This document shows, piece by piece, positions 1 through 64,000 of a stretch of DNA of 64,000 nucleotides (the first letter of the stretch is position 1; the number at the start of each line of letters is the position of its first letter). This DNA comes from Cystobasidium ongulense (Eukaryota > Basidiomycota > Cystobasidiomycetes > Cystobasidiales > Cystobasidiaceae). The notes beneath the pieces are model-generated. The model was given only the letters and a program-made list of their open reading frames with translations, was not told where the DNA came from and did not search any database. The stretch covers positions 434,001 to 498,000 of the forward strand of contig BQUP01000002.1 of the NCBI GenBank assembly GCA_022835595.1, read 5' to 3'. A program made the translations under genes and the position numbers.

Positions 1-263
1 CTCTGGAGGTGCTCTTTCTTGTTGAATGTCTGTGGACGACATGTATGCAATTTCAACAATAGTCAGCATTGTTGGAGGACCTGACGGAAGCCCATCCACC
101 ACAAATACAGGTTGATCGAGGCTGTTCAACTGACCATGCCGCAGTACGAGCACATCGAGGTGCGTTCCTTTCGGGGCTTGGAGGAGGACGAGACTGGTGA
201 TGGAGCCTTGCCTCCCAACTCGGCTACACTCGCTGCAGCCATGTCGTCGCTGCTCGTCGCCAT
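1..263 (-). CDS. C2H2 zinc-finger transcription factor, N-terminal fragment (runs off the left edge)
   Basis: The minus strand reads from ATG at 263-261: a 43-residue first exon (135-263) rich in Ser/Ala, ending in a basic stretch and the sequence CSYCGM. A GT-AG intron (30-134, donor GTCAGT) follows, and exon 2 (1-29) continues TFNKKEHLQ. Joined in phase this gives CSYCGMTFNKKEHLQ, the first half of a classical C2H2 finger (C-x2-C, then Phe and the EHL-Q/R helix start). Fungal regulators with such a finger near the N-terminus often carry a second finger and a fungal-specific trans domain, but that part lies outside the window, so target and role are unknown. The long spacer to the right would be its promoter. 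I am confident of the finger, less so of the exact start. Confidence 0.7.
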
Positions 264-2328
264 GTTGGGCGGTTAGTTACCAACTGATAGACAGTGTTGA
301 ACGTGATCCCGCTTTCTTCGAGAGGCGGTTGTGATCGACTTTCGAGCGAGCACTTGGCTTGCAGGATGCGAAGAGGCAGAGGGGTGGGACGAGCAGGATA
401 CAGGATGAGAAGGTGTGTGTGTCTGGTGTAGAGGCGAAGGGAACGTAGACAGTTGCGCCTTCGTGTCCTCTTGCGCTCTTGTCTTTCTTTTCTGATTGAT
501 GCCGGCCCGGTGGATCAGTTGAGCGATCAAGGTTGAAGCAGGGCCCTGCGTGAGATTGGGTTTCGTGAGCTGGATACAGGTGGAGTGGACACAAGCAACG
601 TTTCACCTACAAGCAGCACGCCAGTAGTGCACTTCTTCGCTCCTTCTTCTCCAAGAAAAAAGTGCTCTCCCTTTGTATAGCAAGTTATGCGTCACCTCGA
701 GCTCGTCGCGCTAGTCGAGCAAGGAGAATAAATGCTCGAATATGCGCGAATGATTTGGTACCGAGAATCTGATTCGTTTGGTGTATCGCCAAGTGTTATC
801 TGAGCTCCAAGTCGCTGGTATAACGCGTGGAGGGGCGTTGTGAATGTGTTCTGATAGGCAGACGGGTATGGTGGATGGGCTGACTAGACTCTATTCTATC
901 GAAAGCTTTCCTTGCCCTCCACTGCCAATTGATTGGGAGATGACCGAGTGTGACACTATCTTTGAGACCCACCACTGTGCAGAGGCTGTTCACTCGTGTC
1001 GTCGAATGCTCGTCAAGCGCAGCTTCAAAAGAAAGAAAAGACAAACAGAGCAGAATGAGGGGGGACAGTTGGCAAAAGTCTGGGGAAGTTGGGAAGCGCG
1101 AGTGGGTTGAGAATCTGGGGTAGCCAGCCGGAACACCTCTTTGCAGCCAATCACAGAGCTGGACCGCTCAATGCGCGGGTCCCCGGACATGTCTCTGCAA
1201 GCCGAACGCTCTGATCGGGGAACTCTACCGCGACCCTCCTTTCTAATTGGCTGGCAACGGCAGCATCTTGATCGCGAGTCTGCGTTGCCATCAGGATCAA
1301 CGGGCAACGTAAAGTTAGCTCTTCAGGCTATGTTTTAACAGGTGACTCAAAAAGGTGGCAAGGATTCGGGCTAGACTCTTTGCGTTGGGAATACTTGTCT
1401 TTTGGGTGTTCTGCTTCCCTCGATGCAACAGTGCAGGTATTTCATTAATTAACATTGACTCAGGCCAAGGCAAACTTATCCAGAATCAAGTACCGACAGC
1501 TGCGACATCAAATGTACTTTAATCGTAAAGTAGGCAGTCGTCTGTATCGGCCCTGACAGATCATGTGAAAAAGTGATCTACGACGTGAAACTTAATCAGA
1601 TCAGACAGGCAGCAGAAACCTGAGAAATCCTGAATAATATTATGCCCTAAGCCTAAGGTGCTTTTATAGTCACGAAAATGCTCCTGTTTCGCGTTGAAAC
1701 AGTACTATCAATTAGGACCTTTCAAAGCAAAGAAACGGATGATCAACACTGACTCATCCAACTGCTGTACACATGCTGTACATGATTGTAACTCGGCTCA
1801 CGGCTATTATGCAGCTGTATCCTGACAATGACACCAACTAAAACTGAATGCATTCTGACTCCTTCAGTATATCCCATGTTGGTTTCAATCAGGCTTCTAG
1901 CGATTTGACGACCTTGCTACCATACAAGATAAGGTCGGGCAAGACCTGCTCGGGATTTTCAGCGGACTTGCAGTAGGCGTCTCGATAGCGAGCTATCTCG
2001 CCAGGTGGACCTCAAGGGTGCTCACGCGACATTGCACAGATCACGTCAATTCATGGTCATGTTTGAGAAATAGGCAAGCGTGTGGATAAAGTTGTTGTTC
2101 TTTGTCATTGAAACCAAAAGCAAGGCGTACAATCTTACAGCTTCGTTGCTACAACTGTTCTCCCAGGAAATGAATACTTCAAAATGGTCCAGAACCGCAT
2201 CGATTTTGTCGTGTTTTTGTGAGAATGGTCGAATATTTCTACTTCATCAAGTAATATATCGTGTTATCTCGAAAGGACTCTAATAGGTGGTGATAACGAA
2301 TAGCCTGATTAATCTTGACTTTGTTCGT
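264..2328. other. Intergenic region, promoter side of the zinc-finger gene
   Basis: About 2 kb with no reading frame I can support. It separates the 5' end of the zinc-finger gene from the 3' end of the Mg2+ transporter. Short open frames here have no recognisable protein character and no splice-consistent extension. The right half (about 1430-2300) looks more AT-rich. No tRNA or repeat was recognised. Confidence 0.5.
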
Positions 2329-4856
2329 CTACAAGAAAGCTAATAGTTTCGTAGCACCTTCTTTTAGTGCTGCACTTGCCAATCCATCCGCTATTGACGT
2401 TCCATTCAAAATTACTTCGCCACTTGGGGTGATGATTGGAGGTGGCAGGATCACATCTCCTCCCATAGCTGCTGCGAGAGCATATGCGCCCACCAAAAGT
2501 AGTTGACCTAGTAGATCGACTGCTGATGATAGCAAAGGTAAAGCACTGTTTGGGAGTGACAATGTTAGCCCTGAGGTTTTAGGCACGGGTTGAGATGAAA
2601 GAGGAAAGGAAATCCTACTTGATATCAGGATCATAGTCTCTCTGCCAAAGCCAAAAAGTCAACCAATAAGCGCAATAAAGAGCAGCGAGCATCTATGAAT
2701 CAAAGTATCGTTTGAGGAAAATTAGCACATGTCTTCCGTCCCATGTTCAAGAGCATGGTCTAAGGTGAAAGGACCTACGACTACTAAGCTCATCACGGTG
2801 TAAGTGAACGTGAAAGCGATGCCGACCCTAGCCTGTCCAGTTATCCAAACGAACCCTAAGAAAGCGATAAGTATAGGGGTTGTTATCAGGAATAGAGTTG
2901 ATCCTGTTAGAAGGTAGCGTTCCTCTTTTGCTCCATGCAATGCTGTTGAAATCCTTGAAACGAAAATCGCTCCGACATTACCAGCAACACCTGGAAATTC
3001 GGTCAAGAATCAGTCAATATGACCTGGTCCCAGGATATAGCGAGTGATGCAACTTACCTGTCACCACTGGAGCAATCAGACCAAAACCTCTATACTCATT
3101 GACGTAGGTCTGTAAGACCACTCCGGTAGCACTGTATAAAGTCAGGATTGTCAGTCACAGGGTTATCAGTACATACGAATTTGGAAAGCTTACCTTGAAA
3201 CAGCCAGAGCTAAAAGTAAAGGTATCCATCCCGCCCAGATTAATTCCTGCACATATGCATTCCTTAAAGTTAAAAAGACGTTCATACCGATAAAGACGAG
3301 AAGGCAAAAGAAGATAACAGTAGACCATAATGTGCCTACGAAACTTGATCCTACTTTTGCTACTACCCCTAATATTGTTAATGCTAGAAGATCACCTAAT
3401 GAAGCTGCCAATGGGGTTGCAAGGTTATCTGCGAAAGCATCATTCACAGTCAGTACATGCAAAACAACTTGATAATAAGACAAACGGGAAGTAAATAGGG
3501 TGTGATAGGATGGAACTCACCTGGGTTGATCCGAAGGAAGCGACTAACAACGACCAAAGAACACATAAAAGCGCCAACAACAGCTGATGAAGCAGAAGCC
3601 GCAATCATACTAGCGCATAAAACCATCAAACACTCAAAATATCCACCTCTTTCAATTCCGTAAATTGAAATATCATGTCCAGTCAGAGTTGCTGGTGAAT
3701 TTGCTAATCCTGTTCGGGACATTAATCCTAATATGAATGCTACTATTCCTGCTAGTAAAGAAACTAAGAGTGCTTGTACTTGAAGCAGAGCCATGTTTCC
3801 TAGAATCAAAGAACGACGTGTTTGACGGAGATCTAATTCGCCTATGTTGGCCTGTATGTTCGTTGGTGTATATGTGTGAGCCAAATACAAGTCTTCCGAA
3901 CCATACATACAGCGAAACGCAATACGTACAGAAGTTGAGAAACGAGCAGCCAGATTCATTTCCAAGTTGCCTTTGAGATTGAGTAGGATAGGCACGAGGA
4001 TGAAGAGCTCCTCGACGCGTAGAAACACTGGCCAGTGCTATTGCAAGATGAGAACGTGGATTCAACTCGAGTGATTGAGGGAGAAATGCCCAGATAGTCA
4101 CGCACCTTCATTTCAGCCAACACTTCACCAGCTAGTACTGATCCCAACATGGATAACAAGATACTAGGCACAGTCTACAATGAATAAATACGTATGCGAG
4201 TGTGTATCAGTCACTGCTTGGCACTTCCGAATGCAGGCAAGATAGGGAAAACTCACGACGAAAGCCATCTCTTTAGCGAATCGACCAGCATTATATTTAT
4301 CTTTGCTGTTCCTTTTCTTCTTTCTCGTAGGTTTACTATTACCAGCCTCACGCTTTCCATCTCTTTTCTCGCTGTTATCAGAGAGTAGATGATGATCATC
4401 ATTATTGACACGATCATCCTGTTCGCGTTCTAGCGTGTTATCTCGGCTTATGAAACCATTTTGATGCAATCCTAGCGAACTTGCATTATTGCTTGATGAG
4501 GAATCATTCTTGAGCCTGTAGGCTACGGGCCTGTCGTAGTCTTGCTCACCCCCGAAACTAGGTAGCAGTTCGTCGTCTTCACTGGAAGCGATACTGTGAT
4601 TTGAGCTGTTGGACAATTTGTATCCAATCTCATCATTCTCCAAGGGTGTTATTGCTTTCCCTTTGCCTTTGGTATCCCACTGAAGCGAGCTTGCCTCTTC
4701 TTCTTCTCCTCCTCCTCCTCCATGCTGTTGTTCCTGCCGCTCGACGCCCGCAGCCTCGCCCTCCGGCGTGCGAGTCTCGTAGATTCGCCCATTGCCATGA
4801 CGATGCAATGAGTCAATGCTGCTTTTCTTGCTGGTCAGCTGCACATCGTTTCCCAT
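2329..4856 (-). CDS. SLC41/MgtE-family divalent cation (Mg2+) transporter
   Basis: Nine exons join in phase on the minus strand to a protein of roughly 650 residues. Exon 1 (4257-4856) encodes a long hydrophilic, Ser/Asp/Lys-rich cytoplasmic N-terminus. After it come VPSILLSMLGSVLAGEVL, LNLKGNLEMNLAARFSTS and ANIGEL, the hallmark first MgtE block of SLC41 carriers, then NPDNLATPLAASLGDLLAL and GVAGNVGAIFVSRISTALH, the family's paired repeats. Numerous hydrophobic helices span exons 3-9, and the last exon is 2329-2545. SLC41 proteins move Mg2+ across the plasma or organelle membrane, possibly by Na+ exchange; which membrane applies here cannot be read from sequence. The intron between FSTS and ANIG falls exactly inside the conserved core, which supports the model. 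Confidence 0.9.
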
Positions 4857-5337
4857 TCGTCGTCTTTGTGCTCGCTACTCCAGGTCGTGTGGGTGGGCAT
4901 GCAAGCTTGAAAGCAAAGGCTGTGTGAAAGTAGCAAGGCTGCGGCGGCGGCAAGTGAAAGCTGGAGTGGCGTTGCAATTGCATGGTGTGTCACACGCAAC
5001 AAGCACGGACGAGGAATCAGCTGGCCCGCTGCATTTGCTTATAGCGGTACAGACCTGGCCTTGGACATCCTGGGCTGGCTTGTAGTCGCCAGCTTGCTCA
5101 CTATTCCAATATCTTAAAAGCGTGACCAACTATACGTCGGGTCACAAACACGCCTGGAGCATTTACAACGCTCACGCATCGCACTGACTCGCGCGGGCTA
5201 TGTATGCAGGTAAGCAAGGATACTCTGCTGCTGTTTGACGGATGTCTCTGTTGACCTCCGGCTAGATTATCTATCCTGTCCTTCCCCTCCAAAAGACGCC
5301 CCGTGGAAGAGTCAGCAGCCGAAGGTCGAGTGACACG
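4857..5337. promoter_or_regulatory. Divergent promoter region, Mg2+ transporter / secreted protein
   Basis: A 481-bp spacer between two divergent starts. No coding frame is supported and no specific operator was recognised. Confidence 0.4.
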
Positions 5338-5963
5338 ATGCATACATCAAGATACCTGTGGGCCTTGCTGCTTGTACTACTTGCCTGTATGATGACCTCA
5401 ACGAAAGCGGCGCCAGTCACAGGCGGGTTATGCGCAACAGGAGGGGCATGTGAGTGCACAACCGATGGCGAGATGGTGGTGAGTTTCAAAAGCTTCTCAG
5501 AGCAATGTCTCCTAAGGCGTTGATAGTATGCCGGTATCGCGAAAGACTGGGCATCACAGTATTTCGACTGCAACGGACTCAAACTTGCTAATGTTGGCTG
5601 TATTGCATTGTATAAACAGTGCTCTGAAGGGAACAAGGCCATCTTGATGTGCGACAAGGGTGCATGGCTCCATTACTCCCCCTGTTCAGACGTGAGTGCA
5701 GTTGAAGGGATCATTTGAAACATCGCCCGTCCTCGGGCGCAGCCTTGCATAGAATCGTGGGGTGGTAAATGTTCTGACCATTGTTTACGTCCTGTGCTTC
5801 TATTGAATAGAGTGAGCTGTGTGATACTGGGTCGAGTACTACGACGGATGCTCAATGTCGCGCCACGAATAAATTGGCCAAGCGATGTCAAGCCAATGCC
5901 AAAAGAAGGGTAGGCAATCCTGCTGCCACTGTCACAGCCACCGTTACAGTATTCGGGTCTTGA
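5338..5963 (+). CDS. Small cysteine-rich secreted protein (candidate effector)
   Basis: Three exons, 5338-5478, 5527-5691 and 5811-5963, join in phase to a 152-residue protein; the introns are 48 and 119 nt with GTGAGT donors. Residues 1 to about 25 form a typical signal peptide: short polar start, a Leu-rich core (LWALLLVLLAC), then STKA/AP as a likely cleavage site. The mature part has 11 cysteines, starting with GLCATGGACECT, and no membrane helix or GPI signal. I recognise no family. Size, secretion signal and cysteine density fit the broad class of fungal secreted effectors or cell-surface proteins; a host-directed role is inference. The odd cysteine number leaves at least one unpaired or intermolecular. 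Confidence 0.7.
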
Positions 5964-6709
5964 AAGTGCAGAACTTCACTGAGTATGCTCTGTAGAATCT
6001 CTTGTTAAGGTCTCATTGTTACCATTTCTCTGCATTCTTTACCTTTCTTGCTTCTCTAGTGCGCATATATCATCAAGGTCTTCGGATACAGATGCCTTTT
6101 CTTGCTCTCCGGCTTTCTCCCCGATCATTTGTGTGCGGTTGGGTACAGCCTGCTATTTGCCATTCGACGACTTGCTTGCAAGCCTTGACAACAGCTATCA
6201 TAGAAGCGCCTGCCAGTCATGGCCGAAAAGCAACCTTGCCTGCCTGCCTGGAATTTGCCACCCCGGACAGACGATCGACTTGCAGCTTTGCCTTTTGGTG
6301 GCGACGAGTGCTGTCTACTTGACCTTTTCCCTTCCGTATTGTAGGGTGCGCAGGGCTGGACGGCGTGTAGATAGCTGAGACGCAGCGTGTTGATGGCAGC
6401 AAGTGTAGAGAGTGATAATTGCCCCATCGTTGTTGCAAGCCCACTCACATTCTTTCCTCCTCCTCCCTCTGCGTTTGCTGCACTCGCCTTGCACCGCTGC
6501 AGCCAGCCAGGCGTTTGGCCAACCTTTGCCTGTTCGCGGTCGACTCTGTGTGCGGCGAGCTGAGCAAGATGGCGGACGCGACGACGACGGCAGCAGCACG
6601 ATGAGAAGAGCAGCACGACAGCGCACACACACACACAGCAGCACTTGGAAGACTAGCGGGCTGCAGCTGGCGTGAACAGCCCGCAGCCAGCCAGCCAGCC
6701 ATCAAAAGG
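5964..6709. promoter_or_regulatory. Intergenic region upstream of Ada3
   Basis: A 746-bp stretch between the secreted-protein stop and the Ada3 start. Open frames on both strands lack protein character. The last 200 bp are rich in CAG/GCA repeats and purine-pyrimidine runs, consistent with a 5' leader. Confidence 0.4.
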
Positions 6710-9700
6710 ATGGCCGCCCACTCGCTGGCCAATGGGAGGACGACGCCAGGCCCGCCTTCATCGACCTCGTCGCAGCAGTCCTCGACGTCGCGGCGGGCAG
6801 GAGGGACGGCGTCAGCGATGGAGGGTGCAGCAGGCAGCAGCAGCAGAGGGCGAGCAGCACCAGCAGTGCAGGCCGCAATGTACACGCCGCTCGCTGCACC
6901 GTCGTCCATCCAGCCATCGACGCTCCTCCGCCTGGGCGTCGTCCTCGCCGGGCCATCAGCAGGGTCAAGCTCCTCAGCCGGGTCGAGTGGCAGTGGCGAG
7001 AGCTCGCAGGAAGGGCTGCTTGCACTGCAGGAAGAGCTGGCAGGCGTGAGAGACGCTGCAGAGGCACGCAGCAGAGGTGCCGTGCAGCAAAGAGCACGCG
7101 CATCGACTGCCTATCCACGCCCCACTCCACCCTCCGCCCCGTCATCGTCACTCCGCTCAAAATTGTCCCCTACCGCCTCGACAAGCAGGGAGAAGATCCC
7201 ATCAAGCTCCACCGCAACACGGCCTCCAACTCCGCTCAACGCTTCCACACTCGGAACTAACAATGCCATCAACAATGCTCCCCCGTCCAGAGGCGTCAAG
7301 CGCAGTCGGGCCCAGGATAGCGCGAGTGGTGGGGTGGATATCTATACGCGAAGCTTCTTCCCAAGTATGCTGATTGACTCTCAATTATCTTACCTTGTTC
7401 CACAATAATACTGCGCACCGCCTGCTCCTCCTGCCTCGGCACTCTCACAGACTCCTCCCTTTCACCGCAATCAGCAACCTCTATATCCTCCTTCGAGCCT
7501 ACAAACTCTCAAAATGTACCCCGTCCATCTTCCTCGCGGCACACTTCACCTGCAGTATCCACCTCTACCACAGCAAGCGGTGCAGGTCTCGGTCTGTCGA
7601 GTTCAAAGCTTTCAAGAACAGCTTCTCTGTCCAAAGAAGGCAAAGAAGGGAGCAATTCCCCACACCCTGGCACTCCTTCGATATCCTCCGCGTCTACTAC
7701 ATCCGTAAAGGACAGTAAACCTCTAGCTATCCCTGGAATGGGAGCACCTATGCCTGCTCTGCCTGGCTTTACAAAAAAGAAGAAACCGCTGCCACAGCAA
7801 TTGGAGAAGCCGTGAGTTCCGGTTCTGTGATTGTATACAATGCACTATGCTTACAAGCTCATCATGCCATCGTTACTTGCTGTCTTTCACTTAACAGAGC
7901 ATCCCCAGCCTCTACGTCTCGACAATTCTCCCCGCCAATCGAACCGCCCCGGACAGCGTCGACTTCCCGACTTCCACCTCCACCATCAAGTTTACCGCCC
8001 CGACCAGCTTCACTTCCGCCGAAGCCAGTCATGGCATATGTCGCACCCACCTCGTCCTCTTTACATCGTCGTGAAACGTCAGGGACGGGTTCCACTTCGA
8101 GCAGAGCAACAGAAGGGAATGACAGAGATCGCCAGCAATACCGAGAGAAAGAGAAGGAAAGAGATCGTACTATAAGTACCAATGGCAGCAATAGCAATCT
8201 CATTAATAACAATAACGATAGAGATCAGCAGTACCAGCGTGATAAGGAAAGAGATCGAAGAGAAAGATCAATTAGTAAAGGAAAAGAATCGGAACGTGAT
8301 TCAACAAATAATAGTCATGACTCAATGCAAGATTCATTGAAGATGTCGCAGCAAAGAAGTAACTCGTCTACGAGCACACCCATTAATGAGATGTCTTTAA
8401 GTTATCCAAAACCTCCCGAACCCTCTCCGCGCCTGCCGGAAGATGAACCCCCTCCTCCTCCTCCACTACCTCCTCCGCCAGAAATCGAAGATGTAGATAT
8501 GGACCTTTCGGCTCCTATCATAGCTATCGAAGATGCAACGCCTACACCTGAACCTGACAGTACCGTCAAGACAGCTGTCAGTGAAGACTCGAATGAATCA
8601 AGTCCTGCCGTCGCGACTGTCGTGTCTTCTGTAGAAGATACGCCAACTACAACATCTGAAAAGCCTCCTTTGCAAACGCAACAGAGCCGGCCTAGAAAGA
8701 CTTTACCCCCTTCTTCGAATGCTACGGCAAGTATAGACTCGCCAGCTTCTTCACCCAAGGCTTCCGCTGCTCCTGCCCCTTCGGCTATACCTGCAAATCT
8801 TACTGGAGGTCCCCCTTCTCGACCTAATACTCCACTAGGGAGGAAGAAGCTGCCTGCATCTGTGACTGCCGCCGCTTCGCGTCGTGACTCGCCTGCTCCT
8901 ACCGTAAAGGATGGCGCACCGACCCCAACTTCGGCCAGCCTACCAGCAGCGCAAGAAGCTTCCCGTCAGTCACCTGCTCGTTCATCATCATTGTTACCCA
9001 ACCAACAGCAACCTCTGCAAGAAGGCGGTAAAACATCAGCAGGAAGAGGAGACGTAGAAACTTTAGCTGCACTAGAAGCAAAGCAAAAACGGAAAGAAGA
9101 AAAACGGAAAAGAAAATTAGCGATCCTCCTTGCTAATGGCGGTGGTGGATCCACTACACCTTCTAATTCTATTTCCTCACCCAAAACAAATGGTATTAAC
9201 GGTTCACCTACTATCAAAGTTAACGTCGTTTCCCCTTCGACTAGTAATAGAAATGATTCGATGCCTCCTCCTAGCAAATTGAGAAGGGTTGATAGTGCTA
9301 CTTCTATTGATTCAATCGATAAGACTGGATTAAAACTGAAACTTAACGGTATTACTCTCAATCGAGTGAGTTGACTCGCATAAGGCTATTATCGGACATT
9401 AAGGGGCTATTTCTGACATTTCTTTTCTGCTCCAGACGAAGTCGGCGACTCCTGCAGATGCACCTCAACAACCGGTTAAGAAAGGACCTTCCATTCCTGG
9501 CGTTGCTGATGATTTCACGTGAGCTTGCAATTGCGCGGGTCTTGTGCCGTGCTCCATGGCTGAATATTCAAACATCTTTGCAGACTTCCGACGCGAGCGC
9601 TTGTACCTCCTCCGCCTGCAATCCATCTTCCTGCGCCTACACCTAGCAAGCAATCCGAGATCAATGAGAATTTCGACAACGCGAAACCTTCCACTCAAGT

Positions 9701-10898
9701 GCCTTATACAACATTTGCGAATTGGGTCAATGACTTTTTCAGAAGTTTCGGTGAAGATGATCTCGCCTTTTTAGCCCCTAAGCCTGAAGATCCAGGAGTG
9801 TACGACATTCCGCCTCTAGGACCTCATTATCAAGATACATGGGCGGCTATGGACGCTGAGCTCAATGGTGAACAGGTTGAAGGACCTCCTCCTAGTACAG
9901 TCCTAGTACCTCCTGCCTTGAGACGCTTCAAATCGCAAAATTTGACAACGGCTGCGTTGACTACGGAGAATATCTACCTGGGTCCGCTTGGAGAACGCCT
10001 CATCTCGGCCTTTAAAGATACGAAGGATATTCGGGGAATAATGGACGATTTACTCGCAGCACAGGAGGAAATGCAGATAGACAAGGCCAACATGGATATG
10101 ACTACGATCTTGGACCCGACGAACAGCGCTCCTGGGATTATGATCCAGCCAAGTCAGCCAACCGGAGAAGCAGCCTATAATACACAAATCAGCCCACAGA
10201 TCCTTACATCTGCCATGTTCAATGACTCGAACACTCTTGCAGCGACGCCCTCCATCAAGGAAATGGACGCGCTCGATTTCGAATCCCGTTTGACGAGAGA
10301 ATTGTCTTTCCTTGGTATTATTCCATTGCCAACGAGGATCGCTCCTCTGCCAACTACTGCGAAGCCCTCCAAGAAAACAGCGGAAAGTAACATGACTCAA
10401 TTCGATCTGTCTTCTTCAGTTGATTGGTCAAGCAGGGCAGACGATGAGATCTCTACAGCTCTACGAGCGTGTCAGCGACAATTGCAAAAACAGGTTACGT
10501 TGAACGATAAACGAAAAGAACGCTTATCATCTATAGTCAGACGGCGTATTGCGTATCAAGAGTATGAACACCTTCGAGACGGCCTGGAAGCTGTCATTGA
10601 AGGCGCATGGGCGAAACGACAACGGGCTGCTCAGCGCAAAGCTCAGAAGGATCGGAAAGATAAAGATAAAAAGGGTGAGAGAGAAAAGGACCGGGATAAG
10701 CTTGAAGCTGCTTCATTAGCTCAATCTATAGCTGCTCTCAATACTCCTCAACCTCTCTCTGCAACCCTGGTCGCTGCGCTTACGAAACGCCGCAATCTTG
10801 TGGACAGTGTACAGCCTCTCTTCCCACCCAACGCATATGTTCTCCCAACAGAGTCCATTTATCAAGGCTTAGGGATCGAGGCTGCGAAAGACGCGTAG
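6710..10898 (+). CDS. ADA3: Transcriptional adapter Ada3/Ngg1, SAGA histone acetyltransferase module
   Basis: Five exons (6710-7364, 7451-7811, 7898-9365, 9436-9518, 9584-10898) join in phase to 1293 residues. The first two thirds are low-complexity Ser/Pro/Ala/Lys sequence with poly-Pro and Arg/Asp/Glu runs. The C-terminal part carries the Ada3 signature: TFANWVNDFF followed by LGPLGERLISAFKD, then the conserved block DDEISTALRACQRQL, KRKERLSSIVRRRIAYQEYE and AWAKRQR. Ada3 bridges Gcn5-Ada2 to SAGA/ADA and stimulates nucleosome acetylation in the nucleus. The protein is longer than yeast Ngg1 (about 700 residues) because of the disordered N-terminal part. Exon 4 is only 83 nt. It converges on the aldo-keto reductase gene. 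Confidence 0.9.
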
Positions 10899-11168
10899 AT
10901 AGGAGCAATCAAGGCGGTTTGCCTCAAGTGCAGCGCGAACAAGTCAAGGCGGCCATCATTCGCACAGCTGAGCCTGGCACGCCCGAACAGATGTATTTAG
11001 TCGCAATTACAATTCAGTTTCGATATGCAACGACTCAGTACGCAAAGTACAGCCATGCGTCACGAACTAGTGCTCTTCAGTAAACTTCCTAAGTCACTGA
11101 CATTACTGACTCTGTAGCCATGCGTTTCTAGGTTTGGCATACAATACTCTGTGGCAGCGGCATCTAGA

Positions 11169-12590
11169 CTAGACATTGACAGTGTGCATGTGTGACTCAG
11201 GATAACGAGTACCACTTGCTGGGAGCTGCTTTATGATCTCTCTGATCTTCTTGTCATCCTCTTTAGTGATCTTAATGTGTGTAGCGCCGAAGTTCTCTTC
11301 CAAATATCTACACGCGAACAGCAAACAGGGTCAGTACATGGCAAATAGCGATCTTGACGGGCCAATCATACTTGATGCTCTTAGTGCCTGGGATTGGGAT
11401 AATGTCATCACCCTGATACATCAGCCAAGCTAGTGTTAGCTGACCAGGCGTGCAGCCTTTCTCCTTGGCCAACTCCTCAATACGTTTGACCAGCTAATGC
11501 GAGTATGAAAATGATAATCAGTCATTGCGCCGAAGAATAAGATATGCAGATAAGCTTACTTCGAGATTCTTTGGAAAGTTTTCCTTGCTGAAGCGAGGAG
11601 TCATTCGGCGGAAATCACCTTCTTCGAAATCTTCAGGGGACTTATATTTTCCAGTCAAGAAACCTCGTCCCAGGGGAGAATAGGCAACAAGTGCTACTCC
11701 AAGCTCCCTGCAGGCTTCCAAAACACCATTCTCTTCGATGTCTAGTGTCCACGGGGAATACTCTGTTTGGACTGCATCGATCTTGGCGACTTTGCAGGCT
11801 CTTCGAAGAGTCTCTGCAGAACATTCGGAAAGACCAAGATACTTGCATTTTCCAGCCTTTCTACCTTCTTCCATAGCAGCAACGGTTTCCTCGATAGGCC
11901 TGACTCGGAGATCCCGTCAGTCTACATATATACAGAATGACCGTGAGATTGCGTGACCTACACGTTGGGATCAATTCGGTGAAGGTAGTATAGGTCGACA
12001 TATGGCAAATTGAGACGCTTCAAGCTCTCGTCGAGTGACGACCTAGCATAATCAGGCTTGCCGTTGATTTGCCAATTAAGCTGACGCGTCTTCCTGTCGA
12101 AATCATTGCCAAATTTGGTCGCTAGGAAGACTTTTTCGCGGTTGCCCGGCTCGTTTAGAACCGATCCGAGAAGCTCTTCATTTGAACCACATCCGTACCT
12201 GGACGTGAGGAGAGCATGGTGCGAAAAATAATCAATGCCGTGTTGGGCCAACTGCCAAAAATTGCAAAGAGATGAGGAACATACATGTCGGCAGTATCCC
12301 AGAAGGTACAACCAATTTCAATAGCTCTTCTGAGTGTCTTTTTGGAAGTCTCGTCGTCAAAAGCCCCGTAGAAAGCGCTGTATTTTGGGTGTAGAGGTGT
12401 CAGTGGCGACTCAAGTGCGTAGTCTGTGAAAAGCGCACCTCATGCCCATTGCACCGAAGCCTGAATACGATGGAAACAAGCAAAGGTGTACAATGAGATC
12501 AGGCTTCATTCACCGCCAGTACGGGACCCTGTCCAACTCACCGGGCGCGGGGACCCGGATATCCTGGAACTTCTTTGTGGTAATGCTCAT
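11169..12590 (-). CDS. Aldo-keto reductase (YakC / pyridoxal-reductase-like)
   Basis: The minus strand starts [17 protein letters not shown] at 12590, and several exons join in phase to a stop at 11169-11171. Recognisable blocks are [19 protein letters not shown] (catalytic Asp and Tyr), VFLATKFG (catalytic Lys) and [12 protein letters not shown] (catalytic His), then [43 protein letters not shown] and the NADPH-binding end [18 protein letters not shown]. This is a full-length (beta/alpha)8 NADPH-dependent carbonyl reductase of the AKR13-like group that includes fission-yeast pyridoxal reductase and yakC. The substrate cannot be read from sequence. The start ATG lies in a good context and gives the expected short lead before the first strand. 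Confidence 0.9.
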
Positions 12591-13163
12591 AATTGCAACA
12601 GAGTGCGGTGCTTTGGCAAGATGGTAGATTGAAGTTGTAATTGGTGAGAAAGGGGCAGACATCAAGCTGTGGTGCTTTCGCACAATTGTCCGCTGGACGA
12701 GCTGATCGGCACATGTTAACGCCGACGCATGTCGTATGCGTCAGAGCTCTTTACGAAGCCCTACCGGTACAGCATCCATTGTTCGGATGTATGGATGTAG
12801 ATGAGCATATTACAGAATTTAGAAAGGTCTGGACATGTTCTGGTCACAGTCTTGTTGCGTCTTGCAGCTTCTCTTTCTGCGCGCCTACCGTAGACGAAAG
12901 GGTGGCGCCAACCTGTCTTGGACGCAAAAAGCGTGGCGGGCAGAGTCGCGAGGCCGTCCACTGAATGTCTGAGCCGCCAGGAAGAAGTGCATAAGAGTAC
13001 CATTGGCGTATTCATTACTGACTGGTCTCGGTCTGTCTTTCTGCGTGCACTTGACTCTCGATCACCATGCTCATGGGCAAGAGCTCGCTGGTAAGGCAGC
13101 AGACGATACACACTTGCCTACGAGTATAGCAGCAGCAAGCGTGTATTGCATCCATTCATCAAG
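12591..13163. promoter_or_regulatory. Divergent promoter, aldo-keto reductase / Pol32
   Basis: A 573-bp spacer between divergent genes. An alternative upstream ATG for Pol32 exists at 13068, followed by a possible GTAAGG donor, so the last 100 bp may be transcribed leader or an extra short exon. No other gene is visible. Confidence 0.4.
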
Positions 13164-15041
13164 ATGCTGTCCGAGAACAAGTTCAACATGCTTCTGCAGC
13201 GTGTCGTGTTTGACCACGAGATTCTCACACATCGCGTAGTCGCGCGGAGCTTCAAGGTCGATACTACGACAGCAAAGAAGTGGGTAGCTTTCGTGCAGTC
13301 GTGTCGCAGACACTGCGTCTTTTATACTGCAGAGTTGACGCCTCCATCCCTCACAGGATCCTCGGCGAGTTCGTTACAAGAAGCGAAGGACGAGCACACG
13401 CGACCTATATTTTGACAGGCTTCATCAAGAACGGCGCCGCCCCTGCAGCTTCCGGCCAGTCTATAGGCTCTGCTCCCAGCGCTCTGTTAACATCTTCGAA
13501 CGAAAGCCAGCCTAACGGCGTGCCTGTGGCTTCCAACGGCGATGTTGCAATGTCCAGTAGAGATCTGGAAGCCATGCCATCCTCGAGCGCGCCTCAAGCT
13601 GGTCCATCTTCGCAGGCGTATGTGACAGCACTCAGAACCCAAGAAGAACGGCACATAGATCAATTCGAATGCATTATGCTGGTACCTCAAGAAGAATTGC
13701 AGGGTGAATCCGCTTCACCTTACGCGAAGTAGCCCTTCAAGACTGACTTATTCTGGTAATCGTAATCAGAGAAACTCCCTCTGTTCTCGACTATCCTCTC
13801 CCAAGAAGTGTATAGCGCAGAACCTTCTAAGCTTCCTGTAAGCACTCGCCGTATTCAGCTTGGCAGGCTCGTCCGTGGCTGACCACCCTGAGCAGGACTT
13901 GGTACTTCTGACAGATGCCAATATGCCAATTCTCAAAGACAAAGATCTCGCTGCTATCGATTCCGACGTGCTTGGCACAATCAAACACTATAGATCCAGC
14001 GTAAAGAAGGTAGATGATCGCGTTCTTTCCCTGCTACAATCTCATGACTGACATAGCCTGTAGTCCGGGAAGTCCGGCAAAGCTAGCACAACAGCATCCA
14101 CCTCGAACAACGCTATTGACAAGAGCAAAGATAAAAGCAAAGGGAAAGATACTGACAACAGCAAAGCTGCGAAAGAAAAGACCGACCTCAAGCGCAAAGC
14201 TTCCGCGGCGGAACTGAAGTCCGAGAACACCTCCAAATCGACCTCAAGCTCTAAGGCAGCTTCACCGGCTGCTACAACGAAGGAAAAGGGCAAGGAAAAG
14301 GCAACTTCGACCAAGGCATCGGGCCCTTCGCTAAACGATCTTTTCAAGTCGGTACCAGCTGCAAAGAAGGCTTCTGCAAGCGATACAAAGAAGCTCACGA
14401 AGCAACCATCGAAACAGGCAGCTGCGGAGGATGATTTCGATGATTTGCTTGCTGATGACGACGATATGATGGCTGAAATTGATGGTGGGTTGAAGGAAGC
14501 CGTGCCTAGCCTTCTCCATCTGATTTGTGCACCCTCTAATCTCACAGCACTGGACACCAAGAAATCGAGTAAACCTTCATCACAGAAGGCAAGCAAACCA
14601 TCATCATCGCAGAGTACAAAGGAAGAGAAGCCACAAGCAGAGAAGAAGGAAAAGATCACTCTGCAGTCCGGCAGTCAACGTAAAGTTCGTAAAGTGAAGA
14701 AGATAATCGAGGAAGTTAACGCTAAGGGGTACAAAGTTAGAAAAGAAATTGAAACAGAAGAAGAATATACCGCTTCTGATTCTGATGACGATGGTCCTGT
14801 CGTAGCGAGCACTTCAGCGGCGCCCAAAGATGTCAAAGAAAACAAGGAAAAAGAAAAGGAGAAGCCGAAGACGAAGGAGAAGGAGACGGTGAAGGTAAAG
14901 CCTGCGGAGAGAGGAAAACTGGAAAAGAAGCCTTCCTTCACAAAAGCTGGATCGTCGTCCAGTCAGGCTAAGCCCAAAGCTGGCGCAGGTGGACAAACGA
15001 GTCTTGCTGGCTTCTTTGGCAAGCCCAAACCGAAGAAATGA
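13164..15041 (+). CDS. POL32: DNA polymerase delta subunit Pol32/Cdc27 (POLD3)
   Basis: Six exons (13164-13279, 13357-13703, 13770-13837, 13893-14009, 14064-14484, 14548-15041) join in phase to 520 residues. The N-terminus matches the Pol32 winged-helix region: VVFDHEILTHRVVARSF, AKKILGEF, HATYILTGF, then EVYSAEPSKLP, which corresponds to HVYSIQK in human POLD3. The middle is a long Lys/Ser/Glu-rich tail. Near the end are KVRKVKKIIEEVNAKGYKV followed by a Ser/Asp patch, and a terminal PCNA-binding PIP box QTSLAGFF. Pol32 links the catalytic and B subunits to PCNA for lagging-strand synthesis. The intron 13838-13892 is only 55 nt; a nearer AG would break the frame. Confidence 0.88.
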
Positions 15042-15179
15042 ACGACGCCAACTATTTTCACTCGTAGAAGTATTGTAGTATGAGTTAGAATGATTTTGTG
15101 TACAACGACGTTTCTGTCCAAATGCTATTACCATTGTGCGAGCCGACAATTCTGTAATCGATCGAACATTACTTAGATA

Positions 15180-17428
15180 TCAGAGCGGCGCCCATCCTCG
15201 AGCTTCTTGCTCTAGTTTCTGCCGACGTGCTCGAGAGCTGCCTGGTAACTCTGGTGTATTGTCCTTCACAGGCGTGTGATTCTGATTGAAGATAAGAATC
15301 GAAGCTGGGTGCGCGGGACCGTCGCTGTGCCCCGGCTTTGGTGCATCGACAGCTTGAGTCCCAGTATTGGCAGCTATCGTCTGCAATTGTACAAGAGAAG
15401 CTTTGATTTCCGACAATTGATTCGCATTAAATCTCCCCTGCCTAAGCTTGTCCGAGATATCCTGATGTGCCACATCGAGCAGCCGGAATACCTGGGCAGT
15501 CTCGTTCTTTTCGTCCAAAGGCGGCGTGCCCACACTCTCCCTAATGCTACTACTCTCCTGCCGCTTCTCTCTCCTGAGTTGTTTCCTTCTTGGCACCTCT
15601 TCGCGCAGGAAATTGCTAGTCAAGTCAATTTGCATTGGTGCATATAGTGGATTAGAAGGCGCTATTGCCGCAAGAGCTTTCGCTAATGATGGCGAGGGTA
15701 TCCCTTTGTAGATTGCCTGTCGTTCTGCTGGTATACGAAGAACATCTTCCAAATGCTCGAGGCTGTCTAATGCGTTTCGGGACAGATCTAGGATCTCCAA
15801 GCTCGCGAAGATCGGCCCGGAGGTAGTAAGGGAGCGAATGAAGAAAGCGTCATCTAGACCATTGTTCCCAAGGTATAGTTTTTGAAGTTTAGCGAGACTG
15901 CTGAATAGTTGTAGTGGGATTCTGCCTGATATATTGTTGCTTGAGAGGTCCAAACAGGTCAAAGCAGGAGGAAGAGCAGAAATGTCACAAGCTGAAAAGC
16001 TGTCTGCGCCCAGCTTGTTGTGCGATAAGTTCAGAGAAAGAAGCGAGGGTAAGATGACTGTGTAGTCCGTATCTGTCTTGGTCGGCATGTATGCGCGAGC
16101 TCGGGTCTTGACAGGTGCAGTTGCGAAGGCAGACCCTGCGGGTAGAGCCGCTTCAGCTTTCGGTAATAGTGAGAATAAGCGATATACTCACAGAAGTCTT
16201 CGCCTGCACTCGAGTCAGCTGCTGTACTCTGGCTATCAATGCTATCGAAGGATGAATCCCCATTGTCCTGCCCGCGCGCGGTCTTTCCTAATCGCTTAGT
16301 ATCCCGCTTGAAATCCTTCATCCTTTGCGAGATACGTGTCTTCCAATCCAGGTCCCAGAGTTTTGTGATTCGATTGTGGCTGATGTCAAGGACCTTTAGA
16401 TGTACTAGAGCCATCAATTCGATAGGCCAGGCATCTATGTCGTTATTCGATAGATTTAGATTCGTAAGATTTGCCAGAGTACCAAAACTTGCGGGGAATG
16501 GCATAGCCAGCTTATTCGCATGTAAGTCGAGGATCTCCAAAGATTCGAAGCCAGCAAGGGCGGCAGGTATTGCTGCAAGCTCGTTGTTCGAAGCTTTTAT
16601 GGTAGTCAAACTTTCCATCTTCCACCAGGGTATGGTCGTAAGATCTGGGTTTCGGGCATCATCTTGCGTCTCGCTGTCTGATAGATCAATGTTGGCTGTT
16701 TGGGCAATGAGTGATGAGAAGACTTTCGGAGGTCTTGCATTGCTGGGATGGTATACAGAGTTCTGCGGCAGTAGCTGCTCGAGAACAAGTGGCGGCAATT
16801 CTTCCAAGGAGCGTCCAGCAATGTTCAGTCGACCTGCGCGTGCGGTGGAAAATAAGCTAATAACTTTACACGGGATTAAGATACAGCTTTCGCCTACCTG
16901 ACTTCTTCGCTTTCTCTACTTCTTCCCCCAGCGACCGGATGCCCAGTTCTATCGTTACCTCCGAGGCAGCAGGACTCGGAGTGCGAGCCAGGGCTAGGTT
17001 CGAGTCGAGACTGAGTGAGGACGCGCTTGATGATGGTCTTCGCACACTTGCAGCGTCTAATGGCGATAATTCCTCATTCAGCGGCGAAGTCGCCCCATCG
17101 ATGCTGCCGCTGCTGTTGTTGTTCGCTGTCGCTGCTGCCAGCTTTGCCTTTCTCAGCTCCGCCAACCGCTGCTTGACTGCAAGGACATCAAGACGAAACA
17201 CAGTGGCATGATAACCGTCAGCTCGACCGTTCAGATGATGGTGCCTCGCACGGTTGGCATGCCAGTCTCACCTTGCGGACTCGCTGCAGCTGGCGACCTG
17301 ATGCCCGCTCTACGCGCTGTGGGTGTCATGCTTCCAAACGCGTTCTGATAGGCACGACTTGGAGGAACAGCGATGGAGTCATTGGATCTGGTAGACGCCG
17401 TGCTGCGCGTGGGTGTCCAGCTCGACAT
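15180..17428 (-). CDS. Leucine-rich-repeat protein, LRRC40-like
   Basis: Minus-strand exon 1 (from ATG at 17428) encodes MSSWTPTRSTASTRS and a Ser/Pro-rich lead. Exon 2 (about 16900-17181) starts VKQRLAELRKAKLAAA; exons 3 and 4 hold the repeats. KKSGRLNIAGRSLEELP followed by Leu-rich repeats (SLEILDLHANKL, NLTNLNLSNNDI, HLKVLDISHNRI, then SLLSLNLSHNKL, LTCLDLSSNNI, SLEILDLSRNAL) is the LRRC40 arrangement, in which a basic lead precedes repeats of the L-x2-L-x-L-x2-N type. A charged helical region after residue 440 or so ends in QKLEQEARGWAPL. Such proteins are scaffolds; no enzymatic motif is seen. It converges on Pol32 with 138 bp between stops. Confidence 0.8.
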
Positions 17429-18248
17429 TCGGTATGTATCGTTGGCTGCAAAAGAAGCACAAGTCATTGCCGGGCTAGTCAAAACGCGTGCACCATCCAA
17501 CTTCGCACAGCAAACAGCTAAACAAAGATCACTCTCAGAAAGCAAGAGCAGCGTTAACATCTGAGTGCAGTCTGTGGCCGGGCTGCTCCAGTCACCTAAC
17601 ATTCATGCCCTTTTGGCAGGCCGATACAGCAACAACTCAGCTCCTAAGCTTCAGAAGGCGGCTCGACGAAAAGGGCTAGGGAGCGTCCGCACCTGACACG
17701 CACAGATGTCCCTTGCATCATACGACCCTATACGGGCTTGCGAAAAGTGCTATGAAAGATACAGGCTGCAACTCTGAACTACCCGACTACCCTGATGAAC
17801 TACCATGCAAGGAACCAGCATTTATAATAGCAAGATTGTCGGAGCCGAAGATGTCAGTATTGATCTGGACCTTCAATCTACTCGTACCCAAATGCTATCA
17901 TATCGACATACAATCAGACGCGCACCGCCGCGACCGCCACATACTGCAACCACCAACCGACCTGAGACCTTTCGTGGCGAGCGAGAAACATTGGCATTGA
18001 CGGCATCGCTCGGAAAAGCTGAAATCGTCATAATACGCGCGTGAAAGGGCTGACCACATGAATTAGTTGGGACCGGAGTAAGATCTAGAGCTTATTCTGG
18101 CAATAAGCCGCCGCTGGCACTGCCTACACTTTTCATTGAAGAACGTCTCCCGTGCCTGCCGACATCACGGTTCCAAGCTTCTTTTCTTTCTGCAGCGGAA
18201 TTTACCACTCTTTTGTTCGCGACAGCTACAGGACTGATATACTCATAA
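17429..18248. promoter_or_regulatory. Divergent spacer between LRR protein and membrane protein genes
   Basis: 820 bp without a supported gene. The right end may hold a non-coding or signal-peptide exon of the following membrane protein: a pyrimidine-rich tract ending TTTCTGCAG lies near 18195, and I could not connect it with confidence. Confidence 0.35.
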
Positions 18249-20243
18249 ATGGCCGCCAATACTGTTTACTGGCTCTTTAGTACCGGGAGCATCTCAAGCT
18301 GCTCCGGCGACCTTTCTTCGTGAGCTCCTTGTCCACAAGCTGACCGCTTGCAGGGCGATCGAAACTTGCGACAACCGCATATCTGACCTGGCTTCTACGG
18401 TTATACAGATACACCTTCTCTGCATCTGCCTGCTCCGGCAATGACATTTGTAATCTATCTCCCGTGACCGGCAACGCTGCGATCCAAGTCGGCGGGGATT
18501 TCTATGGTCCTTCTGGAGAAGCCATCTGTGATGGTCAGGTGTGTGACATGCAGAGGCTTACACCTTGCTCTGAACCCTGCTTACTTTTACTTTGCAGGAA
18601 CATGCGGCCAACCTAGCTACTTCTGCGTCTAGCGGGACTTCAGATCTCGGTACATATGCCTGTGCTGTTGGTGGCGATACTCTTGCCGTTTCAGCGCCAT
18701 GCAAGTGAGTGGCCATCGTAAATATTTATTTAAGGAACGTGTACTGATATCTCACATCCATCTCTCCTTATTGTCAGTGAGGCCCAAAGCCTCAGTATTG
18801 CTGCTGGAAGCTACACATGCGACACGCTTTTCTATCGAAGCACAAATCCCACACCATGTCTCGTAAGCTTGGCACACGTGCCTGCAGCTTAAGCATTACC
18901 TCACTGACAAACAAACTTTACAGGAAATGATAGGCTGCGATGCCAGCCTGACGAATTGTCTATCTTATCTTGGCGACCGCTACATCTGCGACAATCAAGT
19001 CCACGACAGTAGTACAGGAAATGGCGATTCAAGCTATATTTGTTCCTGCACGTCTCAAATAGTCGGCGCGCCGGCATCTGCTGGTGGCTTCACCTTTCCC
19101 GGTTCTGCACCCAGTACTGGAGGATGTGGACTCCCTCGTCTAGCGCCAGCAGGGTCATCGTCAGCATCGTTAGCATCCACATCTTCTTCCAGTACAAGTA
19201 GCATTGCAAGCACGACATCGCCAGCCAGTTCGACACCGACGACTTCGACTTCAGTGGCCATTGATACGGCGGCTGCGTCAAGTGCACTTGCCTCTATCCA
19301 GTCTAGTCTACAAGCAAGTGCAAGCTCTGTGGCATCTGCTGCTTCGGCCTCGGCGCAATCTTTACTGTCGTCGATCAGTGCAGCATCAGCAAGTTCTGCG
19401 TCGGTAGCGAGTCAGGTCTCTGAATCTTCAGCTGCAGCAGCATCGTCATCGTCACTACTCTCCGCATCGTCAGCCTCCGTGGCATCGGAACTCTCATCTG
19501 CCTCTGCCGCAGCGGCCTCTTCTGTATCTGCAGCTTCAGCATCTTCCGCCTCTCTTGCAAGCCTATCCGCAGCTTCCGTCGCTTCGTCGCTTAGCTCCCT
19601 AGCGTCTGTACTCAGTGCTTTGAGTACTACTCAAGGCTTAATCAGCTCTTCAGCTTCTTCATTATTGGCATCAACAACCGCTCTCTCTGTGACGAGCAGC
19701 ATGGTTCTATCGAGTACGATAATTCCCAGCACTGCGATTACGAGCGCATCGGTAGCCTCCTCGACTACCTCATCGAGCTCTATCACTTCTTCAAGCTCGA
19801 CATCTTCAACTCAAGATGCAGCAGATGCGGTACAGTCGGCCATCTCAGCTGCTAGCAGCTCAGCCTTCAATGCAGCCTCATCAGGTCTACAACAAGCCAG
19901 CAGTTCAGTATTCGGTCCTGGATCCGTCTTTGCTCAGAATAACGGCAATGTCGGCGGCCTATCGAGCGGGACAAAGATCGGTCTTGGCGTAGGACTAGGT
20001 GTCGGTGGAGCTGTGATTCTATCTGCAATTGCGGCTCTAATATGGTCTAGAAGACGACCGAGACATGAATACGAGACCGGACCTATGTTTGATGATGACA
20101 CCGAGGCCGCCGATACTGCTGGATTTGCCAACGAGCCAAGCACGGAAACCACGAATAACCCGTTGGGCCAGAGTGTAACGCCTAGTGACAATCTACCAGG
20201 CCCACAACAGCCTGCATATCCTACATATACAAGTCGAATATGA
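18249..20243 (+). CDS. Ser/Ala-rich single-pass membrane protein with Cys-rich ectodomain; 5' end uncertain
   Basis: Four downstream exons (18409-18538, 18598-18704, 18778-18862, 18924-20243) join in phase. A first exon 18249-18319 also fits, giving 570 residues, but its protein start lacks a clear signal peptide, so the true 5' end may differ. The ectodomain has repeated short Cys motifs (CSGNDICNL, AICDGQ, TYACAVGG, SYTCDTLF, RYICDNQ, YICSCTSQ), then about 220 residues dominated by Ser/Ala that should be heavily O-mannosylated. A single helix IGLGVGLGVGGAVILSAIAA and a stop-transfer RRRPRHEYE follow, then an acidic cytoplasmic tail. The layout resembles fungal wall-stress sensors (Wsc/Mid2 type) but I recognise no WSC domain. 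Sensor or adhesion function is inference. Confidence 0.65.
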
Positions 20244-20794
20244 TACACACGCGGATCCTTGTCTGTTTAGCAATTTTTATCACGATACACGCATAACGAT
20301 TAGAGCAGTAAATTTTACGACTGAGTAGTCTCCAATTGACCATCATGAATACACGAAACCTCTCAATGTAGCTTTAGCAAAACCCTGATCCACCCTCTCG
20401 CATAGAACGATGACATCCGACGCAATTGTGACTTAGGGCAGCAAACCTCGGTACATATCACGAGCAGACCAATCTGCGCTGCAGGGCTTTTTTTCTTGGC
20501 ATACGACTACTGTACTATGTACAACAACGACAACTGCTGACTCAAGTACGCATGTTCATTATCGCTAAAGCATGATGCCTGAATTCGTAAGCATCTCAAA
20601 GTGGAGGATGATGAGCCACAAGGACCCTTGCATCACTCTCCTCGTGTTTTCGATTCCCTAACCTTCGCTTCCAGAAACAGCTTCACTGGTCTGTTTTCTC
20701 ACTTTACTATTTTCATATCACTCACACTCAAAGACTTACACACTCAACTTACTTCTCATAAACTTCATAGCCTGTAAAACTTTTGAGATTGACC
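20244..20794. other. 3' intergenic spacer
   Basis: 551 bp between convergent stops, AT-richer than the flanking genes, with pyrimidine-rich stretches near 20640-20760. No gene is supported; it presumably holds both 3' untranslated ends. Confidence 0.4.
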
Positions 20795-22428
20795 TCAGAA
20801 AAGCAGATCTGTATCAGACGCTAGCATAACCTTAAGCTTGTCGAGGGCATAAGCCATTGTAGGTCTAGCACGGGGCTCTTTCACTGATTTATCGCTTAGT
20901 CAGCGGTATATTCTTGACACGCGATATAGAAAGACGACTCACTGCACATTGAGCGAAAATGTGCTCTTAGATCATCATCCGGGAAGCTCCGCATCTAATT
21001 CGAGGTCATCCGAGTTAAGCGAGCCAAACTTGGTCACAATTACGCAGAAAGCGAAACTCACATCCCTGAGCATGGCGCCCAGGCACCAAACGTCCGCGGC
21101 GAAAACATCAAATCCAGGATCATTCAATTCTGGTAATCTTGCATTCGTAGCAGTCGATGCTCCTATTCTACGAGTTATCTTCTCCTGCTGCGGCTGTTGT
21201 CGTTGTTGACCTTCAGCAGAGGAAATGTTGGTTTTGGTTGTTGCACATAAAGTGCATTTCTGAATCTCTCCTTCATGAATATGGCATCCTTCAAAGTCTA
21301 TAAATGTAGGTCGACCTGTTCGTGGGTCGTAAAGGACATTCGTAGGACCGCTACCAATAGGAAGAGTGTCAACATTGGAGAAACCAATCATCTGGATAGT
21401 ATCATATGGCCAGCTTACATGTCGAGATGTGCAATACCGAGCGAATGTAAGAAGGCGAGTCCCTGTTGTCGGTAAAGAGATTATACCTTCAGCGTAAATT
21501 TCCTTCTAGATATGGTTGGGTGTGGTCTACCCACCTCGAAACAGTCCAGCATGAATTTCCGCCATATGGTCTCATCCCGAAAGAGCTTCTCGAAACAATC
21601 AGAAGGTTGACCTGCATCTTCTTGTACGAAAAAAGCAAGATCCACTCCATCATAGGCAAGTTCAATTATATCCAGAGTAGCTGTGGAATGCAAGAATTAC
21701 CGTCAGTACAAAGTGAGAGTCCACGGGTTCCGGTCGTCATTAGATCTACGACCTACAAACAGAAAAATTGTGAGGATGATCACAGTATTTTTGGAGTAGC
21801 TTTGTGACTCGTATTTCGTCGCTTCCTGGCTTGTCGATGACGGCCCTCACGTAGACTGGACGCGGGTGAGGCTGCCTCATATCCCAAGCAAGTCGGATGC
21901 CGTAGAGCTGCGGGTATGTCGATTAGAGTGGGCCATTTGATTTGTATGGAATAACGGACCTGACAAGTATCGTCTAAGGAGGCAGCTCTTTCCGCGAAGA
22001 AGGCGTCTGGAGCGAATGCGTAGGACGACTTCGGTGCAAACTCCGGCTTCGTACGCAACGCAAATCCCCGCTCGTACAGATGGCGGTCTGCGATAGTTGC
22101 CCATTCGTAGTCTGTCCAGTATTTGGAAGTGTACTGCATGTGAAAGAATCAGGATCAGCCTGCTTATTATTTCTCGTGTCGGTGTGGCGTCTCCCTGCAC
22201 GTGTTGTTGTATTTTTCGAGGAGTCCACACAGAAACATGCAAGAGTGAGGTACTGACCCGCCAGTCATCGGATCGGTCGTGGGTGTCATCGGATGTGCCA
22301 TGTGTTGATTCACCAGACGAGCTTGCAGAGTCTGATTCAAAGCTGAAAGAATCGTTGAAGGACCAGCCTGCATGGTGAATGGAGCGCTGTGCGAGCGGAA
22401 GGCCATGCCAGCTGTTGTGCTGGGACAT
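20795..22428 (-). CDS. Protein-kinase-like gene with atypical catalytic motifs
   Basis: The minus strand starts MSQHNSWHGLPLAQ at 22428; eight or nine exons with phase-compatible introns lead to the stop at 20795. An acidic/Ser-rich lead is followed by YWTDYEWATIADRHLYERGF, a kinase-like N-lobe region (VVDLMTTGTRGLSL, DGVDLAFFVQED), then EGLAFLHSLGIAHLDIGPTN, FIDFEG, AADVWCLGAML and EPRARPTMAYALDKL. These align with subdomains VI to XI of eukaryotic kinases. The HRD motif is HLD, the usual K in DxKxxN is Gly (HLDIGPTN) and DFG is DFE, so the metal-binding Asp/Asn are kept but phosphotransfer is doubtful. No clear Gly-rich loop or VAIK lysine was found. An in-frame upstream ATG at 22683 could extend it. 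Function unknown. Confidence 0.65.
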
Positions 22429-23104
22429 GGTGATGGTATCGATGAACAAACGAGGCGTAGACGACGTGTGGGTGTATGCAAGCAAGAGCCAGAGTCGCCG
22501 TCTGCGTTGTGCTTTGCGACCCGCTCGCTCTTTGCCTGCCTGCTGGATTCGGTAAAATGGCAAGCTGCTGCTGCTGCTGGATCTATTCACGGTTCGCGAG
22601 ACAGAAGGATCTGTTAGAGGTCTCTCACTGCAGATGTCATGGTTGGTGATGGGTCCTCTGCTCATCGCACTCATCGCTGGCAACGGCTATGCTCGTGTAT
22701 GCCTTGCAGCCTGACGTCTCGAGCTCCATTGCTTGCAGATGGATGAACGCGGCAGCTCATCCTGCAGCTCCCCTCCATCTCATACCGCGCTGCAACGGTG
22801 ACGGACACCTCTACGGTGCTCATCCACGTACACCAGTCGGCCCACTTGCAGGCCGCATTCTCCATCCAGCTCGTAATATCGTCCTGTCATGGGGAAGTCG
22901 ATCACGCTCTCCCATTATTGTAACGCTGCTTATCGAGCACTCTGGCTTTTGCTGCTTCTCTCTTCTCACCCTACACCGTACTGCATTGCTTATACCTGGT
23001 TGACTCGCATCTTGCATACGCTGGCACTCTTCGCACGCTCCATCTCTGTCTGCTCTCGAAGTGCTACATTCTCCCTCCCACGTTACCACCAACATCGGAC
23101 CATC
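22429..23104. promoter_or_regulatory. Divergent promoter, kinase-like gene / glutathione peroxidase
   Basis: 676-bp spacer. The last 200 bp before the peroxidase start are strongly pyrimidine-rich, as is usual for fungal core promoters. No specific stress-response element can be claimed from reading alone. Confidence 0.4.
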
Positions 23105-24163
23105 ATGTCTGTCGCTGCAAAATCATTCTATGACCTCGAGGCAGACCTGCCAAAGGGCGACAAGCTGTCCATGGCTCAGCTCAAAGACAAGGTCGTCCTC
23201 ATCGTCAACGTAGCTTCAAAGGTGAGCAGGTCGAAAGTCGCCGTTGTAGACTGAATTGAAAGCACGTGAGATTGCTGACTGGAAGGCATATTGCATATAG
23301 TGCGGCTTCACCCCTCAATATACGTGAGTCGTTTCTCAGAAGCCAAGACAACTCGTACCCAAACCTGACTGTATGTACCGCCATCAGTGGCCTTGAAGAC
23401 CTATACAAGAAATACCATGACCAAGGACTCGAGATTATCGGCTTCCCATGCAATCAAGTGAGTAACTAATCGAGTGGACCTACGTGTACTTCTACTTCTT
23501 TCTAACAACCCAACGTCTTCCACAGTTGTGAGCAACGTCGGCTCGAACACAACACCATTCAAGCACTTAGCTAAACTTGACTTTTGAACAGCGGCTTCCA
23601 AGAACCAGGCAGTGACGATGCTATCGCTACATTCTGCTCAGCCGTAAGTCATGCGCTGCTTGACTGGCTCAGCTTGAAATATTCGAGTACATGTTTGCTG
23701 AGTACCGTACCGAATTGTAGACATATCCCGTAACTTTTCCTATCGCTAAGAAGAGCAACGTGAATGGCAGCGATGCCAATGAAGTTTTCAAGTGGTTGAA
23801 GGGTAAGTCCCCGTTACTGACTGCTACGAAGGAAATAATGCTGATGCCCTATCCCAAATACAGAACAAAAGGAAGGGAAAGGTCTATTGACAAATGCCAT
23901 CAAGTGTAAGTAATGTTCAGAGCCTTCATTCAAGCCTATACCGGATGTTTCTAATATTATATTTGTCGCCGTTCCAACTCAAACAGGGAACTTCACCAAG
24001 TTCCTTTGCTCGAAAGACGGCCAGGTACGCCCTTTTCCTTGGCCCGCACATAGGTTACTGCGGCAGCTTACACCGTTATCTTTCGCAGGTCATCAAGCGA
24101 TATGGATCTAGTACCGCACCTGCGGATATTGAAGCGGATATCAAGAAGGCTCTGGCAGCATGA
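23105..24163 (+). CDS. Glutathione peroxidase (Hyr1/Gpx3-type, cysteine-dependent)
   Basis: Intron-dense gene encoding about 165 residues. It starts [15 protein letters not shown]; the conserved blocks are [20 protein letters not shown] (peroxidatic Cys in the selenocysteine position), [17 protein letters not shown] (Gln of the catalytic set, plus a second Cys), [15 protein letters not shown] and WNFTKFL (catalytic Trp and Asn). These enzymes reduce hydroperoxides using thioredoxin and can act as peroxide sensors. The exon boundary inside CNQ-FGFQ cannot be made with one intron: the Phe codon needs two extra bases. They are supplied by a TT microexon at 23526-23527 with canonical flanks (introns 23458-23525 and 23528-23591). 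Other donors are GTGAGT/GTAAGT/GTACGC. No peroxisomal or mitochondrial signal is evident. Confidence 0.88.
23526..23527 (+). other. Predicted 2-nt microexon (TT) of glutathione peroxidase
   Basis: The preceding exon ends AAT CAA before GTGAGT at 23458, and the following exon begins C GGC TTC at 23592. The family invariantly has NQ-F-G here, which requires TT before that C. TT sits between an acceptor (TTCCACAG, with CTAAC upstream) and a GTGAGC donor. Single-intron alternatives with the nearby AGs run into stop codons. Confidence 0.7.
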
Positions 24164-25754
24164 ACGGTTTAACGGGATGCTATATACCAATTTGTCATGA
24201 TCACAGCAGCGTATCTATCTATCCGGTAGACTCAAATTTAGTCAACATCCAAAGCTTCTCATGCGACAGGCGCATACTGATCTCCGGGTCATGAACAAGA
24301 CTGACGATGCATGGCTCAAGTTTACAATCAAGGGTTCTCAATTTCACCGGGCCAGTCTAATCCATGAGATCCTCCTTACAACGCGCTTATGCCCACTTAC
24401 CTGATTGCCTGAGAGTGTGCTCGGCTTGTCTACATGCGTCCAGGCTCTTAGACAAGCGTGCATCTGTATACGACTAAGCGTCGGCCTGTTGGCAGGGTAA
24501 AGCAAGTTTTTGGGGAGTAGTTGACAGCCTAATCTATCGAAATAATACAATTGGCTACAAATGGACAACAATAGTGTCGGCTCATAGCTTTTACATAGCA
24601 TGTATTTGGACAAGTATCGTATTCGTTGAACCTCGATATGATATCGAGCTCGTCTTCGTCGGTGTCGCATATCAGTGCCACCCTATGTCAGTGATTGCAG
24701 GAGTCATCAATGCTCAGCCGTCAGGCAACCGTCTAACAAACCAAGTTGCGGGCGGAGAGGCAAGCTGAAAGTCCATGGACCAGGGCCAAAGTAAGCTTTG
24801 CTAAGCTACGCTTTCCGTAGCGCACGGTCATGTGGGTTAGGTGAATAGTCTGCCGCAAGTCTGTGCATTGCAGTCACGCAAGATGCTTCTTTCTCCGGGT
24901 GTGGGCACTCTGACAAAGCCAGAAATGGGAATAGTCACGCCAGGACGGAAGCGAAGGCTCTAAAGTCAACTTCATTGCGATTGCAAGGCTCCCTGCGAGA
25001 CGGTCATGGCGGTTCCAAATAAAATCGAACGCATACGTCGCGACAGCGAGACAGCCATAGCGAACACCTAGTCAGGCGTGCGTTGTACACCTGTGGACGG
25101 CTACGACGGTACGTATATTCACAGCCACACTGTGCGCCTCCTCTATAACACGGGCAGGTACCCTAGTCGAACTCTCCGCGTGCGGCATGCCTGCCGTTAC
25201 ATTCGACGAGTGTAGTGTTTTTAGGAGGCAAGGTTCTGGTCAGAGCGGAAGAATAGTTTGGAGATGCAGTAACATGGTTTGAAAGAGTGTCGTCGTGGTC
25301 ATTGAATATCGATACACTGTCGAGGCTTGCTTGATATATTTTTTGCATAACAATACTGAGGGCCGTTCCCATGCAGGCTGTGTGCATCTCGTAATTCTTG
25401 CACCTCTTGATTGCCTGTTCCCTGTTCTCCAATTGTGTGTCCTGGCCGGGACTATATCAGCGGACAATACATGTATCTTCAGCTCTCACTCAAGCGAGCC
25501 GCCCTAAATCAGTGATTCAGGGAACATCAGCTAGAATCCTGCACATCCTGCCATTGCGACGCCGGTCAGGCCGATCGCAGGCGATATCTTATCCTTTGCT
25601 GTTATTGCAGTCATGAAACATCTACCTTCCTTGCTTGAGTCATATCGGGTAGTGTCCGTATTAGTCTATAGTAGCGACGCCTCGGCCTTGCCAGCATCCG
25701 AGCGTTGCGCGTTACTCTTTCTGCAGCATTCGCCGCTGATATAAACTAAGCAAT
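24164..25754. other. Long convergent intergenic region
   Basis: 1.59 kb between the stops of glutathione peroxidase and phosphatidylinositol synthase, unusually long for a tail-to-tail pair here. I looked for a small spliced gene or RNA gene and found none I can defend. A short 6-bp-stem hairpin (GCTACG/CGTAGC) lies near 24808 and is not convincing as an RNA. Confidence 0.4.
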
Positions 25755-26998
25755 CTACCGTTTCTTCACCTGTTGCTGAGCATATCTTTCTTCTCTATCT
25801 AAATCAGTAAGAGACTTCGCAGCTTTCCAGAATTGAACGCAGTTGATGACCTGCTTCATGAAGCAAACGGGGAAAGTCGCTCCCGCCAGTAGGAAAGGCC
25901 AAGTCATTTGTTCGACAAAAGTGAAGACTGATCTTGGGATCTTGACAAGCAGTTCTTTAGGGAGGTATGGGAGGATGTCGGTAGTGTGGATGCCTAGTGG
26001 TGTGGGATACCATTTGATGAGGTATAACGCTACGAAAAAGAGCTCGTTGCAGGCGCAGAAAAAGAAGAGCGTCCTCTGTGAAGCCAAACGATGATTAGCT
26101 ATAGTGATTCAAGATGGCGTACAGATGAGAAGACTTGCCGAGTTGTTGTAGTATGACCACAATATCCGGGATTGCTTCTTTGTGACTGCTTTATGTGACT
26201 TTGAGCCGGTGACGAGTGAGCTAGTGGCGGGGAAATGAGCGTTTAGCTAATGTCTACTGAAAACGGAAGGGATACATCACTTGAAAAGCGACTTACGAGT
26301 ACATGTGAATGTAGTGAGACGAAAAGTCAAGCGTAATAAGGAACTGGAAGACTGTGTGTTGTAATGATCGAAGGTATGCAATACAAAGCAAAAGCTCGAG
26401 GTCAGCTGTGATGACGGGAGAAGCGAGCAATAGGGAATGAGCGAGCGTACGGAGTTGATACGACGGATATGCGAATCCCAAGAAGCAGAGGAGACACGTC
26501 GTTGCGCATCTGTTGGGTGTATGCTGGTCAGCTCGCCTGTGTCATGCATGCAAGATGGATGCATGCACACCTGTCTGTGACCATGTCGAGGACCGCACCG
26601 AAGCGGGAAGACTGGCCCAAAGCTCTTGCAGCTTGCCCGTCGACTGCATCCAGCAAGCTTGAAATGCCGTACAGCAGGGTGCAGTACTTGGGGTGGTAGC
26701 TCATGTAGATGAGCGAGACTGCCGCCAGGATGACGCGGGTGTAGCCTGGAAGATGGTTCAAACGTCGCGGCTTCAGCTCCAGCACGGGCAGACATGTATA
26801 CTCATGTGCAGTAATAGCTGCCTGATAGCTTGCTCACCGATGAGGTTCTGCGTACACACATCTCAATGTCAGCTTGACTGCAGCATTGCATGGTATGGAT
26901 GGCGGAGAGCGACCCACCGGCACGAAGAGAAATACATTCTCGTCGGTCTTTGGTCTTGGCTGGGCGACATCCCTGCTGGCTGCGGTGCTCGCAGGCAT
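25755..26998 (-). CDS. PIS1: CDP-diacylglycerol-inositol 3-phosphatidyltransferase (PI synthase)
   Basis: Minus-strand exons from ATG at 26998 (MPASTAASRDVAQ) join to NVFLFVPNLIGYTRVIL, then the CDP-alcohol phosphatidyltransferase signature DG-x2-AR-x8-G-x3-D-x3-D, beginning DAVDGQAARALGQSSRFG. Downstream are LDFSSHYIHMYS, a block typical of PI synthases, and two further hydrophobic helices with a Lys-rich end (QQQVKKR). The enzyme makes phosphatidylinositol from CDP-diacylglycerol and inositol in the ER. A 10-nt exon (AACCTCATCG) lies between the first and third coding parts. One intron, after YYNNS, begins GCAAGT instead of GT, a GC-AG intron. It shares a 205-bp divergent spacer with Lon. 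Confidence 0.92.
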
Positions 26999-27203
26999 GG
27001 CTGATGGTGTTGATATTGAGTCTTAATCTCCGATAAGCGCAGAGAGAAGCGCTGACGAAGAAAGACGGCGGCGAGTAGAGCTTGTTCTTCTCCCATCGAC
27101 TGGTTTCACATAACACACACTTATAGCATAGGAGAAGTACAGAGGAAAGCAAGGTCCACTCACAAGGTACCCACAACCCTCCTCCTGCCTCCCTCCTCTT
27201 ACC
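26999..27203. promoter_or_regulatory. Compact bidirectional promoter, PIS1 / Lon protease
   Basis: Only 205 bp separate the two start codons, so both promoters and 5' leaders must overlap or be very short. No TATA-like element stands out. Confidence 0.5.
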
Positions 27204-30200
27204 ATGCTACCTCGCACACTCCGCCATCGCCTGCTTCAAGCGGGCATCCGACAGCAAGTGCGACAGCAGCGGGCTGCAGCAGTGGCTCAGCGATGGAACG
27301 AGCTGTCCACCAGGTCGCTAAGCACCTCCTCCACGCTCGCCTACCCTCGCTGGATCAACAAGAACTCGGACAAGGCCGCCAGCACACCTTCGCAAGCCAA
27401 CGACGGCGACGAAGCCGCCTCGTCATCCTCGACATCGCAGGATCCCAGCACTAACAGCAGCGAAGCACAAGCCAGCACAGATGCATCATCCCCGACAGAC
27501 GCATCCAAGGACTCGTCGCTCTCCAAGAGCTCATCCGCGACATCGCCCGGTCAAGCTGCCGGATCGCCTTCAAATTCGCCACCTAATCATCCTCCATCAG
27601 TCTCTTCCTCTGGAAAGAGCGAGCTCAAGGCAAGCAGCGATTCATCGGGAGAAGTCAGCAATGGCGGGTCGACTGGATCGTCGGGAACTGCTCCTCCTGC
27701 ATCAGGTGGCTCCTCGTCCGGCGGCGCATCGTCTGGGAATGCCGGCGATGGCAACAGCAATTCTTCAGGATCGCAACCCTCCACTTCGAATTCGACATCG
27801 ATACAGAAGCCCACTGTTCCAGAAATATACCCTCAAGTGCTTGCTCTGCCAATCACACGGCGGCCTCTCTTCCCTGGCTTCTACAAGGCAGTAGTCGTCC
27901 GCAACCCTGCTGTAGTGGCTGCGATAAAGGAAATGATGAAGCGCGGTCAACCTTATCTCGGCGCTTTCCTCTTGAAAGATGAAGACGCAGATGCAGATAC
28001 AATCACAGACTTGGATGCTGTTCATCCAGTGGGCGTGTTCGCTCAGATCACCTCAACCTTCCCTGCCCAATCTAATGGCAAGGACGAGCCAGAAGGCCTG
28101 ACAGCTGTCCTCTACCCTCATCGACGAATCAAGATATCCCAGCTCATCCCACCCAGAGATGCATCTGCACCTATTCACTCCATCATTCAGAGCGCCGAAG
28201 ATGAGGGCGTCATCCCAGCCTCGCCATCGGTTACGAGTACGCCTGTCTCTGAGACTTCATCGGCCAGTTCCGATGCTGGCGACTCCGCTGCTTCGGCTCC
28301 AGCATCGCGAGCGTCCACGCCAGATACTGAAGTATCTGACAATGCCGCTCCTGCTTCACCTGCTTCGGGCAATGGACCTTACGCCACATCTTTCTTACAA
28401 GACTTCGCCATTTCACTGGTGAACGTCGATAATGTTGCTATCCAACCTTTCAAGAAGAATTCGCAAGTCGTCAAAGCAGTAACAAGCGAGATCATCAGCG
28501 TTTTCAAGGACATTGCAGCTATCAATCCTCTTTTCCGAGATCAAATCGCCAACTTCTCTCTACAATCTGGTGCAGGCAATGTATTCGACGAACCGGAGAA
28601 ATTGGCAGACTTCGCAGCTGCAGTCTCGACAGGTGAAATTGAAGAGCTACAAGCAGTCTTGACCAGTACAACAATCGAAGATCGCTTGCAGAAAGCCTTA
28701 CTTGTCCTGAAGAAGGAGTTAATGAACGCTCAACTACAACAGAAGATCTCACGTGATGTCGAAGGAAAGATTCAGAAGCGTCAACGCGAATACTATCTTC
28801 ACGAACAACTCAAGGGCATTAAGAAAGAACTAGGCTTGGAATCAGATGGGAAGGACAAGATGGTCGAAAAGTTCAAAGAGAAAGCCGCAAGTTTGAACAT
28901 GCCTGAACCTGTCAAGAAGGTCTTCGAAGAGGAAGTGTCGAAACTCCAGACATTAGAACCAGCTGCTTCGGAATTCAATGTTACTAGAAACTACCTAGAT
29001 TGGCTCACACAGATTCCGTGGGGTCGTCATTCCGAGGAGAACTTCAACATCCAAAACGCTATCAAGGTACTCGATGAAGATCATTACGGATTGAAGGACG
29101 TTAAAGATCGTATCTTGGAATTCTTGGCAGTCGGCAAGCTGCGTGGAACAGTGGAAGGAAAGATTCTTTGCTTTGTTGGACCACCTGGTGTGGGAAAGAC
29201 ATCTATCGGAAAGTCAATTGCTAGAGCTTTGAACAGACAGTTCTTCCGCTTCAGTGTAGGTGGTCTGACCGATGTTGCTGAGATCAAAGGTCACCGTAGG
29301 ACATAGTAAGCCTCACACTTCTGGCCTTTTTTAATACCGGTAGCTGACGCACCTCACAAATCACAGCGTTGGAGCCATGCCAGGTAAAATGATTCAAGCT
29401 CTCAAGAAAGTTCAGACGGAGAATCCGCTTGTACTCATCGATGAAGTCGACAAGATCGGCCGTGGTATCAATGGTGACCCCGGTTCAGCGCTCCTCGAGA
29501 TGCTCGATCCAGAACAAAATGTTGCTTTCTTAGATCACTACTGCGATGTGCCAGTTGATCTTTCGAGAGTACTCTTCGTTTGCACAGCCAACACACTAGA
29601 CACGATCCCAGCTCCTCTACTTGACCGAATGGAAGTCATGGAGGTTTCGGGTTACGTATCTGAGGAGAAACATGCTATCGCTGAGAAATACTTGGCGCCT
29701 CAAGCGAAGGATGGTGCTGGTTTGAAGGAAGCAGATGTCAAATTGACACCTGAAGCTATCAGTGCTCTCATTCAGTACTACGCCCGCGAGTCTGGAGTGC
29801 GACGCTTGAAGCAGCACATCGAGAAGGTAAGCACCTGACTTTTGGATTTTGCGGCCCTTGCTGACGTTTTTTGTGCAGATTTATCGCAAAGCTGCCTTAT
29901 CCATCGTCAAGGACTTGGGTGAAGATGCTCTACCCGAGGAAGCTGCAAAGATAGAAGCGCCAGTAGGCGACAACTCAGTCAGAGCTGAAGAACCTGTTCC
30001 GCTGGAAGAAGGCGTACCAGATTCCCCAGCTGCTGCTGCAGAGGTCGAGGCTGCCAAGAAAGCTGCTCAAGATGCAGCGAAGAAAGATCCATCGTCTCCG
30101 GAAGCTAAAGAGCCAGAATTGCAAGAGCAGGGCGAAAGAATGACGACTACTCAAGTCAGGAAGGCGATGAAAGTTCCGGATAATGTGCATGTTACTATCG

Positions 30201-31033
30201 ATAGCAAGAACCTCATCGACTATGTTGGACCTCCTGTATATCAGCGCGAGAGGATGTACAGCAAGCAATCACCTCCCGGTGTTGCTACTGGTCTTGGATA
30301 TCTAGGCAACGGATCAGGAAGTGTAAGTCCCGCTTTACCAGTATAGTGACGCGACCTGGGAAGCTCACCACTGTCATCAATGCAGGTCATGCCGATCGAA
30401 GTAACAGTAATGCCTGGCTCGGGCATTCAGCTTACAGGCAAATTAGGCGAAGTCATCAAAGAATCAGCACAAATCGCAATCAGTTTCATCAAAGCGCATG
30501 CATATACACTTCAGCTTACAGATTCACCGGACAAGGATCTGCTAGAAAAGAAAGCTGTACATTTGCATATGCCAGAAGGATCAATTGGCAAAGAAGGCCC
30601 ATCGGCGGGAACTGCTATCCTGACATCGTTAGTCAGCTTGTTCACAAAGCAAGGCATTGACTCCTCAATAGCGTTGACTGGTGAAATGACGTGAGTTCAA
30701 CAGCTACTTGTGATGCACGTCAAACTGACAATTCATGTTCATAGACTTGCTGGTCAGGTCCTGCCAGTCGGAGGGTTGAAAGAGAAGCTCCTCGCAGCAC
30801 ATCGATCAGGAATCAAGAAGTGCATTGTACCGGCATCAACAAGATCCGACATTGAATACAATGTTCCAGATTCCATCAAGAATAACCTTGAAATCATTTA
30901 CGTTGATAATGTGCGACAAGTCATCGAAATCGTTTTTGCTGGACAGGAGATCGCAAAACTTGCGGGAAATCTACCTTTAGCTGAACAGAGTGAAGTTCAA
31001 GGGGACATCCTTCCTCAATCTAGCGCCAAGTGA
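27204..31033 (+). CDS. PIM1: Mitochondrial Lon protease, ATP-dependent
   Basis: Five exons (27204-29305, 29367-29826, 29879-30322, 30386-30690, 30745-31033) join in phase to 1199 residues. An Arg-rich amphipathic start ([14 protein letters not shown]) is a matrix-targeting signal, followed by about 150 residues of Ser/Gly-rich spacer. The LAN domain begins [12 protein letters not shown]. The AAA+ module shows Walker [10 protein letters not shown], Walker [10 protein letters not shown] and sensor residues around [12 protein letters not shown]. The protease domain has catalytic Ser in EGPSAGTA and Lys in [14 protein letters not shown]. Lon degrades oxidised and unassembled matrix proteins and maintains mtDNA. 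Two disordered insertions are present: Ser/Ala-rich inside the N-domain (near residue 350) and acidic Ala/Glu/Lys-rich before the protease domain. Confidence 0.96.
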
Positions 31034-31513
31034 TGCAAAGTTCGTGCACACCCCGTCAACCAAGAATAGAGGCATCGCTCGTCAGATCAGCAGCAAACGC
31101 ACAGTTTCCGGGAGAATACAGCGGGAAGCCTCATAAGAATCTCGTTGAGCCGTCCGATGAAAGGCAAACGTATCTCATTAGTCTACCTAACGTTATATTC
31201 TGGTCAATTTATGATCATCCTACCCCGTCGATAGACTACCGCGACCCCTGCTTCTTTAGAAATATAAAGTCGTTTCGCAATTGTAGCAATAGCAGCCAGT
31301 AGACTAAATCTGCCATGTATAGCCCTTTTAGCAAGCAGTAATCCACCTACTACTCACGTATGTTTACTCCAGTCCTGATAGATTCGCCACAATTGCCGGC
31401 GGCACGTGCCCACCTCGCTGGAGCTACCTGCTTGCCTTTGCTTCATATCAAAAACAATACGTACAGCTTTTCACAGAATCTTCAGGAGATCTACCTACTG
31501 ATCTGTAGACACG
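31034..31513. other. Intergenic spacer
   Basis: 480 bp between Lon and the EF-hand-like gene. No gene or RNA is recognised; it holds the Lon 3' end and the next promoter. Confidence 0.4.
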
Positions 31514-32172
31514 ATGAACCAAAACAGAGCGCTGCTTCTTGATGAAGAAGATGCGGTCACACCTAAATTTGAGGCGGTTCTGTTGAACATTTTCAAGAAA
31601 TATGCTACTCTGAAACCTGTACGAGCGAAGATGAAGCTATAATTTCTGGCGGAGCTGATTTTCGACCTAAAATTGATAGTCTGCATCCGATAGCATTGAG
31701 AATTATGCCATCCTCCCAGAAGGACTGGATCGTTTTGGCCGCGATACAAATGGGCAACCCTTACCGGAAGATCAGGTATGTTTCGCTCAAATAACCACTT
31801 GCCTGCTACTTGTCTGACTTGTATTGATATAAAGATTGAGGAAATCAAAACGTTCCTAGACTGCGACGAAAATGTGCGTATATGTGGCACTTATTTAGGA
31901 GAAGCCGCTCGCGTTTCCTCAGCTTTCATACAGGCAGCATTATACTAACAAAGAAAGTACCGCAACAGGGAAACCTAACTTTCAAAGGGTTTATCCAGAT
32001 GTACAGCCTCCAAACATCTAGTGAAGAAGAGGAAACTTGGAAGGATTTAAGGTAAGGCATTGAGAGGCGTTTCTGGTGAATTTCGACCTTTACCCTGATC
32101 CTTCACCTTTTTGCATTTTTCAGAACTCATGGGTATGACCAAGTAGGTCTTTGTTTTCCAGCTTACTTCTGA
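31514..32172 (+). CDS. Small EF-hand-like protein
   Basis: Five short exons (31514-31618, 31680-31775, 31835-31873, 31969-32051, 32124-32172) join in phase to about 123 residues. The sequence runs from MNQNRALLLDEEDAVTPKF through an amphipathic helix (LLNIFKKYA), LDRFGRDTNGQPL, and IEEIKTFLDCDENGNLTFKG to EETWKDLRTHGYD. The segment D-C-D-E-N-G-N-L-T-F is an EF-hand loop start, but position 12 is Gly rather than Glu, so Ca2+ binding is doubtful. The FKGF-x-QMYSLQ and EEETW-x-DL blocks resemble a domain I recall from EF-hand/TPR proteins in other eukaryotes; I cannot name the family. The last exon could instead splice at CAA/GTAGGT and end a few residues later. Confidence 0.6.
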
Positions 32173-32827
32173 CCCGGCAGAGTAGATGTTGACCTTCTGG
32201 ATTGGGCATTACAGAATTTAGAGCTGTCTGCATCTTCATAGCAGTATCCTCAACTGGAGTTCCGTTTTGACCGGCATGTCTCGGGAGACTTGAGAAGCAG
32301 ATCTCGATGACGGAACGTGATGTTTGCTGTGTTCAGAACAATATGGTCATTCAGACTGTAGAGAGCCGCTATATGCAAGGCGAAACATATTCTCGCTTGA
32401 GCACTTTCCTTATACTTCCTGGCTTGCCTGATATGGTTGACTAATCTACTACTCTCAATGTCCGTGACCTTGTCTCGCTTCTATGCAACTATGTCCCATC
32501 CATGACCGGCCATTAAGCTCATAAACGGTCTATGCTGTGGTGGCGAAATTTGCATGACCAAACTCGCATGAAGCCAGGCGGTACTGAGAGTAGGCTGGAG
32601 CACCTCAGTAATTTATCAGACACCTACACCTGTCTATCTCGAGGCCATAGTCAGCATATAAAGCCATACAAAAAATTGTCGGCCCGATCAGCGCAGTTTT
32701 TGCAGCTCTGCAGCTTCCATCTTTCTTTACTTCTCGCCACCCCAATTCTTTCACCTCGACATCCTAACACACACCGAGCAGTGATCCACAGTCGTGAGCT
32801 CAAGTCCTACATCTACAACACATCAAC
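32173..32827. promoter_or_regulatory. Intergenic region upstream of SNU13
   Basis: 655 bp with no supported gene. The 130 bp before the SNU13 start are pyrimidine-rich (TTCTTTCACCTCG and similar), typical of highly expressed fungal genes. Confidence 0.4.
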
Positions 32828-33675
32828 ATGTCTGCCCAAGCCGCCAACCCCCGAGCTTTCCCTCTTGCGGATGCCAACCTCACCAATCAGATTCTGGATT
32901 TGTGCCAAGTGCGTACATGCCAGTCTTGCGAGCGCTCGAGAGGCATTAGCCAGAATACTGTGTAACAGAGGCTGATTATTTGTTCACCTCTACTTCGCTT
33001 GTCTGTTCACAGCAAGTACGTAGCATGCATTGTCGTTTTTTGGCCTTCATGCAGGTTTTTGATCGAGTCGTCTAACATCTTTTGTGTCGCACTCAAAGGC
33101 TAGCAACTACAAGCAGGTGAGCATGATTGTCTCGCGAAAAGGTTGCCTATTGGCACTGACGCTATTTCCTTCTGTCTGCAGTTGAAGAAGGGGTGAGCCA
33201 GTGGCCTATCTTGAAGCTGAGAAAGGCCAGCGACTAACGACACCAAATCCTTCACAGTGCCAATGAGGCCACCAAGACCCTCAACAGAGGTATCGCCGAG
33301 TTCATTGTCATGACTGCCGGTATGTTTATCCCGGCTTTCTATCAAATGACTCAGCATCCAATTCTAATGATTTGCTCGCTTCTTCGCATGCAGACACCGA
33401 GCCCATCGAGATCCTGCTCCATCTCCCTCTACTCTGCGAAGACAAGAACGTTCCTTACGTCTTTGTCCCTTCAAAGACTGCTCTTGGACGAGCATGCGGT
33501 GTCTCCCGACCCGTCATCGCTGCGTATGTGGTACCACCTGCTCGATGGGTGTCCAAGTTGTAGACTGATCAATCGTTCTCGTATTCTCCACAGCTCCGTC
33601 ACCACCAACGAGGCTCGTGAGCTCTCCAGCCAGATCCAAAAGATCAAGGACCAGATCGAGAAGCTCCTCATCTAA
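32828..33675 (+). CDS. SNU13: SNU13 / 15.5K RNA-binding protein of U4 snRNP and box C/D snoRNPs
   Basis: Seven tiny to medium exons encode about 128 residues. The start [18 protein letters not shown] and core [53 protein letters not shown] and the end IEKLLI match Snu13 over the full length. It binds kink-turns in U4 snRNA and in box C/D snoRNAs in the nucleus and nucleolus. The 5' half is strikingly fragmented: 32828-32908 (ending CAA), a 3-nt exon CAA at 33013-33015, an 18-nt exon at 33099-33116 and an 11-nt exon at 33182-33192, then 33258 onward. The 3-nt exon restores the conserved Gln-Gln pair (QQASN). All introns are GT-AG. Confidence 0.95.
33013..33015 (+). other. SNU13: Predicted 3-nt microexon (CAA, Gln) of SNU13
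   Basis: The bases CAA lie between the acceptor TGTTCACAG and the donor GTACGT. Including them gives LCQQASNYKQ, matching the Gln-Gln of yeast, fission-yeast and human Snu13; skipping them keeps frame but loses one Gln. Confidence 0.65.
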
Positions 33676-33889
33676 GGTCACGGATAATAGACATATGGCT
33701 GGGACTCCTTTGTAGTTGCTAGTTTGCTTCGGATTCTGCAGTTAGTTGTGAGGCTGACTCTGCAATGTGAACCGGATCGCAGAGGCAAATGTCTTTTAAG
33801 GCTTTATGAACAGACATCTGATCGCACATTTAATCAACTAGGCAATATTGGTGTCACATTGCTGCAAATTTCCAGACTAGTACAACCAT

Positions 33890-36162
33890 TTAACCGCGAG
33901 CTGCGGCCCAAGCTACTGACTTTCCACCTGCTGGTGCTTGCTGTGCTTGCGGACGCTGCGCGGCAGCAGCAGCGGGAGCAGCGGACTGTTGCTGCGAGCT
34001 TGATGATCCTTGGTGACTGCCTGTAACAGCTGCAGGGAGGGGTCTTGACCGGACTGAAGATTGGATTGCAATTTGTTAGTTTTCAGGCAACAAGGAGGGA
34101 ATTATACCGAAACTCACGTTGATCCAGGGTCATCTTGGCATTCAAGCCTTGACTCAAAAACCTTCCAGTGAACTGTCTTGCTCTTCTCTGTTCCGAGATA
34201 GAGATATTGTCATCTGTAATGCTGAAGCCAAGGTTTCCAGAAACGACTTCTTCACCAGCCAACAAGCTAACGTTATCTTCGGCAGAAGCAGACTCAGTCC
34301 ATCTAATATTGACCATGTTTCCTTTAAGAACAAGTAATTCCCTCAATAAATCATCTTCATTCTTGTTTGCTAGAGTAGCTAGCTTTTGTACTCCAATGGA
34401 AGTATATAGCTTCAATAAAGCTCGAAGATCAGAATTGCTTGCATTTAATTTAGCTTCTTCCATGAAGAGGTTGGTGATGTGGTTGGTGTGCAAATCTGGA
34501 TTGTAGTGCTCAAGAGCAGCGGCATCGGCGTAAGGAGGCGAATGGGGCGAGATAATCTTGGGTGAGCCGTACTTGAAGAGGTCTTCGTAGACGGCAAGAC
34601 TGGCAGATCCACCTCGAGACATAGCTTCGAACTGTTCGGTGTACTTCTCGGATGAGCGAATCAAATCACGGGCCTCGCGAACTTCTCTAGTATCCTCCCA
34701 TTTGGTGGGTGAAAGGGCTAGAGAGATAGCGAGGAGTGCGATCATTCGGTCTGCTTGCTTGGCGACAGCATCGTTGGACGATGTGACGCGTCCACGTTTG
34801 GGACCAGCGAAGAAGAGGAATCCTTTGGATAGGTGGTAGATGGCATCCGAATGACGTTGTAGCATGATGTACGAGAATCCAACATAGTAGTGAACAGAGA
34901 CGTGGGCAGCTGGGACATCACGAGTGGGCTGCGAGAAGGAATAGACAAGGTTCAGTAAATATTGTACAACATACAAATGCGCGCAACTTACTAGCTTCTT
35001 CATGTCAACATCGTCGAGCATCTTGAGTGCCAATGTGTAATCACCCAACAAGGCATGTACTCTGACCAAGCTGACCAGAGAGTAGAGACCGAGATTTCTG
35101 TATAGAGGCTTGGCACCGTATTCTCCGGCAATAGAAACAAGAGCCTCCTGATCTAAGACCTGTCCAGTTTTCTGAGCTTTAAGCTGATCCTGAATCTTTG
35201 ATTTTTGAATGAGCGAGTACAGGACATTGAGGACCGAGTAACATGACCAGACTTGAGGGTTTTCAGCTAGGAGAGCTACTTCATCATCGGTCTTTCCTTT
35301 TGGTCTTGCTCTCCATTGCGAGAATGAAGCGAATTGCCAGACGAACTCATCGACGAGATCCCAGAGCCACTGGACTGGAAGTTCGATGGGTACAGGGCCG
35401 TCCGAGTTCAGGATGTAGTTGAAGATGGCGCAGTAGTTCTCGTATGATGAGAATCGATCGTCCACTGTAGGTTGCAGGCGGGAGTAGATGTGTCTGTGAA
35501 TTGCAAAGCAGAGCAGAAAGTAAGCGAATCGTTCCTGCAGACTTCAAAAGCTCGAATGGAGCCCGTCGAGACTGACCGATAGTAAAGCTCCTTGTAAAAG
35601 ATGCCAAAGACCTCGTTTCCATCAGTGAGGCACTGGACAACCTCTACTTCGGGCCATTCGACCTGCGAGTAGTGCTCCTGGGTGAGTCGCGCAAAGCTCG
35701 AAGTGTACAGGTTGTGAATTTGAACGACGTTGCTGGCGGACATTGCTGCGCGGAGGCCGGTGATGAACTGGGAGGGCGAGAGTCCTATGTCAGAGAGGTA
35801 TCCCTGCTGCAAATGTGTCACTCTGTCCACTCACGCTCTTCACGTTTTGCGGCAGAGCTTGTGCTGCAGCTGTGTCGGCTTCCTTCTGTTGCTTCGCATA
35901 CTCGTCTGGAGGAGACGAGGGCAGTGATAAAGGCGTCAGCGACGTGCACAGCTACTCTGTGACTGCAACAACACTCACCATCCTCGTCCTGGCCAGCTCT
36001 GTTGGGGACATCATCTGACAAGTACTCGTCCTGCATAGCAAGAACCACATCAATGAGCATGCATCCAGCACTCCGACATCGAAGCTAGACACCCACATCG
36101 TCGTCGTCGAGGTCGCCGTATCGGACAGGGCGGTCCTCTGCTGGTGTTGGATCTGCTGCCAT
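33890..36162 (-). CDS. Translation initiation factor eIF3 subunit l
   Basis: Minus-strand exons from ATG at 36162 (MAADPTPAEDRPVRYGDL) join through DDEYAKQQKEADTAAAQA and NVKSFITGLRAAM to the large exon with SSYENYCAIFNYIL, LPVQWLWDLVDEFVWQF, NVLYSLIQKS and LYRNLGLYSLVSLVRVHALL, then HYYVGFSYIMLQRHSDAI and a C-terminal PCI/winged-helix region (NMVNIRWTESASAEDNVSL, GNLGFSITDDNISI). This is eIF3l (eIF3 S6-interacting protein), a cytoplasmic subunit of the initiation factor absent from budding yeast. The last exon encodes a Gln/Ala-rich tail ending GGKSVAWAARG before TAA at 33892-33890. It diverges from COQ2 with 245 bp between starts. Confidence 0.94.
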
Positions 36163-36407
36163 GATTGCTGCTGAATATCCGCCTTTTGTTGGCAATTGCT
36201 GGGTCGTCTTCAAAGAGAGCAGGCCGTCCTTGAAATTTTGGGAGTCAAAGGTCGGGAATCAAGCAATTGGCTGGCAAGACGAATAAGCTTCTGCGGGAAT
36301 CTCGCACAGGGACACTATACACCACGCACTCGCACGACGCAGACTGCTGCTTTCTGCGCTGTTCTGGACCGCCCGCATCAAGTCACGCCGCTCGTCGATC
36401 TAGAGCC

Positions 36408-37692
36408 ATGTTCTCAGCGCGTATACTCGCGTCGAGGGTGCCTGCGAGGATAGCTTATTCGACCACCTCAAGCGCATGGGCTTGTCCTTCTACTCAGATG
36501 ATGCCACGTACATCGTGCTTCCCCTCAAAGCCGGCCTTGGGTCTTGCACGGACACTGGTACATACTCGATACATGCATACGGAGAAGCCATTTACCAGTC
36601 CATCGACAGCTATACCACCCATCACAGATTCACTCCCTGCAACTGCATTGACTCCGCCCCCTTCATGGCTTGATAAGTTGCCCGAACCATTCAAATGGAC
36701 ACGACCTTACTTCGAATTGTCCCGCTTGGACAAGCCTATCGGTAGTTGGCTTCTATATTGGCCCTGTGGTACGGTCGATTCTGCCCAATCCTCTCGTAAC
36801 CAAGCGCTGACGAGGCCTTGCCCATAGCCTGGTCTATTACAATGGCTGCATACTCGTCCGCCTTCCCCCTCCCTTCAACGCTATATCAACTCGCTTTATT
36901 CGGTACAGGAGCAGTAGTCATGCGAGGAGCAGGGTGTACAATCAATGACCTCTGGGATAGGGACATTGATGATAAAGTAGAACGAACACGCTTACGCCCT
37001 CTAGCAGCGAAGACAGTCACTCCCTTCCAGGCCTTTTCATTCTTAGGTGTTCAGCTCAGCGTCGGATTAGCCGTTCTAACTCAGTTAAATTGGTATAGTA
37101 TTGTCCTTGGAGCTTCATCTTTGGCTGTCGTTGTGGTCTATCCACTCATGAAGAGAATAACTTACTGGCCGCAGCTCGTGCTCGGTCTAGCTTTCAACTG
37201 GGGAGCTTTACTCGGTTCGTCTGCTGTTTTAGGGCATACGAATTGGGAAGTCGCACTGCCGCTGTACGCTGGTAGCATATGCTGGACGTTGGTCTACGAT
37301 ACGATATACGCACATCAGGTATGTCTAATAAATCTATTCACGTAGCGGGCGAGCTGAGCGGTTCTAATTAACAGGACAAGACAGATGACATACACGCGAA
37401 CGTTCGTTCGACAGCCCTTCTATTCGGCGATCAGACCAAACCTATCCTTTCCACTTTCTCAGTAACGTTTTGCTCTCTTCTGGCATACTCAGGCTATCTC
37501 AACGCCCAGGGTATTCCATTCTACATGATCAGTGTACTTGGAGCAGCCAGTCATCTGTTCTGTCAGATCAAATCACTCAAGATACACGATAGGGCAAATT
37601 GCTGGGAGTTGTTCAAATCAAATAGGAATTTGGGAGCGATAGTCTGGAGTGGTATCATGGTTGATTACCTGATGAAATTTGCTTTGGTATAG
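36408..37692 (+). CDS. COQ2: 4-hydroxybenzoate polyprenyltransferase, mitochondrial
   Basis: Three exons (36408-36768, 36828-37318, 37375-37692) join in phase to 389 residues. An Arg/Ser/Ala-rich start ([18 protein letters not shown]) is a mitochondrial presequence. Then come [20 protein letters not shown] and the two Asp-rich prenyl-diphosphate/Mg2+ motifs [15 protein letters not shown] and [13 protein letters not shown], with several membrane helices between and after. Coq2 attaches the polyprenyl tail to 4-hydroxybenzoate in the inner membrane, the second committed step of ubiquinone synthesis. Length and motif spacing are normal. The second motif is split by the last intron after CATCAG. 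Confidence 0.95.
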
Positions 37693-37815
37693 ACGTCCTT
37701 GACATGGGGATTCAAGCCGACGGCCTCCATTAGATACAACAACAGCGTAAAACATATGCGAGGATAGCAATACTTCGACACCGCCTCTGCTATACACGAG
37801 AATGTCGAGGGTGCA

Positions 37816-39262
37816 CTACAGTCTAGGAGATACAGAAGCTCTAGGTGAAGAGGTAGATGGATTATCGCGAGGTGGAGATTCTAACTTCTCATCCTCTTCT
37901 ATCCGTCTTAAAGAAGCCGCATCTCCCCATTGGAAGAACTGCGATCCTCTCGAATCGACCCATCCACCAATCTTCCCCCGTTCAAGCCATTTTACAATTT
38001 CAATCTTCCATTTCTTGCTTATCCGCTCATAGTCCATAACGACAGGTCTGACTCTAGTCGCTTCTGTCGGATGTTCGCTCGTTTGGAGATAGATCCAGTG
38101 TTCGTGAAAGTGTCTTACGAGAAGAGCAGCGAGATGATGGAATGTCTGCTCAACGCTGGATAATGGAGACGAGAGGAAGATATAGGAAAGGGAATGAAGA
38201 GGGATCAAGCGGAGGAGAAAATCGATGATTGTGATGTAGGACAAGGCGAATGGGTACCATCCCAAGGTTTCTCCATCACCTAATACGCCTCTGATAGCTT
38301 GTTGGACTATCAGTCTACCTTCTCTGTTTTCAGCGTGTAGATCGCTAAAGTACAGCATGCCGGTGAGACCCAGTCTCCCACTAGATCGCCAGTCGGTAGA
38401 TGGATCGGCGCCTTGAAAACCAATGTCCTGCCACTGCTTGGTCGATATAGGTGATATCCCATCATCATCTTCGAACATTGTAGCTTTTTTATCGTCGTAA
38501 TGCAATGCTTTCCATAAGATCTTTAGATGACGTTGATACTGTGGATCAGAAGGTGAATGTGCTATCTTGCTTTCTGATAATACAGTAGATTGTATTGATA
38601 ATTGCAAGTCGCGCAGTTCTGCTAAGCGGACTGACAGGCGAGGTGCGAAGCGTGCTGGGATATGCTTGGTGAGGCACAAGGTGGCGGTCACATCGGAGAC
38701 TGCGTCGGATGTCGAGGTGGTTATTGTAGATGGAGTAAACAGTATCTTGCGCTCTTCCTGGATTCGACATGTCAGAGGGTCGTTCGCTTTCTCATCAGGG
38801 CGATGATTGACTCACCTGGAGGGTACGCGAGTGGCTAATGCTGTAATCTAATTGAAGGCATCAACAAAGCAAGGAATAAGCAGCATATCTGAACACAGTC
38901 TGAATGATGCACCCACCCGTCCTCCACTTTGCATATATCTCGCTCTGCCTCTCTCGCCTGCTCTGGTTACTCAGTAGTCGGATCTCGTCGTCTCCCTCAG
39001 ATCTATCTGGATCATCGTCGCCTTCTCTCTCCAAGCCATCGCTGTCATCCACCACTTCTCCTCCTGATCTAGCAAGTCGGCTCAGCTCACTTCCCTGCTG
39101 CAGCAGCACCCTCTGGAGCCATTTGAAGGCCTTGTACCACGCTGTAAGGACACGCGACTGCCCTGCAAACAGCAGGAGCGATATCGAGACGCATGGACTC
39201 CGCCAGAGCAGCGTGTAGTAGCTGACGAGTGCAGCCAGCGAGGCAGGCAAGATCGCACTCAT
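37816..39262 (-). CDS. ELMO-domain protein
   Basis: Minus-strand exon 1 from ATG at 39262 (MSAILPASLAALVSYYTLLW) contains a hydrophobic start and an acidic Asp/Glu stretch. A 24-25-nt second exon (ISHSRTLQ) follows, and the third exon, running to the stop at 37816, carries the ELMO core: DLQLSIQSTVL, HLKILWKALH, KQWQDIGFQGADPSTDWR, GRLGLTGMLYF and the helix pair SYITIIDFLLRLI. ELMO/ELMOD proteins act with small GTPases as GAPs or GEF partners; ELMOD members stimulate Arl2/Arf GTPases. The conserved W-x-D-I-G-F-Q segment is intact. The N-terminal hydrophobic region may be a membrane anchor. The protein ends in a Ser/Pro-rich tail. Confidence 0.85.
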
Positions 39263-39470
39263 TATGGTTGCATGTCTGTCAAAGCGCTAGAAAGAAAGTC
39301 AAGACAAGAAGCTCGAAGTGCGTTTCGGCCAAGAGAGCCGATGCTGATCGCGGAGAGGTCCGGGAAGAACGTGACTTTGCTAGTCTTGCATTTCCTACAC
39401 TTTTCTCATTCCAGATTACAACAACATAACCTTACTTATGCGACTACAGTAGCCGTTGATAGAGCGACAA

Positions 39471-41230
39471 TTAGTCCCATCCTCCGACAGTGGCCGCCTT
39501 CTCCCTCTCCTGTGCGAGCAAAGTGAGGACATCCGGCTTGTCTGTCCCACTGTTGTCCTCTTGACCACCTTTTCTGCCCTGCTTAGAATACTTATGGGGT
39601 CTGTCCTTTGCCTTCTTCGTGGAAGCTACTACTTCCACTACGCCGACTACAGACGAGACTTGCTTCGGCACTTGCTTCGAATCCTGCCCTTCTTTGCTAG
39701 ACTTGGAAGTTGGGACCGCGTCTCCAGTAGATGCTGATACGGAAGTGGATGCGACTCCCTCTCCAGCACCTTCTATGGCAGCTTTTGGACCAGAAAGTGA
39801 CCCTCCAACTGATTTCGGGATCCTTGCAGGCTTAGCAGGGGCAGACTCATCATCTTTGAGCGTCTCTTGCGACTTTTTGGACTTCTTAGACCGCTTACGA
39901 GCTGGTACATGAACAGGTTCCTCCTCTTCCACTTCCTGAGCCCTTCGTTTCCCCTCCTTCACAGGCTCTTTGTTATCATCAAGCTGTCGTTTCTTGCCTT
40001 TGACATTATCCGAAGGCCTATCTTCGACTTTCGAGCCCCATCCTTCATCGGATTTCTGTAGCATTGCTTTACCCTTGCCACGGCGAGGTGCTTCTTGTTC
40101 AGGTTCGTTTCCTTTCGCTTTTCTAGCTAGGTAAAGAGGATCGAAACGTACGTTGTCCAATATACGAAGGTTTGGTAGCGTTTCAATAATCTGGTTTGGG
40201 AAATTAAAGGCATATAAATCAGCACCCTGCCGCGATGAGATTGATCAGTGCTCTAGATCATATTGAGCCTACCTTTGCTCTATAATCGTCTATCCGCGAG
40301 ACTGGCGTATCTCTCAAACCGAGATTGACAAGTTTAGGTAACTTCTGCAATTTCTTAATCTCCTTCAGGTCTTTGATATCGGTATGTGAAAGTTCGAGGA
40401 CCGTCAAACTACTCGATGGTTCATTTCCTTCTTGAACAAGCTCTGGGACTTCTTTTATACCTGCATTTCCATTGAGACGTAATTCTTCAAGCGTCGAGCT
40501 TATGCTCGCAAAACTCGGGAGTGAATCTGAAGTAAGTTTGTTGTTGGCTAAAGAGATCTTCTTGAGAGAGGTCAAAGAGTCGAGCGTCGATGAAGGGAAT
40601 GAAGTGAGTTGATTGTCACTGAGAATGAGAGAGTTGAGTGATTTGAGGGATGAAAGCCGAGACAGGGATGGCGAGGTCAAGTTATTATGTGATGCCACGA
40701 GTGCTTTGAGCGACTTGACATCTGCGAGTTCCTTAGGTAGTTCTTCCAGATTGCAGTTCATCATAGTAAGAACTGTTAAAAGACACGTGTGATATGCAAA
40801 TCAGCTTTTTAGTTTGCGGGCAGCGAGTGACTGAAGGAGTAGAAAGAGGCTCACCAAAGAGCGTCTGCATCATCTTCAAGAACAGCCAATCCATCTGACC
40901 AGCACTCCCGCAATCCACTCCGCTCAAATTGAGCCAAGTGAGCGTTCCACCAACGAATCTCAATCTACCTAATCCACCATGTTTGAATAGTTTCGTTTGT
41001 CCCGTCAAATCCAACTTTCTCAGCTCTTCAATACTTGGATCATCACTCTTAAACGTTGTAGGTAATACATCTAATATCTGTGATGTAGCTTTCAAAGAAA
41101 GATCTAGTGATTTACCCTGTTTCTGCTTTTCATTCAGCGGAACGACAGATTTGACCTTTTTAATCTTGGGTCCTCCATAGCTCGCTCGAGAGGCGGACCT
41201 GTCATTTGTTGAAGATGTACTACTAGCCAT
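39471..41230 (-). CDS. Leucine-rich-repeat protein with long basic nuclear-type tail
   Basis: Three minus-strand exons from ATG at 41230 (MASSTSSTNDRSASRAS). An N-terminal basic region precedes Leu-rich repeats: SLKALVASHNNL, SLNSLILSDNQL, SLKKISLANNKL, TLEELRLNGNAGI, SLTVLELSHTDI, KLVNLGLRDTPV. An LRR cap-like segment closes them (NQIIETLPNLRILDNVRFD). The last 220 residues are charged, with several Lys/Arg clusters (ARKRSKKSKKSQ, KGKKRQLDD) suited to nuclear import, and a short terminal block LTLLAQEREKAATVGGWD. The cap and cluster pattern recalls SDS22/U2A'-type repeat proteins, but I cannot assign a named family. A scaffold role in the nucleus is inference. Confidence 0.75.
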
Positions 41231-41809
41231 GATTCTGCTACCGTTGTCTGGTCATCCTTGTTGAGATTGAGAGAATTCGAAGCAAACCCATGCGCAACAA
41301 TGTTCGAAAAGCAAACCGGCCCTAAATTTGCCACCATCACTCTTTTGCAGTGCATGAATGCATCTTCAAACAAATTGCAAGAGAGCAGGTCACTTCTGTG
41401 GTTGCTCATCAAAGTGAAAACCGACTGCGATATTCTTGCTTCATAGCCAAAGAAAAGGACGTAAATCTACAAATACATCTTTCGACTGGTGGGTACGAAT
41501 CCAGAACAATGGTGTTGAAAACATGATGCTAGCAGGCTGTAAAAACGAAAGACAAGAACCCTGTGGGTCGTCACACGTAGATGACTGAAGAACCCTAGCC
41601 ACCGATTATTTGCGAAATTAGTACGAAATGAAGATGTATGCTTGAGTTTGTGGAACGATAGAAAGGGATGGGAAGGAGTGTCATCTAGGATATCTAAGAG
41701 CTGACGGGTTTGCGAATATCTTTCTTGACTATAAACGTCTAGTCTTGTCGTTTTGTACAATTGTAGCGAAGCGTTGATATAGCACTGTGAATCGGCTGAC
41801 TCTTGACGA
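41231..41809. other. Intergenic spacer
   Basis: 579 bp between two minus-strand genes. A few short open frames exist but none has protein character or splice support. Confidence 0.4.
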
Positions 41810-43714
41810 TCAATTGCCAGGCGCTACCTTCTGCTTTAAGTGCCAAAGTATAACATCCGACCATAGAACAGTACCAGGTGTAGCTAGATCACCACCATGA
41901 AGTCTATCAAGTTGATGAGCGGGAGTACCTCTAATCAAGCTAGCCCATGCATTATAAACGAAATCTTGCGTCAATGCTTTGTTGGCATATGTTGCTTTTT
42001 TGCTTGAGTGTTGCTTCGTAGCTGTTGTTGGTAGATACGGCTTCACTAGATCACGAGCTACAGAATCAATTTGATGTACTCTGTCTGGGTGGAAGTGTGG
42101 TGGAATAGTTGCTGGTGAATGCCCGAATCGGTCCTAATTATTCCGGAAAGGTCAGCCTCTGTAGTCGAGAGGAGTAGAAGCTGGTGGAAACAGAAACTTA
42201 CATTGAAGTAGTCCAACTCCTGCGCTTGGTCTTCAGGTTGAGTAGTAGCTCTCCAAGTTTTGACAGCTTCAGGGTAAGATTTCTGAACTGCATCCATAAG
42301 TCCATTCATTCTGCCTTTGTACCATTTCATTCTGTCATCTGTCAAAGGTTCTTCAGTGCTCTTGTGAGCTGCGATGTCTTGCTTTGACCATCGGGCTAGA
42401 TCGTACATTCCACTGCTGACTTCAATCAAGTCGGGTGCTGAAGTTCGTCCATCTTGTTGCAGTTTCATGATGAATGGATCCTGTTGAGGTACAGCATTAA
42501 AAAACTTTAGTCACCGTACCCTATCAAAAAAGGTTGAATAGAGCAGAATGAAACTCACAATATGCGCCTGTAGACGTTCCTCGACAGAACCAGGGGGATG
42601 AAAGCTATCCAATCCTTTCCAGAAGTCTTGTTCATCAAGACCGAAATGATATAGATTAGCCATCATAAAATCTAATTCTTCAATGTAACAAATTCTAGGT
42701 AAAGTAGATTCTTGCATTCCTTTTAAAGCAATTCTTCTACTTCTATCCTTTTTGAGCTTTTGCCTTTCCTCGGGATGTTTTCCAGCATCATGAGATCCAC
42801 CACCACCTGTAACTGCGAATTTATGATTTCCTTTAATTACTTCTGCTTCTTTACCCATTAATGAACAAAATAGAGTAACGTGATCGCGTTCTATACTGTC
42901 TCCGAAGAGGATTATAGTCTTGTTCTGCATAAATGATAGAGATTCATAATCGCCTTCTCGAAGTTGTTGCATGTATCTAGGTGCAGTACAGCCCTTTTCT
43001 TCAGGCTCCCAATAATTATTCGAAGGCTCTGAATAGTCTACATGAAAGTTCCCTGAAACTGCGAAAGGATTGCAGGATGAGGATGATTTGGTAAAAGAAG
43101 ATGATTTAGAGATGCGGCGAAGTGAGGCGAGTGGCGAGGATGTCGAATCGGATGAGGTTGTTCTGAAGCGTTTCGAAGAAGACAAAGAGAAATCCGAATG
43201 GTGTCGTCAACATGAATTGTCATCATTGTATCGTAATCAACAGATAGCAGCGAGCGATGAACGGAAGAGAAAAAAGGTGATCGGCGTCAGTATACTTGCA
43301 TGAAGAGTACCAGAGGTGAGAAGCGAAGCACTCACAAAGAAGAGTATGCAGAGTAGACTACTAGCACAGTGAGAATAGCAGCAATGACGATGTTCCTGTG
43401 TGATTGTGTCAGCTTCGCGCGCAGATGCAGGATGAAAAGCGGGAAATTGCGCACCTCGTATGTCTGCTCTGCTGCTCGCTCTTTCTCTCCCTCCACACCA
43501 GCTTGTGCTCGTACTTGGGCGTGGCTACGATAGGGCCAGAGACGCTCTTGGTGCGCCTGCTGAGCTTCTCGAATGCTGCCTGCAAAGGACGGGGAGAGAG
43601 TCCTGCTGAAGTTCCAAAGGCATTCACGTCTATCGAGGTTGAGCGAGCCGTCCGTCCAGCTTCCATGTTGGCGTAGCTTGCCTTGGAGGTCATGTCGTTG
43701 AAAGTTAGGATCAT
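41810..43714 (-). CDS. Type II membrane protein with PC-esterase/SGNH-like luminal domain
   Basis: Minus-strand exon 1 (start chosen at ATG 43714, MILTFNDM; the next Met at 43693 is also possible) encodes a basic, Ser-rich cytoplasmic lead. Exon 2 is a single membrane anchor (NIVIAAILTVLVVYSAYSS). A third exon starts after a strong pyrimidine tract and adds a Ser-rich stem, then NYWEPEEKGCTAPRYMQQL and IILFGDSIERDHVTLFCSLM. The GDS block is the nucleophile motif of the PC-esterase/trichome-birefringence-like and GDSL-type acyl-ester enzymes. Downstream are YFNDRFGHSPATI and TPGTVLWSDVILWH, whose Asp/His could complete the triad. A Golgi role in acylating or deacylating glycans fits the topology but is inference. 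Confidence 0.75.
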
Positions 43715-45060
43715 GGGATGATGAAGAGGGAACGGAGACCTTGCAGTTGAGGAGGTGTCGCTTGTTGCTTTATCGATGGCAGTCCTATCTGCCTCGGTCC
43801 AGCTGGGCTGTATGGCTGGCTTGGTTTGGACAGCTTTGGGAAGGTAGTGAGTGGTGATGATGATATACGAATGGGAAGTCGGGACAAAGGTAGATGATGA
43901 AGGGATGGATAGAAGTAAAGATGTAGAACAAGAAGCTTTCTCTCTGTCTTGATCTTGCCTTGTCCAGTCTTCCAGTGCAAGCAAGCTATGCGCGTATAGT
44001 GGCTTCTAGGAGAGAGAAAGCTGGATCAAGCAAGCTCTTACCCAAGTCGCATTGATGGTCATTCGAGGACGAGGTGAGCAGGATCGCAAGAAAGGTCTAG
44101 CCAGTCCTGGCCGCACAGTGCTCTCACAGTGTATGTGAAATCCTCATGGCCGACTTCCTGCTCATCACTTCTGCTCGCCCTCGATCGCCCCATCATTGTC
44201 CGGATATGGAAGCTGATGATGACTTTTGCATCCGGATTCAGCAAGGTCGCGTTTCGTTCGTGACAAACACAGCGCACGCACGCACGTCGTTGGATGGGAC
44301 AGAATTGAGTTAGGCGCAGTCCATGGTGTTAATGCGTGATTACCCGATTAATGCGCGAGCTTGCTCCCATCAATTCACTGGTGATTTGGCACTTCACCAC
44401 TTGCAAAAGAGGCTGACCACCGCATCGCCGCACTGTACTTGCTTGCTCATGGAAGCCGACTCCAGACCTTGCTAGTAGTGGTGCTGCCTGTTCATCGTCT
44501 CCCACACGCTCAAGGTCGCGGCCATGTATACGGCACCATCCTGCGTGCTGTCGCTGCCCTGCAACTTGGAGACACCCTGCCCTGAGACACAGAGAGAGCG
44601 ACAGAGGGAGTGGAGAGCAACGTCTGCAGGGCAAGTCGTGCAATCCAGATGGGGTGCTCGAGAGCACTGCACTGCAGGTGGAATGGCAGCTGGACCTGGC
44701 CATACATAGCCCTGGCAGCTCTAGCAGAAGTCAAGCTGAAGTCAGGCTGGAATGTCACAAGCGCCGTCTCAGCACTGAAAGAGCTGCCTTCTACAAGACC
44801 AGGCTACTTGATGCATACACGAGCTGTTGGATGCTTGTCATAGCTGTCCTCCTTCCTGCCCCGTGCATTAGCGCTCCATCGGATCTGTCTCTACAGTCCA
44901 CACGCCTCCGCCAAGCAACGAAATGCATTATGTACCGTACACCTAAAAATGTCTCAATTCAGAGCTATCCAGTATCAAATGTGAATGGTCAATCATTGCT
45001 TCCACTGCCTGTCAAGATAGTGTATCTCAGACGGGCAACCATTACGGCTTCTCAAACCTC
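43715..45060. other. Gene-poor left edge of the accessory island
   Basis: 1.35 kb without a gene I can support. Open frames on both strands are short. One begins ATGGGGTGC on the plus strand at 44649, but its continuation looks random. The first 300 bp are the promoter and leader of the PC-esterase-like gene. Confidence 0.4.
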
Positions 45061-45458
45061 CTACGCACCAATATCATCTGCAGTGTCATTGTTGTTGGCA
45101 CCACCAGATCTATCATTCTGAGCGCCCGCGAAGAAGCGACTATGAGGGAATACATCATCCGCTGCAGCTGTACGTTTATATCTCTTCTGCTGGTGCGCTT
45201 CCCACTCGTTGTCGGTGAAGCCAGAGAGCTGCCGTACCGTAACACGTGTAAAGCGGGTACATTAGCTGACTAGATACTCTCTTGCGATGCCACAGAAAAC
45301 TCACAGCGGGAGGCATTCCCCTTCGATCCTTCTTCGGCCCTTCCTATACAAGACGATAATCCGTTGTTAGCGGCAGTCGTTGTTACGCCCCATTCTATTC
45401 TGGCGGACTGCTCAGGCGGGATGCTCACCCAAGTCAACTTCGCACACGCACATCCCAT
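45061..45458 (-). CDS. Small MGC-start protein 1 (78 aa), predicted lipid-anchored
   Basis: Three minus-strand exons, 45429-45458, 45305-45343 and 45061-45228, join in phase (introns with GTGAGC and GTGAGT donors and TATAG/GGCAG acceptors). The product starts MGCACAKLTW, continues EGPKKDRRGMPPA and LSGFTDNEWEAHQQKRYKR, and ends in a Gly/Asn/Asp-rich tail (GGANNNDTADDIGA). Gly2 with Cys3 and Cys5 is a plausible myristoylation/palmitoylation start, though position 6 is Ala rather than the preferred Ser/Thr. The central FTDNEWEAHQQKRYK block looks like a folded or conserved segment. No family is recognised. Each single exon is too short to be seen as an open frame. Confidence 0.55.
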
Positions 45459-46068
45459 ACTGATGGTCAAATGGGTGTTGATCAGAACTTTACGAAAACA
45501 TTGCTAAACAAACCAAGGCTCATCAAACGCACGCCACCACAGGCTGTGTGTCACGCTTTGGTTCGGGTCACTTTCCCAAGTTAGCGTCTGAAGCATTCGT
45601 ACCGCAAAGCTCGTGGACTACATGTCTTGAGCGTATCAATGCAGCCCTAGTAAACCCGCTGATACACACAAGGGGGTTACTTATTCCTACAAGGAGGAGA
45701 GGAAGCGACAACAATCTTGTAATGGTTTCATTAGGCTGGATGAAAGTTTACGTGAAGAGATCAACATCGGAAATGGCTTCAATGGTTTCGTATTCACATG
45801 CGCTAGATACAATTAAGGCTACATTACTCTACTATTTGGAGGGATAATCTATTTACTTGGGGGCGACAGTCTGACTTCACGTACCTTCAGGATGCACAGG
45901 AAGGTCAAGGGGGAATCGGCTTTTGGGTGGACAACTAAAGATTTGACGTGTTGCGTTGAGAGTCTCTTATTTCTTCAGTAGCTTCCTTGGTACAGTAAGA
46001 AAAGAAAAACGTCAGCTGGGAACGGCCGTATTCTGGGTTGATTACCCATCTCAAAACACGAAGAAAGA
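45459..46068. other. Spacer within the accessory island
   Basis: 610 bp between two small minus-strand genes. A plus-strand open frame at 45548-45847 has no splice support or recognisable character. I see no other gene. Confidence 0.35.
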
Positions 46069-46393
46069 CTAACAGTGCCCACTAGAGCTACTTGCTGTGC
46101 TATCAGTAACGCTGTACTCGCCAAAAGCAATACTACTACCACTCTGGCCATTATGGTTACTCGAATAATGGCTAGTACCTGCATTTGATGCCGTGTATGA
46201 TGGCAGAGGTACGGCTAGATGGTAAGAAGAGCCTTGGTAGGCTGGAGCTGGATTGGGAGTGGTTAATCCGACTTCGGTTGGAACACTGTGATTTGACGCT
46301 GTTGGTGGGTGGAAAGTAGATTGGCTGACCACTACTTTGTGAAGATCCATATGCAAGCTCTTCTCTCTCTTCCGTTGACATGCAGCACCCCAT
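46069..46393 (-). CDS. Small MGC-start protein 2, predicted lipid-anchored; exon model tentative
   Basis: The minus strand reads MGCCMSTEEREELAYGSSQ from ATG at 46393. Gly2, Cys3, Cys4 and Ser6 form a strong consensus for N-myristoylation plus S-acylation, and the start closely resembles fungal G-protein alpha subunits (MGCGMSTE). The rest is not a G-alpha. The favoured model splices after CAA A (donor GTAGTG, weak; intron 37 nt, short for this genome) into a Ser/Pro/Thr-rich frame (SNHSVPTEVGLTTPNPAP) ending SSSSGHC at 46069. Without splicing the frame gives 73 residues. The N-terminus is the firm part; the body is uncertain. Confidence 0.4.
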
Positions 46394-46844
46394 TCGGTAT
46401 CAAAATAATCAGTTATTCCGGGTCACTGGAGCAGTATGGCAATCAACAGGGTATAGAAACAGTGGGAAGAGAAAAGGCGGATGACTGCCTATATCCCGTC
46501 TGTCTCTCCTTTCAGTGCAATTTGATGGCGTATCAAGTCAGTACTTGTTTCTTCATTCTACTTGACGGCATAGCATTACTGACGGACATTTCAGACTAAA
46601 TAGACCTAAATAGCAATCTTCACCGCCGACACCGTCGCCTTTGTCGAGTATGCAAATCGGTCGTAGCGACTGACAAGGCGCCTAATGCGATGAATCTTGT
46701 GCAAAGCGTCCGCTTACATGATTGTCATTGTTACCTGACTTTGCAGACTAGATACAAATGCTTACGAGAAGGATGCTGGGTGCAGACAGATCAGCCGCCC
46801 AGACTTGCACGAGTGGACCTTCCTGCATACGTTCCAAGCATAGA
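46394..46844. other. Spacer with possible decayed copy of the duplicated small gene
   Basis: 451 bp. Around 46648-46668 the minus strand shows CGATTTGCATACTC, resembling the first exon of the neighbouring small genes (GGCTTGCATACCTAG) but without its ATG. CTTTGCAGACTAGATAC at 46737-46753 resembles the spacer segment near 47696. This suggests an eroded third unit of the tandem duplication; the similarity is short. Confidence 0.3.
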
Positions 46845-47536
46845 CTAGCAGGTGAATCCCCCTCCCCCTCCAAAGCTGCAATCTCCCCCGGAACTGAAGC
46901 CACCTCCGCTTCCAAATCCTCCCCCGGAACTGAAGCCACCTTCGCTTCCAAATCCACTACTATTTCCTCCTCCGCTTCCGCCACCTGTATTTCCTACTTT
47001 AACTGATCAGGATGCAGCAACGTATCAGATTGGCATGCTACTGTTTGCAGAAGGCGCGCAGGGTACTTACATCCACCTCCGCCGCTGAAGAACGCCCCAT
47101 CCCATCCACCGCTAGTGTAACCTTTACCGCCTGAGTGTCCAACTATTCCAGGCCTTGTCCCCATGAACGCATCGTACTCCGCACTCAATCCACTCGATTT
47201 ACCGCTACTGCCACTTTTGCCGCCTGAGTGTCCAACTATTCCAGGCCTTGTCCCCAAGCACGCATCGTACTCTGCACTAAATCCACTCGATTTACCGCTA
47301 CTGCCACTTTTGCCGCCTGAGTGTCCAACTACTCCACGCTTTGCACGTCGAAATGCCTGTCTTACCAGTAAGTCAGGCAGCACACATATTTTGAACAAGA
47401 GAGACATCAATGAATCTACTTTGGATTCGCGGTTACTGCTTTTGGACTAGAGAGCCGTACAATGACTCATCAGCACCCTGGGCCTTGCAGCGGAGCCCTG
47501 ACATAATGCCCTCACTCTGCTAGGTATGCAAGCCAT
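46845..47536 (-). CDS. Small Gly-rich protein A (148 aa), duplicate pair member with MAC start
   Basis: Minus-strand exons 47516-47536, 47071-47356 and 46845-46984 join in phase to 148 residues. It starts MACIPSR, continues AFRRAKRGVVGHSGGKSGSS, then two 31-residue repeats (each with SAEYDA and GTRPGIVGHSGGK), and ends in a Gly/Ser/Phe-rich tail (GGGSGGGNSSGFGSEGG to GGGGGFTC). Introns have donors GTGAGG and GTAAGT. Its neighbour B shares exon structure, intron sequence and upstream sequence. The MGC start of B is MAC here: GCT replaces GGT at codon 2, removing the glycine needed for myristoylation. No family is recognised. The terminal Cys and Gly-rich body suggest structural or surface association, which is inference. 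Confidence 0.5.
47127..47340 (-). repeat. 93-bp tandem repeat inside small protein A
   Basis: The segment beginning CCGCCTGAGTGTCCAACTA recurs at 47127, 47220 and 47313, a period of exactly 93 bp (31 codons). The first two units are nearly identical; the third matches for about 28 bp before diverging. The period preserves the reading frame. Confidence 0.85.
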
Positions 47537-47890
47537 CGTATCTGTGAAGTTCTCAGTAGTATATGAGCGGCAATGAAGCTATGGGGACTTGTTTTAAGCG
47601 AAAAGGAAGCAAGGCGACTCAGCTCGATAGCCTTCCCTGAGCGTGAAGGTCAGAGAATGGACTTGTCATCCTGACGGGACAGTCATTGCTGACGGAATTG
47701 CAGACTAACAAGACGTTATTACAAAAGAGAGGATCTGGAGGGGTCTGTCTCTTTGAGCTGGAGCAAGATGAAACTCGCTTCAAATTATAGAAGGATGTCC
47801 GCACGCTTTTCTAATTGAGGAAAGGCCCCTCGGGTGGACTTTCCTGCATGCACCCGAAGGCGCTTTTCCTACAGACATTATAAGCAAAGG
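47537..47890. promoter_or_regulatory. Promoter of small gene A
   Basis: 354 bp between A and B. The first 80 bp upstream of A match the equivalent region upstream of B, implying a copied core promoter. Nothing else is seen. Confidence 0.4.
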
Positions 47891-48314
47891 CTAGCAGCTG
47901 CTAACCCCTCCCCCTCCATCTCCTCCCGAACTGCAACCACCTCCATCTCCGGAGTTGAAGCCACTCCCATTGCCTCCGCTATCTAATGAGATGTAACAAC
48001 GTATCAGCTTGGCATCTGCCATTCGTAGACATCTTGCAGGACACGTACATCCACTTGCACTGTAGACAAAGGCCCTATTACCCCGTTTGCTGCGCCTGGT
48101 AGCCTTGCCTCCGTGTTTGCCCGCTCTACGCTTCTGTATTATCAGAAGTTCAGTCAGCATACATAAATCCAGGCAAGAGAGACGTTGGTGCATCTACGTT
48201 TGATCTCCCGTTTCTGTTATTGTGCTTAAAAGGCAGTAGAACACGTCATCAGGACCCATTGTCTTGCTAGGAAGCCTTGATATTATGTCTCACTTTACTA
48301 GGTCTGCAACCCAT
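47891..48314 (-). CDS. Small Gly-rich protein B (65 aa), MGC start, predicted lipid-anchored
   Basis: Minus-strand exons 48294-48314, 48049-48133 and 47891-47982 join in phase (donors GTGAGA and GTACGT, acceptors ATACAG and ATTAG). The product starts MGCRPSK, which has Gly2, Cys3, Ser6 and Lys7, an almost ideal N-myristoylation signal with a palmitoylatable Cys. Then come a strongly basic stretch (KRRAGKHGGKATRRSKRG), NRAFVYSASG, and a Gly/Ser-rich tail with Cys residues ending GVSSC. Basic residues next to a myristoyl group are a classical plasma-membrane binding combination. It is the shorter partner of protein A and lacks A's 31-residue repeats. No known family is recognised. Confidence 0.5.
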
Positions 48315-48887
48315 CGTATGTGCAAATTCTTGTTGTATGCGAGCGGCAGTGGAGCTATGAAGACTTGTATCGAGTTAACAGGAAGCAAGAGTGAACAGGT
48401 TCAAATATCCGAGCCGAAGGATTGCTTTTGGTCTGATGGAACAACACCGCCACTAGACTGTACTACCGCACAGCCTGGTTTGGGGCAGTACCAAGTCTAC
48501 AGACTGCGCTTTCTCCGTCCGAAGGATGGTAGCGGTCGCGAGTATAGCTGCAGGTCAGCCGCGACACTACACCTGTGTCGTCATTGCCTTTGCCAAAAAT
48601 TGGATGTCAAAGCTGTCTACTACGCGGTCCACGGCCACATACATATCGAATTTCTAGCGCGCGAAACAACAACAATGAACAAGTATAAATTAGCATTTGT
48701 CCCCAATCGTTTCTCCCTTCCCATACCATACTGTACAATAAGTTAATTTCCATCCCTACTGGAACCTAGTTCTGCATGCTTTCCTTCGCTTTACGATGTG
48801 GCGCTTTCCTTCTCCTCGGTCATATCGGTTCGGCCATCGCGTCGTACCCGTACACGCACGTGCCAAATAAACGACGCTCTGTCCGTT
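48315..48887. other. Spacer in the accessory island
   Basis: 573 bp. The first 90 bp are the copied promoter of gene B. A plus-strand frame (48264-48746, about 160 residues) overlaps that promoter and has no recognisable character, so I do not call it. Confidence 0.35.
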
Positions 48888-49278
48888 CTACAATGCGCGA
48901 CCAGGTTGGAGGAGCTGTTGTCGAGGGTCCGAGGTGTAGGTGACCTGTAATGCAGGTGATGATTCGATTCCATTGCTGCTGCTGCTCCTGGTGCCGATGC
49001 TCTTCTCGCCTGTGAATGCTTGACTGTTCGTGGAAGCGGTGAGGCGTCCTGTGCCTGTATCGATAGTGGACGCGTCCGAGGGGGGAAGACCGCAGAGCCA
49101 TCCTACGAAGCTATCGCCTGTCACGAGTCCTGGCTTCTGTCGAGTCTGTGTGGATTCGACTGGTAAAGGCTCGGGGAACTGCGGTTCAAGACTACGATTA
49201 GCCTAGGAGGTGCGGTACCCAATTGCAGAGTACTGAGTGGAAGGTACTAACAAAAGCTCTGCTAGGATTACAACCCAT
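48888..49278 (-). CDS. Small MGC-start protein C (113 aa), predicted lipid-anchored
   Basis: Minus-strand exon 1 (49252-49278) encodes MGCNPSRAF. A 49-nt intron (donor GTTAGT, acceptor CCTAG) joins in phase to exon 2 (48888-49202): ANRSLEPQFPEPLPVESTQ, TRQKPGLVTGDSFVGWLCGLP, a Ser/Thr-rich stretch and the end RQQLLQPGRAL. Gly2, Cys3 and Ser6 satisfy the myristoylation consensus. The start MGCNPSRAF resembles protein A (MACIPSR then AFRR) and B (MGCRPSK), suggesting common ancestry of the first exon, while the rest differs. The intron lacks an obvious branch site, so the model is moderate. Function unknown. Confidence 0.45.
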
Positions 49279-50050
49279 AGCGGCAGGCTAGGTAGGTGTC
49301 TTGTTCGTAGAATTATAGAGGCAGCAGGCGGTACCGTCTGGAAACGTTTACGTTGAGGCAGGTAGTCAGTACATTGGTCAAGAACAGGCAGGCAAACTCT
49401 CGTCTTCAAATGTTCGACTGGAAACTTCAATGTGGCCCGCATGGTTGTCGTCGTGACTTGTCCTCCTACATCTCCGCAATCCAGCATTCGGATACGGTCG
49501 CAACCGCGTCGAGACCGATGTTCGCCAGGTGTAACGAAAGGGTCGGTTGTCAACGTAGCATCTTGTAAGGAACTGACATCCCAGTGCCTCCCGAACTCTT
49601 GATTGGAAAGCGAAGTCTGTCAGACGGAATGTACAGAACCAGCAGAACCCACGTGAATCGAATATCAGAGCGCGAGAAGACAGGCAAGTGCCTCCTCTGT
49701 GGGAGCGGTGAGCTTTTATGGTATATTAATGCTTGTCCGTCAAGCAATCTCCTCCTACGCATGCGGGAGTCCTGTGGAAGCGAAGTACCGACTTGATCAA
49801 CAGACTGTAAGCAGCTCAGGACAGATTGCTAGACAGCCTTGGCGACCAGGATGTGACTATAACTGTAGTCCACCTGCTCTCAGGTGTTCAAGTTTGCTCC
49901 GTCACTGATCCTGTGTGATGTCCGAGGTCTTGCGTTTTTAGGCAGACCACGGCGTACGGCTGGTGCCAGCACTCTCTTTGCTCGCGACTGTCTTTTACGG
50001 TTTCGAAATACAGCAGGAGCAGCTACGTGTCGCTGCCCCAAACGCACCAA
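49279..50050. promoter_or_regulatory. Divergent spacer, protein C / DBR1
   Basis: 772 bp. Open frames on both strands (for example 49353-49568 and 49584-49796 plus) contain scattered Cys and His, but I could not build a spliced gene from them. It probably holds both promoters. Confidence 0.35.
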
Positions 50051-52357
50051 ATGAGGGTCAGCTCCTGCATGCTGCCCTAAGCTGATGTGCCCTGGCTGAT
50101 GTAGTCCTGCTGCAGGTCGCGGTCGAAGGTTGCTGCCATGGAGAGCTGGATGATGTGGGTAGTCCACAATGCAAGGGGGATCTTGGTACAGCGTAGAATG
50201 GTAGCTGATGTGCATGCTGTCTGCAGATCTACTCCACCATCAAGCAAGCACAAGAAGCGGACGGCAAGAAAGTCGACCTGTTGTTGATTTGTGGTGATTT
50301 TCAGGTGAGACGCGATTCAAGCCTTGATGACAGCAGGAGCTGAAGTTAAACGCTCTTCAGGCCATTCGCAATTATTCAGACTTGCAGTCGCTAGCAGTAC
50401 CCGACAAGTACCGCCGGTTGGGCGGTTTCTACAAGTCAGTCCTTCTGCTTGAAGAAAGTCACGGGCGAAGCTGATCGTTCACCTCAAAAGATACTACTCT
50501 GGCGAAGCTGTTGCACCACTACTCACTATAGTCATTGGAGGCAATCATGAAGCAAGTAATTACATGTGGGAGCTGTAAGTCTCTTCCCCCTTGCGTCCAC
50601 TGGCGAGAAGCAATCCTGACGGTTGTAATCTTCCCAATCTACAGATTCCATGGCGGATGGTGAGTCGCTTGCTTACTTGCAATGACAGGTCACTCAATTC
50701 ATCCATATTCCTCTGAACAGGCTCGCACCTAATATCTACTACCTCGGAGCTGCCGGATCTGTCCTCGTCAATGGATTGCGAATTTCAGGAGCGAGCGGCA
50801 TCTATAAGAGTGGCGACTACAGACGAGGTAAGCCAGCAGTGCCGTCTCATGCGCCATGGTGACACTTGCACAGTTGCTGACACATTAGTGGTATCCGTGA
50901 AGGTCGATTCGAGAAACATCCATACGACAGATCGTCCATTCGAAGTATCTATCACACCAGGGAATATGATATTTCAAGACTAGCACAACTTGCAGCACTC
51001 TCAGCATTCCCAAGTATCTTCCTCTCGCACGATTGGCCATTAGAGATTGAGCAATACGGTGATACAGCCGCTCTCATTCGACGCAAACCTTTCTTCAAGG
51101 AGGAGGTATGTTGAGATGCCTTCGCTTGCATCTTCCGGCCCTTGTTACCGTAGGATACAGGCTGAATTGCTGCTAATCTTTTAGATTGCTTCCAATACTC
51201 TCGGATCTCCACCTTTACGCGGCTTGTTGGAAGTGCTCAAACCTCGATATTGGTTCGCTGCACATCTGCATGTTAAGTTTGCAGCTCTCTTCAAGCACAG
51301 CGGAGAACGTACGAAAGTACAACGGCACGTGTCGCATAATCAAAACAACACATCGCAGGTTGCACAGGCAGCAAACCCAGACGAACTTGTTATAGACGAC
51401 GAGGAAGGAGCAGAAGACACAGAGACCAAAGAGAACAAAGAAAGTCTCCCACATCATCTCGATGCAGAGGCGCTCATCCATCCAGAAGTTCCGGCTCCTG
51501 GTACTGCAGATACGATGGCAGATCCGAATGCACCAGACGAATCGGTAGACGTAAAGGTCAACGGAGTAGAAGCTGCGAACCCGGACGAAATTGCAATGGA
51601 TGATGACGATGAGGACGAGGATCCTCCACATACTGCGCCCGACGACAATCCCTCCAATCACCAACATGCGCATGGAGTCGAGCTTAACCCTCAGGCAATC
51701 AGTTCTGAAACTACCACTTTGCAGGAGCCAGCGACTGTGACAAGTGGAAAAGAAGCATTCAATACCGAAGCTAGTGCTACCCGTTTCTTGGCTTTGAGTA
51801 AATGCTTAGCTGGACAGGATTTCCTACAGGTATGTATGAAATTGCACTGTGTTCATACACCTGGTTGATGGTTTGATTGATTGCGATAATAGATCTTCGA
51901 CGTCGATACACCACACCATGACGAGACCCCCAATATGACGTTCGATCCAATCTGGCTAGCCATCACACGCGCTTTCCACAACAAACTATCTTTGGCGTAT
52001 CAACAATCTTCCCTTCCTACAGAAAGTACCATATGCAAAGCCTTGATCGAGAAAGAACTGCAATGGCTCAAGACCAATGTGCCATCTGGAGGTCATGTGC
52101 TCATCAACGATGTCCAGCAATTCCACCAGACCGCACCTTATCCAGGTCAATTGGGAGGAGACGAGCGTGGACCAGGTGAGTGGCAGCAACGAAAATCCTA
52201 GACGAATCTTGTCGAATATCTGATACCTTCTGCAGGTTCATGGTACACTAATCCTCAGACAGAAAAGTTGTGCCAGTTCTTGGGTCTTGAAAACAAGATC
52301 AATCCTATTCCGCCCGAGCTACGGGCGCAAATGTCTTCCACTGCCCCTTTGCCCTAG
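50051..52357 (+). CDS. DBR1: Lariat debranching enzyme
   Basis: The gene starts with a 6-nt coding exon, ATG AGG at 50051-50056, then GTCAGC. The next exon continues [13 protein letters not shown], the DBR1 metal-site start. Further blocks are [92 protein letters not shown] and [14 protein letters not shown]. Together they give the Cys, His, Asp and Asn ligands of this metallophosphoesterase. A C-terminal DBR1 domain follows ([29 protein letters not shown]). Between them is an acidic disordered insert (about 51360-51770). Dbr1 cleaves the 2'-5' bond of intron lariats in the nucleus. The exon for FHGGW is only 15 nt (50645-50659). The stop overlaps that of NAA35. Confidence 0.95.
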
Positions 52358-54900
52358 GGAGCCCATGGAAACGGAGACAATGGCATACTGAAGAGCTCTC
52401 TATAGCCTTGCGGACTTCTGAGCCCCGCTAGATAGGTGTAACAGCTCTTGCGGAGTTTGGAAGCGACCTGAAATGGCATTATAAGAGATGATCGATCAGG
52501 GAAAAGGACAGAAAGTGCACCCACTTCCCCTTCCATGTTTTCAAGCATTCGACTGGCCTCCAAGCATTGGTCTTCCATTAATTCCACAAGACCCTTCTGC
52601 GATTCACTTGATAGTCGTTCTATATGCGCAACGAAGGCACTCCATTCTGGCTGCATGGGGCCAGCCTCTACCAGCGCCCACTTGAAACGTCTCTCAAAGA
52701 TAGTCCTGTCGAGTGAAGTCTGCTGGACTTGCACCCCTGCGAGATGTAGAGCCTAGGAAGCAGATTATCAGACAAGCCGAATATGTAGCGATTTTCTATT
52801 TGCTTACTATGCATGAAGCGGAAGCTAGGTGGTGATGAATATTTGCAATCATAAGGCGCTCGCGCAAATCTGCTATAGCAGATCAGCTTGTGAGACCTCG
52901 AGTCTAGAGCATTACTGCTTACTACGATTACTGCCGCGATAATCAGCCGTCTGAGCGGGATTGGTGGCTTCGGCCAAATACCAATATACGGCGGGCAGTT
53001 CATTGATAGTATAGAGGTCCAGGTCGAAACCAGTGAGCAAGACTTGCATTCGGATGAGTGCTTGCATAGATCTGAAGGCCTGAGCTAGATCCAAAGTGTC
53101 GTGGGGAATCTGCGAGAGGAGAAATGCTGAGCAAGGAGTTTCTCTTCAAACTTCAGGCAAGAACAACATGCCTCATGCGAGTCCATCAAGGCATTGAAGC
53201 CGGGAGCTAGCTCGGCAGCTTGTTGCTCAAGTCTCGACAAGGGTTCAAGCATTCGACTTAATTTTCGATATTGTCGCGAGCGGTTCTTGCCTAGATAGCT
53301 GATATAGTCGAGGAGACGCTGTTTTTCAAAGAAAGTCTCAGCATATCACACTGTATATCAAGTCTGTAAAGATACTGACCCATGCTGACTGTCCGACCAA
53401 TCCCATGAAACGGTGTATAATGCTCATGGAGAGGGAGCTCGTATCATTGTAGCCTTCTACGAAATCCCAAATTTCATCGGTACATCCTGCATAATCGATG
53501 AAAAAGTGTCTGCCGATCCATCGAAGGTCGCGGTATCCACAGAATTCACGATCACGATAAAAGACGGACTAAGCCATTAGGCTTCCTGTCAGCTTAGCAC
53601 TTGATGGACGGGCGCGACGCAACGCACTTGATGTAAAGATCGAATATAGGGAGGCAGATCCTGCCTTTTTGATTGATCCAAGAAATGCTTTGCGATTGAA
53701 GCCCAATCTTGTACTTGTGTCAGAGACACTGCACTGTCTATATCGTCGAGCAAGCTTAACAGAACTCTGAACCCCTTGACAGGAGTAAGGAGAGGCAGCG
53801 ACGGTCTTGGTGGTGCCAAGGTATCGAGATGCTTCCCAAGATGAGGGTTGATGGCTCCTGCTACGGGAGTGCCTGGTAATTGAGGCTTCCTCAAATAGTC
53901 GAGTGCTTGCCGAACTGCATCGGTGTGAGGCTTGACCTGTTCATAAAGCGGCGGGTCGAATGCAAGCATGCAAACCGAGCACAGTAATTGCTGAAAATCA
54001 AGCAAGGTCGGTCTTTAGGGCGTAAAAATCTGATATATCGACATGTCAAACCGAGCTTACCGTCCGTATACGTAACCGCGTGAGTAATGGCAGGCGCCAT
54101 TCGCTAGCAAGATCTTGCAATAGCAATGTAGTCAGCGATACATACGAGGACTACGGCATCCGGAGCTGACAAACGCTCACCGCCGGTCCATGCTACCAGG
54201 AATTCGACAGCATTGTTGAGTTCCTCCAGTATGGTATCTATCTCGACATTCTCCAGCAAGGATATTCCTCCGGTATCTGCTACGAAGTCTTCATTCTAGA
54301 GGAAAAGAATCAGCTATCTATTTCGAATCTAGAGTAAAATATGCTACGTACGTCATGAACATGCCTTTTCAGCATTTCCTCCATGACTATATCGCAGGTC
54401 TTGAGGGTTCCGCGAAGAAAGGCCCGCAATACGCTGGTCGTTAGTGGCACTGGGTACGAAGGGTCCGGCGCTCTTCGCATGAAAACATCTTCTAGCTCCA
54501 GCTTATCCAGCTCGTGCATATACTTGCATGTAAAGACAGTCTGCGCCAGAGCGTAGCCTTGAAACCATTTCATCTGTTCCATGCAAGAATAATGCTGATT
54601 AGCATCTGTCGCAAATGGAAAGCATCAATCCCAATCGAATACAGCCCAACCTACTTCCAGACCGAGCATTGCGTCCATGACCCAGATAACTTCCGCCGGC
54701 ATCAGAGGCTGAAAGATATCCAGCTTTGGAAAGCTCTTCTCCTCTTCGGTGTAGACGCCAGTGTCCATGCGAGGTTCGCCGATTTCGATAGCAGAGGTCG
54801 TTTCAAAGAGCCCGATATGTTCGGACTGTATGAGTTCATTGTCGCGCAAGGCTGCCGTCGCCTGATTGAGGAGAGGCAGAACATCAACATAGTCAGGCAT
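52354..54900 (-). CDS. MAK10: NatC N-alpha-acetyltransferase auxiliary subunit Naa35/Mak10
   Basis: Minus-strand exons from ATG at 54900 (MPDYVDVLPLLNQATAAL) to the stop at 52354. The diagnostic Mak10 block is HIGLFETTSAIEIGEPRMDTG, PLMPAEVIWVMDAMLGLEV, then KWFQGYALAQTVFTCKYMH and LRAFLRGTLKTCDIVMEEML. The C-terminal half is helical, including VKGFRVLLSLLDDID, LDLAQAFRSMQALIRMQ and FERRFKWALVEAGPMQPEW. Naa35 anchors the catalytic Naa30 and Naa38 to form NatC, which acetylates Met-hydrophobic N-termini on ribosomes. The gene is cut by many short introns. The start was chosen because it gives the usual short lead before the conserved LF-x-SAIE segment; an in-frame upstream Met cannot be excluded. 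Confidence 0.9.
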
Positions 54901-55256
54901 GCTGACGGCCTGCTGCTGTTCTGAGATTCGCAGAGAGTAGCACAGAAGCAAGGTATATTGGCGATCACCTTGCGCAAAGTGCTTCGTCCGTCGCCTTCAA
55001 AAAATGTTGGAAGCACGATTGTAGAGGCTCAAACAGTCAAGGTCGTCAGGGCGAGATCTATACCAGTCTCATGTAGGAACGACTGCAGAGATGGACAGAA
55101 CAAGTACTCTGTACATTTGAGTCACGTGCATGGTACTAATAATCTAGGGTGCAAGGAAAGCTTTATTGTATTGGGTGTTTCTACGACAACAGATCGTTTT
55201 CCGGGGGGCTACATGACTGCGCTGAAACCGACAAACGTCCCATCTGAAAATCAACA
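54901..55256. promoter_or_regulatory. Promoter of NAA35 and 3' end of the RING-like gene
   Basis: 356 bp between two minus-strand genes; a plus-strand open frame across it (54958-55413) overlaps the RING-like gene and is not supported. Confidence 0.4.
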
Positions 55257-56102
55257 TTACCTCCTCGAACTTCGCTTCCACTGGCTTAGCGGTGGCATGC
55301 CAAAGGGATCTGGCGGAGGTTCTTTCTCATCCTCCTCAGTTCCGCTTTCTGTACTACTTTCTTGTTCCTTTATGTGTCTCTCATCTGCTCCCTCTTTCAC
55401 ACTATCCCCATAAATCACAGAATCGTCATTTGGCATTCGCTGCAGAGCTTGACTAGCTGCAATTAGACCAGCCATCACCTCTTCGTCGTCATCCGTATCT
55501 GACTCGTCTGTTTGACTGAGCGGCGGCAGATCAAATGCAGAAATAGGCTCTTCTGATAGTTCATGTCGAGAAGATCCTGCAGGAGCTTTGTGTGGCGAGT
55601 CTTCATTGACGGCATCCACACTTTCCAGCTTCACTCGCTTTCCAGACTGTTCTGATGCAGCAAGACTGCTTGTCTTGGCATCTACACTTCATTGAATCAG
55701 TCCACATCTTGACTGACCAGGTCCGAGTGTTTACAGATGCTCACCTCGCTTTTGAGACCGAGGTACCTCGACTATAGGTATCATCTGCGATCTTCTTGGA
55801 CTAGAAGCTGTCTTTATAGATTCTTCGAGAGGGATGTTGCGGAAGAGCAGCGTTGTGGGAGAAGCTTCACTGCTGTTTCTGACGAGGTTGCCGTCATATT
55901 CGCAGCCATTGAGTCTACAGCCGCCGGTAAAACACTCGACGCGTTCAAATCTTTGATAGCCGTCGAGGTCTTCCACACACTGCGGCCAGCGGTGGAATGA
56001 GTGACCGCAACTGACGCTCGTCAGGATGGCTTGGCCAGACTGGAAAACTTTCTTGCAATTGTCACAGGCTGGAGGTTTCATGCGTCCAGCGTTTGCCATC
56101 AT
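55257..56102 (-). CDS. RING-like zinc-binding protein with acidic C-terminal region
   Basis: Two minus-strand exons from ATG at 56102 (MMANAGRMKPPACDNCKKVF) join in phase after QKR via a GTGAGC donor. The N-terminus carries a cysteine/histidine array: ACDNCKK, then SCGHSFHRWPQC, then ECFTGGCRLNGCEY. The C-x2-C, CGH-x2-H and later Cys pairs suggest a variant RING or treble-clef zinc fold. The rest is Ser/Asp/Glu-rich and disordered, with a possible nuclear signal (SGKRVKLE), an acidic run (DESDTDDDEEVMAGL) and a tail PFGMPPLSQWKRSSRR. A ubiquitin-ligase role is possible but the spacing is not a textbook RING. It diverges from the giant gene with 285 bp between starts. Confidence 0.65.
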
Positions 56103-56387
56103 GCCCGCCCACTTGTCTTCCTGGTGGAGATTCGGGTAGAATGCAGCTCGACTGTGTTACCGCGGTTCAGAAAGCAGCATGGTCTTGCACGAATGATTAT
56201 GAAAGGTGTCTACGTCATGATAGGCTGCTTGGGTGTCTGTTCTTCCGATTGTTACAGACCCAACCTGCTTGCATTGTTTTTGTTGGATCGTCTCTTTCGT
56301 TCAACTCACACACAATCGAAAAGACGAAATCGGCATAGAGAGCCTGCAGCCGCCAGAGGGAGACGGAGCAGCTTCTTGCGGCCAGGC

Positions 56388-59300
56388 ATGGCAACCTCCA
56401 GCAAGGCTCGCCAGAAAGCGAGCTCGTCGCACAGCACGGCGTCTCCCAGAACCGCACGTCGTGCGCGGAGCACTAGTCATGCACTTCTTGAGAAGGATAG
56501 CCGATACAATACGGGCAAGAGCAAGACCGACCGCTATGTCAGTTCTAGCAGCAAGAAGACATCAAAGCACGGCAATGCTCGTACTGGCAGGAATCGCAAG
56601 AATGACGAGAGCGATGATGCGGAGAGCACCCCAGACGAGGATTCAGATCATATAGAGCGAAAGAGGCGAAGTCAGCTCAAGAAACAGAAAGCACAGCTAA
56701 GAGCACAAAGTCCCGATGAAGATCTCTATCAGTCGTCTTCGTCTGATTCCGGCTCAAGCAGCGATTCCGTTCAGGTCGTTATCGCATCCAAGGTGCGTGT
56801 AAACAGTTAGGTGTATGACGACAATCGATACCTTGTCGAATATTAACGATGCTCGTGTTCCTCTAGCGTCAATCAATAACTAAAACGTTGAAAAGCCGTG
56901 CCGCACCTGCTGATACCAAGCGTGGACGCCCCTCACCCGTCAAGCCTACTGCTAACAAGCCAAGAACCAAACCTTCAGCTGTATCGAAGCGATCTGTTAC
57001 TGGGCCCAGTCGCCTAGGAAGTGGCAGCGTATCTCCTCCACCTTTACGTGTGGTGGCCCCAGGCTCAGGCTCCCGTCCGAAAGCACGGCCTTCTGCTTCT
57101 CAAAAGCTGGTATCCCCTGAGATCCGCCCACGTTCGAAACAGAGAGACTCACCACCTGCACCCCAAAGATCTTCACAAAGTACTGCTAAGGTATCTAGCC
57201 GCGAGGAGGAGCGACCTCGAGGACGCCCTGCACTTCAGCCACAACCCAAGCGTACTAAAGCCAATGTGCTGCATACTGAGAGTGACAGTTCGGATGCTGC
57301 ACTAGAGCATTTCGTACCCCCGAAGAAGCTTGCAATCCCTGCTTCAAGCCCTGCTCGCTCGAATGGCCTGGTCAACAAACGTAAAGCATCCTCACCAAGC
57401 GACACGGACAGCTCTGGTGCAGGTGTTCCACCTCCGCCGAAACGAACAGTGTCAGACAGGCCGGTAAATCAGGGACGGCCAGGGCCATCTCTTCAACAAA
57501 GCAAGAGACGGGCGCCGACTCCGACAGATTCTTCAAGCGATGCTGCTGAAACCCCGCCTATTCGAAAACCGATCCTTCAATCGCGCCTTGAGGTCCCCGC
57601 AAGACCACGAGCTGTGCCAGCAGTATTCTCAGTTAAACGAGTACCCTCTCCGTCCGATTCTGACACCGAAAGCGATGTTCAGAGTGTTGCAAAGCCTGTT
57701 GCAGTGGCTCGGGAGACGATCGTTGTTAAAGAGCGGATTCGCACCGTAGATAAGCAGAGCACAAAATACGTGGAGCAGAGGAGGCTTTCCAACCCGCCGC
57801 GACCAGTCATAGAGATTCCGAAAGCTGGCAAAAAGCGTACCGCCGCGCATCCATCGTATTCTCCTGCCCTAGTTGATGCATCACTATCACCGCCAGCGAA
57901 AGCGCACGTCTTAGCTCCCTCGAAGTCGCAAACAGAACCGATTCGACCGAAGCCCGTGGTGAACAGACAAGCTGAAGGGGATTACGATCTAGACTTACAG
58001 TCAGCCCTCTCAGACGTACAAGCAGAACGGATACGGCCAAAGCCTGTAGTGCACAGAAGAGTCGAAGCTGAACTGGATTTCTTAGAAGTTACTCAAAGGG
58101 AAAGCCGTTCACCATCAGAGCCTCCGGAATCTTATGTTGGCACCTCCGCCCAGATCTACATCGAGCAGAGAAACGCCCGCCAGACAATCCATCACGCCTC
58201 CCCGTCTTCGTCGGAGCCAAGGCTTTTGGCGGAAGAACCTCGACGCGTTATATCTTCAGAAGAGACCGACATGCCCAAAGAACTTTCTCAAGGCGAACGA
58301 TCTGTTAGACAGCTGTCTCCCAAACGCTCACCACTCGAGATCAAGCGACGTACGCCCTCCCTTATGGGAAGCGACGATGATAAAATTCAAGATGATCCGG
58401 AACCTGCCCAAAGAGCACCTTCGCTCAGAGCTCGCAAATCTACTGCTATAACACGCCAGCAACCGTACAGCCGCGAGCTTGAAATTGGGTCGCGGAATGA
58501 GGCAATTTTGGGGCAGGACACACGCATTCCGGACGACAAGTACGGCAAGAAGCCCTTCCCGCGTCTCAGTCGCTCGTCTTCGGACGAGGACGATAGCGCC
58601 GAAGAGGAGACAGCAATCGCAGCAGTTTTGGCAGCATCAAAGAGAGGGCAAATCCCTGAGCGGAATCACAAGCAGATGGACAGACGCGAAGAGCCTTTGG
58701 AGCACTTCGTGCCAGAGGAGTCTCCGCCCGTCAATGAGGGACCTTTGGAACAAGATTTGTCAATCTTTGAGGCTCGAGAGGTCGAAGAAAGCCCTCTTTT
58801 GCCGCAAGAAGAGGACTATGCTGCAGCGGAAGTTGAGTCTGTACAGGAAGATATACCTGTGCCAGCTTCTGCTAGCTGGAGCCATTCGGTGAGCCAATCA
58901 GATACACGATGGAATTATATCCAGCTGACCACTTGTGCAGAAATCTCCTCGACCACACCGCGAAGACGAACCTCGGTTCACCGCCACCTCCCGTATTATA
59001 TCCCAACCAACCAGATCTAAGAAGGTGCGCCGGGAAGAGCGCTATGTGGCGGATATCCCAGTACCATACGATGCCGAGGGTCACCAATCCAATGACTCCG
59101 GGGAAGAAAGATACAGCGATGCAAATTCCGGCCCAGGGTCGCCACCGTTGCAAGTGAAGCAAGAACCAATTTCCCTTTCCAAGAGAGCCCGAAAGGTCAC
59201 TGGAGGTATTTATGCTGCCAGTCGCCAATCTGCTGTCAGCAGCCAGCCTGTCGCGCGCCGGGCTACCATACCCCGGAAGTCTATCAAGGGTGAGGAGATT

Positions 59301-62300
59301 ACGGAGGAGTCAGCGAGCGAAAGTGACACCTTTGGCGACAACGGAGCTATCGTATCGGATAGTACTGCAAACTCAGGACATTCGGATGCAAACGATCATC
59401 GACGCACTTCAATGACGGTGAAGCCCCGTGCGCGCGAATCGAAGACAGCTGCCAATCTTGATCCAGATTTTGTGGAAAGCGTAATGTCACGAAAGAGGCG
59501 CAATGCTTCAGGATCTAAGGCCGAGTCCGTGACAAGACCATCAGTAGACCGGCGCTCGAGCCCAGTCGCTCTAAACACCAACAAACCTACGAGACCTTCT
59601 AAATCCGCAGGGAGAAGCAGCAATACCAGACCGCTGTTCGAGACTGGGTACGCACCGCGCCGGAAAAGCTTGACTGAGCGTTTCTCAGGCGAAGATACCG
59701 ACAGCAGCGATAATGTGGAAGTCATGAAGAGTTCGACCCTGGAAGGAGGACAAAGTGCGGATGCTGTATTGAGAGCAATGTCACGAGAAAGCCGACAGAA
59801 AAGTGAACAATCGGATACCAGGGCCCAGTCTAGAAAAGGGAAAGGCCGTGAAGTCTACGAGGAAGAGCCGTCAGATAGAGAAGATGTACAGGTAATTGCG
59901 CAGGATCGTCCGGAATCTGACGACTCATTGCCGCCGCCGCCCTTGGGACGCTATGACTCCTCGAGAGGTAACAGAACAGCCTTTGCCTCTCAGAATCAGG
60001 GGCATAGCAATGGAATACAACAGGATTATGAGGACATGTCACAAGACATACTGGCTGCTTTCGATGAACCCAATGCCTTCTCTCCCCCGCCAGTCACCCA
60101 TGGCGGACATTCAGATTTCTTCGCGGCAGATGTCGGTTCGGATGCTAAAGAAAACGGTGACGAAGGCGACCGGCGTGTACGCACGGCTACAACTTCCTAC
60201 CGCGGTTCATCGTTTCATCCTCTGCAGCCGGCCCAGCCAGTCGAAGATACGTTTGCTGCAGTCCAAATCGAGCCTGCAGGAGAAATTGAAACAACTGCCG
60301 CCATTCCTGAAGGCGACGCGCCTATTCTTAGGCAACCTTATTTTGCTTCGCAATTTGGTAGTCTACCGCGAGAAGTCCTGGAAGCGGTACATAGCGCATC
60401 CTCTTCGGATTCCCATCAACCAGCTAGCAATTCAAGCAAACGAAGGACAGGCCCGACGCCCGCCAATGGTAAGCGTCGTCAACGAGAATTGTACGCTGAA
60501 GATGTCGAGGACGATGAAGTTGTTGTCCGAGATTCCGCTTTCGTCAGAGATCCTCATGGCCGAATGATGCGAAAGGAGGAAATGCTAAGAATGCTCGCCG
60601 AGCACGAGACAAGTTCGAAGGGCAAAGGGAAAGCAAGAGCGTCCTCACTGGAAGATGCAGAGGGTAGCCTAGTAGATGAAGCGGAGTTGGCAGCCCACGA
60701 AGCTCTTGCCGAGGAGGAGCGAATGCACGCTTCAGCAAGCCAATCGTTCGATTTCGACACGAGCCTTGGGCTCGAATCAGTCCGATACGATGATAAGGCC
60801 GACGATGATCAAGACTTTGATATCTCTATAGCGAGATTCGAAGTACAAGTCGAAGAGATACTCGAGGAAGATGATATGATGCAAGGCGGAAGCTCGGCAC
60901 TCGAGATAATTGAAGGCATCGTGGAAGAGTACGAAGAAAACTTCTGGGAAGATGAGGTAGAGTTGTTCGTTGTCGAGCAGCTACTACATCGTCATCACCG
61001 AAGGAAGTCTACAAGGCTCAGCACTACACGAGCTCAGGCTGAAGAGCAAATCCTTTCACCAGCAAGAGGGGCCCAGACTCATGCGTCAAGCCTTCCATCC
61101 GACCCCGTCGAGCCAGAGATTGTCCCAACTCCTGGTGAAAGCCTGGTGCATAATCGCAGTGGCATTCATCATGCGAAGATCCCAGACGCGGTTACATCAG
61201 GCTCGACCAGAGCTCTGACGCCTCCCTCGGAGCTTTCAGCAACGACGGGACGCGCGAGTCCAGACTTAGCGATTTCAACTCCACATAGAGCCATTCCTCG
61301 CGGCAGCCCTTCGAAAGTATCTCCTACCAAGCATCGAAAAGCTGAGAGTGCTTACAGATCAGCCAGCGTGCACTCTCGAGCAGAAGGTATTTTGAAGTCG
61401 GCTGAAAGTGGTGATGGCAAGTCGAATAGTCAAGATGAGCCTGTCATTGTTCCATCTGCGCAGACCCGCAGGAAGGAAACCACAGCGCAACAGCAGAAAG
61501 ACACTCCAGATGGCTCTCTGCTCTCATCGGCCAGTCACGGCATCACTCGCGAAGGCCCGGCACAGGAAAAGACACCGCAAGAAGAATTCAACCCTGGTAG
61601 TGTCCGCAGTGAGCGTGCGGTCACTCCCCAACAGCCGTCTGCTCCAACGGCTAGTCAGACGCCGAACAGTGAGCATGGCCGCAACAAAAGGCAAAACAAT
61701 GTCTACGTCGAGATCCAGTCGCCTCAAAAAGCCTCACCGGCGCGCAAGGCCCGCGATCAGAGTAGTATCATTGCGAGTGCACCTGTGCTACTGGATTCGA
61801 CGAGCAAAAATTCTGAAATCGGGGATGCTCATATTCAGGAGGAGCAGAGTGAGACTCGGGAGTTCGATCAGCATGTAGCTATGCCTGCAGCATTAGACGG
61901 CAACGAGGCTGGACTACCAGACAGTCCATTGGCGCGTCGTCGCGGATCATCGTATGTCGAAGAAATAAATGCCATGGTGGAAGAAGAGCTTGCAGAAATA
62001 GCAGAGGCTTTGAGTGACCCGGAGATTGCGGCATCGAAGCAAAGCCTGCCTAACGTCACACCGAACTCTGCAACAGCTTCAATGGATGTTAACATGGCTA
62101 CCGAGAACGAAGACGGCTTCCTTACGACTACCACGCAAGCATTGGGGGAGGCAGTCGCTGGTTCGACACCTGCAGAAGCTCGGGGTGAAGAGATACTCGA
62201 AATAGTCACAACTACTACATTGGAAGTGACGGAAATTTCAACACAGCAAACCGTGGAAGAAACGCAACCAGTTGAGTCAACTGGAGCGCAGGTGCTTCCT

Positions 62301-63451
62301 GTAAAGACCACAGTCGCGTCATCATCTTCGTCAGATTCAGATGCGCCATCGGAACATGGTGTACGCGCTTCTTCTGCTCAAGCTGCAGTGGCGGAGCCCC
62401 TAGTAGAACGCAATGCGTCTACGAGCGCGGCAGAATCCTCTTCATCTAGCTCCGAGAGTACTGGGTCCGCTGACACGGAATCGAGTGAGGAAAGCGATGA
62501 CGCGGAAGGCGAAGTCTTCGTCGAGGACCCTGAAAAGCCTTTCAGCCTCACCGATTTGCTATCTTGGGCAGATAATCTGAAGGGTGAGCTATACTTGACC
62601 TTGCGATGGTGACAGCTTACTGAGGCGGTATCTGCATACAGACGAAGAGAGGCCACATCTCATCACGAGCTTAGGCGCGAAGAAATTGTTCGAACAGATG
62701 AAACTCAGCACAGACGGTGTATGTACCTCTCTTCTGTTGACAGGTTGGGATTTGGCTGATTACTGCGACTACTGCAAAATAGGCTTTGCCTCTTCTGCTG
62801 GCTTGGAAGCTTGAGAGCCGTACTAAGGCAGAATGCGTAAAGGTCGATTTTGTTAGCCTCTTACGCGAGAACGAGTAGGTAGCATTCGCCCGCCAGACTG
62901 CTTCTTCTTCGCTAACGGTTGTGCCTTTCAGAATTGACTCGCCGACAAAGTTAGCCACATACTTGACAGCTCTACAGACGACAACGCTAGCTATATCTTC
63001 ACACCTGCGATTCCCCTCTACATCGGGAGATGACACGGACAGCCAACCCGTGCGGACGTGGCGGATTCCGGAAGCGTATCGCTCTTTCTATGATTTCAGT
63101 TTTGATTATGCTCGTGAGACTATAGAATCAGAAAGCATAACACAAGATCAAGCCCGTAACCTCTGGTGGATAATCCTTGCACCATGTTTGAGTCGAGGAC
63201 AAGATATTGTGGACTTACTGGACAGCGGTGTTTGGAAGGGAGACATCACCAGAGAGGGGTGGCAAGGACTTCTTGACGCATGCGCCTCGGGAGATCGTCT
63301 GCTATCGAAGCATCATAGTGGAGATATTGCAAGTGGGCAAGACCTCGTTGCATCCTTTCGAACATGGTTGATGTGCAAAAAGGATAACTCTGCTGTGGCC
63401 GAGAATGGCGAAGAAGTGGTCCCTGCGACACAACCGTCAGCAGAAGCATAA
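56388..63451 (+). CDS. Very large (2252 aa) mostly disordered protein with a folded C-terminal domain
   Basis: Six exons (56388-56792, 56867-58888, 58941-62583, 62642-62718, 62783-62874, 62932-63451) join in phase to 2252 residues. The first roughly 2000 are low-complexity, rich in Ser, Pro, Glu, Arg and Lys, with repeated acidic phospho-type patches (SPSDSDTESD, SDSSDAALEHF), two copies of LEHFVP and a local duplication around 57940-58060 (IRPKPVV twice). Basic clusters (RSKKVRREER, SKRRTGP) suggest nuclear localisation. The last 250 residues look folded: LTDLLSWADNLKDEERPHL, GAKKLFEQMKLSTDG, ALPLLLAWKLESR, SPTKLATYLTALQTTTLA, WRIPEAYRSFYDFSFDYA. I recognise no family. A chromatin or DNA-repair scaffold is a guess from composition only. 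Confidence 0.75.
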
Positions 63452-63727
63452 AGTATCTGCAGACGATATGTCAGATTTAAGATCGGTCTCCGTACAAAGG
63501 GTTACAAGTTTGTGCTTCGCAAATCACAAGGGGAGAAGCCCGATGTGTCATTAGGATGCTTCTTTAAATGTAGAGCTGCTCTCGCCAATCTACCCGCAAT
63601 CAGATGCTACATGTATATATAATGGTCAATGTTCCTGAGCTAATGTTCAACACCACCCGAGTGTTATCATCAGACGACTGGCGGGCCTAATTCGTCCGAC
63701 CTCGGGTCCCGGTGTTCTCGATTCAAG

Positions 63728-64000
63728 TTATGAGCTTAAGTCCGCAACCTGAAACATCGATGAAGTGTCGCTGTCGGTTACTTCTGCCATTCCCTCTCCC
63801 TCGGCTTCGACTTCGTTCTCTTCATCGTCTTCTTCCAGGTTACTTGATGTTTCCACATCCTCCCATTCATCATTCGAACCTTCCGGGCTATACTGAGTCG
63901 TGAACATACTTGCACTCTCTTCTCTTTCAACTGTCTGAGCGTCATTGTAGAGCTTGGAAAAATCATAGCATAGGACAGCGTCATTAAGGAATACTCTATG
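63728..64000 (-). CDS. C-terminal fragment of an unidentified minus-strand gene
   Basis: Reading from the right edge, the minus strand is open for 90 residues: HRVFLNDAVLCYDFSKLYND, then AQTVEREESASMFTTQYSPE and a strongly acidic tail (LEEDDEENEVEAEGEGM) ending ADLSS before TAA at 63730-63728. The first 25 residues look like the end of a folded domain; the rest is disordered. The protein cannot be identified from this part. Its stop lies 276 bp from that of the giant gene. Confidence 0.6.
   Translation of the reverse strand, partial: HRVFLNDAVLCYDFSKLYNDAQTVEREESASMFTTQYSPEGSNDEWEDVETSSNLEEDDEENEVEAEGEGMAEVTDSDTSSMFQVADLSS

Follow-up and report, generated by a model that had tools for sequence, protein, structure and literature searches.

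Spliced gene models at the locus

In the present study, the window, i.e. the whole 64,000-nucleotide stretch of Cystobasidium ongulense DNA that was analysed, was found to carry five in-frame spliced models on the minus strand between positions 45061 and 49278 (Table 1). These models, named A to E herein, have the N-termini MGCRPSK (A), MACIPSR (B), MGCNPSR (C), MGCCMST (D) and MGCACAK (E). The original prediction of five phase-consistent models in 4.2 kb was thus reproduced, as all starts and models were rebuilt with the same outer limits (49278 to 45061). Its statement that the acylation signal mostly sits on a tiny first exon of its own was also borne out: this exon is 21-30 nt long in four of the five models (21 nt in A and B, 27 nt in C, 30 nt in E) and 58 nt long in D. 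A YTRAY branch-like site lies close to the 3' end of each of the eight introns (A, 160 and 66 nt; B, 159 and 86 nt; C, 73 nt; D, 88 nt; E, 85 and 76 nt), and A, B, C and E each have a phase-0 first intron.

Table 1. Positions of the exons and selected introns of models A to E in the window
Feature	Position	Strand	Basis
C exon 1 (27 nt), MGCNPSRAF	49252..49278	-	first 21 nt match exon 1 of B (17 identical) and A (16 identical) in register
C intron, GTTAGT...CCGCAG, 73 nt, CTAAT branch-like site	49251-49179	-	
C exon 2, body rich in Ser, Thr and Pro, ending in the stop	48888..49178	-	spliced model
A exon 1 (21 nt), MGCRPSK	48294..48314	-	spliced model, A/B alignment
A exon 2, basic	48049..48133	-	spliced model, A/B alignment
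A exon 3, Gly-rich, C-terminal ...VSSC, stop	47891..47982	-	spliced model, A/B alignment
B exon 1 (21 nt), MACIPSR, Ala replacing Gly2	47516..47536	-	spliced model, A/B alignment
B exon 2, 93-nt (31-aa) tandem repeat absent from A	47071..47356	-	alignment with A
B exon 3, Gly-rich, C-terminal ...GFTC, stop	46845..46984	-	spliced model, A/B alignment
D exon 1 (58 nt), MGCCMSTEEREELAYGSSQ	46336..46393	-	start MGCCMSTE identical in P0007
D intron, favoured among several candidates	46335-46248	-	
D exon 2, C-terminal ...SSNHNGQSGSSIAFGEYSVTDSTASSSSGHC, stop	46069..46247	-	tail kept in P0007
E exon 1 (30 nt), MGCACAKLTW	45429..45458	-	spliced model
E exon 2 (39 nt), EGPKKDRRGMPPA	45305..45343	-	spliced model
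E exon 3, LSGFTDNEWEAHQQKRYKR...DDIGA, stop	45061..45228	-	relatives 71% and 59% identical

The acceptor of B exon 3 was picked from the alignment with A, and an alternative acceptor is possible. The final acceptors of C (105 aa) and D (78 aa) were chosen for the branch-like site, and other acceptors were used in the homology searches, giving 113 aa for C (protein search and Pfam) and 95 aa for D (protein search). Neither C (donor GTTAGT) nor D (donor GTAGTG, weak) conforms to the GTRNG type. For comparison, three of four junctions tried in the Lon gene gave an intron; these introns have GTAAG donors and lengths of 61, 52 and 63 nt. A 45-nt intron is also possible at the third junction, and the fourth gave none.

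The window contains five copies of the motif ATGGGNTGY (3.37 expected), and at least five were present in 25 of 100 shuffles. The count is thus ordinary, and the placing, with four of the five on one strand inside 3.8 kb, is less so. A model rule (spliced, at least 60 aa, first exon of 18-60 nt), set after the models were known and admitting the donors of C and D by name, was passed by all four minus-strand MGC starts and by B, and the sole plus-strand MGC start failed it. In the window, 45 of 1115 minus-strand and 26 of 1014 plus-strand ATGs passed the same rule, as did 45 of the 3354 ATGs contained in three Markov sequences. When the donors were restricted to GTRNG, two of the four MGC starts (A and E) and B passed, compared with 42 of 1115 minus-strand ATGs. 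Genome-wide, 328 MGCxx(S/T-like) sites were counted (139 in the reversed control), and by arithmetic from the 328 sites about 0.1 same-strand triples within 2.9 kb are expected by chance. In other words, the clustering of MGC starts is suggestive, not decisive, when set against chance. The case for non-chance genes comes mainly from paralogy and relatives, not from clustering.

Over-reading of chance ATGs and splice-like signals in non-coding DNA would be consistent with the ordinary motif count, with the donors of C and D and with the observation that 10 of 76 ATGs between 45.0 and 49.4 kb pass the wider rule, five of which are not starts of the present models. However, comparable models arise for 1.3-4.0% of ATGs (whole strands and shuffled DNA), and D and E have relatives. 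This explanation is very improbable overall, and is already disfavoured for D and E. We consider it reasonably probable, as one judgement with the whole account proposed below, that the five models represent genuine small protein-coding genes in a cluster, the splicing of which we infer.

Tandem paralogy and a probably shared first exon

A and B are tandem paralogues, and their alignment spans exons, introns and approximately 75 nt of upstream DNA; blastn of 40-56 kb returned A/B and repeat matches only. Thus, the local expansion originally proposed is supported by a tandem duplication that had not been spotted at that time. All six gaps in the exons (one at the edge of exon 2) are multiples of 3, compared with 1 of 10 elsewhere, with the caveat that gaps in Gly-rich repeats are often multiples of 3 regardless. 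The splice signals are preserved in both copies. With exon boundaries that deviate from those of the final models by a few bases, differences were observed at 13, 21 and 23 of 67 for codon positions 1, 2 and 3, respectively, and identity was 65-81% in the exons versus 67% in the introns. Purifying selection on A and B therefore appears to have left no clear sign in this comparison.

The phase-0 first introns would allow another arrangement, with fewer transcription units than starts and with part of the MGC exons serving as alternative first exons, as exon 1 of C could join exon 2 of A, and exon 1 of A could join exon 2 of B. Nevertheless, each start has its own nearby downstream exon and stop, and A and B were duplicated as units together with their upstream DNA, and we give this arrangement almost no credence.

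The first 21 bases of C exon 1 are identical to B at 17 positions and to A at 16, in register. A 21-nt exon-1 pattern was built from A, B and C, and an exact search of the 19.8-Mb genome gave three sites, each of them at this locus. Upon comparison with shuffles, the B-C alignment was matched by 12 of 500, and the A-C alignment by 133 of 500, which is not significant. Body similarity was observed between A and B only (blastn, local alignments), and C shares exon 1 alone. The in-register match to B and the restriction of the pattern to this locus suggest that exon 1 was probably re-used in C, consistent with the reusable acylation exon of the original prediction. A more far-reaching version, in which an M(G/A)C-x-PS-(R/K) exon was duplicated within the locus and joined in C to an unrelated new body, such that orphan proteins would be born membrane-anchored, is tentative and rather unlikely.

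Alternatively, only D and E might be functional, with A, B and C decaying or spurious and the MGC clustering a coincidence plus one duplication. The roughly equal divergence of A and B in exons and introns, the absence of Gly2 from B, the lack of a homologue of C and the 0.1 same-strand triples expected across the genome would be consistent with this explanation. However, the frames of A and B have stayed open through six exon gaps that are all multiples of 3, both copies retain their splice signals, and exon 1 of C is in register with that of B. We regard this possibility as unlikely, and five small genes remain the preferred reading.

Relatives of the predicted proteins

The original prediction of a single family of small proteins was not upheld: A and B alone are related, and D and E have no detectable DNA similarity to the others, with none of seven locally aligned pairs beating shuffles (B-E left out). 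Descent of all five from one ancestral acylated gene, with bodies diverged past recognition, would explain why they lie adjacent on one strand with like architecture and MGC starts. A by-eye likeness between HNGQSGSS in D and HSGGKSGSS in B might also favour such descent, but it was dropped as a family link after the body of B gave a best BLASTP E-value of 0.11, not significant, against P0007, the relative of D. Against common descent also stand the seven DNA pairs and the 40-56 kb blastn, with nothing beyond A/B and repeats, and we consider it improbable. The five genes thus appear not to form one family, and D and E are better described as putative independent genes with relatives elsewhere.

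P0007, a database protein encoded on another public contig, contains the MGCCMSTE start of D and its SSNHNGQSGSS tail, without the EER of D (E-value 2.8e-4, 5.8 billion proteins). Exon 3 of E has two relatives, P0004 and P0005 (E-values 1.6e-18 and 3.6e-12, respectively), in both of which a Gln precedes the E-like exon, as expected from a CAG acceptor read through. The likeness of P0004 and P0005 to E covers the last exon only, and neither shows an MGC exon. For C, the protein search with the 113-aa model gave five candidates, none with an E-value up to 1, and a second copy is absent from the genome. Accordingly, an MGC start kept in relatives, which the original prediction had called for, was found for D (P0007) and for neither E nor C. 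Genome searches with the bodies of A, B, C and E and with P0007 recovered only their own loci; as the B query missed A and the A query missed B, distant copies may escape such searches. A viral-contig search with P0004 gave four pattern stretches, none of them confirmed.

Pfam searches with A, B, C (113 aa), E and P0007 at E-values up to 1 gave no family above the cut-off, the sole match of P0007, Pneumo_att_G (E 0.098), falling below it. For exon 3 of E, a profile search of the PDB returned nothing with an E-value up to 10, and the structure predicted from three sequences (mean pLDDT 59.6, pTM 0.25) contains a low-confidence helix at residues 6-23. The N-terminus of G-alpha proteins reads MGCxxSxEER/K, which the start of D, MGCCMSTEER, resembles. 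D was rejected as a G-alpha subunit, as 78 aa leave no room for a GTPase domain. Residues 1-24 of D matched no PDB chain with an E-value up to 10, and G-alpha was absent from the 10 families tallied over 45 open frames, in which D was entered as the unspliced frame 46072-46422.

Acylation signal and proposed membrane anchoring

Gly2 is present in A, C, D and E, and B has Ala2. The MGCxxS motif is complete in A, C and D, so that three of the five starts fit in full, as had been stated; E has Cys3 but Ala6, and B has Cys3 and Ser6 without Gly2 and should therefore not be an ordinary substrate of N-myristoyltransferase (NMT). An NMT gene was detected in the genome through PF01233 at C2:1185970-1186554 (E-values 5.6e-39 and 1.8e-23; 0 of 14 control genomes), the match lying in two pieces with one read-through stop each, taken as introns. 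No suitable transmembrane helix was found in the products, the highest 19-residue Kyte-Doolittle mean being 0.65, in C.

Herein, we propose that N-myristoylation followed by S-acylation is the likeliest mechanism. First, A, C, D and E would lose Met1 and be N-myristoylated at Gly2 by NMT. Second, Cys3 of these products would be S-acylated by DHHC enzymes, with further S-acylation possible in D (Cys4) and E (Cys5). Third, the bodies, which are short, hydrophilic and probably disordered, would be tethered by this dual lipid anchor to the cytoplasmic side of a membrane. The cluster might have grown through the tandem duplication of A and B, in which B alone has the 93-nt internal repeat and Ala for Gly2, and through an anchor exon copied or kept on the unrelated body of C; D and E would be independent genes bearing the same kind of anchor. 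We infer the transcripts, acylation, location and function from the DNA, and consider this whole account of small genes with four dual-acylated, membrane-tethered products, growing by duplication and exon re-use, to be reasonably probable. Of the original interpretation, the small spliced MGC genes, the local expansion and the exon re-use are retained, and the single family is not; B lacks Gly2.

Very small spliced genes are easily overlooked in annotation when a first exon of 21-30 nt holds the sole informative signal. Provided that the products are acylated, undescribed small proteins tethered to membranes would be encoded here, and the locus would illustrate in compact form how new genes gain a cellular address, through duplication of an anchor exon, gain of a repeat and, in B, a copy that lacks the glycine for myristoylation.

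The N-termini of Src-family and G-alpha proteins are among the MGCxxS dual-acylated examples, and known members of this group carry folded signalling domains. In contrast, the bodies described here are short, and no Pfam family was matched by A, B, C or E with an E-value up to 1. MGCxxS has been described as a motif used for myristoylation and S-acylation, e.g. in plant CBL4/SOS3, with which A, C and D have Gly2, Cys3 and Ser6 in common (PMC8494787). Our search of the literature on small myristoylated or MGC proteins, fungal and general, left the cluster unmatched, and its absence from print is not claimed.

The genes of the Leishmania HASP/SHERP locus are not known to contain introns. As published, this locus (LmcDNA16) is also a local cluster encoding small hydrophilic proteins with dual-acylated N-termini, and the likeness, drawn from published descriptions, is one of arrangement in another group of organisms (PMC2946902, PMC3015063). 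The HASPB frame is described there as highly similar to HASPA save for an added repeat region, a relation resembling that of B to A (PMC2946902, PMC3015063). In the same descriptions, the palmitoylated Cys of oHASP is predicted at position 5, whereas that proposed here is at position 3 (PMC2946902, PMC3015063).

Spliced gene models and chance expectation

The five small spliced gene models A to E, arranged as C, A, B, D, E from 49278 down, are probably real small genes with an anchor of a known kind. As originally predicted, spliced reading of the minus strand yields five phase-consistent proteins (table) in a source genome of 19,773,046 bases and 19 contigs, of which the window covers C2:434001-498000. 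The acylation signal had been placed on a first exon of 21-30 nt in most models, which is true of A, B, C and E and not of D. GTRNG donors were observed in six of the eight introns of the five models, and a YTRAY site close to the 3' end in all eight; more than one intron choice fits D, and an alternative acceptor is also possible for intron 2 of B.

Gene models and other features of the window (positions within the window)
Feature	Position	Strand	Product or content	First exon (nt)	Intron donors
C		minus	105 aa; MGCNPSRAF, then body	27	GTTAGT
A	47891 (C-terminal Cys, VSSC)	minus	65 aa; MGCRPSK, then basic and Gly-rich body	21	GTGAGA, GTACGT
B	46845 (C-terminal Cys, GFTC)	minus	148 aa; MACIPSR, 31-aa repeats, Gly-rich body	21	GTGAGG, GTAAGT
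B tandem repeat	47097-47375		93 nt (31 aa), three copies
D	46069 (C-terminal Cys, SGHC)	minus	78 aa; MGCCMSTEEREELAYGSSQ, then Ser-rich body	58	GTAGTG
E		minus	78 aa; MGCACAKLTW, 13-aa exon, 55-aa exon	30	GTGAGC, GTGAGT
Putative open frame	44417-45121	plus	234 codons; antisense to part of E
Putative open frame	48240-48746	plus	168 codons; antisense to part of A
ELMO/CED-12 match	37819-38811		close to the cluster
DBR1 match	51224-51865		one of two frames
Three long open frames	56001-62612	plus	269, 710 and 1225 codons
438-aa protein	18927-20243	plus	Ser/Ala-rich; hydrophobic stretch, then basic run

Chance clustering of MGC starts had been considered unlikely; their placing and splicing are less ordinary than their count. 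First, the number of ATGGGNTGY sites in the window is ordinary (five observed against a shuffle mean of 3.37, with at least five in 25 of 100 shuffles), and four of the five lie on one strand inside 3.8 kb. Second, under a fixed splice rule requiring a spliced product of at least 60 aa, devised after the models were known and written to allow specifically the C and D donors, all four minus-strand MGC starts and B pass, as do 45/1115 minus-strand and 26/1014 plus-strand ATGs of the window and 45/3354 ATGs of three Markov sequences; the plus-strand MGC start at 44649 gives no spliced model under this rule. When these two donors are withdrawn, C and D drop out while A, B and E still qualify (42/1115 minus-strand ATGs overall). 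With the two donors allowed, the rule was passed by 10 of 76 ATGs at 45.0-49.4 kb, five being other than the starts of the five models, and an initial sampled trial gave 17/300 minus, 5/300 plus, and 2/300 and 9/300 in Markov sequences. Third, ATGGGNTGYNNNNNNWSN has 328 sites genome-wide versus 139 for the reversed pattern, a density from which about 0.1 same-strand triples within 2.9 kb are estimated by chance. The clustering taken alone is suggestive only.

Relationships among the five genes

Judged by sequence comparison, the five genes are not the one family that the original prediction proposed; D and E have relatives elsewhere, A and B are tandem paralogues, and C probably has only the anchor exon in common with A and B. 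In pairwise local alignments of ~280-nt stretches around the starts, scored against 500 shuffles, six of the seven pairs involving D or E (A-D, B-D, C-D, A-E, C-E and D-E) scored within the range of shuffled sequence, which did equally well in 93 to 491 of 500 cases, and C shares exon 1 alone.

The proposed local expansion is borne out by the tandem paralogues A and B, which are alignable through ~75 nt upstream, the exons, both introns and a little downstream. Measured between exon limits that deviate slightly, by a few bases, from those of the final models, identity is 70% in 86 nt upstream, 38% further upstream, 81%, 65% and 76% in exons 1, 2 and 3, and 67% in both introns, and differences at codon positions 1, 2 and 3 number 13, 21 and 23 of 67 sites. 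No strong purifying selection between A and B is seen in these codon-position differences, which disfavours a conserved role for them. All six exon gaps (15, 3, 183, 27, 12 and 9 nt; the first, at the exon-2 edge, was labelled intron by the script and is counted as exon) are divisible by three, versus 1/10 elsewhere; thus, the exons resemble protein-coding sequence, with the caveat that Gly-rich repeats themselves favour multiples of three. The tandem repeat of B, in which likeness to the copy taken as reference is 85% and 60%, is absent from A.

Exon 1 of C is probably homologous to that of A and B, and its body is not. The best B-C local alignment is exon 1, in register, with 12/500 shuffles equally good, and this match accords with the suggested reusable acylation exon; the A-C alignment, also in register, is not significant (133/500). 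On both window strands, exon 1 of A best matches B (17/21) and C (16/21), with no other match of at least 15, and exon 1 of B best matches A and C (17 each), followed by one match of 16 and two of 15. Exact ATGGSTTGYANNCCTAGYARR sites in the whole genome number three, namely C, A and B, with four more at two mismatches and five for the reversed control at up to two mismatches; this uniqueness is partly built in because the pattern was derived from these copies themselves. ATGGGNTGYNNNCCNWSNARR occurs twice in the genome, once in A and once in C, and its control nowhere. The exon-1 pattern extended by a GTGAG donor matches only A and B at up to three mismatches, and therefore the donor is not common to C.

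A conserved MGC start in relatives was found for D and not for E or C. The database protein P0007 (121 aa) starts MGCCMSTE, like D, and carries AGTSSYSSNHNGQSGSSLSFGSYSVTD near its C-terminus versus AGTSHYSSNHNGQSGSSIAFGEYSVTD in D; it is a single open frame, with the intron read through or none present. The second match of D, P0006, is the window's own frame. Since P0007 does not have a C-terminal Cys, the one shared by A, B and D may be chance. P0004 and P0005 are 71% and 59% identical to E over 79% and 69% of the query, respectively; the common part is exon 3, upstream of which both diverge, and the Gln immediately before it in both would be expected from a CAG acceptor read through. These proteins support exon 3 of E together with its boundary, and give no support to the MGC exon. 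A helix is predicted with low confidence in exon 3 of E (mean pLDDT 59.6). No relative of C was found in the protein database search, which covered C, D and E, and genome searches with the A, B, C and E bodies and with P0007 found no second copy; distant copies may be missed, because the searches with A and B failed to find each other.

Predicted membrane anchoring and known systems

The full MGCxxS motif, described for dual acylation by N-myristoylation and S-acylation (PMC8494787), is present in A, C and D, the three of five originally named, and E does not have Ser6. N-myristoyltransferase (NMT), whose gene is present in the source genome, requires Gly2; B, in which residue 2 is Ala, should not be myristoylated. 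No strongly hydrophobic 19-residue stretch was found in the five proteins (highest mean 0.65, in C), and therefore a lipid at the N-terminus is predicted to be the only membrane tie of these small proteins. Lipidation of the products is predicted only, and we infer from the motif the steps that would lead to the membrane. The start of D is G-alpha-like; its first 24 residues gave no match against PDB.

The nearest known arrangement found is the Leishmania HASP locus, where small hydrophilic proteins carry dual N-terminal acylation and variable repeats, and HASPB resembles HASPA plus an added repeat region (PMC2946902, PMC3015063). This likeness is one of arrangement, drawn from the published descriptions.

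Other frames of the window

Pfam matches were Lon, Ada3 and PAF67 among seven window frames, and Mak10, DBR1, UbiA, ELMO and leucine-rich repeats among 45 of the 78 listed frames at 36-57 kb (window 36000-57000), both antisense frames being included in the 45; the family tally gives no frame names, including those for Mak10, UbiA and leucine-rich repeats. Mak10 is a subunit of the NatC N-terminal acetyltransferase. Lon has short introns of the form GTAAG...CAG, and eIF3 subunit L was matched in a PDB comparison. Like the Pfam matches, these features are consistent with a eukaryotic, probably fungal, genome. The three long open frames, of which the 710-codon frame is Ser/Pro/Arg-rich, matched no Pfam family (710 and 1225 codons at E 0.001; 269 codons at E 1). 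The 438-aa protein, with no Pfam match at E 0.001, resembles by eye a single-pass cell-surface sensor.
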